Source: a virus
Virus record (IMG/VR): IMGVR_UViG_3300020027_000018
Location: 1 to 41,913 of that record
Length of the DNA: 41,913 nucleotides
Direction: 5' to 3' (one strand)
Position numbers and translations under genes: made by a program. Positions within the stretch are counted from its first letter, which is position 1; each line of letters starts with the position of its first letter. The notes under the pieces are model-generated. The model had not been told where the DNA came from. It did not search any database and was given only the letters and a program-made list of their open reading frames with translations. Positions 1 through 41,913 of this stretch are shown here, one piece after another.

Positions 1-1
1 T

Positions 2-3000
2 TTAGCAGCACTTTCTGGGGGTGCGGCAATAGCTGGAGGTGCATTAATTACTGTAGCAAAACGAGGTTTTGAGTTCCAACAAGTAATGGAAACTACTAAA
101 ATCTCTATTGCTACGCTTATTACACAATTTAAAGACCTGTATGACGCACAAGGTACTCAAATCGGTGCGTTTAAAGAACTATCTGACAGCCAGATAAAAG
201 CAATGTCCGCAACTGAGCGTGATACATACAGCAAACAACAAGCTGTGTCTATTAATGAACAGCTAACCGCATCTATTGGTATTGCTTCAAGGGCATTTAA
301 TACACTAACAGCAGAAGCTGCACAGTCACCTTTTACTACACAAGATTTAGCGAAAGGTTTTCAGGCTGTTGTAGCTAGTTTAGGGCAATATAATATAAAC
401 TCAGACCAAGCCGCAAAGCTGACCGTTACACTTGGACGTGTTTCGGCTGTTGCTGGTGTTAGTGCAGCAAACATGGCTTCGCAGTTTACTCTGTTTTTAA
501 CAGGTGCGGGCCGTATTACTTCACCACTTAGTCGTTTTGCCTCATCGGTGGGCTTAACTAAGCAGAAAATGGCTGAACTTCGTGAGGAATTTCGCAAAGC
601 AAAAGATGACCCTGAAAAAACTGCAGCTGTCTTAGCTGTTCTAACTACTAGACTTGCAGCATTTGATATTGCTGGTTTACGAGTTGCACAAAGTTGGGCT
701 GGTATTATGTCCAACATGGAAGAATCATTTGACCTGTTCGCAGGTGCTGTGACAAAGGGACTCTTCGAAAAGGTTCGAAATGCATTTATCCAAACAATTC
801 CAGTCCTAAATGAAACTGGACAAAAGATGGTCAACGTATTTGATGAATCTGGAAAATTAATTGAAACCAAAGTCGAAGGTACTGGAGAGCACATCAAAGG
901 TACTATTGAACAAGTTAAAACTAAAACAACTGGCATTATTGCTCAAATCTTTGAGTTCGATGAAAATGGTAAGTTCGCTCATGCTGGCGGAGAACTAGCA
1001 ACTTTATTTACTGCACCATTCAAAAAACTTATAGGAAGTCTTCAAGGATTGTTCGATATTATTGGCACCGATATTGCTTACGCTCTAGAGGTTATTGTAG
1101 CTAAAGTGACTGAGTGGGCAGATTGGGCAGGAGACAATAAGCAGACAATTATTGATACGTATATTAATATTAAACAGGTTCTTATTTCTATTGGTAATAT
1201 CGTTGTAGCTTCGAGCAAATTTTTCGGTGTTTCAGAGGATATTAACACTAATTTCGAAAATCTTAATACGATTCTTAGTAAAACTGTAGACCTTATTAAT
1301 CAGCTGTCAAACGCTTTCAGTGGAATTGATTATATTAAGCAGAAAGCTGAATTGATGCAACTTGAGGCTCAAAGAAAAACTAATAATGCAGATGAGTATC
1401 TACCTTCATGGTTAGGCGGTGGTGACCAGAGTAAGGAAAACGCTCAACTTGATAAAGATATTACAACTAAGAAGCGTATTATTGCCCAAATGGAAGAAAA
1501 CGCCAGTAATGAAGCTGATAGACAGGATAGGGCAAAAGACCCTCTTAAATACTATCAAAATCGTGTAGATGCGGCTAAAACAAAAGGTCTAAGTGGTTAT
1601 AAAGCTACTCAAAGCTTTATACCAGAATTCTTTGCTGGTAAGACAGATACAGAGGTAATGAATCTTATCAAGGAAGCTGACGCCAGAGAAAAAGGTTTTG
1701 TTCCATATCAGCCAACTGCTACAACTGAAAAGCCAACCAATCGACCCGGTGAGGATGGTGCGGGTGGTGGTGGCGGAGCTGGTGCTAAAACTAGAAGTCC
1801 GAGATTAAAGTCTTTATTTGCAGACCGAAAAGCTCTTGCGGAAGCTGAATTAGACATAGAAAAAACTAAAGAAAGTAATGCCTATGATTTACTTAAAGAA
1901 TCTTTGTCTCGTCAAGCAGATGCGTTGAAACAATCTCTTGAAGATTTTGAAATAGATTATACTGAGTACTATGACCAACTAAAGGTCTTACGTGGTCAGG
2001 AATTAGCTTCTGAAATACAGCACCAAGATAATTTGCAGCATATTGCGGAACAAAATGGTGTGTTTGCACAAGACGCTATCAAACAGGAACGTATAGATGC
2101 ACAGGCAAACTATGATGACTCTGAAAAGAAGGCAGGAGACTTAGCTAAATTAACTAGGGAACTTCAAAGTCTTGACATTAAAGAAAACGTTGAAAAACTT
2201 AAAACTCAACGAGATTTGCTTGATGTGGAAGCAAAACGTGTTGCTTTGATGGAGAAACAGAAGCAAATATTACGTGAAATTTCTATTGAATATAGAAAAG
2301 CAGTATCTGCGGACAGAGCTTCGCGTAGAGAAGTAGATTCTATACTTGATGGTTTAACTGGTTCAGATACTCAAGGTGAGAGAGAGCGAGCACAACAACG
2401 TGTATTTGTAAGTAATGCAGAACTTTATCAAAAAATAGAATCAGGTCGTAGAAGTACATTAGGTCTTGCTGGGCAAGAACTAGAGATAGCTGAAAAGAAT
2501 AATGTTTTAGTTGACGAGTATTTGTCTAAGCTTGCAGATATTGTACTTATTCAAACAGAGCGTATAGATACACAATTTGCTTTAAATCAATTAAATAAAG
2601 AAGAAGAGAAACATCAAAACATTATAAGTGAATTGGAACTTCTAAAAAGTTTAGGGTATAAAGGAAGTCTAGCTGTCACTAAAGAAATAGTAGAAGAAAA
2701 TAGAAGATATGCTAAAGTTTTAGAAATTCAAATAGGGCTTTTAGCAGAAAAAGAAGCTCTTGCTCTTAGTAAAGGTGAGATAGAAAGGGCTCGTGAGTTA
2801 CGACAAACAATAATTGAAACCAGTAGACAGATAGTAATTCTTAATACAGTTACGGAAGAAAAACTATTTGCTGCTGTCGAAGAATCTCGTTCTGGTTTAA
2901 CAACTTTCTTCCAAGACATACAAGCCGATATAACCGATGTAGGAGGAGCATTTACACGGTTAGGTCAGAGTATACTTGGTACGGTGCAAAAATTACTTGC

Positions 3001-4744
3001 AGACGCAGCAGTTAAAAAATTCATGGGGTTCTTCTTAGGGGACGAAGGCCAGACCGGAGGAACAAAACAAGGATTTTTTGCTTCTGTACTTAGAAAAATG
3101 GGTCTTGACCCAAACTCTAAGAAAGCTGAAGAGAACGAGAAGTTACGTAAAAAGATAGAAGAAAATCCTGTAACAGTTGGAACTGAAACTAAAAAAGTAT
3201 TAGATAAATTAAAAGAAACTGCTACAGATATTACTGCAGCAGATGTTAAAATCAATGCTGCTAATGTAATTGTAAACGGAAATCAACTAGGAGCTTTACC
3301 TAAAAGCTTTAAGAACATTAAAGTTGACGAGAAAACAGGTCAAACTTCTATAACAGGTAATAACGGTGTAGTTAACCCTACTGGAAATATGTTAGGAGGT
3401 ACAGGGCCAGATGGTTCTGTAGGATTAGCTAATCAAGGCTACACCTTTATGCCTATCCTTCCAACTGGAACAACTGGTAGTGGTACAGAGGGACAGGTTG
3501 AACTTATAATGGTTCCTAAAGGGACTGTAAATACCGCTTATAGTGAGCTAAGTCAAAAACTTGGAGGTCTTTCTACCCCTCCGTTTGCTGGCGGAGACCC
3601 TTTGGCAGGTACAACTTCTCCATCCGCACCCGTACCAGTAACAGTAGTTGAAAATCCTAATAGCGTAGGAAGCTTAAGCGGAGGAGAAACTTTAGAGAAT
3701 AAAGCAGTAAATACATCAGTTGAAGGGTTAGCTCCTGTTCTTACCGCACTCCAAGAAATTAATTTACTTCTTCAAAGTATAAATCAAGGTGGAATTAATT
3801 TATTTCAAGAGGTTACTCAACTTGCACTTAAAATTGATTTACCAATAAGTGTAGCTGTGTTTAGAATAGAACAAGCTATCCAAAAAGCGACTATGGAAAT
3901 AGTATCAGCTCTATCGTCTTTAGGAGGGGAAGGAGACAGTCTTACATCCGCAATAAGTTCAGGAGGAGAGGGATTATTTAGTGGAATATCTAAATTCTTC
4001 TCTAATTTATTTGGAGGAGGTACGGCCAGTGTTATTCCCGGAGGCGGGGCTACAGTGATAAGACGAGGCACTGGAGGAAAAATCTCAGGGCCGGGCGGGC
4101 CAAAAGATGATAAAATACCTGCTTGGCTGTCCAACGGGGAGTTTGTAATACAGGCATCTGCTGCAAAAGCACTAGGAGCTAAAAAACTTTGGGAATTAAA
4201 TAATGCTCATAAAGACGCTCCTAAATTTGCAAACGGTGGACTTCTTGATTTAGCTAAAAAATTGTCTGGAAGTGGAAAAAGTGGTGGTATAAAAGGAGCT
4301 CTGAAAGGAGGAGCCATAAGTGCTGCTATTTCTATCGGTTTAGCTTTGCTTGGTCGTTTATTCGCTAAAAAACAGCCTAAGAGTGACCCTAACCGTGTAA
4401 AAGACCCTTATGGTTTAAATCCTGATACATTAACATTTTATAAGAATCCTATAATAAGTGGTGCTCGTAATTATCTTGCAAGCGGCGGATTCCCGACCAG
4501 CAGCCGTACTTTAATGGGGAATATGCCTAAATTTAATTCAGGAGGAGCGGTACAACTTGACAATATGGACTCTATTCTGTCACAATTACAGGGTAGTAAA
4601 GGAAATGATTCCTTTAATATCAAGCAAAATATTAACATCACAACTCCTGATGTGCACAGCTTCCGCAACAGTCGTGCTCAAGTTGAGCGTGAGTTATCCA
4701 GAGTTACTCAAAGAGGTTTAAAACGTAAAGCACCTAATTATTAA
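2..4744 (+). CDS. Tape measure protein (5' end outside window)
   Basis: The frame is open from the first complete codon, so the gene begins upstream; the first internal ATG is at 86. About 1,580 codons are visible. The N-terminal part has the Ala/Gly-rich helical pattern of phage tape measure proteins. The middle (roughly residues 600-1000 counted from the ATG at 86) is Glu/Lys/Gln-rich predicted coiled coil. The C-terminal third has the family's glycine-rich sections, including GPGGPKDD and LSNGEFVIQASA around residues 1335-1360. The protein sets tail length and is carried in the tail lumen for DNA ejection. It is the first gene of a tail run of about 17 kb, followed by DUF2460 and DUF2163 proteins as in other siphoviruses. 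The TAA stop is followed by about 94 bases without a gene. Confidence 0.92.
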   Translation, partial: LAALSGGAAIAGGALITVAKRGFEFQQVMETTKISIATLITQFKDLYDAQGTQIGAFKELSDSQIKAMSATERDTYSKQQAVSINEQLTASIGIASRAFNTLTAEAAQSPFTTQDLAKGFQAVVASLGQYNINSDQAAKLTVTLGRVSAVAGVSAANMASQFTLFLTGAGRITSPLSRFASSVGLTKQKMAELREEFRKAKDDPEKTAAVLAVLTTRLAAFDIAGLRVAQSWAGIMSNMEESFDLFAGAVTKGLFEKVRNAFIQTIPVLNETGQKMVNVFDESGKLIETKVEGTGEHIKGTIEQVKTKTTGIIAQIFEFDENGKFAHAGGELATLFTAPFKKLIGSLQGLFDIIGTDIAYALEVIVAKVTEWADWAGDNKQTIIDTYINIKQVLISIGNIVVASSKFFGVSEDINTNFENLNTILSKTVDLINQLSNAFSGIDYIKQKAELMQLEAQRKTNNADEYLPSWLGGGDQSKENAQLDKDITTKKRIIAQMEENASNEADRQDRAKDPLKYYQNRVDAAKTKGLSGYKATQSFIPEFFAGKTDTEVMNLIKEADAREKGFVPYQPTATTEKPTNRPGEDGAGGGGGAGAKTRSPRLKSLFADRKALAEAELDIEKTKESNAYDLLKESLSRQADALKQSLEDFEIDYTEYYDQLKVLRGQELASEIQHQDNLQHIAEQNGVFAQDAIKQERIDAQANYDDSEKKAGDLAKLTRELQSLDIKENVEKLKTQRDLLDVEAKRVALMEKQKQILREISIEYRKAVSADRASRREVDSILDGLTGSDTQGERERAQQRVFVSNAELYQKIESGRRSTLGLAGQELEIAEKNNVLVDEYLSKLADIVLIQTERIDTQFALNQLNKEEEKHQNIISELELLKSLGYKGSLAVTKEIVEENRRYAKVLEIQIGLLAEKEALALSKGEIERARELRQTIIETSRQIVILNTVTEEKLFAAVEESRSGLTTFFQDIQADITDVGGAFTRLGQSILGTVQKLLADAAVKKFMGFFLGDEGQTGGTKQGFFASVLRKMGLDPNSKKAEENEKLRKKIEENPVTVGTETKKVLDKLKETATDITAADVKINAANVIVNGNQLGALPKSFKNIKVDEKTGQTSITGNNGVVNPTGNMLGGTGPDGSVGLANQGYTFMPILPTGTTGSGTEGQVELIMVPKGTVNTAYSELSQKLGGLSTPPFAGGDPLAGTTSPSAPVPVTVVENPNSVGSLSGGETLENKAVNTSVEGLAPVLTALQEINLLLQSINQGGINLFQEVTQLALKIDLPISVAVFRIEQAIQKATMEIVSALSSLGGEGDSLTSAISSGGEGLFSGISKFFSNLFGGGTASVIPGGGATVIRRGTGGKISGPGGPKDDKIPAWLSNGEFVIQASAAKALGAKKLWELNNAHKDAPKFANGGLLDLAKKLSGSGKSGGIKGALKGGAISAAISIGLALLGRLFAKKQPKSDPNRVKDPYGLNPDTLTFYKNPIISGARNYLASGGFPTSSRTLMGNMPKFNSGGAVQLDNMDSILSQLQGSKGNDSFNIKQNINITTPDVHSFRNSRAQVERELSRVTQRGLKRKAPNY

Positions 4745-4838
4745 GGAGTGCTGAATTCAGTCAGAGGTTTATTTTGATTGCAGTATTTACAAATTTTACT
4801 CATAAAATTATTATGATATTTATTAGGAGTTGTGTCAA

Positions 4839-5735
4839 ATGAGCCTGGACAATGTAGTTTTTCCTTTAATGTTAGAAGCAGGAACAAGTATTCCTGAATT
4901 TAGTACCACTATTATCCCAACAGGTAGTGGTGCAGAGCAGCGTATTGGAAACTGGTTAGACTCTCGCGTTACCTTTAATGCTGCTATGGGAGTCAGAAGT
5001 AAAAAAGATTTACAAACTCTAGTCAATTTTTTTCGTGCAAGAAAAGGAAGGCTTCGTGCTTTTCTTGTTAAAGACCTGCTAGATTTTCAGGCATCAGGAG
5101 ATATATTTGCACTAGGAGATGGTGTAACTAAAGACTTTCAGTTGCAACGAGTTTATACAGATATGGCTACTAGTGCAGCTTATGGTGTACAAGGTAATGT
5201 AGACAATAGACCAATATTTAAACCGGTGCCTTCTACAGTTGATGTGTATGGAGGAATTGCAGGTGTAACTTTATTAACAGAGGGAGGGTTTGGAGCAACT
5301 GCTTCAGCCACAGTTTCAGGAGGTATAATTACGGCTATTACAATTACTAATGGTGGCTCAGGTTACACAACTGCCCCTACGGTACTCATAACAGGAGGCG
5401 GAGGTTCAGGAGCGTCCGCAACGTCTACAATAGCCACTGGTGCGGTGACCGGAACAACGAGTTTAGTAGGAGGGACTGGTTTTACATCTATACCAACTAT
5501 TACACTTGTAAATACAAACAACAACTACTCTATAAATTATAAAACAGGAATTATATCTTTTGTTACCGCTCCTACCTCTGGGCACATTTTAAACTGGTTC
5601 GGTGAATTCTACATTCCTTGCAGATTTATAGATGATAGACTTCCTGCCGATGAGATATTTTATGACATGGTAGAGCAAAAAGGAGCAGGTAATATTCCTG
5701 ATATAGGTCTTGTAGAGACCCGGGATTTCGAATAA
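4839..5735 (+). CDS. DUF2460 tail protein with inserted Gly-rich repeat module
   Basis: The N-terminus and the stretch VTFNAAMGVRSKKDL followed by FFRARKGRLRAFLVKD match the DUF2460 family (TIGR02217-type, GTA gene 12-like), a distal tail component. I place the start at the ATG at 4839: AGGAG at 4825-4829 lies nine bases upstream, whereas the in-frame TTG at 4830 would touch the ribosome site. Between the two DUF2460 halves lies a module of about 75 residues with repeated SGGxITxITxTNGGSGYTTAP pattern. The same module occurs in the giant tail protein. The gene ends with RDFE and TAA, and that 3' end recurs at the end of the adjacent HNH gene. Confidence 0.85.
   Translation: MSLDNVVFPLMLEAGTSIPEFSTTIIPTGSGAEQRIGNWLDSRVTFNAAMGVRSKKDLQTLVNFFRARKGRLRAFLVKDLLDFQASGDIFALGDGVTKDFQLQRVYTDMATSAAYGVQGNVDNRPIFKPVPSTVDVYGGIAGVTLLTEGGFGATASATVSGGIITAITITNGGSGYTTAPTVLITGGGGSGASATSTIATGAVTGTTSLVGGTGFTSIPTITLVNTNNNYSINYKTGIISFVTAPTSGHILNWFGEFYIPCRFIDDRLPADEIFYDMVEQKGAGNIPDIGLVETRDFE
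5724..5735 (+). repeat. Direct repeat copy 1, 3' end of DUF2460 gene
   Basis: The 12 bases GATTTCGAATAA encode DFE-stop of the DUF2460 protein. The identical 12 bases recur at 6450-6461 as the end of the HNH gene, in the same reading frame (offset 726 bases). The codon before is CGG here and CGT in the second copy, both Arg. Confidence 0.9.
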
Positions 5736-5753
5736 ATATGGCATATTGAATTT

Positions 5754-6461
5754 ATGAAAATTAAAAAATGTGCAAAATGTGGGGTAGAAAAAGAATTAGA
5801 ATCTAATTTTAGATTTAGAACATCAAGAAATACTTACTATACTCAATGTGATGAGTGTGTTAGACAGAGAAACTTACTGTATAATAAAAGTCAACGTGGA
5901 CAAGAAAGTTTGAAAAATGCTAAAAAGACGTTCAAAGAAAAAATTAAAGCTGGTACTAACTTAATCGAAATAGACTCTAGAGTTTGTACTAAATGCTGTA
6001 AAGAAAAAACTATAACATCTTTTCATAAGTCTTTAGATAATAAAACAGGACGTTCTGCAATTTGTATTATATGTTGGAGGGATAAATCCTATAAATATGA
6101 ACAAACCTCTGCGGGGCGACTGAGTAGGTTAAAAACTATTGAAAAGTATAAAAATTCTCCTAAAAGCAAGTATAATAACAGAAAGAAAGTTTTAAGTAAA
6201 TTTAACATTACTCCTGAAGAGTACGATGAAATTTTAATTTTTCAAAACAAAAATTGTGCCGTTTGTGGCAATAACAATAAAAAACACAGCCTGGCTGTAG
6301 ACCATTCACATATTACTGGAAAGAATAGAGGTCTTTTGTGTAATGTTTGTAATTATACTATATCAAGAATAGAGAATGATTTGTCTTTATTAGATAAAAT
6401 TAAAGATTATCTTGAAAATCCTCCATTTGAACGGCTAATAAAAATTCGTGATTTCGAATAA
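5754..6461 (+). CDS. HNH (endonuclease VII-type) homing-like nuclease
   Basis: The 235-residue protein has two N-terminal CxxC...CxxC zinc-ribbon repeats (from residues 5 and 78 approximately). A C-terminal Endo VII/HNH core follows: CAVCG near residue 168, then VDHSHITGKNRGLLCNVCN. This is the recombination endonuclease VII/HNH fold common in free-standing phage homing endonucleases. After the usual end of such proteins (YLENPP) it has a short tail ending IRDFE, which matches the TRDFE end of the upstream DUF2460 protein. It is in the same frame as the DUF2460 gene, 18 bases downstream of its stop, with no strong ribosome site before the ATG. It interrupts the tail operon and its codon use is more AT-rich than its neighbours, consistent with horizontal entry. 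Confidence 0.85.
   Translation: MKIKKCAKCGVEKELESNFRFRTSRNTYYTQCDECVRQRNLLYNKSQRGQESLKNAKKTFKEKIKAGTNLIEIDSRVCTKCCKEKTITSFHKSLDNKTGRSAICIICWRDKSYKYEQTSAGRLSRLKTIEKYKNSPKSKYNNRKKVLSKFNITPEEYDEILIFQNKNCAVCGNNNKKHSLAVDHSHITGKNRGLLCNVCNYTISRIENDLSLLDKIKDYLENPPFERLIKIRDFE
6450..6461 (+). repeat. Direct repeat copy 2, 3' end of HNH gene
   Basis: Second copy of GATTTCGAATAA, fused in frame to the HNH coding sequence, so that the nuclease ends with the same DFE-stop as the upstream tail gene. Confidence 0.9.
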
Positions 6462-6470
6462 GCAGACAAA

Positions 6471-6485
6471 TCCCGGAATCCGGGA
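6471..6485. other. GC-rich hairpin before DUF2163 gene
   Basis: TCCCGG-AAT-CCGGGA forms a perfect six-base-pair stem with a three-base loop in an otherwise AT-rich gap between the HNH stop and the next start. It lacks a T-tract, so it is not a clear terminator. A related CCCGGG lies just before the other copy of the direct repeat (5719-5724). Confidence 0.6.
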
Positions 6486-6496
6486 ACTTTAATTTT

Positions 6497-7899
6497 ATGA
6501 AAACAGCAAGAAATTACACAGCTCCTTATATAAGCTCTTCTTTAAAAGACTACATGCAAGGTGCAAGTTTAACTTTAGCAACGTGCTGGAGATTAGTAGC
6601 TAAAAATGGAAATACAGTAGCTGCTACATCACACACTCGAGATTTAGACTTGACAGCTTATCCTTCTATCACCTTTTTAAGCACTCAAGGCGTAGTACCG
6701 TCTGCAGTTGATTCTGAAGCAGGTTTAACTTCAGCTGGTTTAGAAGTGGACGGGCTTTTTAAAGTCACAGTAATAGACGAGGAAAGTATAGCATACGGAG
6801 ATTGGGATGCCGCTTATTTTGAGGTGTTTATTATAAACTATGAAGCTCCTGAAATGGGAGAACTTGTTATGTTTGCAGGTTACATAGGAAATGTAAAAAC
6901 ATATGGACAACGATTTAGAGCAGAAGGAAGACCTCTAACCAGTAAAGCTACACAAGAAATAGGTGCACTGTTCACTCCTAAGTGTACAGTACGAAATTTA
7001 GGAGATAATAAATGTAAGGTAAATTTAGCTTCTCCTGCAGGCGGAGATGGAGCACCTATAACTGTGACTGGAACTGTAACAAGTGGAGGTTCAAACATAG
7101 AATTTGAAGACTCAAGCAGAACAGAAACTACCTCCTATTTTGATTACGGAGTTATACAGTTTACATCAGGTATATTAAATGGTAAACTATCTGAAGTTAG
7201 AAGTTATTTAGGGACAACAGTTACAACTGTAGTCCGCATACCGTCAAACAATACATGGAAAGTGTCAGCTTCAAACCCTGCGGGATGGGAGACAGCAGGT
7301 TATAATGACAGTGGGTGGTCTAACGCTGTTATGCAAGGAGCTATGGGAGCTCTTCCTTGGGGAACCACTCCAAATTTCCCAACGGCTTAACCTCACAATG
7401 GATTTGGAATCAAGATACTCGTAATAGGTCTAATATAGCTGGAAACATGTATTTTAGAAAAACTTTTACTCCTAACGTAGCCTCTGGTGTGCTAACAATA
7501 GCAGTAGATAACAGTTATACAGTATATTTAAACGGAGTCTCAATAGGTACAGGTAGTAATTATCAAGTTTCACAAACTTATGCTTTATCTCTCAATATAG
7601 GAGTACCGAATGTTATAGCAATTGCAGCGGTAAATCAAACTGTGCCAATAACAGTTATTAATCCAGCAGGTGTTTTAGTAGATATAAAACTTGCTCCGTA
7701 TGCCCCAGTAGGAGGAGGTGGTACATTTAGACTTCAAACTCCTATGTCCCGTATAATACCAGCAGGTACAACTTATACTGCAATACGAGGTTGTGATAGA
7801 ACTTGGCAGACCTGTAAAGGGACTTATAATAATTTGATTAACTTTAGAGGGTTTCCATTTGTTCCCGGAATCGAGAAGGCCTATAAAATCAACCGATAA
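6497..7899 (+). CDS. DUF2163 (phage BR0599-type) tail protein, split by a -1 frameshift
   Basis: Residues 1-240 match the DUF2163 N-terminal region, with the Cys pair in FTPKCTVRNLGDNKCKVNL. The frame closes at 7390, but the -1 frame carries straight on to 7899. It completes an inserted beta-sandwich domain (NTWKVSASNPAGWETAGYND before the shift, SQWIWNQDTRN after it) and then the family's C-terminal signature GCDRTWQTCKGTYNNL with INFRGFPFVPG. The halves are therefore one gene: 294 residues in frame 0 plus 173 in frame -1 would give about 467. The shift falls inside the inserted galactose-binding-like domain, at or near an A_AAT_TTC heptamer (7372-7378). It could be programmed frameshifting, a real mutation or a base-calling error in the CCC run. 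This family sits at the distal end of siphovirus tails beside the NlpC/P60 peptidase. Confidence 0.85.
7372..7378 (+). promoter_or_regulatory. Candidate -1 slippery heptamer A_AAT_TTC
   Basis: Read in the frame of the DUF2163 gene the codons are CCA AAT TTC CCA ACG GCT TAA. The heptamer has the X_XXY_YYZ form required for tandem -1 slippage and lies four codons before the stop. After slipping, the next codon is CCC and the protein continues for 173 residues in the correct family. I see no strong downstream stem-loop, and the nearest upstream AAGGAG is about 35 bases away. Confidence 0.4.
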
Positions 7900-7905
7900 T
7901 ATAAT

Positions 7906-8355
7906 ATGACAATAACAAGACAGCAAGTACAAAACGCAGCACGTAAGCTTATAGGAGCTGAATGGCATCATCAAGGGAGAAATGTTGGTGCTGGCATAGA
8001 CTGTATAGGTGGCATTATTTATATAGGTCTTGATGTTGGTTATTTTACAGAAGAGGAAGTTGCTAATTTTGACAGTATAGATTACGGAAGAAATCCTACA
8101 GCATATAATTTATTAATTGTTCGTATGCGGGAATATCTTGATGAAATACCAATAAATGAAGCCCGTGAGGGAGATATACTTGCTTTTAGGATGGCTGGAG
8201 AGCAAGTAACAAGTCATGTAGGAACTATAACAAAAGGTGACAGAGAATACATGGTAATACATTCTTTAGAGAATAAAACGACGATTGAAGAGCCGCTAAG
8301 AAGATGGGGTAAGTATATAACCCATGCCTTCAGGTTAAGAGGAATAGAGGATTAA
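7906..8355 (+). CDS. NlpC/P60-type tail peptidase
   Basis: This 149-residue protein has the layout of phage tail NlpC/P60-like cysteine peptidases: a catalytic-type Cys in GIDCIGGIIYIG near residue 33 and a later His in SHVGTI near residue 101. The fit in family length and its position between the DUF2163 protein and the hub protein (GTA gene 14-type slot) support the call. Such proteins are thought to open peptidoglycan locally during infection or to process tail parts. Its stop overlaps the start of the next gene (TAATG), implying translational coupling. Confidence 0.8.
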   Translation: MTITRQQVQNAARKLIGAEWHHQGRNVGAGIDCIGGIIYIGLDVGYFTEEEVANFDSIDYGRNPTAYNLLIVRMREYLDEIPINEAREGDILAFRMAGEQVTSHVGTITKGDREYMVIHSLENKTTIEEPLRRWGKYITHAFRLRGIED

Positions 8356-11300
8356 TGGCAGGTGTAGGTGAAATATTAATAGGATTGGCAATATCGACTG
8401 CAACGTCGGTAATTACCTCCATGCTGGCTCCTAAACAAAAATTACTTCCAGTTGATAAAGGACGTTTTGATGATATAAGGGTACAAGGTTCTGAATATGG
8501 AACTTCTATACCTATGATATATGGTCGAGCTAGACTTGCAGGTAATATTATATTCTCTGATGGCGTACAGCCTTGGGTTACGACTACGCCCGGTCGTTCC
8601 GGTGGTAAAGGACTCGGCGGAGGTAGACCTGCTGAACCTCCTACAAATAATTACACTTACACAACTAATATAGCAGTGGCTATTTGTGAAGGCCCAGTAC
8701 TTGGAGGTCTGAAACGTATTTGGGAAAACACTAAAGTTACTCAAAACATGGATGCCAGCCCTCTTCCTTCTGGTACACAGGTAGAAGCTGAACTAACTAC
8801 CAATACTTTTGCTGGTGGTGCAGTCATAGTTCGTGATTTATCAGCATCTGCAGAATATAAAGTATTTTTACCTAATAATGGTTCAGAAGTTCTTATTAAC
8901 AATATAATAGTTAACGAAGCTGGGCTAATGGACATAAAAGTTTTGTACATGGGGTTAGGGGCAAAACAATGTGAGGTTTTTGTAGACGGAGTAACTAAAG
9001 GTCAAATATCTTTTTCATCTACAGGCGGAGATAGTGTAGGCAGTACAAAAATAATACAGCACACTTTTACTGCAGGTGTTCACACAATAAAATTCAAAAA
9101 ATCCACTGGCAGCCCTGCTCCTTATATAGATGCAGTAGGAGTATATGGTGCAGTTGCTACTGCTACTGCAGCTGTTAGTGGAGGTTTGGTTACATCTATA
9201 ACTGTAGGTTCAGGAGGCGGAGGATATAATAGCCCACCTCGTATATCTTTTGTAGGAGATGGTCAGGGAGCTACTGCTACTGCGTCTGTATCAGTCGGTG
9301 CGGTAACTTCTATAACAGTTAATAGTGGAGGTACAGGTTATACAACAGCTCCTAGTGTGATAATATCCCCTAGTGTGAGTACAACACCAGTTACAGTAAC
9401 TGGTATAGTTGACCCTGACGGATACTACCCTTCCAACTTAGATAATCCTTCAGATTACTATAATGCACGTTTCATCCCTGATGATATTACTGGAACCGCT
9501 ATTGGTAAACAATATAATCCAAGTTTAAGTGAAGATGATAATCCTGATGACCCTACGGAGAATCCTCCGCCGGGCACGCCCGGCACTGGCGGTAGTGGAA
9601 CATCCGCTTTTACTTTCTATAACGGAAGTGAAACCCAAACTACTGACCCGATGATGGAGTCCATAGATGTAGGACAAGTACCTGCCTATCGTGGCGTATC
9701 TTATGTAACATTCAAGAATTATCAAATACCTGATGGTCAAATGCCTAATTTTACTTTCGAAGTAGACGAGGGAACTCATGACCTTGCAGATATAGTATCC
9801 TCACTTTGGAAACGTGTAGGATTAGAGGATTCTCAATTAAATGTAGTAGATTTGGAAGGAACTTTCGTAGAAGGTTTAGTTATACAGAGTAGAACTGCTC
9901 TTACTGATATACTTGATACTTTATCTATTGCGTTTGCTTTTGATTTCGTAGATTTAGATGGAAAAATTACTGCTGTAAAAAGAGGAAAGGACTCTATTGT
10001 TACTATAACAGAAGCAGAAATGCGTGCTCATGAAGACGGCTCTGAACCTCCTATATCTGCACTTGAAGGTTCATATACTAACATTGAAGAGCTTCCACGT
10101 CAAATTGACGTGTCTTACATTGACCGTGCAAAAGAGTATCATCAAAATGTACAGCCTGCCTTAAAACAAATTGGATTTGCTGAAGAGCCTCAAACTCTTA
10201 CGCTTCCTATTGTTTTATCTGCAAACCAAGCTCAAGAAATAGGTTTGCGTGTGTTACACACTATCCATTTACAGAGAGCTGTATTTGGATTTAGCTTGCC
10301 TCCAAAATTTAGTTATTTAAGTCCAACTGATATAGTAACCGTACAAGTTCAAAGTGGTGGGTCTAATTCACTGCAAACATTTAATTATGGGTTATCAAAT
10401 CTTGGGACAGTAGCTACTGCTAGTTCTTCACATGTGTCTGGAAATTTTCCTGTCTCATCAGTAATTGAAGGTAATAGAAGAGCCACTCTTTGGGGAGCTT
10501 CTCCTGCAGATTCACAAAATGGGTGGAATAGTGCGTCTAACCCTACAATTGGAGCTCCAGATTGGGTAGAACTAAACTTTGGTCAGGCAAGAAAAATAAA
10601 TGAAATAAATATTTTTTCTGTTGCCACTACTGCTACAGAACCTCATGCTAATACATTAGCCGAGACATCTTCTAATACACTACAAGACTTTGATGTACAA
10701 TATTGGAATGGTTCAATTTGGGTTGATATAGCTAATGTAACAGGAAATGATAGAACATGGAGACAATTTAAATTTTCTGATATAACTACACAACATATTA
10801 GAGTCTATATTACAGCTGCGTTGGATGGATTTGCTCGTATAGCTGAAATTGAAGCAATAGGAAATTTGGAGCCAAGCATAGGGATTGTTACCCATAAATT
10901 AAGAATACTGCAATTTCAGACCGGAATGCCCGGCATGTGTAAGGTTCAAGCCGTAGCTGATTCTCCTTCTCTTTATGAAAATATTTTACAAGGAGATACA
11001 GGTTCAGGTTCTGAGACCCCTATTATTTCTTTTCCATCTAACTCAGAATTAACTTTGATGGATATAGCACCTTTATTTCCAGAACATACAGGATTTGGTT
11101 TTTACGCAGCTGCCTGCGGACGAGGAGCTGGAGACTGGTATGGAGCCCATTTATATAGAGAAGAAATACTAGATTCAGGGACTTATGCTCGTATAGGAGG
11201 TTTTGAAGTACCTGCTACAATGGGTGACATACCCACAAATTTGAGTAACTCTCCGTCTTATACAGATATAGGTGGAGGTAACATGATAGACACTACGAGC

Positions 11301-14300
11301 TCTATCACTGTTCGTTTATTTTTCGGAACGCTAGAGTCTTTTACTAACGCAGAGCTATTTGCAAATCCATCTCTTAATTTGGCTTATATAGGGGGGGAAG
11401 TAGTTCAATTTGCAACGGCTACATCAGTACAGTCTGATGTTAACCCATATTTACGTCAATACACTCTATCTAATTTCAGAAGAGGCTTAAACGGGACAAC
11501 CGCAAAAATAGGTACACATTCTTCTGGAGAAAGATTTGTACTGTTTAATAATGCAGTTAAGTTTATGAGAGAACAGTCGTCTCAATTGTATCTTAACTCT
11601 CGTTATAAAGCAGTCTCTATTGGGCAGCCGTTAAATGGAGCAAATACTGTTGTATTTAATACAGGGGCAGGCAGTGCTCCACCTTTAGCAAGTAACCTTA
11701 TATTAAGCCAAGTAGATAGAACATCTCCTGAAGGTATCGCTTTTATTGCTATACGAGGAACGTTTGATTTTGGATATTATGTAGGAGGTCAAAAAGCTAA
11801 AGTTCTACTTATTAGACCGTCTACAGGCGGCGTATATCATAATACCGGTATACTTGTATCTCCGGATGCAAATAATACAGGTTCATTTGAGGTTCCTGCG
11901 GCAGTTAATGGTACATACACTATTAAAATAGTGCCAATCTCTCCTTATGACCACCAACAACCAGAACCTCCTAATACACATGAAGCGGCTTCAATAGCTA
12001 TAACTGCAGATAATCCGACGCCTGCTACTCCTAGTACTCCTGTACCAGATTTTGATGGTCAGATGGTTACTTGGAGATGGACAGCAACTACAGATTCCAG
12101 ACATTCTTATTATCAAGTTTATGATGGTAATACTAATACAGTTTTACCAGATGCTACTCGTGTAGATGGAAACCAGTATGTAGAATATCCTGTAGACGGG
12201 ATACAAAGAAAGGTTAGGGCGGTCAGCAATCAAGGAACACCTTCTATTCTTTCTGCAGCAGGAACATTTAACATTCCTGCACCTAGTATCCCTGTAGGAT
12301 ACACTATGGTTTTTGATGGTACATCTATAATACATGCTTGGACTCCTGAACCAGCCTATTCTTACGATATAGGTAATGTTTCGTTTGCAGTCATAGGCTC
12401 CTCACGTACAGGACAATGGATAGAAACATCCCCACCTTCATCTCGAAGTATAGTTCGATATATTCGTTCAAATCAGTATGGAGCAGTATCAGCTTGGGAG
12501 CCTGTTGGAGGTCTTACTTTAAGTATACCAGCACCTCCTTCTCCAACTTCTGTAACTTTTGATACAGCTTCTGCTACTCCTTTTGATATAAATGTTCTTA
12601 TACAAAAACCAGCAGGCATAACGGATAGACGTTTTATCAGATACACTGTAGTAGAAGTTCTAAAAAATTCAGATTTATCCACTGTATATACAATGACTTT
12701 TGAAGGTCTTGCGGAAAGTGCTTTAATATCTGGACGGTTTTCATCTGCTGGTTTAAGCACTATTAAAGTTAAAGCTCATTATGTAGATTTTGTAGGGGCT
12801 GGTTCGACTACAACTTCATCTGCCTCTTATACTTTTCCAACTCTCGTCGGAACTGATTTAGGAAACGCTATATTAGACACCTCACATTTTGCTTCTACTA
12901 TACGTCCAGTACAGATTTATAGTGCAAGTACAACTGTATTACCTACATTGCCTAATTCTCTTTACCCTACTGGTTCATATTTGTACTGGACAAATCCAAC
13001 TAATCCTTTGAATAAACATCTTTGGAGAGTTGACGCAGCTGGTACGTCTTGGGTAACTGCTATTGATGCAGTTGATATAGTAGCTAACTCTATAACTGCA
13101 GGTCAGATAGCAGCTGGTGCAATAGGTGCCGACCAAATTGCAGCACGTTCTATTCGTGCTGATAAATTAGCAGTTGGTGTTTTACAAGATAATTTAATTG
13201 TAAATTCATCTTTTGAAAGTTTTTCTCCTGTACCATATAATGCTTCTACTTCTAGACCTACAGGTTGGGCTATGGTAGAAAATTCATCCGGTACTCCTGA
13301 CTGGAATGTATCTACTACTCAATTTGCAGAAGGTAGTTATTCTCTCCGTATGCAAGGAGCAGCTGCTAATTTTAACATAGCTTCAACTGCTATACCTGTC
13401 AGTGGTGGTCAAAAATATGTAATTAGAGCAAAATTTAAAAGCTCTGCTTCATCAGGTAATTTTGGTTTATATCTAAATGAATACAATACAGCTTTAGCAG
13501 ACGGACTTCGTTATATCGGTAACATGACTTCAGGAGATATAATAAGTAGAACCTCCGCCACCACTCCTACTGATACAAACGGTGCTGCATTGTATAATAT
13601 ACCTCTTAGCGGTCTGGGTGCGGATTTTGTGACTAAAGAAATTGTTTATACTGTACCTTCAGGAGTTCAGTATGTAAGTTTAGCTGTATTCTTTAATAGC
13701 GGAAACGCTCCTCTTTATATAGATGCAGTAGATTTTAGAAAAGAAATAACAGGTGTATTAATCGAAAATGGTACTATAACTGCTCAAAATCTAGTGATAG
13801 GAGGAATGACAGATAATTTATTATCCAATTCATCATTCGAACAACTAGATGAAAATGGTTATCCAGCAACTTGGGGTTATTATGCTGCGGTGGGGTCGAC
13901 TTCGTATACAATTCCGGGTACTGTGTCACGAGCAATCTCTATAAATTCAGGGCAAGGGACTACTAGTAGAGTTATACCGGTTGTTCCCGGTCAGCTTATC
14001 GCGGTTCGATGGGCTCAGTGGTCTCCTAACGCTGGTTCTACACAAATTAACGCTTTATTTAGAACCACTATGCCATCTACTGGTACTGAAAGAATACGCA
14101 ATTACATAGGTAATGGAAGTGATGGTGCCTCTGCATACAACCAATTTATAGCTTTAGGAACTCCATCTCTAACCACAAGTCCAACATATCATGAAGGTAC
14201 TTTTACTGTACCTTCTAACAGATACTTCTTGGCTTTTAGTCCTACAACCAGTGCCAGCTCTACTTACATAGATGATATTTCTATTAAACAGCGTGTAGGT

Positions 14301-17300
14301 CAAGCATTTATTACTGACTTGCGGGCAGACCAAATTGTTGCAAATGTAGGTCAATTTGGATTAGTATTTGCCGACCAAATCAGACAATCTAGTTATACCC
14401 CTTATCAATTAGGAAGTGTACACAGTCCTCAAAATGCATGGGACTATACATTAGGAACTACTACAACATATGATTTAGGAACAGATACAATAGAGTGGAC
14501 TGGTTCTACTGCTTGGGACACTACTTCTACAGTTGTGACTCAAGCTTGGCAAAAAATCGAAACTGGAACAAACGGATATTTTGAATTTACAATAACAGAA
14601 TTAAATTCAAATCACTCGTTTATGGCAGGTTTAACAGGTAACTTTAATCCAGCTACCTATGGTTCTGGAAATTATCATCAAATTAATGATTATTGTTGGT
14701 TCTATAATGGTTCAACAGGAAGTATTTATGTAAGAGAATACACTACTTCTGTATTTGATGCCGGTATTCCAAATGCTGGGGACGTATATCGTGTAGGAAT
14801 AGAGGATGGAAATGTTAAATTCAGAAAGAATGGAAAATTAATATATACTAGTCCTCGTAAACCAACAATCGGAACATTACGCACAACTGCGGTCACTCCT
14901 GTTAATGCAGATTATAGAGGACTCATAATTTTCGCATCTTTAGGAGGAACTCCTACTATTAAACTTCTTGCACCAAAACTGGTTCAGGAAGGTTTTGGAC
15001 AAGGATGGAGGTTGAACCCTCTTACTGGTTCTTCTATATTTAGTGATGAGCCTATTTGGGATACAGCTTATGACGCTGGTACTATATCTAGTGACTTAAA
15101 TATAGGAAGTATGGTGCAAAAAAGTGGAGGAGGTGCTTCTGCTTTTGACACAAGTGTAGTTACAGAACAAACAATAGCAGCAGGGGATGGGTGGTTCCAA
15201 GCAGCCGTCACCAACGACTCAAAAAGACTATTTTTTGGTATAACCTCTAACGCTTCTTGGATTAATCCTGCAATTAGCACAGTATCTTTTGCTATACAAG
15301 CTTTATCAAATATAGTTAAAGTTTTTGAGTCCGGCTCAGATATGGGTACTATGACTACTTCTGCAGTAGGAGATGTGTTTAGAGTATCAATAGAAGGCAA
15401 TATAGTTAAATACCGAAAAAACGGGGCTGTGTTCTATGAAAGTACGGTTACACCGATAACATACCCTCTTCGCGGTAAGGTCTGCTTATACGAACCAGAT
15501 ACGCTTGTAAATGGGCTTTTATTTACGGCTTCTTCGTCTGGTGCAGGAGAATTTAACTCAGGTATAACAGTTCGTGGACAAAGACTGGAAGATACGGTTA
15601 AATTAGCTACGCAGGCAGTTCGTCAAGACAACCGGTATAGAGGAAACGACTATACAGTGCCATCTAATCAGATAACCAGCATTTCATCTGATACGTACTT
15701 CACTGTTTGGGAAGATGATATGTCTTTTATGACATTATCAGTAACTGTATCTGATTATAAGAGCAATGCTACTAAGAACATGGACTCTTTACGCAGTGCT
15801 CGTGTCCGTGTATATAATAAATTCGGAGAAGTTGTAAAACAGGTAGACTCTCCTTGGGCAGGTAGAGGTAACATATTCTCAGGATTTATTCCTAGAGCAC
15901 ATACTGATTTACAGCAAGAAGCTGTTTTCAGTCTTGAGTTTGAAAATTTATATGGGTATTCTCGTCCAGTTTGGTACTCTGAAGCAGGTTGGATGGATAA
16001 AGGAGGGAGCACATGGATTGAAGCTCCTCAAAGCCCAAATATTTCATATTCTCAGCCTGAATGGTTTAGTGTGTTTGATATCCCTACAAAATGTACTGCG
16101 ATACCTTTAACTACTGATTCTGTACGTGTTAGTTGGATTAACGCTGCTAATTACCCGTCTGCTGCTCATCAAGTTTATTATAGACTTTATAAAGCTGATG
16201 GTTACGAAGGATACTATACTGCGTATGTGGAAAATATGACAGGCACAGGTGGAACTCGTACTTTAACAGTTAATGGACAAACAACTAGTGCTTTAAATCA
16301 TAATGCGTCTAAAGCAACTGTTATAACAGCATTAGAAGCTTTATCAAGTGTAGACGTAGGAGAGATAAGTGTATCAGGTGTGGACACATCTGGAGATTAT
16401 ACTTACACGTTTAACGGAAATTTGATTAACACTCATACTTCTATGAGTGTTACCCCTGCTTCTTTAACAGGAGGCACGTCAGTTTTAACAGAATATTTAG
16501 GCGGCTGGATTCCATTTGGGTCAACTGTTACAACTGGTACAAAAGATGTCACAGGATTACAGTCTAATGTTAGATATGAGTTTATGGCTCAATCTACATC
16601 TGTAATATATGGTTGGAGTAATTATGCTTACTGTAGGACTTTCTTACTTGTTCCAACTGTGAGTATTTATGGAGCTCCTAGCACACTATCTGGTGCGTCT
16701 GTATCTACATCACAAATTAACCTTTCTTGGGTTAAAAATGACGGTGCAGGGTACACAAAAACTGAAATATTTTATGTAGTAGGTGTTGGTACTCCTACTG
16801 ATACAGATACTCAACTAGGGTCTGGTTTTACAGGGACAAGCACTAATCATACAAGTTTAGCTACAAACACTACATATTCATATAGAGCACGTAATAATTA
16901 TAATGCTGGGGCGAATTACTCTGATTGGTCGAATACTATTACAGTAACAACTCAAGCTTCTAGTCCTCCTACTACTGTTCCAACAAATGTGGGTGTTACA
17001 GCTGTAGGATATTACGCAATTCGTGTAAATTGGACAGCAAATGGAGGAGCAACTACTCATCGTGTGCAATTAGCTAATTACTATGACACTACTTTTAGTA
17101 GCCCAATACATAATGCAAATACTGCAGACGGGTCTGGAGGAAAACCTAGAGTTATAGGAGGTTTGTTAAGTGGTGCAGATTATAGAGCTAGAGTTAGCGG
17201 AGATAATGGGGCTAACTGGTCAGTAGTTGCCTTTGGTTCAACTAATCAATATGATGAAAATGACACCTGCATACTAGAAACTGAAACAGTTATTTCGATA

Positions 17301-17717
17301 AACCCTCAAGAAGACATCGTAGAAACTGACGCACTTGATGTGAAAATAGGGGACAGATTGTTGGGTACTGATACCCTTACCGGTAAAACTGCCTACGGTT
17401 CGGTTAAACATATAATAAAAGCAAAGACCTCTATGCTTTATCATGTTATAACTACTAATGGAAATAGTTTATACTGTTCAAGGTCACACAAATTAATTAC
17501 TAATTGGAGCGATTATAAAGGCACTTCTGCTTACCGTTTAAATATAGGTGATGGTATACTAACATATGATAAAATAAACAATAAAATTGTACAAGACACT
17601 ATATCTGAAATTACATATGAAGTGGGAGTGTATAATGTTATAACCTTCCATTTAGAGTCCGAAGACCATACATATATTGCAAGAGGTATTCTGTCACATA
17701 ACAGAAAAGCTGATTAA
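8355..17717 (+). CDS. Giant tail hub/fibre protein (3120 aa) with C-terminal Hint domain
   Basis: The N-terminus has the GTA gene 15/phage tail hub signature: PMIYGRARLAGNIIF, a GGKGLGGG stretch and VAICEGPVLGGLKRIWE. A Phage-tail_3-like region lies at about residues 466-650. Inserted modules follow: two Gly-rich GGxGYxxxP repeats (about 270-340), an F5/8 type C (discoidin-like) domain at about 677-835, then fibronectin-like segments. Two NSSFE-type carbohydrate-binding-like domains lie near 1615 and 1820. Two similar SPRY/lectin-like units follow (about 2020-2195 and 2225-2395), then more fibronectin-like segments near 2590-2970. Residues 2972-3116 form an intein-like Hint domain ending HN, then RKAD. 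The protein should form the tail tip and bind the host surface. It is about twice the length of typical hub proteins, mostly from inserted binding domains. Confidence 0.9.
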   Translation: MAGVGEILIGLAISTATSVITSMLAPKQKLLPVDKGRFDDIRVQGSEYGTSIPMIYGRARLAGNIIFSDGVQPWVTTTPGRSGGKGLGGGRPAEPPTNNYTYTTNIAVAICEGPVLGGLKRIWENTKVTQNMDASPLPSGTQVEAELTTNTFAGGAVIVRDLSASAEYKVFLPNNGSEVLINNIIVNEAGLMDIKVLYMGLGAKQCEVFVDGVTKGQISFSSTGGDSVGSTKIIQHTFTAGVHTIKFKKSTGSPAPYIDAVGVYGAVATATAAVSGGLVTSITVGSGGGGYNSPPRISFVGDGQGATATASVSVGAVTSITVNSGGTGYTTAPSVIISPSVSTTPVTVTGIVDPDGYYPSNLDNPSDYYNARFIPDDITGTAIGKQYNPSLSEDDNPDDPTENPPPGTPGTGGSGTSAFTFYNGSETQTTDPMMESIDVGQVPAYRGVSYVTFKNYQIPDGQMPNFTFEVDEGTHDLADIVSSLWKRVGLEDSQLNVVDLEGTFVEGLVIQSRTALTDILDTLSIAFAFDFVDLDGKITAVKRGKDSIVTITEAEMRAHEDGSEPPISALEGSYTNIEELPRQIDVSYIDRAKEYHQNVQPALKQIGFAEEPQTLTLPIVLSANQAQEIGLRVLHTIHLQRAVFGFSLPPKFSYLSPTDIVTVQVQSGGSNSLQTFNYGLSNLGTVATASSSHVSGNFPVSSVIEGNRRATLWGASPADSQNGWNSASNPTIGAPDWVELNFGQARKINEINIFSVATTATEPHANTLAETSSNTLQDFDVQYWNGSIWVDIANVTGNDRTWRQFKFSDITTQHIRVYITAALDGFARIAEIEAIGNLEPSIGIVTHKLRILQFQTGMPGMCKVQAVADSPSLYENILQGDTGSGSETPIISFPSNSELTLMDIAPLFPEHTGFGFYAAACGRGAGDWYGAHLYREEILDSGTYARIGGFEVPATMGDIPTNLSNSPSYTDIGGGNMIDTTSSITVRLFFGTLESFTNAELFANPSLNLAYIGGEVVQFATATSVQSDVNPYLRQYTLSNFRRGLNGTTAKIGTHSSGERFVLFNNAVKFMREQSSQLYLNSRYKAVSIGQPLNGANTVVFNTGAGSAPPLASNLILSQVDRTSPEGIAFIAIRGTFDFGYYVGGQKAKVLLIRPSTGGVYHNTGILVSPDANNTGSFEVPAAVNGTYTIKIVPISPYDHQQPEPPNTHEAASIAITADNPTPATPSTPVPDFDGQMVTWRWTATTDSRHSYYQVYDGNTNTVLPDATRVDGNQYVEYPVDGIQRKVRAVSNQGTPSILSAAGTFNIPAPSIPVGYTMVFDGTSIIHAWTPEPAYSYDIGNVSFAVIGSSRTGQWIETSPPSSRSIVRYIRSNQYGAVSAWEPVGGLTLSIPAPPSPTSVTFDTASATPFDINVLIQKPAGITDRRFIRYTVVEVLKNSDLSTVYTMTFEGLAESALISGRFSSAGLSTIKVKAHYVDFVGAGSTTTSSASYTFPTLVGTDLGNAILDTSHFASTIRPVQIYSASTTVLPTLPNSLYPTGSYLYWTNPTNPLNKHLWRVDAAGTSWVTAIDAVDIVANSITAGQIAAGAIGADQIAARSIRADKLAVGVLQDNLIVNSSFESFSPVPYNASTSRPTGWAMVENSSGTPDWNVSTTQFAEGSYSLRMQGAAANFNIASTAIPVSGGQKYVIRAKFKSSASSGNFGLYLNEYNTALADGLRYIGNMTSGDIISRTSATTPTDTNGAALYNIPLSGLGADFVTKEIVYTVPSGVQYVSLAVFFNSGNAPLYIDAVDFRKEITGVLIENGTITAQNLVIGGMTDNLLSNSSFEQLDENGYPATWGYYAAVGSTSYTIPGTVSRAISINSGQGTTSRVIPVVPGQLIAVRWAQWSPNAGSTQINALFRTTMPSTGTERIRNYIGNGSDGASAYNQFIALGTPSLTTSPTYHEGTFTVPSNRYFLAFSPTTSASSTYIDDISIKQRVGQAFITDLRADQIVANVGQFGLVFADQIRQSSYTPYQLGSVHSPQNAWDYTLGTTTTYDLGTDTIEWTGSTAWDTTSTVVTQAWQKIETGTNGYFEFTITELNSNHSFMAGLTGNFNPATYGSGNYHQINDYCWFYNGSTGSIYVREYTTSVFDAGIPNAGDVYRVGIEDGNVKFRKNGKLIYTSPRKPTIGTLRTTAVTPVNADYRGLIIFASLGGTPTIKLLAPKLVQEGFGQGWRLNPLTGSSIFSDEPIWDTAYDAGTISSDLNIGSMVQKSGGGASAFDTSVVTEQTIAAGDGWFQAAVTNDSKRLFFGITSNASWINPAISTVSFAIQALSNIVKVFESGSDMGTMTTSAVGDVFRVSIEGNIVKYRKNGAVFYESTVTPITYPLRGKVCLYEPDTLVNGLLFTASSSGAGEFNSGITVRGQRLEDTVKLATQAVRQDNRYRGNDYTVPSNQITSISSDTYFTVWEDDMSFMTLSVTVSDYKSNATKNMDSLRSARVRVYNKFGEVVKQVDSPWAGRGNIFSGFIPRAHTDLQQEAVFSLEFENLYGYSRPVWYSEAGWMDKGGSTWIEAPQSPNISYSQPEWFSVFDIPTKCTAIPLTTDSVRVSWINAANYPSAAHQVYYRLYKADGYEGYYTAYVENMTGTGGTRTLTVNGQTTSALNHNASKATVITALEALSSVDVGEISVSGVDTSGDYTYTFNGNLINTHTSMSVTPASLTGGTSVLTEYLGGWIPFGSTVTTGTKDVTGLQSNVRYEFMAQSTSVIYGWSNYAYCRTFLLVPTVSIYGAPSTLSGASVSTSQINLSWVKNDGAGYTKTEIFYVVGVGTPTDTDTQLGSGFTGTSTNHTSLATNTTYSYRARNNYNAGANYSDWSNTITVTTQASSPPTTVPTNVGVTAVGYYAIRVNWTANGGATTHRVQLANYYDTTFSSPIHNANTADGSGGKPRVIGGLLSGADYRARVSGDNGANWSVVAFGSTNQYDENDTCILETETVISINPQEDIVETDALDVKIGDRLLGTDTLTGKTAYGSVKHIIKAKTSMLYHVITTNGNSLYCSRSHKLITNWSDYKGTSAYRLNIGDGILTYDKINNKIVQDTISEITYEVGVYNVITFHLESEDHTYIARGILSHNRKAD
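17268..17702 (+). other. Intein-like Hint domain at the C-terminus of the tail hub protein
   Basis: Coding segment for residues C2972 to N3116. It begins with Cys in DTCILETETV, contains a TxxH-like block (LYCSRSHKLIT) and ends YIARGILSHN, the usual Hint/intein end. The residue after the Asn is Arg, not Cys, Ser or Thr, and only four residues follow. Splicing is therefore not expected, but self-cleavage after Asn or at the N-terminal Cys is possible, as in bacterial intein-like domains. No homing endonuclease insert is present. Confidence 0.85.
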
Positions 17718-17719
17718 TA

Positions 17720-18121
17720 ATGGATAAATTAAATACTGAACTAACAACTAAACCTGATAATATTGATGAGTATGATTTAATAGCTATATTAGGGGTCTAT
17801 GACATCCCACAGATAGAATTAGATTTTATAAACCCTCCTTTCAGTAAATCAGAAATTGCTTTCAATGAGTCTTCTCAGAAAGTACAAGTTTATGTAACAT
17901 CAAAAACTGAAGATGGAATAGATAAATTTATAGAGGCTTATCCTGACTCTGATATTAAAGAAGACTCGACTTTAGAGAATCCTGATGATTGGAAGGTCAT
18001 AGCTTATCCTTCGGAGTCTATGCCTGATGAAAGTACGGCTTTAGATAATTATTTTCAAGTTCGCGGACGAGAATATATAACTAAAAAGATAAAAGAATTA
18101 AATAATTCAAGAGGAATATAA
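17720..18121 (+). CDS. Hypothetical acidic protein (133 aa)
   Basis: Starts with ATG three bases after the hub protein stop and is transcribed with it. I do not recognise the family. The protein is acidic and has no membrane segment or Cys pattern; the C-terminal third ends with a short predicted helix (REYITKKIKELNN). Its position directly after the receptor-binding hub makes a tail accessory or chaperone role possible, but this is inference from context only. Confidence 0.7.
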   Translation: MDKLNTELTTKPDNIDEYDLIAILGVYDIPQIELDFINPPFSKSEIAFNESSQKVQVYVTSKTEDGIDKFIEAYPDSDIKEDSTLENPDDWKVIAYPSESMPDESTALDNYFQVRGREYITKKIKELNNSRGI

Positions 18122-18125
18122 CATA

Positions 18126-18467
18126 ATGATTAATGTAGAAGTTAGATGTATTAGAAAAACACAAGATTTTGTAAATGATGTAATAGTATCTGAAATTACT
18201 TTTCAGCCAATTATTAATCAGACAATTACACCACAATTTGCCGTAGGAGCGGCGATAGGTACTCCTAATACAATAGGTAAACCAACACTAGAAAAAGACG
18301 ACTTGACAGAACCAGTACAAATAAAATATAATTTAAATGGTGCTCTCACTTTCAATGTATACGATTCAGAAGAAGCCTCACGATATGAGATTGGACAGAT
18401 TTATCATTTAAGTTTAGATGTTTTATCTATCACAGAAGCAAGAGCAAAACCTATTAAGGAGAAATAA
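18126..18467 (+). CDS. Hypothetical protein (113 aa)
   Basis: Family not recognised. No signal peptide or membrane segment. The predicted beta-rich sequence includes an Ala/Gly stretch (FAVGAAIGTPNTIGKPTLE). It follows the preceding gene by four bases and precedes the endolysin gene by three, so it belongs to the same transcription unit. A near-consensus promoter-like sequence lies inside it (18303-18332). Confidence 0.7.
   Translation: MINVEVRCIRKTQDFVNDVIVSEITFQPIINQTITPQFAVGAAIGTPNTIGKPTLEKDDLTEPVQIKYNLNGALTFNVYDSEEASRYEIGQIYHLSLDVLSITEARAKPIKEK
18303..18332 (+). promoter_or_regulatory. Candidate internal sigma70 promoter before the lysis genes
   Basis: TTGACA at 18303-18308, an 18-base spacer and TATAAT at 18327-18332. 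Both hexamers are perfect. It lies inside the gene before the endolysin and would start RNA near 18339. In an AT-rich coding region a chance match is possible. Confidence 0.45.
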
Positions 18468-18470
18468 TAT

Positions 18471-19835
18471 ATGGCATTTACAAAAAAGCAAAAAGCGGCT
18501 GTTAAAGCCATAGTTTCTTGTCACGAAACTGGAAAACCTGTAGGAAATTATTCTGCTCTTGTAGTATTAAGTGACGATGCTGGTATCACTTTCGGTTCTC
18601 ACCAATCTACTCATAAATCTGGCTCTCTGTATAAGATAGTTAAGATGTACTGTGACATATCTAATTCTAATGTATCAAAAGAGTTAGAAAAATATTTATC
18701 CGGCTTAAAAACCCCTGCTCAACGTCATAAATACGCAAAAGACGCTAATTTAAAGAAACTTTTAAAAGAGTCAGGTAATGACCCTTCTATGAGATTTGCA
18801 CAAGACAAAGTATTCGAAGTTAATTATTTTGAGCCAGCTGTGCATGCGGTCGAAGGCTCTGGATGGGTTAGCCCACTGTCTTTAGCGGTAGTCTATGATT
18901 CTATGATACAAGGTGGTTGGACAACGGTACGTGATAGAGTATCCGCAGCTAGTGAAAAAGAATGGATTAAAAAATATGTTGCTGCTCGTAGACGGTGGCT
19001 ATCAGGCAGTTCACGGCAAGTTGTTAGAAATTCAGTTTATCGAATGAAAACGTTCGAAGATTTAATAGCTAAAAATAATTGGGATTTAAATACTCCTATG
19101 ATTGTTCATGGAGTTACTATAACTGATTCTCATTTGTCTGTTTGGATGACCGGTGAAAACTCTAGTAAACCTGTTACTGAAATAGGTGAAGTGGAAAGTG
19201 TTGATATATCCGCACCTATACAAAATTTCTTTTTAGGAAATACAGAAGGAATTGCGGATGAGAATACAGCAGGAGGAAGTTGGGAGGAGGGTGATAGCAT
19301 AGAAGTTATAGAAGATACTGATGAAGCTGGTCTTACTGAGTTTGTTCCTCTTGTTCCTGAAGAAACTGTACCAGATAATAAAGTCACAGGAGACCCTCCA
19401 AAAGCAGGTGAACCAGTGCCGGACAAGGCAGCAGAAGAAGGAGAGGCTATTGTAGGAGGAAGACCTCAAGACCCTCCTGTTATAATAGAGCCAAAGCAGC
19501 CTGAAGTTACTAGCGGATGGAGTACTTGGAAGACTACAATAGCTGGATTTTTTGGTACGATAGGAGTTTCTGCAGCGTCAGCTGGTACGTGGTTATGGGG
19601 AGCTATACAGGACCCGGGTTCGGCAAGATTTTTCCTAGTCTTTGCAATGGCTGCCGTTATTCTAGCCGGTATAATTGGAATAGTTTACTTGATAATTAGA
19701 GCTGTAGATAAAAGTAGACGTGAAAACCATGCTTATCAGATTACAGTTAAAGAACTTGAATTAAAAAGTATGCCAGACAGATATAATGTGAAAGTGGATA
19801 GAAGAGCTGAATCGAGAGAGGAATCAGATAAATAA
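18471..19835 (+). CDS. Endolysin: GH46 chitosanase-like hydrolase with C-terminal membrane segments
   Basis: Residues 1-210 resemble the chitosanase-like (GH46-type) peptidoglycan hydrolases of phages: an acid in SCHETGKP (Glu19), then DDAGITFGSHQST (Asp35/36) and a long helical domain ending near AARRRWLSG. A linker rich in Pro, Glu and Ala follows (about 235-345). Residues about 350-410 hold a Gly/Ala amphipathic stretch and one clear membrane helix (FFLVFAMAAVILAGIIGIVY). A cytoplasmic-type basic tail follows. At 454 residues it is long for an endolysin. The C-terminal membrane region could tether it to the inner membrane or act as a pinholin-like element. AAGGAG sits upstream of the ATG. 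The small membrane proteins downstream complete a lysis module. Confidence 0.8.
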   Translation: MAFTKKQKAAVKAIVSCHETGKPVGNYSALVVLSDDAGITFGSHQSTHKSGSLYKIVKMYCDISNSNVSKELEKYLSGLKTPAQRHKYAKDANLKKLLKESGNDPSMRFAQDKVFEVNYFEPAVHAVEGSGWVSPLSLAVVYDSMIQGGWTTVRDRVSAASEKEWIKKYVAARRRWLSGSSRQVVRNSVYRMKTFEDLIAKNNWDLNTPMIVHGVTITDSHLSVWMTGENSSKPVTEIGEVESVDISAPIQNFFLGNTEGIADENTAGGSWEEGDSIEVIEDTDEAGLTEFVPLVPEETVPDNKVTGDPPKAGEPVPDKAAEEGEAIVGGRPQDPPVIIEPKQPEVTSGWSTWKTTIAGFFGTIGVSAASAGTWLWGAIQDPGSARFFLVFAMAAVILAGIIGIVYLIIRAVDKSRRENHAYQITVKELELKSMPDRYNVKVDRRAESREESDK

Positions 19836-19841
19836 TAAATT

Positions 19842-20204
19842 ATGTATACTGTAGCACATGAGTTTACTTTTGAAATAAATCAAGACGGGAGACTTCTAAA
19901 GTTTGTAGGACAGCTTATATTTAAAAATAGTAAATTGAATGATATAGGAAGTTTAAATAATGACGATGATATGGATAAGTTCGGTGTAATCCTAAATCAA
20001 CAACTTCATCTTCCTAATTACTGGACATTAGAGATACTGGCACAAACTCTGTTTGAAAAAATAAGACCTATATACAGTACTTTATTTGCATTAAATATTT
20101 ATTTATCGAGTAGCCCATCGAGAGTGGCTGAGTACAGTTTAGAGTCTAATTTAAATTATAACGGTTTTGAAGATATATTAGAATTAGAAAATATAATAGG
20201 ATAA
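19842..20204 (+). CDS. Hypothetical protein (120 aa), weakly QueD-like
   Basis: Family uncertain. The order of features (HEFTFEIN at the start, a beta-hairpin, LPNYWTLEILAQTLFEKI, then a final strand with RVAEYSLE) recalls 6-carboxytetrahydropterin synthase (QueD/PTPS) fold proteins, where PTxENLA and a late Glu follow the same order. The zinc-binding HGH and the catalytic Cys cannot be found, so any relationship would be to an inactive member. It lies seven bases after the endolysin gene and three before the KTSC-like gene. No membrane segment is visible. Confidence 0.65.
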   Translation: MYTVAHEFTFEINQDGRLLKFVGQLIFKNSKLNDIGSLNNDDDMDKFGVILNQQLHLPNYWTLEILAQTLFEKIRPIYSTLFALNIYLSSSPSRVAEYSLESNLNYNGFEDILELENIIG

Positions 20205-20206
20205 TT

Positions 20207-20485
20207 ATGGGTAAGTTAAGATTGGAAGGAATTTCGGATTCAATAGAAGAATTACAGTATAATACTAGTGGAGAATTATATGTAAAATTTTATGAGAACG
20301 ATTTAATATACAAATATAAAAATATTGAAATAGATAAATTTGCTGATATTCAAAGAAGCTACGATATTCTTACTAAAAGACGAATCAAAGGAACGTTGGA
20401 TGATAACGTAAAACAGAAGTGGTCAATAGGAAAATTCTTTAACAAAGAAATCAAAAATAAGAAGGAGTATACATGGAAGGATTAA
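20207..20485 (+). CDS. KTSC-domain-like protein (92 aa)
   Basis: The pattern IEELQYN...ELYVKFYENDLIYKY...IGKFFNKEIKNKKEY fits the KTSC domain: a small beta-rich fold ending in GxxFNxxIxxxY, seen in phage proteins and fused to lysyl-tRNA synthetases. Between strand and end it has an extra segment of about 15 residues. Its molecular role is not established. The end overlaps the next start by 13 bases, and the AAGGAG for that next gene lies inside it. Confidence 0.7.
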   Translation: MGKLRLEGISDSIEELQYNTSGELYVKFYENDLIYKYKNIEIDKFADIQRSYDILTKRRIKGTLDDNVKQKWSIGKFFNKEIKNKKEYTWKD

Positions 20486-20949
20486 AACGATTTTTTTCAT
20501 CTTTGCCTTTACCTGTTTGGATTGTATCTGCACTAGTCATTATAATAATTTTCTGGTGGGTAAGTGACGATATAGGCTCGTGGTGGGAGGGCAGACAGCG
20601 TACCAAATTTGACTCTGCGATAGCGGAACAACAAATAAAAATAGATAGTTTAGCTAAAGAACGAGATGACTTACTTCAAAGAGCGGTTTTAGCAGAGACA
20701 CGAGAGCAGGGTAAAATATTAGAGGCGGATTTATTACGACAAGAAGCTGCAAAACGCGGAGTAAATATACAAGCTGCACAAGATAAAATAGATGGAGCCA
20801 TTAAAGAATATTCTGAAAATCTTGAAATTATTGAGAAAGTTAAAACAGGTGAAATTTCTAAATTAGAGTTATGTCAATTTCAGTGTCAAGAAAGTGCAGC
20901 ACAAGGCTATCCATGCAGAGTTAATTATTGTGCCAAGTTCAAGGAGTAA
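20473..20949 (+). CDS. Inner-membrane coiled-coil protein, i-spanin-like
   Basis: One N-terminal membrane helix (about residues 14-32, WIVSALVIIIIFWW) is followed by a charged coiled coil to about residue 125. A Cys-rich end carries four Cys in about 22 residues (CQFQCQ...PCRVNYC). This is the topology of the inner-membrane spanin subunit (Rz-like), which links inner and outer membranes during lysis. Its location just after the endolysin supports that. The Cys-rich tail is not typical of Rz and may form disulphides in the periplasm. A strong AAGGAG precedes the ATG. Confidence 0.65.
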   Translation: MEGLKRFFSSLPLPVWIVSALVIIIIFWWVSDDIGSWWEGRQRTKFDSAIAEQQIKIDSLAKERDDLLQRAVLAETREQGKILEADLLRQEAAKRGVNIQAAQDKIDGAIKEYSENLEIIEKVKTGEISKLELCQFQCQESAAQGYPCRVNYCAKFKE

Positions 20950-20951
20950 GT

Positions 20952-21380
20952 ATGAAAAAATATTTATTGAGTATATTTGCGGTCTTAATGTTTTGTACAA
21001 TTAATGTATCAGCCCAAACAGATGACGAGTTCGATTTAATACAAAGAGCTCAAATGATAGCTGAAATTAAAAAATTACGTACTGAAAATACAGCAAAAGA
21101 TACAATTATAGCAGAACAAAAATCTACTATTGAGGTCTATAAAAAATTAGATGGAGTTCAAGAGTCTCGTATTCTAGATTTAAAAGAAGCTTTAAAGTTT
21201 AGAACTGAAGCCGGAAATATAGATGTTAAAATTGAAACTATGTATAAAGACCAAATATTTGACTATAAAGCTGAAGTTAATAGATTACGTACTGAAAACG
21301 ATAAACTAAGAAAATCTCGGGATAGACGTAGTTTGATTATGGGGATAGTAGGAGCTGCTGCAGGAGCATTAATATTTTAA
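20952..21380 (+). CDS. Secreted coiled-coil protein, possible spanin partner
   Basis: I place the start at the ATG at 20952, with AAGGAG at 20941-20946, not at in-frame codons upstream. The first 20 residues form a signal peptide ending VSA before QTDDEF. No lipobox Cys follows, so it is not an obvious o-spanin lipoprotein. The mature part is a Lys/Glu-rich coiled coil containing RLRTEND repeats and ends with a hydrophobic helix, SLIMGIVGAAAGALIF. A periplasmic coiled coil anchored at its C-terminus next to an i-spanin-like gene suggests a unimolecular or paired spanin, but this is inference. Its stop overlaps the next start (TAATG). Confidence 0.65.
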   Translation: MKKYLLSIFAVLMFCTINVSAQTDDEFDLIQRAQMIAEIKKLRTENTAKDTIIAEQKSTIEVYKKLDGVQESRILDLKEALKFRTEAGNIDVKIETMYKDQIFDYKAEVNRLRTENDKLRKSRDRRSLIMGIVGAAAGALIF

Positions 21381-22081
21381 TGAGTAATACTAGTTGGATA
21401 GAATGGTTTTGGTACTGGATGAGTCAAACAGGGGATGACTGGCATACAATTGCATGGGCAGTTGACAATAATCCTCTTGTTATAGCTCTCATTATAGGTT
21501 CTGGAGCTGTACTTTCTATTTCTTTTTTTGTAATAGCTGTTTTAACTGCCTATGGTGCAAAAACTCAGGGGTTTTTTTCAACAGGTCATAAAAGAGTGGT
21601 AATTTGGTTCATACTTTTTCTAACACTTTGCGGAGTATTGTTTGCTGCTAAAATAGGTTTATTTTTTATCCCTTTGTTTTGGGTCTATGGAGCGATTAAA
21701 CTTATAACTGCATCTAGCATGCTAGGTACAGTTATAATGTATATTCGATACTTCAAAGATATAATGAATGTACCTACTCGATTAGAATGGGATAAAGTTC
21801 TTAGAGATAAGGCAGAAGCTGAGAGAAAGATTACTTTACTTACTGACCATTTAGATATATGGACTGATGAGGTTAATAACCATATAGAGATTCTTAAACA
21901 ACAGCATGACGAGCTGGCCACTACTCTTTCGGATAAAGGAATTCCTGTATCGACAATAGAAGATTCAGAGATTCATAGAACGTCTGATACAAACAGACAA
22001 CAAGCCCTTAATTCACTAGAAAAAATAAGAAGAGAGCTTAAAGTTTTAGCTGAAAATATAACTGACTTAGAGAAAATGTAA
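21380..22081 (+). CDS. Ethylene-receptor-like membrane domain protein without kinase
   Basis: About four membrane helices lie between residues 30 and 125, followed by a coiled coil (about 135-190). The block from FILFLTLCG through WVYGAIKLITASSMLG to MNVP resembles the three-helix membrane domain of ethylene-receptor-like and cyanobacterial histidine kinases (CGxTH ... W..G..K..TA..S ... LP). The first copper ligand position is kept (Cys84), but the His four residues later is Phe88, so copper or ethylene binding is not expected. No HisKA or ATPase domain follows. In position it sits where a holin would be expected, so a holin-like pore is the main alternative. Confidence 0.6.
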   Translation: MSNTSWIEWFWYWMSQTGDDWHTIAWAVDNNPLVIALIIGSGAVLSISFFVIAVLTAYGAKTQGFFSTGHKRVVIWFILFLTLCGVLFAAKIGLFFIPLFWVYGAIKLITASSMLGTVIMYIRYFKDIMNVPTRLEWDKVLRDKAEAERKITLLTDHLDIWTDEVNNHIEILKQQHDELATTLSDKGIPVSTIEDSEIHRTSDTNRQQALNSLEKIRRELKVLAENITDLEKM

Positions 22082-22557
22082 TGATGTATATACTTACCAT
22101 ATTTTTGCTTCAAGCGACTAATACCGCACAGTGGCCTTCTGGACTACCTTCTGGGTGGACAATAATAGGGTGGGTAGTAGCTGTACTTGTAGCTCTCATG
22201 TACTTCTTTTCTGGTTATCTACAAAATATATCAAGTGGACGAAAAGATTTACTAGAAGTAAATGAAAAAAAATTAGTTGAAATAATCAAAGAAAAAGATG
22301 AGTCTCAATTTCTAAATAAAGAACTGCAAAAACAGTTAGAAAAACTAGAAAAAGATAAAAATGATGTAGAGAAAGATAAAACTATGCTTATGAGAGAGCA
22401 TCATCAACTTCTTGAAATATCAGTTGCAGATTTACACACACTTAAGAACAACGCTAAACTAATAGAGGCTTTAGAGGAAGAAGTTAATCGTTATAGGGAA
22501 GATAAAGGCCTATCTCCTAAAGCAAAATCAAAATTTAATATAAGAGCGGACGAATAA
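22081..22557 (+). CDS. Membrane-anchored coiled-coil protein (158 aa)
   Basis: A hydrophobic N-terminal segment and one clear membrane helix (about residues 27-45, TIIGWVVAVLVALMYFFSGY) are followed by a Lys/Glu-rich coiled coil covering most of the remainder. The helix is preceded by a short outside-facing loop, so the coiled coil is probably cytoplasmic. The first ATG overlaps the upstream stop (TAATG) and a second ATG follows directly. Function unknown. Its coiled coil could pair with that of the neighbouring membrane protein or of the 23104 gene product. Confidence 0.7.
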   Translation: MMYILTIFLLQATNTAQWPSGLPSGWTIIGWVVAVLVALMYFFSGYLQNISSGRKDLLEVNEKKLVEIIKEKDESQFLNKELQKQLEKLEKDKNDVEKDKTMLMREHHQLLEISVADLHTLKNNAKLIEALEEEVNRYREDKGLSPKAKSKFNIRADE

Positions 22558-22559
22558 TA

Positions 22560-23120
22560 ATGTTCCATAAAGATGAGATTGAAGGTACGCCTTGCTCTGA
22601 ATATAGACCAAAGGTGTTATTAGCACAATCCAATAAAGATGATTTAGAAAAAATAGCACACTGTGCAGAAGCATGTGATAAGTATAATTTTGTTTTAGCT
22701 AGTACAGGAACAGATATAATAAACAAAATAAATTCGGAATATTTTGATGCAGTCGTATTAGGATTAAAATTCCCAGACATAACTGGCTCAACAATAGCTT
22801 ATTTAATACATGAATTTGACCCTCTTATTTCTATAATCTTCCTCAGCTCTTATAATAGTAATATTCTTATATCCGTAGTCGAAGCTATTGGATGTAAATT
22901 TTTAGATAAAGCAGAAGCGATGGAGAATTTACCAGAGTTATGTGAATTTATATATCAGACCTCTATGGAAACTTCTTGTGAGAATGATAAACTTATCAGC
23001 AAAGAATTTGTAAATGACAGACGAAACACATATAAGCAATATGAAAAGCTTAGTCTGCCAAAAAGTATAGCGGAGGTTGTAAGTTTAAGGAGAAATGTAA
23101 GTTATGCCGGAAGTAAATAA
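22560..23120 (+). CDS. Degenerate receiver (REC)-like protein
   Basis: Residues 16-125 follow the receiver-domain order: KVLLAQSNKDD (strand 1), a helix, FVLASTGTDII, then FDAVVLGLKFPDITG (strand 3). IIFLSS (strand 4) and GCKFLDKAEAM (strand 5) follow. The switch Ser96 and Lys117 are present. The phosphoacceptor Asp that should sit at the end of strand 3 is Gly68, and the acidic pair after strand 1 is Gln-Ser. It is therefore a pseudo-receiver that should not take up phosphate. A helical tail of about 60 residues follows, with no DNA-binding domain seen. It lies between two membrane coiled-coil genes in the lysis module and overlaps the next gene by 17 bases. Confidence 0.72.
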   Translation: MFHKDEIEGTPCSEYRPKVLLAQSNKDDLEKIAHCAEACDKYNFVLASTGTDIINKINSEYFDAVVLGLKFPDITGSTIAYLIHEFDPLISIIFLSSYNSNILISVVEAIGCKFLDKAEAMENLPELCEFIYQTSMETSCENDKLISKEFVNDRRNTYKQYEKLSLPKSIAEVVSLRRNVSYAGSK

Positions 23121-23361
23121 ATCAAATTCAAATAAATTAGTAGTTGCGGTTTTACTGTTTTTAGTAGTAGGGTTTTTAATGAGTACATTTACAAGCTACA
23201 CTCAAAACTCAGACTTACAAACAGGTCTTGAATCTCGAAAAACAGTAGGAGATGAAATTCTTAGGTTAACTCAAGAACATTCGGAAGAATTAAAAGTTTT
23301 AAAAGACGAAATGCAAAAATTAAAAAATAATTGCAGTAATACTGGAAATAACTCTAGATAA
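23104..23361 (+). CDS. Small membrane protein with coiled coil (85 aa)
   Basis: A single membrane helix at about residues 12-29 (VVAVLLFLVVGFLMSTF) is followed by a short coiled coil rich in Glu, Lys and Leu. It overlaps the receiver-like gene, so the two are probably translationally coupled. Length and layout would fit a small holin/antiholin or an adaptor for the neighbouring coiled-coil proteins. Family not recognised. Confidence 0.65.
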   Translation: MPEVNKSNSNKLVVAVLLFLVVGFLMSTFTSYTQNSDLQTGLESRKTVGDEILRLTQEHSEELKVLKDEMQKLKNNCSNTGNNSR

Positions 23362-23401
23362 GTGCTATTATACAGGTATCTTTTGCAAAAGGAGAATAAT
23401 T

Positions 23402-23683
23402 ATGGCAAGAAATAAAGCAGTTAAAGCTACACCTCAATACAAGTCAACTAAACTATCTTCCACTGGAGGAAGTGCGTTAGTATCTGACCATAGTGTTGCT
23501 AGAGACGGAAGAAAGCAGATTGAAGGTATTTCAACTGCACGTCATCATACAGTTAAACCATCGTCCAGTAGTGGTACAATCGGTAAAGGGCAGCCTCTTA
23601 AGACCGCAAGTGGTGTAAGAGAGCATCAAACAAGCGATAAACCGCTTGGTAAGGTGTATCGTAGAAGCTCACCAAAAAATTAA
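23402..23683 (+). CDS. Basic Ser/Thr/Lys-rich protein (93 aa)
   Basis: Highly basic, low in hydrophobic residues and probably disordered; no family recognised. AAGGAG lies directly before the ATG. A possible promoter (TGGAAA, 17 bases, TATTAT ending near 23371) lies in the 40-base gap upstream, and a strong hairpin follows the stop. It may therefore be made as its own short transcript. Composition suggests nucleic-acid binding, which is inference only. Confidence 0.65.
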   Translation: MARNKAVKATPQYKSTKLSSTGGSALVSDHSVARDGRKQIEGISTARHHTVKPSSSSGTIGKGQPLKTASGVREHQTSDKPLGKVYRRSSPKN

Positions 23684-23688
23684 CTAAC

Positions 23689-23716
23689 TTTAGGGCAGAA
23701 GAAATTCTGCCCTAAA
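23689..23716 (+). terminator. Strong hairpin after the lysis/tail operon
   Basis: Perfect 12-base-pair stem (arms 23689-23700 and 23705-23716) closed by a GAAA tetraloop, directly after the stop of the basic protein gene. There is no run of T after it, so it may work with a factor or as an mRNA 3'-end stabiliser. It marks the end of the plus-strand late block. Confidence 0.75.
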
Positions 23717-23764
23717 CTATCTCACCTTATTTAAACTATTCCCATCTAAACTGTTGTAATCTAT

Positions 23765-24427
23765 ATGAATGAATTAAAAACTGTCACAGTAGACATTGAT
23801 TCAATATTTCAAGACCCTGAAAACGCTCGAACCCATTCCGACGAACAGCTAGAATATATAGCCGCTAGTTTGAAGAGATTTGGACAACAAAAACCTTTAA
23901 TTGTAAGTAAAGATAACGTAATAGTAGCAGGCAATGGAACCCATTTAGCTGCTCGTGACATACTGAGTTGGGACTCAATATCAATAATTACAACAGATTT
24001 ATCCGTTGAAGAGGCACGTGCATACGGAATTGCCGACAATCAGATAGCGAGTAAATCAGATTGGGACTTATCAACTCTTACCCGACACATAAAAGACATG
24101 GCTCAGTGGAACCCACTCCAAGACTGGAAAGCCATAGGCTTTTCTAATGACATAATAGACCCGCTTGTACAAGAAGAACCTGACAGCTCCACAGCACTTA
24201 CGGATTTTCTTGAAGGAAATAACTCTAAATCAGTAGAAGATGAAAAACCTGTCATGGCTCCTCCTATAAAAGTTACTGAAGAGCAGCGTGATATAATTAA
24301 TCAAGCCGTAAATATAGTTCGACTTACAGAAGGTGATTATACTATGAGTGAAGGTAGAGCGATTGAACTTATCTCAGGTGATTTCTTGGGAGGCTTTTCT
24401 CATACTGAAGAAGTTGAAACTGTCTAA
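23765..24427 (+). CDS. ParB/Srx-like nuclease-domain protein
   Basis: Residues 1-120 match the phage ParB-like domain: SIFQDPENARTHSDEQLEYI, then SLKRFGQQKPLIV and VIVAGNGTHLAA, followed by EEARAYGIADNQIA. In phages this domain usually lies beside terminase or methylase genes and may be a nuclease or a DNA-binding regulator. The C-terminal 100 residues are acidic and not recognised. There is no clear ribosome site before the ATG. It stands between the terminator-like hairpin and the promoter of the phosphoesterase locus. Confidence 0.82.
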   Translation: MNELKTVTVDIDSIFQDPENARTHSDEQLEYIAASLKRFGQQKPLIVSKDNVIVAGNGTHLAARDILSWDSISIITTDLSVEEARAYGIADNQIASKSDWDLSTLTRHIKDMAQWNPLQDWKAIGFSNDIIDPLVQEEPDSSTALTDFLEGNNSKSVEDEKPVMAPPIKVTEEQRDIINQAVNIVRLTEGDYTMSEGRAIELISGDFLGGFSHTEEVETV

Positions 24428-24438
24428 AAACATTTAAC

Positions 24439-24468
24439 TTGATTGTTTTCTTATATTTATGATATACT
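24439..24468 (+). promoter_or_regulatory. Candidate sigma70 promoter of the phosphoesterase locus
   Basis: TTGATT at 24439-24444, an 18-base spacer and TATACT at 24463-24468, in the gap after the ParB-like gene. RNA would start near 24475, before AAGGA and the ATG at 24504. The promoter and ribosome site now serve only a 12-codon remnant, with the intact gene displaced downstream by the HNH gene. Confidence 0.55.
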
Positions 24469-24503
24469 ATAAAAGATAAGATTCAAAAACAAGGAATTTA
24501 TTT

Positions 24504-24542
24504 ATGTTAGAAATTTTTGTATCAGATATTCACTTCCCTTAG
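24504..24542 (+). pseudogene. Truncated 5' end of a metallophosphoesterase gene
   Basis: With AAGGA upstream, this frame encodes MLEIFVSDIHFP and then stops at TAG. The intact gene at 25120 begins MLEIFISDVHLP. The first 15 bases are identical, and the next six codons all differ but encode the same or similar residues. The remnant ends exactly where the opposite-strand HNH gene ends (24539). It is the promoter-proximal original or imported start of the phosphoesterase, cut off by the HNH insertion. Confidence 0.85.
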
Positions 24543-25069
24543 AGTTGATGAGGACATATACCTATTCTATGTTTTGCAAAATTACAGTTCATACATAGGA
24601 TTTGTATATCATCTCTTTTATGTTTAAGTAACTTGCTGTACGTATTGTTACGAAACGAAGTTTTTCTTTCTACATTACCATCGTTATTAATATGGTCTAC
24701 AGTAAGAAAAGCTGGATTAGATTCTTGGCAACACTTACAACTTGTTCCGTACATTTCAAGAACTTGTTTAAATAGTTTCCAATTATACTTTGCAAAGTAG
24801 CCTTTCTCAAACATTTTAATTTGAGACTGAGTAAGAAGATTTATATGAGTCTTACAATAAACATCAGTAATAGCAGGTTCGTTACACTCTCTACAAGATT
24901 TAGAGATTTTGCGAGATTCTCTAAGTTTTTCTCTACAGTCTTTTTGCTTAATGTAGCAAGGTTCGCAGAAATTAAAGGAGTTATAGTTAGGTCTACATCC
25001 GCAGTTAGTGCATAGACCTTTTACTTTCATTTGTTTACGCCATTCTTTTCGATATTCATTTCTAGTCAT
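24539..25069 (-). CDS. HNH homing-like endonuclease
   Basis: The 176-residue protein has an N-terminal zinc ribbon (CTNCGCRPNY with FCEPCY) and a second Cys pair (CRECNEP with YCKTH). The C-terminal HNH core has CKCCQESNPAFLTVDHINND near residues 110-130, and ILCMNCNFAKHRIG completes the fold. This is the common free-standing phage HNH type. It is encoded opposite to its neighbours and separates the phosphoesterase promoter and start remnant from the intact gene. The last bases of its reading frame touch the end of the duplicated fragment. All zinc and HNH residues are present, so it may be active. Confidence 0.88.
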   Translation of the reverse strand: MTRNEYRKEWRKQMKVKGLCTNCGCRPNYNSFNFCEPCYIKQKDCREKLRESRKISKSCRECNEPAITDVYCKTHINLLTQSQIKMFEKGYFAKYNWKLFKQVLEMYGTSCKCCQESNPAFLTVDHINNDGNVERKTSFRNNTYSKLLKHKRDDIQILCMNCNFAKHRIGICPHQL

Positions 25070-25119
25070 ACAGACAGTATAAACTGGAAAGTGAACAAAC
25101 GCAAGTTATACGAATTATT

Positions 25120-26757
25120 ATGTTAGAAATTTTTATAAGTGATGTGCATCTACCATTTCAAGATAAAGCTGGGTGGGGGTTAACCTTAGAGGTAATAAAA
25201 CAACTTAAACCTGATTTAGTTTTTCTTGGAGGCGACATACTCGATTGTGTCACCCCAGACACTAAAATTTTAACCTCAACTGGAAAATGGATTCCAGCGG
25301 GAGAGGTCGTTATCGGGCAAAACCTTATAGGTTTTGATGAATTCGGAGTTGGTGCAACCTCTATGGGGCGTAATCAGCCTAGAAAACTTAGAAACTCTAC
25401 AATCACAAATTTGGGAAGAGCTTTGCAGCCGGTTTACAAACTCTATATGGATGATGGAACCGAGTTAAAAAGCTCTGCTGGGCATAAATGGTTAGGGTGG
25501 GGCGGTAATAAGAGCCGTGGAGTTCTTAAATGGTTCACTACACAAGAAATTGCGGAACGTATAAACTCCAATAAACATCAACCTGTTTTACTGTGCAAAC
25601 CTTGTGATGTATGGGAGCAGTCCCATGATTATGAGTCAGGCTATATTGCTGCCGCATTTGACGGAGAAGGGCATATTACTTTCAATAAACAGCAAAATAA
25701 TTTTGGACACATAGCATTTTCTCAAAAATCTAATGCATTTATGGATAATGTTAGTAATTATCTACTAAATAAAGGATTTTCTATCTACACTACCCAAAAT
25801 GAACACAGAACAGTTCAGCAATTAAATATAAAGGGCGGATTTTGGGATTATCTAAAGTTTCTAGGCATGTTTAATATCCCTCGATTCACGGAAAAATGGG
25901 TTTCTGATGCCCCAATTGACGGATACCGAGGCTTAGATAAACAAAGGGCTAGTGTTATGAAAGTAGAGTATTTAGGAGTTGAAGAGATTGTAATGATTGA
26001 AACATCCTCTAAAACTTATATAGCTGAAGGTTTTGCTTCTCATAATTGCTATGCCGTCTCAAAATATGACCGAGACCCCTCACGTAAACTAACTCTTCAG
26101 CAAGACTTGAATTACGCTCATGAGGAGCTTGCTAAAATAAGAAAAGCCGTGCCAAAAGCGGAAATAGTGCTGTTGGAAGGTAATCATGAGCAACGTCTTA
26201 CCAAGTATTTACATTCTAAGGCAGAAGAACTTTCTTGTTTGGAAGCTTTAGAGTTGAAAAGTTTGCTTAAGTTAGACTCATTAAAAATTAAATGGATACC
26301 TAACGGAACCCGAACTAAAATAGGAAAATTATGGCATCTACACGGAAATGAGATAGCTGGAGGTGGTACAAATATAGCTAAATCTAAGTTTGATAGGCTA
26401 GGTACGAATGTAATATTTGGACATCATCACAAACTTCAGAGTTATACAAAACGAAATTACGAAGGAGAGGTGTGTGGTGCATGGGCAAACCCCTGTATGA
26501 GTGATTTACAGCCAGATTACGCTCATTTTACTGATTGGGTTTTAGGGTTCTCTATAATTGAATACGGTAAAAATGGAATATTCAACGTAGAGCAAATACC
26601 TGTAATCAAACAAACTATTAATTCTAGTAAAGCTTCTTGTTTTGTTAGAGGCACAGAATATGAATTTGAGTCCGGAGAAGATACTAATAAAAACGCACCT
26701 TACTCTGAAAAACATTCGGTAATTTATAGAGGTTTAATAGAGTCGGAGGACAAATAA
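25120..26757 (+). CDS. Calcineurin-like metallophosphoesterase interrupted by an intein
   Basis: The metallophosphoesterase motifs are all present: SDVHLP (residues 7-12), GGDILD (37-42), then after the intein LLEGNHEQR and IFGHHHK. Residues 43-309 are an intein, so the spliced enzyme would have 278 residues, normal for the family. It should hydrolyse phosphodiester or phosphomonoester bonds using two metals; the substrate is unknown. The ATG at 25120 has no clear ribosome site. The original promoter and AAGGA lie 600 bases upstream before the 12-codon remnant, so expression of this copy is in question. Its stop overlaps the next ATG (TAATG). Confidence 0.9.
   Translation: MLEIFISDVHLPFQDKAGWGLTLEVIKQLKPDLVFLGGDILDCVTPDTKILTSTGKWIPAGEVVIGQNLIGFDEFGVGATSMGRNQPRKLRNSTITNLGRALQPVYKLYMDDGTELKSSAGHKWLGWGGNKSRGVLKWFTTQEIAERINSNKHQPVLLCKPCDVWEQSHDYESGYIAAAFDGEGHITFNKQQNNFGHIAFSQKSNAFMDNVSNYLLNKGFSIYTTQNEHRTVQQLNIKGGFWDYLKFLGMFNIPRFTEKWVSDAPIDGYRGLDKQRASVMKVEYLGVEEIVMIETSSKTYIAEGFASHNCYAVSKYDRDPSRKLTLQQDLNYAHEELAKIRKAVPKAEIVLLEGNHEQRLTKYLHSKAEELSCLEALELKSLLKLDSLKIKWIPNGTRTKIGKLWHLHGNEIAGGGTNIAKSKFDRLGTNVIFGHHHKLQSYTKRNYEGEVCGAWANPCMSDLQPDYAHFTDWVLGFSIIEYGKNGIFNVEQIPVIKQTINSSKASCFVRGTEYEFESGEDTNKNAPYSEKHSVIYRGLIESEDK
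25246..26046 (+). other. Intein (267 aa) with LAGLIDADG-type remnant
   Basis: Begins at Cys43 (CVTPDTKIL), has a TxxH-type block (KSSAGHKWLG), ends YIAEGFASHN at residue 309, and is followed by Cys310 as the +1 nucleophile. All splicing residues are therefore in place. The middle holds SGYIAAAFDGEGHI, a LAGLIDADG-like motif; a second motif is not clear, so the homing endonuclease may be single-motif or degraded. It inserts directly after the metal-binding GGDILD, a conserved active-site position as is usual for inteins. Confidence 0.92.
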
Positions 26758-26849
26758 TGGATTTTAAAATAATGCTTCCAAACAAATCTTCAATAATTAT
26801 TGAAGCAGATGGATATGAAATAGACAGATTATTACGCAAATATCACTAA
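26757..26849 (+). CDS. Small protein (30 aa), possibly cut short by an in-frame TAA
   Basis: The ATG overlaps the phosphoesterase stop (TAATG). It encodes a 30-residue peptide ending RLLRKYH before TAA at 26847. The same frame then stays open for about 40 codons with protein-like sequence (LLEISIKDLSAHKKLKSDRF) up to the terminator. A CAA-to-TAA change would explain the break. Family not recognised. Confidence 0.5.
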   Translation: MDFKIMLPNKSSIIIEADGYEIDRLLRKYH

Positions 26850-26966
26850 CTTCTTGAAATTAGTATAAAAGATTTATCTGCACATAAAAAATTAAAATCA
26901 GATAGATTTTTTAAATGGTATGAAAGAAGATTCATCTCAACTGGAATAAATAAAATAACACAAGAT

Positions 26967-26992
26967 AAAGGATACCAAATTTGGTATCCTTT
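26967..26992. terminator. Bidirectional terminator between convergent blocks
   Basis: A perfect 26-base palindrome (arms of 13 bases, AAAGGATACCAAA and its complement) is followed on the plus strand by TTATTTTTATT. It separates the plus-strand genes from the minus-strand genes and should stop transcription from both sides. Confidence 0.85.
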
Positions 26993-26996
26993 ATTT

Positions 26997-27188
26997 TTAT
27001 TCAGGTATAATTTTTATACCGTGCTCTTTTCTATAAGTCTCTAATTCTTTACTATCATCTGGATATTCATTCATTTGTTTTTCAAAGACAGGTGCAACTT
27101 TTTCCCATGCCTGTATGATAGCAACTTCATCCTCGTCATCTATATCTATACCATCTATTACATCATCTGGTAAATCTTCTTCTTTCAT
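26997..27188 (-). CDS. Hypothetical acidic protein (63 aa)
   Basis: Very acidic N-terminal half (EEDLPDDVIDGIDIDDEDEV) and a helical C-terminal half. Family not recognised. It follows the 279-residue gene by three bases and ends at the shared terminator, so it is the last gene of that operon. Composition is that of a DNA-mimic or a small regulatory protein, but nothing in the sequence proves this. Confidence 0.65.
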   Translation of the reverse strand: MKEEDLPDDVIDGIDIDDEDEVAIIQAWEKVAPVFEKQMNEYPDDSKELETYRKEHGIKIIPE

Positions 27189-27191
27189 ATA

Positions 27192-28031
27192 TTAACTTCT
27201 TCTGCTCCTTCTTAATCTAGCTCGTTCTGCTGTCGTTGACCTATCTCCTTTAAAACGTAAAGGACTGATTAGATTTCTACTTCGGAAATATGCGTCAAGT
27301 ACTCGTACTTGAGGAGAGTTTCTTTGTAGGTTAAATGTCCCACTAAAATCATTACCGTTAGCTTTCCACCAAGCTGCTCCGCCGCTTAAAGAGTGGAGTT
27401 CATTGAGGGTACGAGCTTTACTTAAATTAGAAGGTAAACTTGCTCGTTGTCCTATTGTTAAATTTGCATTATATCCTAGTTTTGCCCAAGTAGTGTACCC
27501 ATTAAAAGTCCTGCTACGTGGGTCACCAGCAGCACTAACTTTAATATTACTGACTCCTAACTCTCGTGCTTGTGATACTTGTGCTGCAAATATACGAGAA
27601 CCTGTACCTTTAGGAGCAGATGTATTTGTCCTAAAATAAGCGTTATATATAGACACACTTCCGTCAGAGTCTTTTCTAATAACCCTTTCCTGAGCGGAAA
27701 TATACGGGTGATTTGTTCGAGTACTGACTGTGCCATTTGGGCCAATAGAAATACTGACACTAGAACCATCAGGTGCTCCTATCATGCGTGTTATATCTTT
27801 ATGAGATACAGTTCTTCCTAAAATAGAGCTAATTTCAGATTCATTTAATGAGCCAGAAGATACTCTAACATCTCCTGTAAATGTAACCTCTCCGCCTCCA
27901 CCCGTTCCACGTTCTACAGGTCGTCTTGCTGGTACAGGAGTAATAGCACGTCTGACTGCAGGTCTTTGTGACGCTTGTTGAAATCTTGCTCTAACCGTTC
28001 TTCGTAATGCGTAACTTCCTCTTCCGCCCAT
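27192..28031 (-). CDS. Hypothetical protein (279 aa), basic N-terminus, possible GNAT-like fold
   Basis: Starts MGGRGSYALRRTVRARF and is rich in Arg at both ends; AGGAG precedes the ATG. The middle (about 130-200) carries GTGSRIFAAQVSQARELGVS and later NGYTTWAKLGYN. This order resembles acetyltransferase-like domains found in large phage proteins: a turn after a strand, a helix, then a late NGY..W..LG motif. I cannot assign a function. Basic ends and a MGGRGS start are also seen in virion-associated proteins. It is the second gene of an operon with its own promoter at 28197-28225. Confidence 0.65.
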   Translation of the reverse strand: MGGRGSYALRRTVRARFQQASQRPAVRRAITPVPARRPVERGTGGGGEVTFTGDVRVSSGSLNESEISSILGRTVSHKDITRMIGAPDGSSVSISIGPNGTVSTRTNHPYISAQERVIRKDSDGSVSIYNAYFRTNTSAPKGTGSRIFAAQVSQARELGVSNIKVSAAGDPRSRTFNGYTTWAKLGYNANLTIGQRASLPSNLSKARTLNELHSLSGGAAWWKANGNDFSGTFNLQRNSPQVRVLDAYFRSRNLISPLRFKGDRSTTAERARLRRSRRS

Positions 28032-28043
28032 AAAACTGTTCTC

Positions 28044-28190
28044 CTAATTATTTTTCTTTTTAGTTTTAGTGGTACGTTTACGTTCTGCAGCCCATGCTCT
28101 AGCTAAAACTTTTTCATCTTTTGCTGACAGAACTGGAGGCTCTTCTCCGATTTTGCGTTTTGTTTTTGCAGTTGATTTTTTCTTTGTCAT
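28044..28190 (-). CDS. Small basic protein (48 aa)
   Basis: ATG at 28188-28190, TAG stop at 28044-28046. Lys/Arg-rich at both ends (MTKKKSTAKTKRKIG at the start) with a short helix between. There is no ribosome site; a strong promoter ends six bases before the ATG, so the mRNA should be leaderless. First gene of a three-gene operon. No family recognised. Confidence 0.6.
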   Translation of the reverse strand: MTKKKSTAKTKRKIGEEPPVLSAKDEKVLARAWAAERKRTTKTKKKNN

Positions 28191-28196
28191 ATTTAA

Positions 28197-28225
28197 ATAA
28201 TAAAGCAAAATATCTTATTAGTCAA
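28197..28225 (-). promoter_or_regulatory. Sigma70 promoter giving a leaderless transcript
   Basis: On the minus strand: TTGACT (28220-28225), a 17-base spacer and TATTAT (28197-28202), then six bases to the ATG at 28190. RNA starting seven bases after the -10 would begin at the A of the ATG. Confidence 0.75.
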
Positions 28226-28251
28226 CGACAAATATTTAATTTTCAAGAATA

Positions 28252-28273
28252 AAGAAGAGTCACTCCTCTTCTT
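28252..28273 (-). terminator. Terminator overlapping the end of the 52-aa gene
   Basis: Eight-base-pair stem (AAGAAGAG with CTCTTCTT) with a six-base loop, followed on the minus strand by TATTCTTG. The left arm includes the last codons and TGA stop of the gene at 28260. The next promoter begins 27 bases further on. Confidence 0.65.
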
Positions 28274-28418
28274 CTATAATGTAAAGAATTTTGTTTTTAC
28301 TGAATTTATATACAATGTTTTGCTCTACTACATGATAATATTCAATGCATTCCATTGTACCTTCAACTCCTGTAATAACTATTAACTCCTCTGTATCTAA
28401 TTTTACAGAAACTTTCAT
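28260..28418 (-). CDS. Small protein (52 aa)
   Basis: ATG at 28416-28418 directly follows the TAA of the thioredoxin gene (ACTAAATG). It encodes a beta-rich small protein ending with four Glu and TGA. Family not recognised. Adjacent start and stop suggest coupled translation with the thioredoxin gene. Confidence 0.6.
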   Translation of the reverse strand: MKVSVKLDTEELIVITGVEGTMECIEYYHVVEQNIVYKFSKNKILYIIEEEE

Positions 28419-28673
28419 TTAGTTCCATTCGGTTATTACTTTTTCTATTGTTTCTTTACTGACTACTCCTACTATTCTCTCTACCTCTTCTCCGTCTTTC
28501 ATAAAAATAATAGTAGGGACTCATCGAATGTTATACTTTTCGGAAAGAGTTGGGTCATTGTCTATATCTATTGATTCAACTTTTTTACTTAGTCCATTTA
28601 AATTCTTTTGCAAAACCTTACAAGGAGCACACCAAGAAGCTGAAAACTTTAATATAACTAAATCTTTAACCAT
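28419..28673 (-). pseudogene. Thioredoxin with an in-frame TGA
   Basis: The frame encodes a short thioredoxin (84 sense codons plus the internal stop). It has FSASWCAPCKVL with the CxxC active site (Cys15, Cys18), SIDIDNDPTLSEKYNIR, then VPTIIFMKDGEEVERIVG with the cis-Pro. Codon 51 (28521-28523), just before VPT, is TGA where the family has Gly, Ser or Arg. A single base change explains it. Without readthrough the product stops after 50 residues and lacks the second half of the fold. Phage thioredoxins usually supply reducing power to ribonucleotide reductase or act as processivity factors. It sits eight bases after the ligase gene in the same operon. Confidence 0.85.
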
Positions 28674-28682
28674 TATTTACCT

Positions 28683-29876
28683 CTACAAATCTTCTCTAAT
28701 CCCAACAAATTTACCCATAAGTGGGATTCCATAATCAGTATACGCTAGAAAACGTATAGTTGCTTGTTTACCAATGTATAGATGTTTATTCTTAAGCATC
28801 TCTGCTCCTTCCGCATGTGTTAAATCTTTTGTACCTGTGCCAAACGTCTCACTCATCTTACCGTTACGGTCAAGATAAGGTGCTTTTGCTTTCATTACAA
28901 ACGTTCCTACTATATCTCCACGTTTTTCAGGGAGAATATCGAACAATTCATACTCTTCATCTAAGAAAAATTTGAATTTACATAGCTGCCAATCTCGTTT
29001 GTTAGCATAAGGAGTGTCTAAAGTACGAATCATAAGACCTTCATTTCCTTCATCCAGAAATTGTCTCATTTTTAGTAAAATATTTTCATCCGTTGCAACA
29101 ATTTCATAAGAAGGTATCAACTGTATAGGACAAGCATCATTTTTATGTCCAAAAATACTGTTTATAAATTTATATCTTTCTCCGTATCCTGCAGAGGACA
29201 TCGTGTCATATACATGAAACTTAACATATTTAAGTTTGTTTATATGCTCTTCAGTTTTCTTCTGTTTGCGGAGAGTTCCACTTATCTCAGAGAAGGTGAT
29301 TTCCGTTGAGTAGAGTTCTCCGTCGAATTCATACTCTCCTGTAAGATTAAATATGTCGTACTTCGTTCTAAACTCTGCTTCAATATGTGGAATAGGCTCA
29401 AAAGCATCCCCACCTCGTGTACGCAATTTAACTTCTGTTTCATTAACAGTGGCAATACAACGTAAACCATCAAGTTTAGGCTGAACATGGATTACATCAT
29501 ATTCAATTCCCATTTTAGTTAATGTTTTGCTACCTGATTCAGCTCCTTCAGGGTGATATTTTTGAGCAAGCATAGGAGCACGACCACCTCGTAACTCTCC
29601 TTTACTTGCATCTGATATATCTAATCTATACTCTCCGCGTAACTTATGTTCAGCCGAAGAAGTAGCGTCCATAATAGCTTGTTCAAAGTAAGTTGTAGCG
29701 TTGGATTTTCCAATATTCTTACCTTCATAAAAATCAATAATTGTTTCAACCTTCTTGCCGTCTTGTAGTCCAGCGGTCGTAATAATAGATGCATGGGTGT
29801 CTTTATCTACTACCGTAATAAACCATTCCCGAATTTTCCCCTTCGAATCGACTTTGTAAAGCTTCGTATTAATCAT
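28683..29876 (-). CDS. lig: ATP-dependent DNA ligase
   Basis: 397 residues from the ATG at 29874-29876. Ligase motif I is PKLDGLR (adenylated Lys134), with FDGELY (motif III, Glu187), EGLMIR (motif IV, 279-284) and CKFKFF (motif V, about 299-304). The N-terminal 100 residues form a separate beta-rich domain that may be WGR-like. The enzyme seals nicks in phage DNA using ATP. I reject the longer frame starting at 29912 because its TTG codon is the -35 hexamer of the promoter. The promoter lies so close that the mRNA would have no leader. Thioredoxin and a 52-residue gene follow in the operon. Confidence 0.92.
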   Translation of the reverse strand: MINTKLYKVDSKGKIREWFITVVDKDTHASIITTAGLQDGKKVETIIDFYEGKNIGKSNATTYFEQAIMDATSSAEHKLRGEYRLDISDASKGELRGGRAPMLAQKYHPEGAESGSKTLTKMGIEYDVIHVQPKLDGLRCIATVNETEVKLRTRGGDAFEPIPHIEAEFRTKYDIFNLTGEYEFDGELYSTEITFSEISGTLRKQKKTEEHINKLKYVKFHVYDTMSSAGYGERYKFINSIFGHKNDACPIQLIPSYEIVATDENILLKMRQFLDEGNEGLMIRTLDTPYANKRDWQLCKFKFFLDEEYELFDILPEKRGDIVGTFVMKAKAPYLDRNGKMSETFGTGTKDLTHAEGAEMLKNKHLYIGKQATIRFLAYTDYGIPLMGKFVGIREDL

Positions 29877-29883
29877 ATATAAG

Positions 29884-29912
29884 AGTATACCACTAAAATT
29901 ATCTTTTGTCAA
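29884..29912 (-). promoter_or_regulatory. Sigma70 promoter of the ligase operon, leaderless
   Basis: Minus strand: TTGACA (29907-29912), a 17-base spacer and TATACT (29884-29889), then seven bases to the ATG at 29876. The predicted RNA start is the base before the ATG or the A itself. Confidence 0.85.
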
Positions 29913-29917
29913 GACAT

Positions 29918-30085
29918 TTATACAAATGTGTTAAGTTTATCACTCCACATTAAGTCCTTACTACGAGGATAATCAAACGAGTCTGCACAATATTGATGTA
30001 ATTCAAGAAAGTTGAGCAGGTTATCTGTCTCTCCTTGTTCTCCACGTTCTCTACGTTTCGTGCATTCTATGTAATGAGTTTCCAT
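29918..30085 (-). CDS. Small protein (55 aa)
   Basis: ATG at 30083-30085, TAA at 29918-29920. It encodes METHYIECTKRRERGEQ and continues with an acidic, aromatic C-terminal part. No family recognised. Its start lies about 36 bases beyond the tnpB stop, so the insertion element ends directly upstream and may have separated it from its own promoter. A small hairpin (29914-29929) covers its stop. Confidence 0.5.
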   Translation of the reverse strand: METHYIECTKRRERGEQGETDNLLNFLELHQYCADSFDYPRSKDLMWSDKLNTFV

Positions 30086-30121
30086 ATCAAAGAGTTAGAT
30101 AAAATTTATACAAATCTTATC

Positions 30122-31282
30122 TTATTTACTAGAAAGAGGTACTCTGGAATCCTCTCCTACAACAAAATACCCAGTAGGATTCCAATAAAACCCTTTACCT
30201 AGATTTTTCCGTTGTATACGAAATGACATTTCGATTTCTGGTAATTCTATTTCGTGATTTTTTGCAGCGTTTAAATCCGCATCAATCATAACTTTACAAC
30301 TATTACAGTTATAAATTTTACCAGTTCGATTTGCCTTTCGCACTAAACCACAATTGCTACACCTTTGACTTCGATAAGCACTACTTTGCTCAGTTACAAG
30401 AACCTCTTGTTCCTCAGCTTTTCGTTTTATATTATCTCGTATCAACGTGTTACAGAAGTGGCTTAAATATCTCGATTTGCTTTTCTTAAATCCGATATTG
30501 AAAAGTTTTTCGAGTTTAATTTCTTTGATATTTGAAAAATTGATTTTGTTTATAAACCAATTTATATGGTTTTTTCTATGCTCTTGTTTGCGTCTAAACG
30601 CTTTTGAACCTTTTCTCTTTCTACTTAATTGTTTTGTGATTGAGTCTAAAGAGTGTAAATGATTGTCAACTAAATTATTTGTACTTTCATTAGAAAAAGT
30701 TACAATAGTTTTTATTCCTGTGTCTGCTCCAACAATCTCTCCTTCAGATTTTAATGAGTTAGGTACATCGAACCGTAGTGAAATATATGTCTTAGATAGG
30801 GATACGGAAGTCATTAAAGTCCCACTTGACCATTTATCTGAAATTTTAGTACCTTTTAACGGAATTTTAATAATAGGAAACCCTGTTGATTTTAATTTTA
30901 TAAAGTAACTAAAGGTTTTTGTATCTTGTTGAATGTCAATACATTTAGAACTTAATTCTGGATTAAAACTAACTACAGGTTTTGAAACTTTTTGACCTAA
31001 GTATAATTTTTTACAGACAGCTCGAATTGTACCACTAACTTGAGTAACTAAACTGCTCAAAGCTCTAGCACTAAGTTTTGTATCAAGTTTAAAATGACTG
31101 TAATCTAAAAATTTAGGTAAGATATACTGTTCTTTTTGAATAGAAAAGTCTTGATAGCCGTTTTCCCAAATATCATTTAAGATTATCTGTCCAACGCGGG
31201 AGTATTCACTCAAAAATTCTTGATAAATTTTTAGTTTTCTCTTGTTAGCAAATTTGATACTGTGTTTGGAGTTTCTAATCAT
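30122..31282 (-). CDS. tnpB: TnpB RNA-guided nuclease
   Basis: 386 residues with the three RuvC acidic positions: Asp in GADTGIKT, Glu in IKLEKLF and Asp in MIDADLNAAKN. A CxxC...CxxC zinc finger lies between the last two (RCSNCG and YNCNSC). Length is normal and no breaks are seen, so it may be active. TnpB is the guide-RNA-directed DNA nuclease ancestral to Cas12 that helps IS605/IS607 elements keep their place. Its first codons overlap the tnpA end by eight bases. The guide RNA would be expected over its 3' end and the following 30-150 bases. Confidence 0.92.
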   Translation of the reverse strand: MIRNSKHSIKFANKRKLKIYQEFLSEYSRVGQIILNDIWENGYQDFSIQKEQYILPKFLDYSHFKLDTKLSARALSSLVTQVSGTIRAVCKKLYLGQKVSKPVVSFNPELSSKCIDIQQDTKTFSYFIKLKSTGFPIIKIPLKGTKISDKWSSGTLMTSVSLSKTYISLRFDVPNSLKSEGEIVGADTGIKTIVTFSNESTNNLVDNHLHSLDSITKQLSRKRKGSKAFRRKQEHRKNHINWFINKINFSNIKEIKLEKLFNIGFKKSKSRYLSHFCNTLIRDNIKRKAEEQEVLVTEQSSAYRSQRCSNCGLVRKANRTGKIYNCNSCKVMIDADLNAAKNHEIELPEIEMSFRIQRKNLGKGFYWNPTGYFVVGEDSRVPLSSK

Positions 31283-31835
31283 TTATTTCTTGTTTTATTT
31301 TAGTTGCTTTATGTTGTCCACGTCTTAGACCGTATAACTTACAGCAAAATGAAGTTACAACAGAGACTAAATCTTTAACTAAATCGTCTTTATCATTTTC
31401 GTCTCTGTTCATGACAATTAATTCGCAACCAAGTTTAGGTAACAGTTTGTCAAAGTAATTAAATCCAAATCGTGTTAATCGGTCTTTATGTTCTACTAAA
31501 ATTCTCGTTGGATTTTCATCAATAAGTTTAAATAATTTTTTTCGGCTATCGTTCATTCCAGATGCTATTTCTTTAGTGACCGACATTATTTCGTATCCAC
31601 GAGCATTTGCAAAAATAGTACAACGTTCTGCCTGACGTTCAAGGTCGTTCTTTTTATCAGGCGAAGAAACTTGGCAATAAATCCAAACTTTGTTTGAAGA
31701 AGAAACTTGATTTTCAGGGTTTATGATGATTGTGCCGCTAGGCATACGAACGCCATCAATATCACCATTACAGAACCATCTGTAGGCTGTAATGTAGGAA
31801 ACACCTTTTGATTTTGCGTATTCACTTAACTTCAT
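31275..31835 (-). CDS. tnpA: IS607-type serine recombinase TnpA
   Basis: The N-terminal MerR-like helix-turn-helix (KLSEYAKSKGVSYITAYRW) is followed by a serine resolvase domain: VWIYCQVSS, RQAERC, EIASGMNDSR and EHKDRLTRFGF. The catalytic Ser is present, but the nearly invariant Arg two residues before it (YxRVS) is Gln here, so activity may be reduced or lost. 186 residues is close to the usual length. A promoter placed directly before the ATG predicts a leaderless message. Confidence 0.9.
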   Translation of the reverse strand: MKLSEYAKSKGVSYITAYRWFCNGDIDGVRMPSGTIIINPENQVSSSNKVWIYCQVSSPDKKNDLERQAERCTIFANARGYEIMSVTKEIASGMNDSRKKLFKLIDENPTRILVEHKDRLTRFGFNYFDKLLPKLGCELIVMNRDENDKDDLVKDLVSVVTSFCCKLYGLRRGQHKATKIKQEIND

Positions 31836-31842
31836 TTAATAA

Positions 31843-31871
31843 AATGTAAACTGAAATTAAATGTTTGTCAA
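31843..31871 (-). promoter_or_regulatory. Candidate promoter of tnpA, leaderless
   Basis: Minus strand: TTGACA (31866-31871), a 17-base spacer and TACATT (31843-31848, four of six matches), then seven bases to the ATG at 31835. Same spacing to the ATG as the ligase promoter. Confidence 0.6.
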
Positions 31872-31929
31872 GTAAAATACAAAATCATTTGCTAAAATAA
31901 GATTAAACATGATAAGATTTCTTATGAAG

Positions 31930-32178
31930 TTAAGTAAGACTATTTAGCATATCATTAGGTTTAGATGACATTGTATATATTGTTAAAAACGAGTCATTAG
32001 GACAATTGAATACTTCTATCGGGGTCTCTAGAGGTCTCGAAGATTCAAGAGCTAAATCTCTTCTAAGTAAAGACATTATCTGCCTTTTATTTTCAACACT
32101 TACAATTAAACCTACTCTTCTTTTAGGGAGTACTAATTCTTTATAAAGTTTATCATATGCAAAATCATTACTAAACAT
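31930..32178 (-). CDS. Hypothetical protein (82 aa)
   Basis: No family recognised. Mixed alpha/beta composition with a basic centre (LPKRRVGLIVSVENKRQIM). It follows the methylase gene by one base and is probably the last gene before the insertion element, which may have cut its transcript from downstream genes. Confidence 0.65.
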   Translation of the reverse strand: MFSNDFAYDKLYKELVLPKRRVGLIVSVENKRQIMSLLRRDLALESSRPLETPIEVFNCPNDSFLTIYTMSSKPNDMLNSLT

Positions 32179-32179
32179 T

Positions 32180-32947
32180 CTATTTCTCCTTATTAAGTCT
32201 TATTAAATTTTTTTCGTTGTTCCAAATAAACAATTTCTCTATTGTAGATTTGTGTTCAGTAAATCCGTGATGTATTCCTGATTTATGCTCTTTTTCCCAG
32301 ACCGGTATAAAATCTTCTGGGGAGTTATATTCAGATGTATATACATAATTTACTTTAGACTGATTCCGCACCCACTCCCAAAATAAATTATGGTCAAATT
32401 CGGATTTATATTTTGTTCCAGTTGAGTAAGGAGGGTCTAAATACACTGAATTTCCTTCCCCTAATTTAGCATCTTCATAATTTGAAACTTGAATTTTTAT
32501 ACCTTGAAGTTTAGGACGCATTTTAACAAGATTACGAGAGGATTCAGATGAATGGTTTCGTATTTTACCTCCAGAGATTCCTCCTCGTGCAAAACCAGCA
32601 AACCACTTCCCTCCAAAACTACACCCATAACCTGCAAAACCTATCTCTTCATCAGAAAATTCAAGGTCATTTTTTCCTGTGAGACTGTCTTTTATCATTT
32701 GATACTTAAGCTCACTACAAAAATCAGGAGTCCAACCATCTCTAACTGCTTTCATTAAAGCTATAATATACTTATCCTTGTCATAAGCTATACGATTAGG
32801 ATAATTTATATTACTAATCATACCAAACGCACCTGCAAACGGCTCTATATACCAATTCTCCCCATTCAGGTGTTCTGTTAATATAGGTGCAAGATATTTA
32901 GATATTCTACTTTTGTTGCCCAAGTATCTGATATATTTATCCTCCAA
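32180..32947 (-). CDS. Dam-like (D12 class) DNA adenine methylase
   Basis: Motif order of D12-class N6-adenine methylases: YIRYLGNKSRI at the start (S-adenosylmethionine side), EPFAGAFG (FxG motif, about residues 35-42) and the catalytic YLDPPYSTGT. The 255 residues fit the family. It methylates adenine in phage DNA, probably against host restriction. The start is doubtful: the frame opens with TTG at 32947 and there is no ATG before the first motif. A GGAGG lies directly after that TTG, with only ATA/ATC codons at normal spacing. The 93-residue chimeric gene upstream overlaps this start by 70 bases and may have replaced the original one. Confidence 0.85.
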   Translation of the reverse strand: MEDKYIRYLGNKSRISKYLAPILTEHLNGENWYIEPFAGAFGMISNINYPNRIAYDKDKYIIALMKAVRDGWTPDFCSELKYQMIKDSLTGKNDLEFSDEEIGFAGYGCSFGGKWFAGFARGGISGGKIRNHSSESSRNLVKMRPKLQGIKIQVSNYEDAKLGEGNSVYLDPPYSTGTKYKSEFDHNLFWEWVRNQSKVNYVYTSEYNSPEDFIPVWEKEHKSGIHHGFTEHKSTIEKLFIWNNEKNLIRLNKEK

Positions 32948-33159
32948 ATCTTATTATTTTTAATAAGTCCAATAGTTTGTGGAACTAAAAATAAATTTCC
33001 TATTTCCGCTTGAGTTAGTTTTCTTTTGATAAGTAAATTACGAATCTCGTTAACCTTATCCCAAGTCAGGTTCGGTTTACTTCGGTTAGGTGCTCCCTGT
33101 GCCACACATTTTCCTTTCCTTATGTTCAAATCCTTCCTGATAATTATAACTTGCTTCAT
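32878..33159 (-). CDS. Chimera: Pth2 N-terminus fused to HNH-type helix-turn-helix tail
   Basis: Residues 1-24 (MKQVIIIRKDLNIRKGKCVA and four more) copy the start of the Pth2 protein encoded 1.3 kb upstream, with about 17 of 24 identical but different codons. From about residue 28 the protein is a helix-turn-helix (LTWDKVNEIRNLL, LTQAEIGNLF and NNKIWRI) of the kind that ends many HNH homing endonucleases. No HNH catalytic part remains. The last 18 residues overlap the methylase start. It is best read as the scar of a homing endonuclease that had entered a pth2 gene. Confidence 0.8.
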   Translation of the reverse strand: MKQVIIIRKDLNIRKGKCVAQGAPNRSKPNLTWDKVNEIRNLLIKRKLTQAEIGNLFLVPQTIGLIKNNKIWRINISDTWATKVEYLNILHLY

Positions 33160-33182
33160 TTTAACGGCCTATAATTTCATAA

Positions 33183-33377
33183 TTATTCAACAGTTTTATC
33201 AAATCTTTCAAGTAGTTCTTCTGCCGTACAAAAATCATTAAGAACGTAATCAAAAGTAAACCCATTCAAACAAAGCTCACCTGTGATTTGAAGTGCTTCA
33301 TTAACTAGTTTATCCTGCTCTAGACTTAAAGCAACAGCTTTCTCTCGAATATTTTCAAGTTGTTTTACTTTATTCAT
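33183..33377 (-). CDS. Small helical protein (64 aa)
   Basis: I choose the ATG at 33375-33377 because the longer frame begins with a non-ATG codon inside the vWA gene. The gene starts one base after the vWA stop. Helical, acidic C-terminal part; no family recognised. Confidence 0.6.
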   Translation of the reverse strand: MNKVKQLENIREKAVALSLEQDKLVNEALQITGELCLNGFTFDYVLNDFCTAEELLERFDKTVE

Positions 33378-33378
33378 T

Positions 33379-34164
33379 TTATTTTTTAAGTTTAGCTTTA
33401 AAGTCAGATTTAGACACAACTAATTCTTCTTTGGCATTATGCTTTTCTGCATATGTTTTTAAAATTTCGGATACATTATTTACTGACATTGCGGACGAAT
33501 TACGAATACTTCCTGTTAAAGAGGCTGCCGCTGAGTAAGTACTTCCATACGAGCCTACACCTCTAGCAGTCCCTTCGAAAGCATAAGAGCTGTTTGCTTT
33601 TATACCCATGTTCATACCTTCAGAGATAGCATCAATACCAGCTCCTAAAAACACAAAAGTCCAATTACCTTTAGATTCTCTATCTTTGATTAATTCGGCA
33701 ACTTTATCTTTAGTGTATTTTGTACCCCACTGAGTTTCTTCACCGTCTGTTTGAACAACCATTACAATTTTTGTTTCGGTTGAATCATCTCCCATAAATG
33801 CGGTAAGTGCTGTACCTGTAAATGGATTTTTAGATTCAACTTCGTCTAATGATTCTATTGTTTTTGTAATAGCTTCAAGAAGAGGAGTTCCTCCGCTCGG
33901 ATTATATGCAGATTTTGGAACAATTTCAACTTCAGTAATATCACTGAGATTGTAAATCATCTTTACATTCTCGTGATTCTTACCGTATCCTGAATTAAAA
34001 GTAATAAAACTTAAATAAATTTTCCCTTTTTCTGGAGAAGTCTTATATTCATTTTTTAATGTTTGAATATACTCATTAACTGCATTAAGAGCCAATTCTT
34101 TATTTCCTGTCATGCTTCCAGATTCGTCTAATAAAAGAGCGACAACTAACTTCTGTTTGTTCAT
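33379..34164 (-). CDS. von Willebrand factor A (vWA) domain protein
   Basis: The 261 residues carry a complete metal-ion-dependent adhesion site: DESGSM (residues 13-18), Thr in SGGTPLLE and Asp in VQTDGEE. vWA proteins of this kind are frequent in large phages, where they may act in virion or membrane complexes or with MoxR-like ATPases; no such ATPase is in the window. The start overlaps the pth2 stop (ATGA). A Ser/Gly-rich region lies near residues 190-230. Confidence 0.88.
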   Translation of the reverse strand: MNKQKLVVALLLDESGSMTGNKELALNAVNEYIQTLKNEYKTSPEKGKIYLSFITFNSGYGKNHENVKMIYNLSDITEVEIVPKSAYNPSGGTPLLEAITKTIESLDEVESKNPFTGTALTAFMGDDSTETKIVMVVQTDGEETQWGTKYTKDKVAELIKDRESKGNWTFVFLGAGIDAISEGMNMGIKANSSYAFEGTARGVGSYGSTYSAAASLTGSIRNSSAMSVNNVSEILKTYAEKHNAKEELVVSKSDFKAKLKK

Positions 34165-34505
34165 AATAATTTTAAATCTCCTGTTATCGGGTCAATTTTT
34201 TCATTAGATGCAGGCCCAATAGCTGCACACGTAATAGTTGGGACTCCGTGAAACTCAGTTTTACCGGCATCGCATATAACTGCAGTAATTAAACCAGCAT
34301 CGGAGGCTTTCTTTACTACTTTTTCTAACTCTTCAAGACTATCAACACTAACTGCAATTTTTGACATACCAGATGCTAACCACATTCTTACATCATAATC
34401 TGATAAATTCTCAATAAGTGCTTTTGTAGAAGCATGAGCACCTTGTGCAATAAGTTTTCCTTTTCGACAGTTAAGGTCTTTTCTCATTACTAACATTTGT
34501 TTCAT
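34161..34505 (-). CDS. pth2: Peptidyl-tRNA hydrolase 2 (Pth2)
   Basis: 114 residues with the full Pth2 pattern: MKQMLVMRKDLNCRKGKLIA, then AQGAHAS, a long helix, VDSLEELEKVVKKASDAGL, AGKTEF and TCAAIGPA. Pth2 frees tRNA from stalled peptidyl-tRNA. It is found in archaea, eukaryotes, some bacteria and phages. It overlaps its neighbours on both sides through ATGA junctions. A diverged copy of its first 24 codons lies downstream at 33159. Confidence 0.92.
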   Translation of the reverse strand: MKQMLVMRKDLNCRKGKLIAQGAHASTKALIENLSDYDVRMWLASGMSKIAVSVDSLEELEKVVKKASDAGLITAVICDAGKTEFHGVPTITCAAIGPASNEKIDPITGDLKLL

Positions 34506-34717
34506 GTTTCCTCTCCTAAATATTTGTCCTCGTACTCAAAAGCTAATTCAGACGCTTCTTGCACATCACACCGTTGAATTAAAGCTTTTATAATTTTTTC
34601 TGCGTCTATAAGCCTATAAGTCTGTACTGCATAGAGACAAGAACTACAAATCAAGTCTTCAGAATGATAATCTGTAGATGATATTCCTACATCACATTTT
34701 TTACATATTTCACTCAT
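34502..34717 (-). CDS. Small zinc-ribbon protein (71 aa)
   Basis: CKKC near residue 5 and CSSC near residue 24 form a probable zinc ribbon, followed by a helical tail. No family name. Its TGA stop overlaps the pth2 start (ATGA), so the two are coupled, and it follows the dUTPase gene by two bases. Confidence 0.65.
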   Translation of the reverse strand: MSEICKKCDVGISSTDYHSEDLICSSCLYAVQTYRLIDAEKIIKALIQRCDVQEASELAFEYEDKYLGEET

Positions 34718-34719
34718 TT

Positions 34720-35148
34720 TTACCTAACTCCAGTTGAGCCAAATCCTCCATCTGCTCTAATTGTTTCGTCTAAATCTATCACTTCTTGTACTTCAGGATG
34801 AGAGATAGTTTCTATTATTAATTGAGCTATTCTATCACCTTTATAAGAAGTAAAATTTGAGTCACTTGTGTTAAGAAGTATTACTTTAATCTCGCCCCTG
34901 TAATCCTCATCAATTACACCTGCCAATACATCCAACCCATTTTTGAATGCGAGGCCTGAGCGGGGAGCTATACGTCCGTAATGGCCTATTGGAATAGCTA
35001 ATGCAATACCTGTACCAATCGCTTTTCGTTCTCCGGCAGACAATATAAAATTTTCATTAGAACATAAATCATACCCTGCTGCTTTTTCACTCCCTTTAAT
35101 CGGAAGAATTGCGGAGTTATCTAATTTTTTAACTTTTATATAGTTCAT
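34720..35148 (-). CDS. dut: dUTPase
   Basis: 142 residues with the five trimeric dUTPase motifs: AAGYDL, PRSGLAFK, GVIDEDYRGEI, GDRIAQLII and RADGGFGSTG. It hydrolyses dUTP to dUMP, keeping uracil out of phage DNA and feeding thymidylate synthesis. The start overlaps the HD phosphohydrolase gene by 20 bases, and the two probably work together in nucleotide metabolism. Confidence 0.97.
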   Translation of the reverse strand: MNYIKVKKLDNSAILPIKGSEKAAGYDLCSNENFILSAGERKAIGTGIALAIPIGHYGRIAPRSGLAFKNGLDVLAGVIDEDYRGEIKVILLNTSDSNFTSYKGDRIAQLIIETISHPEVQEVIDLDETIRADGGFGSTGVR

Positions 35149-35716
35149 TAAACCTCTCTAAATAACGCAATTTTGCGGTCTTAGGAGACCATCCTCTAAT
35201 TCGTATACCTTTTATACGGGGCAGAGTGTCGGTAAATTCTGGATGTATAGTATTAAATAATGAATGTTTCTCATTTGTAATTATACGACCATCAAATTCT
35301 TTTATTATTGCAGGCTCATCGTCTGATAAACCGAATTTATTATATATGACTTTACTATTTAAGTGTTCTACCTCACGAAATTTTTTTAATTCTACTGAAT
35401 ATTTAAAAGGTCTTGGTATATCACTCATATAAGCTTCTGATGCGTCGTGTAACAGTCCTTTTAATGCAAGTTCAGGAGGGACTACATGACTTATTATCCA
35501 GCAGTGTTCCGCAACTGAGTAAAATTTTTTAATATGTCCATTATATCTGCAGAGAAAAGAAAGAGAATGAGCTATATCTTCTATTTCTACATCTTCTGGT
35601 CTAGGGTCAAGAGGAAAATATTTTTTTGATAAAAAAGTCTGAATCCAATTCCCTCTTCGAGTTTCCTCACTTTCAGTCTCGAAAGTAAGCGTAGCACTAT
35701 TAACTGCTCTTATCAT
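35129..35716 (-). CDS. HD-domain nucleotide phosphohydrolase (YfbR-like)
   Basis: 195 residues from the ATG at 35714-35716; the TTG two codons earlier is less likely. HD motifs: RYNGH, YSVAEHCW (His), LLHDASEAYMSD (HD) and a late Asp in EFDGRI. This matches the YfbR-type 5'-nucleotidase subfamily common in phages, which removes phosphate from dNMPs. Located beside dut, in line with nucleotide pool control. Confidence 0.85.
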   Translation of the reverse strand: MIRAVNSATLTFETESEETRRGNWIQTFLSKKYFPLDPRPEDVEIEDIAHSLSFLCRYNGHIKKFYSVAEHCWIISHVVPPELALKGLLHDASEAYMSDIPRPFKYSVELKKFREVEHLNSKVIYNKFGLSDDEPAIIKEFDGRIITNEKHSLFNTIHPEFTDTLPRIKGIRIRGWSPKTAKLRYLERFNELYKS

Positions 35717-35978
35717 AATCAACTTCGTGTATTGTATTGCATGTTATACAAAAAATATTCTTCACAAAAAGAGAATGCGAAGTATTAGTATTGCATATAT
35801 AACATCTTAAAGTCTGACCGTCACAAGAATAAAGAGGTTGACCGTTATTCAGTTTCATCTTTATAATTGCATCAAACTTTTGACGGTCTATAACTAGACC
35901 GTCAGGTTTAGCTTGTATATCAATTAAGCTAGGCTGCGAATAAACTCCTTTTTCAGGTTTTGCTTCTCTTCTAGCCAT
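35700..35978 (-). CDS. Zinc-ribbon protein (92 aa)
   Basis: Basic N-terminal 50 residues, then CYIC near residue 59 and CITC near residue 77, a probable zinc ribbon. The ATG overlaps the TAG that ends the open frame extending from the 36070 gene. The end overlaps the HD gene start. Function unknown. Confidence 0.65.
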   Translation of the reverse strand: MARREAKPEKGVYSQPSLIDIQAKPDGLVIDRQKFDAIIKMKLNNGQPLYSCDGQTLRCYICNTNTSHSLFVKNIFCITCNTIHEVDYDKSS

Positions 35979-36069
35979 TTAACCACTCTTGAAAAGGAGC
36001 TGTATAAATCTCATGATGTAATTGCTCATCTATTTGTTCTTCTATTTGTCTGATTTCGGCACTACAATT

Positions 36070-36297
36070 TTATTTTGGAGTGTGTAATTTAGTTTGTATC
36101 CAAATAGCTATATGTGATGGAATGTCATGTAAAAGTATATTATGGTTACATTCACTACACTTAACAAAATACTGCCAATCTGCGACAAAAAAATAAGGCT
36201 GCCTTAAATCTTCAAAACGTACATCTGAGGCTTGTATCGTAAATCTATGTTTACAATAAGGGCAGATTTTTATTGTTGACCATTGTTGTGTTTCCAT
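36070..36297 (-). CDS. Zinc-ribbon protein (75 aa), possibly ended early by TAA
   Basis: CPYC near residue 12 and CSEC near residue 48 suggest a zinc ribbon. After the TAA (36070-36072) the same frame stays open for 32 codons with a helical, protein-like sequence (CSAEIRQIEEQIDEQLHHEI). It ends at a TAG overlapping the next ATG in the tight way typical of this operon. No ATG, GTG or TTG starts that stretch. A CAA-to-TAA change in one longer gene would explain it. Confidence 0.6.
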   Translation of the reverse strand: METQQWSTIKICPYCKHRFTIQASDVRFEDLRQPYFFVADWQYFVKCSECNHNILLHDIPSHIAIWIQTKLHTPK

Positions 36298-36824
36298 GTG
36301 AATTTATCTTTTAATCTTTGCCAAATATTTTCAAATATAGTTTCTCTACGATACGAGGGGAGTAGTTTATTTAAAGTAAGTAAATTAATTTCTTCTTTGG
36401 TTAAATTTACTTTGGTAACTTTTAAAACAGAGTCTGATTCAGATATTATCTCATCTCCCATCTGCCCCCATTCCGTAAATTTCTTAAAAATAATATGCAA
36501 ATTCCTAACAGGTAAAGAGTTTACGTGAGTATAATAGCCTTTCTTATAAGTTTGAGAGTTTTCATAGTTTATAAACTCAAATTCACCTATGGATAAATCT
36601 AAGTTTGGATAAATGTGAACAATTATAGTTCTATCTGTTTCTCTAGGAGGGAACGGTTTGGAGATAAATTTAACAGAAACTACTTCATCTCTAGTATCTA
36701 CAAAATCTCCATAATCTCCACTAAAATAGTTGAACTCCAGTTCTGATTTTATGTAAGTAGGGAATGGAAATAACAACTTTGTAATTTCAAAAGCCTGTTC
36801 AGGTGTTAAGTCTTTAATAGTCAT
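36270..36824 (-). CDS. Hypothetical protein (184 aa)
   Basis: No family recognised. A helical start (LTPEQAFEITKLLF) is followed by a beta-rich middle and a helical C-terminal part (INLLTLNKLLPSYRRE, then WQRLKDKF). Not secreted. It starts 25 bases after the end of a tRNA gene, without a clear ribosome site, and overlaps the next gene by 28 bases. Confidence 0.65.
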   Translation of the reverse strand: MTIKDLTPEQAFEITKLLFPFPTYIKSELEFNYFSGDYGDFVDTRDEVVSVKFISKPFPPRETDRTIIVHIYPNLDLSIGEFEFINYENSQTYKKGYYTHVNSLPVRNLHIIFKKFTEWGQMGDEIISESDSVLKVTKVNLTKEEINLLTLNKLLPSYRRETIFENIWQRLKDKFTWKHNNGQQ

Positions 36825-36848
36825 TCGTCAATATTTATGATTTATGAT

Positions 36849-36923
36849 TGGTAGCCGCACTTAGACTCGAACTAAGACCCGTCAAATTATGAGTTTGTTG
36901 CTCCACCTTTAAGCTATACGGCT
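36849..36923 (-). tRNA. tRNA with CAT anticodon (Met or Ile2)
   Basis: All arms fold: seven-pair acceptor (AGCCGTA with TGCGGCT), D arm GCTT/GAGC, anticodon loop CTCATAA on a stem with one mismatch, and T arm CTTAG-TTCGAGT-CTAAG. ACCA is encoded at the 3' end. CAT reads AUG, or AUA if the C is modified to lysidine. The anticodon stem lacks the three G-C pairs of initiator tRNA. Confidence 0.9.
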
Positions 36924-37013
36924 ATATTTATTAATACTATTTATTAATCCTTCGTGTACTTCGGAACGGAAATTATGGTGCAGTAAAATACCTTTTTCTT
37001 TTAGTTTATCCAT
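36909..37013 (-). CDS. Possible small protein (34 aa) between two tRNAs
   Basis: ATG at 37011-37013, TAA inside the D arm of the downstream tRNA. It encodes MDKLKEKGILLHHNFRSEVH and a short helix. It starts six bases after the upstream tRNA, with no ribosome site. It may be a real mini-gene or only an open frame in the spacer. Confidence 0.3.
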   Translation of the reverse strand: MDKLKEKGILLHHNFRSEVHEGLINSINKYSRIA

Positions 37014-37019
37014 AAATTA

Positions 37020-37110
37020 TGGTAGTGAGCGAGGGACTCGAACCCGTCTCCAAACAGTAATCTGCTGCTAAAGAGTGTATAAAACTCTTGGTCACCCTGT
37101 GATACCCACC
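37020..37110 (-). tRNA. Unusual tRNA-like gene with long variable arm, anticodon probably TAT
   Basis: 91 bases. Acceptor GGTGGGT/GCTCACT pairs only with three G-U wobbles. The anticodon stem AGAGT/ACTCT is perfect around the loop TTTATAC, giving anticodon TAT (Ile, AUA). A five-pair variable arm (AGCAG/CTGTT) follows, then a T loop TTCGAGT whose stem needs one bulged C (GA-C-GGG with CCCTC). ACCA is encoded. The D arm is hard to fold and position 8 is not T. A long variable arm is abnormal for tRNA-Ile, so it could also be a degenerate Leu, Ser or Tyr tRNA. Confidence 0.55.
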
Positions 37111-37118
37111 ATATCTTT

Positions 37119-37147
37119 ATTGTACAAAAACTTTTCCAAGTTGTCAA
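37119..37147 (-). promoter_or_regulatory. Sigma70 promoter of the tRNA pair
   Basis: Minus strand: TTGACA (37142-37147), a 17-base spacer and TACAAT (37119-37124). The RNA start would fall one or two bases before the first base of the long-variable-arm tRNA. Confidence 0.8.
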
Positions 37148-37154
37148 TTAAATT

Positions 37155-37189
37155 ATATGCTTTAGCTCTGATTTGGGGCTAAAGCATAT
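37155..37189 (-). terminator. Terminator after the DUF2490 gene
   Basis: Perfect 12-base-pair stem (arms 37155-37166 and 37178-37189) with an 11-base loop, four bases after the TAA of the beta-barrel gene, followed by AATTTAATT. It separates the envelope operon from the tRNA promoter. Confidence 0.75.
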
Positions 37190-37193
37190 GTTC

Positions 37194-37811
37194 TTAAAAT
37201 CGAAATTTCCAAGTAAGTCCTAGCTTGTTAGTGTTTTTAACAAGTACACCTACATCTCTCTGATACAAATAAAACATGTCAACAGATAGACTCTTATTTA
37301 TAACTCTATTAACCCCAAAAAATAACCTTTTTCTGTTATTACTTGTGTCATTTTTTCGCCTATCCGAATAGAATTCACCTGTAAAATATGCTTTATGTTT
37401 TTTATCTAGTTTACGTTCGACCGTAACTGTCGGAACAAATCTAAAATCATTCTTAGCAGGTCTAATTCTGTACTCCGTTCTAAATCTTGGAGTAATTGTC
37501 CAAGATTTACCATATGTGAATTTGCGACCTACAGTGATAACTGGTCTATGTTCCCAATAATTACCAGCGAGTTCAACTGCAATATAACTTCCTTGAAAAG
37601 TCCAGTTTCTTTGTTTTACAAGAACGCCTCCGTAATAACGTTGTTCTTGAATTTCTTTGTTATTCTTGCGAGTCTCAATTTTAGCTCCGCCGAATATATC
37701 TACTTTCTTATTTACACTATGTGTAATTTGCACATCGTTCCAAAGACCAAAGTCACCGCTTTGTGCAAACGTACCTACCGATAAAAGTAAAATCAAAAAT
37801 ACTAACTTCAT
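37194..37811 (-). CDS. DUF2490-like outer-membrane beta-barrel protein
   Basis: A signal peptide (MKLVFLILLLSVGTFAQ) precedes a 188-residue mature part made of alternating beta strands. It contains GLWNDVQITHSVNKKVDIF near the start, RFRTEYRIRP in the middle and a C-terminal TWKFRF ending in Phe. This is the pattern of outer-membrane barrels, closest to DUF2490. In a phage, a product sent to the host outer membrane could block superinfection by masking receptors; that is inference. Its start overlaps the upstream stop (ATGA), so it is coupled to the membrane-anchored gene before it. Confidence 0.72.
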   Translation of the reverse strand: MKLVFLILLLSVGTFAQSGDFGLWNDVQITHSVNKKVDIFGGAKIETRKNNKEIQEQRYYGGVLVKQRNWTFQGSYIAVELAGNYWEHRPVITVGRKFTYGKSWTITPRFRTEYRIRPAKNDFRFVPTVTVERKLDKKHKAYFTGEFYSDRRKNDTSNNRKRLFFGVNRVINKSLSVDMFYLYQRDVGVLVKNTNKLGLTWKFRF

Positions 37812-38803
37812 TTAATCTCCATTAAGAATCCCATAGGGTAAGCCGACTCATAATCAAAGAACATTTCTGCCTTTGATTCTTCCTTTACCGAGTTAATGAT
37901 ATTCAAACCGCTCACAAAATTCTTGTCCGCAATGCTATAAGAATTTTGAAGTGCTGCATATCGGTTGGTTCCTGATTTTTCAATTGCAGCCCAAATAACA
38001 TAACCATGTTTTCGGTTTGCAGGAGGAATTTGTTTAGCTAAGTTTGCCGATTCAGTTATAATTTCAGAATCGGGTTTTCCTGACTGATAGTATTTAGTTC
38101 CGGGCAGTGCTAGTGTCTTAACCACTCCGCCCTCGTACCATGACAATCTACAAATAGTAGGTGTAACATCTAACAGGAAAGAATCTCCTCTATACTGCGG
38201 AGGAATAGCTACTGAAATAGCATAACGACCTTCTAATTCTTTAGTTGTCTGCGTCACCACTACGTAACCTTTAAGTGCTTCAACAATGGTTTTTACTTTT
38301 GGGTCATTTAAGGCAGTAGAAGAGACAATAAATTGAATATTATTTTTACTACAACCGGCATCATACATAGCAGTTATGTATTCTCCTATTGTCTTTTTAA
38401 TATCTTCAGTTGAAACTACACCTTCATACACCAACTCTTTTTTCAGTTTCTTAGAAACCAGTGTAGAAGTTTGCCCATCTGTGTCCACTATATACAGATA
38501 AACTCCGCTTGGCCCTAACATAGCCACTCCTTTTCGAACAGGGTTCGTAGGCAAGGCAGGAGGGGACACACTGACTACTGTTGTGCTGTTAGTTTCTAAC
38601 ACTATTGGTGCGGATGTTACAGTTGTATTTGTAGCCGGTTTTGTTGAGTCCGAAGTAATTATAGTTTGTGCAGTCCCTGAATAAACATCTGCCACACTCC
38701 AACCAAATTGTTTTAGTGCTAGTACTGATAACCCTAATACCACCGCACCTATAATTAGGAAGAAGCCTTTCTTAAATCCTTTTTTATTTGCTCCGTTTTG
38801 CAT
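37808..38803 (-). CDS. Membrane-anchored protein with Ppx/ASKHA-like domain
   Basis: One N-terminal membrane helix (about residues 13-30) is followed by a Thr/Pro/Val-rich linker to about residue 85. A domain of about 245 residues follows whose order resembles the actin-like ATPase/Ppx-GppA fold: GPSGVYLYIVDTDG, a VVSTEDIKKTIGEY helix, FIVSSTALND, then FLLDVTPTICRLSWYEGG and LALPGTKYY. The Gly-rich phosphate loops are not well kept, so it may not bind nucleotide. Orientation (basic N-terminus inside) puts the domain in the periplasm. AAGGAG and a good promoter lie upstream. Coupled to the outer-membrane barrel gene. Confidence 0.6.
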   Translation of the reverse strand: MQNGANKKGFKKGFFLIIGAVVLGLSVLALKQFGWSVADVYSGTAQTIITSDSTKPATNTTVTSAPIVLETNSTTVVSVSPPALPTNPVRKGVAMLGPSGVYLYIVDTDGQTSTLVSKKLKKELVYEGVVSTEDIKKTIGEYITAMYDAGCSKNNIQFIVSSTALNDPKVKTIVEALKGYVVVTQTTKELEGRYAISVAIPPQYRGDSFLLDVTPTICRLSWYEGGVVKTLALPGTKYYQSGKPDSEIITESANLAKQIPPANRKHGYVIWAAIEKSGTNRYAALQNSYSIADKNFVSGLNIINSVKEESKAEMFFDYESAYPMGFLMEIK

Positions 38804-38856
38804 TTAATTCTCCTTTTTTCTAATATATCGTACAATAAAGTTACGACATTGATAAG

Positions 38857-38885
38857 AGTGTAGCATTTTTAACTATATTTGTCAA
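38857..38885 (-). promoter_or_regulatory. Sigma70 promoter of the envelope operon
   Basis: Minus strand: TTGACA (38880-38885), a 17-base spacer and TACACT (38857-38862). Unlike the other minus-strand promoters it leaves a leader of about 45-50 bases with AAGGAG before the ATG at 38803. Confidence 0.8.
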
Positions 38886-38893
38886 TACTTATT

Positions 38894-40234
38894 TTATGGT
38901 TTAACAAGAAACAAATTTTTGAAACTCGTATGCTCCTTGATGTATGCTAATGGTATAGTTGCAGTATCTCCATTTCTATGTTTAGTTATAATAAGTTCTG
39001 CTAAACCAGCATTTTCTGGTGTTTTACCGTATACTTCTTCTCTATATATGAATGCTACTATATCCGCATCTTGCTCAATGGAACCAGATTCTCTTAAATC
39101 AGATGTCTGAGGTCTATGACCATTCGATGAGCGTGTTTCAGGAGCACGAGATAACTGAGATAAAGCAATTACAGGCACATGAAACTCTTTAGCCAGTCCT
39201 TTGAGTTCTTTAGATATTTGAGTGACTTCTTGCTGTCTATTTTCGGTTTTTTTATCCGAGTTCATGAGTTGTAAATAGTCTACTATAACTAAATCAATCT
39301 TTTTCTCTTTTATTAAATGTTTTTTAAAAGTCGCACGTAATTTTAAAGGAGTTAAGTTTACTGTATCATCTATTATGATTCGACCAGAGTCAATCTTCTC
39401 TTTTGCATACACTAGTCTAGCCCATTCATGTCCAGTCAAATAACCAGTCTTTAATTTTTGCATGTTAATTCGGGATTGACCTGCTAACATACGCATATAA
39501 AGTTGAGTTTGAGACATTTCAATACTGAACACAAGACAGACACTTTTTCTCTTGATTGCAGAGAATTGTGCTATGTTCATAGACATAGCGGTCTTCCCCT
39601 GACCGGGACGGGCGGCAAGAATAACTAAATCATCCGGCTGTAATCCACTAGTAAGTAAATCAAAATCTAGTATTCCAGTTGCAAGACCTGTTATAGGACT
39701 AGAAGCTATTCCGCGTGTATAAATTTTGATTTACTTAGCATCAGAAAAATCTGATGTGTGTGCAGCTCCTAAAGTTTTATCATGCGTTGTTAAATCAAAG
39801 AGTCTACTTTCAAATTCGAGTGCAGCTTCACCATCTCCCCTCATTAATGCAGCTTGAATCTGCTCAGTAGTTTTGATTTTTTGACGTTCTATTGAACGCT
39901 CTCTCAGTATTTTTACATAATAATCAAGTTTCTTTGGTTTAGGTAAACCTTTTTTAAGACCGGTGAGTAAATTTACTACGTCTTGTATGGTTCCAATTGT
40001 CTCCAGTAAATGTAAATTTTTAAGAGTCTCAACTACCGATATTTCATTAATTTCTTCTCCGCGTTGAGCCAAAAATTCCATAGCTGCATAAAAAGGTTTA
40101 TGAGAATGGGTATAAAAGTCATCTGGGTGTAAATCTCCTAGACACTGAATTATTAATTCGTTATCTAGGAGAATTCCACCCAAAATGAAACGCTCTACTT
40201 GTTCGTTATTAGGCAGGGATTTACTTTCATTCAT
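38894..40234 (-). CDS. dnaB: Replicative DnaB-like helicase with an in-frame TAA
   Basis: The frame from 40234 encodes the DnaB N-terminal domain (VERFILGGILLDNELI ...) and meets TAA at 39731-39733 after SDFSDAK. The same frame then reads on for 277 codons to 38894 with the complete helicase core: Walker A ARPGQGKT, Walker B LVIVDYLQLMNS, H4-type SQLSRAPE and ITKHRNGDTA. The first ATG after the stop lies beyond Walker A, and no GTG or TTG start comes before it, so reinitiation could not yield an active helicase. Full length with the stop read through is about 446 residues, normal for DnaB. Changing one base (CAA to TAA) explains the break, which falls in the linker. It should be the phage replication helicase; a DnaQ-like exonuclease gene overlaps its start. 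Confidence 0.9.
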
Positions 40235-40854
40235 TATTTATTATCAAATAAAGCACGAGCATTTGCAATAAAGGAGGCGATATTTTCATTTTCTTTTTTC
40301 ATTTTAATAAACAAGTCACCTTGTCCTAAAGCGTCTTGGATTGCTTCATGAGTGTGCCTTCGTTTGCTTTTCCAGCGGTTAGGAAAGTTTTTCTTTGTAC
40401 TCTCTTTAAAACCACATCCAAGCATAGCCATACCATAAGTTTTAATGTCTAAAGCGTTAAATGAAAAAATACTGAATCCTACAAAATGTATCAAATACCA
40501 GTAAATAAAAGTGAAATCGAAAGCTGCGGGATAAGCAACAAAAACAGGTATTCCATTATTCTCGTTGCATATTAGTTTTACCCAATCAGAAAACTCTTGC
40601 ATAGCGATTTTTGGCTCAACTAAATTTTTTCTACAGAGCTCCCAAGCTTCTGGTTGTGTTTTCCACCAGTCCATAGTAGAAGGGTCTTGTTTTGCACCTT
40701 CTAAAGTCTCAAGATTTCTTTCAAATACGTCTAACTGGTCTCCATCAGAGGTCATTGCCACTGCTCCAAAAGACAGCATGGAAAAAGTAGACGGTATTGG
40801 GCCGTCAGACTCAATATCTAGGGAGAAATATATTTCCTGTTTGTCATTTTTCAT
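40234..40854 (-). CDS. DnaQ-like 3'-5' exonuclease
   Basis: 206 residues with the DEDD exonuclease motifs: FSLDIESDG (Exo I), AYPAAFDFTFI (Exo II) and RRHTHEAIQDALGQGDLF (Exo III, H-x(4)-D form). Such proteins proofread or degrade single-stranded DNA ends during phage replication. The stop overlaps the dnaB start (TAATG). Confidence 0.88.
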   Translation of the reverse strand: MKNDKQEIYFSLDIESDGPIPSTFSMLSFGAVAMTSDGDQLDVFERNLETLEGAKQDPSTMDWWKTQPEAWELCRKNLVEPKIAMQEFSDWVKLICNENNGIPVFVAYPAAFDFTFIYWYLIHFVGFSIFSFNALDIKTYGMAMLGCGFKESTKKNFPNRWKSKRRHTHEAIQDALGQGDLFIKMKKENENIASFIANARALFDNK

Positions 40855-40869
40855 AATAATTTTAATTTT

Positions 40870-41166
40870 TTAAGTTTCTTTATCTGTATCTGTATCTTTA
40901 TCTGTATCTTTAAAAACCCCTAACAGTCCGTAGCCTGCTATATCGTTATAAGGACTTTCTGAAAATGCATCTTTATTGTTAGCTATTCTCATCATTTTAT
41001 CAAAAATACGTACTACTAAAAGTGCATCTGTATATTGACTAGGTTGAATGCCTTTAGGATAAAGCAGTGATAGAAAATCTCCACATTTGGAGAAAGCATT
41101 TCCGTAAGCTTGATTCTTTGAATCTACAAGCTTACCTAACTCTTGACCGAGTTTTTCAAATTTCAT
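40870..41166 (-). CDS. Hypothetical protein (98 aa), DUF1599/MazG-like helical family
   Basis: I prefer the ATG at 41164-41166 (MKFEKLGQELGKLVD); a longer frame to 41232 starts at TTG and its extra residues look non-coding. The part NQAYGNAFSKCGDFL, then LVVRIFDKMMRIANNKD and SPYNDIAGYG, matches a family of phage helical proteins related to DUF1599 or NTP-pyrophosphohydrolase-like folds. The C-terminus is a microsatellite-encoded run of DT/DK repeats. Confidence 0.65.
   Translation of the reverse strand: MKFEKLGQELGKLVDSKNQAYGNAFSKCGDFLSLLYPKGIQPSQYTDALLVVRIFDKMMRIANNKDAFSESPYNDIAGYGLLGVFKDTDKDTDTDKET
40877..40912. repeat. Six-base tandem repeat encoding an Asp/Thr/Lys tail
   Basis: Six units of TCTTTA or TCTGTA on the plus strand, read on the minus strand as GATAAA/GATACA codons (Asp-Lys/Asp-Thr). 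The unit length keeps the frame, so copy number could vary without breaking the gene. Confidence 0.85.
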
Positions 41167-41246
41167 ATATTTTGTATTGGGAGTGTTAGTCAGGATATAA
41201 CTTATTAATGATTTATGCAATCTTAGGCTCAATTTACTACTTAAAA

Positions 41247-41320
41247 TGGTCGCGACAGAAAGAATCGAACTTTCACCAAGAGGATATGAGTCTCTTACTC
41301 TACCGTTAAGCTATGCCGCG
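41247..41320 (-). tRNA. tRNA with CAT anticodon (Met or Ile2)
   Basis: Acceptor CGCGGCA/TGTCGCG (one G-U), D arm GCTT/GAGT, anticodon loop CTCATAT, T arm GAAAG-TTCGATT-CTTTC, encoded ACCA. Its body differs from the other CAT tRNA, so the two probably have different identities, for example elongator Met and the lysidine-modified Ile2 that reads AUA. Confidence 0.9.
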
Positions 41321-41359
41321 TTATTGTGAGGGTAAATCCGTGTTACCGAATGCATTAAT

Positions 41360-41557
41360 TTAAGATTTTTCTAATTCTGCTTCATCTAACCAACGCTCTA
41401 TTCTGTCTTTTATCCACTCTCTTCGAGAAAGAGTTTGATTAGAGCCTTTTACCAAATCTGTAAGATGAGCATGCTCTATCTCTTCCTGATATGCTTCGAC
41501 AGCGGCTATTTTCAGTGCCCTGTTTACTAAGTCAAGCTGGTTATCTGATTTTTTCAT
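41360..41557 (-). CDS. Hypothetical helical protein (65 aa)
   Basis: All-helical, charged, with a basic second half (LSRREWIKDRIERWLDE). No family recognised. It follows the next upstream gene by two bases, so it is in the same operon, and ends 40 bases before the tRNA. Confidence 0.6.
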   Translation of the reverse strand: MKKSDNQLDLVNRALKIAAVEAYQEEIEHAHLTDLVKGSNQTLSRREWIKDRIERWLDEAELEKS

Positions 41558-41559
41558 GA

Positions 41560-41883
41560 TTAATTATCTTTATCTTCTTTTTCGACAATCACTTCATCCC
41601 AATGGACATCGGACTCTTCATCTGTTTCGATAACTTTAATTAAATTACTTGCTATACCGAATTTTACTTGTTTGGGCATACCTTGAAAATCCATCTCTTT
41701 ATCACTACACCTTAAATGTAAGAATTCTTCAGCTGCCTCTTCGTCCCCTTGCTTAATTTCTTTTATTAAGTCCCACTCTGTATTGGAAACATCTTTAGTG
41801 GAAAACTCAACAGGCTCTCCTAACTGTTCAAAACCAGAAAATTCAGACTCAGGATTAAAAACAGCTTTTTTAATTAAATGCAT
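41560..41883 (-). CDS. Hypothetical acidic protein, may continue past the window edge
   Basis: From the ATG at 41881-41883 it encodes 107 residues, acidic towards the C-terminus. The frame is open for ten more codons to the window end (FFIAETLFWA), and that stretch is protein-like, so the true start may be outside. No ribosome site precedes the ATG. No family recognised. Confidence 0.6.
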   Translation of the reverse strand: MHLIKKAVFNPESEFSGFEQLGEPVEFSTKDVSNTEWDLIKEIKQGDEEAAEEFLHLRCSDKEMDFQGMPKQVKFGIASNLIKVIETDEESDVHWDEVIVEKEDKDN

Positions 41884-41913
41884 TGCCCAAAAAAGAGTTT
41901 CAGCAATAAAGAA

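Follow-up and report, generated by a model that had tools for sequence, protein, structure and literature searches.

A degenerate sensor domain and receiver in a phage lysis block, together with receivers recurring in Alteromonas phages, suggest an unrecognised control of host-cell bursting

Introduction

The timing of phage lysis is commonly attributed to holin and antiholin proteins alone, and lysis cassettes often adjoin tail-fibre genes, a region where cargo genes accumulate. The closest described regulators, N4 gp62/gp63 (lysis regulator, pinholin), the RI and T proteins of phage T4, and XhlA-XhlB, are, like several proteins of the locus described here, small membrane proteins, and they control when lysis occurs (in N4, from the cytosolic side); unlike this locus, none includes a receiver fold. 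The 'Receiver domain' of N4 gp63 was considered as a precedent for such a fold and rejected, because the term names a regulatory region defined by mutations rather than a REC domain (PMC12642591).

Receivers have been described in phages of Alteromonas, under other headings. The papers on phages V22 and A5 report the receiver as a CheY-like class II auxiliary gene and its neighbours as unknown (PMC7289586, PMC10579305), and the R8W paper names its receiver PhoB (PMC8228385); the R8W protein, of 153 amino acids, has no DNA-binding part. A literature search made without most subscription journals found no paper that ties receivers to lysis cassettes. On the sensor side, the domain of ETR1 and SynEtr1 (PF25487) is, like that of the phage protein described below, a three-helix membrane domain with a Cys and a conserved Lys in helix 3, but the phage protein has lost the copper-binding His, the Asp of the first transmembrane helix (TM1) and the PHG motif, and carries no GAF domain, kinase or fused receiver.

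The locus lies in a 41,913-base stretch of viral DNA (hereafter the window), which equals the length of IMG/VR record IMGVR_UViG_3300020027_000018 and is probably a fragment of a virus genome. A reading of the window made from its sequence only had proposed that remodelled two-component parts reside within its lysis module. That proposal holds.

Results

From left to right on the + strand, the window carries GTA-like tail genes (DUF2460, phiJL001 Gp84, BR0599, Phage-tail_3 and Rcc01698_C), followed by the lysis block and a ParB-like gene. The tail genes have weak matches to tail genes of Alteromonas, Rhodobacter and other phages, and from these matches and the relatives of the ETR1_N domain one might guess that the host is a marine gammaproteobacterium. 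The block, all on the + strand, begins with a GH46-type glycosidase endolysin gene (18471..19835; PF01374, E 2.7e-17), whose product has its GH46 domain at residues 14-210, a long linker and, by hydropathy, a C-terminal transmembrane segment at 387-405. The gene at 20473..20949 encodes a protein with an N-terminal transmembrane segment (13-31), a coiled coil and a Cys-rich tail that is spanin-like by topology only, and that at 20952..21380 a possible envelope protein or spanin partner, with a signal peptide, a coiled coil and a short C-terminal hydrophobic stretch, for which profile matches are weak and coiled-coil only. Holin or spanin topology fits the ORFs beginning at 20473, 20952 and 23104, none of which has a PHROG lysis match better than E 0.005, and the number of confidently identified holins in the window is zero. 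Thus, of the earlier placement of the two-component genes after endolysin and spanin-like genes, the endolysin stands, whereas 'spanin-like' is a description of topology.

The remainder of the block comprises a gene for an ETR1_N membrane domain and coiled coil with no kinase (21380..22081), a gene for a small membrane coiled-coil protein directly 5' of the receiver gene (22081..22557), the pseudo-receiver gene (22560..23120) and a gene for a second small transmembrane coiled-coil protein (23104..23361). The starts and stops of these ORFs agree with the earlier description of an ETR1_N gene two genes before a receiver gene, with a single membrane coiled-coil ORF between the two and another after them. 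The packing is as tight as described: the ORFs 20952-21380, 21380-22081 and 22081-22557 are joined by TAATG stop/start overlaps, a gap of 2 bases (22557 to 22560) precedes the receiver gene, and the ORF at 23104-23361 begins inside the receiver gene with an overlap of 17 bases. In GC and GC3 the ETR1_N/receiver pair matches neighbouring phage genes. A candidate lysis-block promoter of the sigma-70 type lies at 18303..18332 (+ strand), about 140 bases 5' of the endolysin gene, where a consensus scan finds TTGACA-18-TATAAT perfect at 12 of 12 positions in a region whose total of promoter-like sites is not above that of shuffles. Because of this perfect match, and because no + strand terminator-like site occurs between 18471 and 23361 (endolysin start to end of block), the block fits a candidate single transcription unit, as judged by consensus matches only.

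The membrane protein encoded at 21380-22081 (233 amino acids) matches Pfam PF25487 ETR1_N over residues 35-130 (profile 3-96 of 97) with 34.7 bits and E 2.2e-8, above the curated cut-off of 27 bits. In a plain tblastn search 14 bacterial ETR1_N loci match it (best E 8e-8), and blastp finds a free-standing ETR1_N protein of Cognaticolwellia (33% over 81 amino acids, E 1e-4). Cys84, Gly85, Gly104, Lys107 and Ala111 do not vary in a 20-row ETR1_N alignment. Nearly all bacterial rows also have His88 and Asp42, where the window protein has Phe88 and Gly42; the N-terminal PHG-C motif, kept by nearly all the bacteria, is lost in the phage. The profile match and the alignment thereby confirm what had been proposed for this protein, an ethylene-receptor-like membrane domain lacking a kinase in which Cys84 is retained and the copper His replaced by Phe88. 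With His88, Asp42 and this motif lost, binding of copper and ethylene by the phage domain is, judging from the known ligands of ETR1, unlikely. A Pfam search of the ORFs between 18471 and 23683 found no kinase, either in the ETR1_N protein or adjoining it. The predicted model (mean pLDDT 82.8, pTM 0.52) has membrane helices at 32-62, 71-94 and 100-129, followed by coils at 134-185 and 198-232. The TM1-TM2 loop and the stretch after TM3 carry positive charges and the N-terminus none, which indicates an N-out, C-in orientation, so that the coiled coil is predicted to be cytosolic, as in ethylene receptors.

It had been asked whether this protein would group with known holins instead of receptor membrane domains. 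By sequence it groups with the receptor domains, it has no holin PHROG match, and a structure search returned no confident match (E <= 0.001) to holins or anything else. No ETR1_N domain was present in any of the 60 other IMG/VR records searched, and probes of ETR1 and bacterial style, with approximate query sequences, detected no canonical ETR1_N domain either in phages or in IMG/VR. Of the small membrane proteins, that encoded at 22081-22557 has its transmembrane segment at 27-45, flanked by 0 Lys/Arg N-terminally and 2 C-terminally, and its coil is therefore also predicted to be cytosolic, whereas that encoded at 23104-23361 (transmembrane segment 12-30) is N-in/C-out by the positive-inside rule, a spanin-like topology.

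The 186-residue product of 22560-23120 matches Pfam Response_reg PF00072 with 32.2 bits (cut-off 30.2 bits). An AlphaFold model (mean pLDDT 80.4, pTM 0.75) shows (beta-alpha)5 topology (pLDDT mostly 86-93 between residues 21 and 140) and adds C-terminal helices at 124-145, 148-162 and 170-183; a REC fold, whose absence was to have counted against the sequence-only reading, is thus predicted with pLDDT of about 90 over the core. Alignment with bacterial receivers places Gln23-Ser24 at the acidic Asp-Asp pair and Gly68 at the phosphoacceptor, substitutions already called from the letters of the DNA, and in addition Ser96 at the switch Thr, with Lys117 kept. By its sequence this is not a phosphorylatable response regulator: Lys117 alone remains of the phosphorylation residues.

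Relatives of the window itself were sought in several ways. Scans for exact peptides of the window proteins in IMG/VR and GTDB genomes gave none, tblastn of the ETR1_N protein, the receiver and the endolysin against INPHARED gave no relative, and viral loci found with tail and ParB queries lack both this lysis block and ETR1_N. A fold search of the window receiver against viral proteins led to the receiver of Alteromonas phage V22, and tblastn with the V22 and R9Y1 receivers to further phage lineages. A new observation is that single-domain receivers are found next to or inside the lysis cassettes of at least six Alteromonas phage lineages. Each is directly 3' of a small membrane coiled-coil gene and near holin, spanin or endolysin genes, so that the order membrane coiled-coil gene, receiver gene, with a lysis gene close by, is common to these phages and the window (22081-22557, 22560-23120, with the GH46 endolysin 5').

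In V22 the receiver gene stands between a membrane coiled-coil gene and an Rz-like spanin gene (phrog_4297), near a permuted papain-like amidase, and the schitovirus A5 has the order coiled-coil, receiver, Rz-like spanin, holin-like, endolysin. As in the window, these blocks (V22 gp29-gp32, A5 gp10-gp13) lie downstream of tail genes and have a single-domain receiver immediately after a small membrane coiled-coil protein, and their spanin and holin-like neighbours have counterparts in the window at the level of topology. Their receivers keep the phosphorylation site, however, and no ETR1_N protein is present; the proteins there that match Rz-like spanins, V22 gp31 and A5 gp12, were published as proteins of unknown function. 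Siphoviruses R9Y1-R9Y3 and four IMG/VR contigs have coiled-coil, receiver and lysozyme genes (GH108 in R9Y1), and autographiviruses R8W and H4/4 a class II holin (phrog_1356), a membrane protein, the receiver, another membrane protein and terminase genes. In PB15 and XX1924 an XhlA-type protein (phrog_937 in PB15) precedes the receiver, which in PB15 is followed by a carboxypeptidase and a holin (phrog_3427). In V19 and R22Y the receiver follows a coiled-coil gene, and V19 has an adjoining convergent holin-like gene, its lysis neighbours having been judged by eye. Thus, on the question of co-occurrence in other phages, the membrane coiled-coil/receiver pair recurs, with no ETR1_N protein in the V22 and A5 blocks, and the earlier statement that no phage system of this build had been described needs qualification: CheY- and PhoB-like genes of Alteromonas phages were published, but not as lysis components.

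The relatives are 125-153 amino acids long, none has a DNA-binding output domain, and most keep the Asp and Lys of the phosphorylation site, for which reason loss of phosphorylation is read as a derived variant. Their partners share homology across some lineages (R9Y1 ORF13 with R8W gp47, E 1.5e-9; V22 gp29 with A5 gp10, E 1.9e-10), while blastp of the window's membrane partners against them gave nothing below E 0.01. Applied to the partners, the positive-inside rule puts the coil on the cytosolic side in all six lineages compared, and receiver and coil would therefore share a compartment; the charge pattern is reversed in the Rz spanins of V22 and A5, whose coils are predicted to be periplasmic. 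All clear relatives infect a single host genus, Alteromonas, so exchange of genes between phages, and not a multitude of origins, may lie behind the recurrence. Free receivers are not general phage baggage: in a small, non-random sample of 52 virus and phage records, a phrog_731 search matched 14 places in about 13 records, namely the window, ten records picked for their receivers, MW462191 with its pair of longer receiver proteins, and a single match confined to the C-terminal part of the profile. As a family of lysis receivers phrog_731 was rejected, since its full-length members in MW462191, of about 235-247 amino acids, extend C-terminally past the receiver; a match to it indicates the receiver domain and nothing more. 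Numerous receiver matches in records labelled 'Listeria', 'Staphylococcus' and 'human fecal' phage were excluded because they look like bacterial contamination, and Pseudomonas phage Y1 was rejected as a phage, being bacterial sequence.

The nine Alteromonas-phage receivers tested group as a single clade in a tree with 29 bacterial receivers (UFBoot 96, SH-aLRT 90). The window receiver, whose branch is very long (5.34), falls outside it with weak placement next to two bacterial receivers, and a tree that places it inside the clade is not rejected (AU p 0.58); it may either share an origin with the phage clade and have diverged, or have been recruited separately. The receivers of V19 and R22Y, which are 54% identical, both lack the phosphoacceptor and the Lys and have a shortened beta3-alpha3 loop. 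Between them dN is about 0.35 and dS, near saturation, about 2.8; because dN is far below dS, this receiver appears to be under constraint without phosphorylation, which supports the view that the window pseudo-receiver can be functional.

A plausible bacterial source of the phage pair is found in Cognaticolwellia (locus L088) and Cellvibrionaceae (locus L082), where a free-standing, kinase-free ETR1_N gene with a short coiled coil is followed by a histidine-kinase gene with receiver genes nearby. The resemblance to the phage extends to the kinase-free domain, the coiled coil and the nearby receiver genes, but the bacterial proteins retain all of Cys, His and Asp and are encoded just before a kinase gene, whereas the phage lacks the His, the Asp and the kinase. 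Such free-standing genes are a minority, nearly all ETR1_N matches being in long frames (398 genomes of the phylum, 296 of the order). A resemblance of the tail of the 22081-22557 product to a bacterial coiled-coil motif was dropped as weak (E 0.015 in the Cellvibrionaceae locus, nothing in the Cognaticolwellia locus). It is reasonable to infer that the pair originated as a captured and remodelled sensor operon.

Discussion

The block is perhaps best regarded, tentatively and with real room for other readings, as a lysis cassette with a receiver-based module in which docking on a coiled coil affects holin timing. The ETR1_N protein and the 22081-22557 protein would hold coiled coils at the cytosolic face of the inner membrane, and the receiver from the adjoining, coupled gene would dock there, altering the assembly or activity of the membrane proteins and so setting the moment of the holin step and endolysin action; we infer both the contact with the coiled coil and the effect on timing. 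In most relatives, with the phosphorylation site kept, the signal could be the phosphorylation state of the host, by way of kinases or small phosphodonors. In the window phage and, separately, in V19 and R22Y, a non-phosphorylatable receiver could serve as a constitutive binding partner, and any signal would then enter via the membrane domain. With its copper ligands lost the ETR1_N domain should not sense ethylene; it may be a dimeric membrane platform, or may sense another small molecule or a membrane state. Of the two functions suggested by the sequence-only reading, lysis timing is made more plausible by the receivers that recur in the lysis cassettes of several other phages, and jamming of host signalling neither gains nor loses from these results. 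Against the lysis-regulation model weigh the long branch of the window receiver, the lack of detectable homology between its membrane partners and those of the Alteromonas phages, the single host genus of the clear relatives, the missing confident holin and the tendency of cargo genes to collect by tail-fibre genes, which lysis cassettes often adjoin.

The main rival, which we consider fairly unlikely, is that the receiver is a host-signalling effector, a CheY- or PhoB-like decoy or auxiliary product acting on kinases, phosphotransfer proteins or the flagellar motor, such that motility, the phosphate response or stress signalling would be altered and the neighbourhood of lysis genes is incidental. 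Published annotation of the relatives as CheY-like or PhoB auxiliary metabolic genes favours this, as does retention of the phosphorylation site in most of them, and even a non-phosphorylatable receiver could occupy kinase docking surfaces. However, the absence of an output domain from every relative makes PhoB-like gene control unlikely, the membrane coiled-coil partner gene is directly upstream in every lineage, and the lysis-gene neighbourhood recurs across unrelated genome architectures.

Two further explanations concern the ETR1_N protein more directly. Capture of a bacterial ETR1_N/kinase/receiver operon followed by loss of the kinase, with the rest drifting without function, would account for the lost catalytic and copper residues and accords with the gene arrangements of Cellvibrionaceae and Cognaticolwellia, but both frames are intact with overlap-coupled starts and stops, the folds are preserved, GC and GC3 match those of neighbouring phage genes and the degenerate receiver of V19 and R22Y is constrained, so that such decay seems improbable. 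That the ETR1_N protein is itself a holin or antiholin, with the receiver an unrelated passenger, appears quite improbable as well: its three transmembrane helices, N-out, C-in orientation and position after the endolysin would suit the role, which no other protein of the window confidently fills, yet neither PHROG nor structural comparison links it to holins, and the pairing of a receiver with a membrane protein recurs elsewhere.

If the lysis-timing reading is true, receivers in lysis cassettes would provide a direct route from the physiological state of the infected cell to the moment of lysis, and the isolated Alteromonas phages make the link between receivers and lysis testable. Published PhoB- and CheY-like auxiliary genes may then prove to be lysis components, with their annotations revised, and the conserved degenerate receivers provide a ready-made comparison of versions that depend on phosphorylation with versions that do not. 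It is conceivable, as a broader and more doubtful proposal, that lysis timers made of two-component parts have arisen repeatedly in marine phages, with a receiver docked on a membrane-anchored cytosolic coiled coil coupling the host's signalling state to holin triggering, and that some lineages, among them V19/R22Y and the window phage with its ETR1_N platform, have become independent of phosphorylation. The degenerate sensor and receiver of this block, with the receivers that recur in Alteromonas phages, suggest an unrecognised control of host-cell bursting.

Additional features of the window

The metallophosphatase gene of the window (25120-26757; PF00149) is split by an intein-like insert that contains a LAGLIDADG domain (PF14528), and the ends of this insert, judged by eye, carry a splice-like Cys and a His-Asn-Cys. 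Where other phages have one Gp84/BR0599 tail gene of about 300 aa, the window has two overlapping frames of 297 and 180 aa (6497-7899), an arrangement that may reflect an insertion, a frameshift or a true split. An overlapping gene pair on the minus strand (30122-31835), within the phage record, resembles on visual inspection a TnpA serine recombinase of the IS607 type together with TnpB. The GH46-type endolysin (18471-19835), in which a long acidic/proline linker precedes a C-terminal membrane segment, could be anchored in the membrane or could be a fusion of endolysin and holin.

Related phage and bacterial loci

Gp31 of Alteromonas phage V22 (L139:26167-26577) and gp12 of phage A5 (L141:6031-6507), both of unknown function in the published annotation, match phrog_4297, a family of Rz-like spanins. 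V22 gp32 is homologous to A5 gp13, and these small membrane proteins look holin-like by eye. Near the receiver pair, a small similar protein recurs in V22 (L139:27828-28235), V19 (L146:4527-4922) and XX1924 (L177:2438-2836), with the motif LERPWLNN...IP.G.Y and a DUF5675-like appearance by eye.

Bacterial loci of Cellvibrionaceae (L082:4001-8303) and Cognaticolwellia (L088:4152-9463) contain a free-standing ETR1_N-coiled-coil gene together with separate histidine kinase and receiver genes. Several INPHARED phage records, including OQ572403 (L148), OR84xxxx and MT83xxxx, apparently contain bacterial chromosomal sequence, so that counts of phage response regulators are seemingly inflated.

The receivers of Alteromonas phages V19 (L146:3498-3950) and R22Y (L176:2501-2960) each have a shortened loop and lack both the phosphoacceptor and the Lys; despite these losses, dN between the two is far lower than dS.
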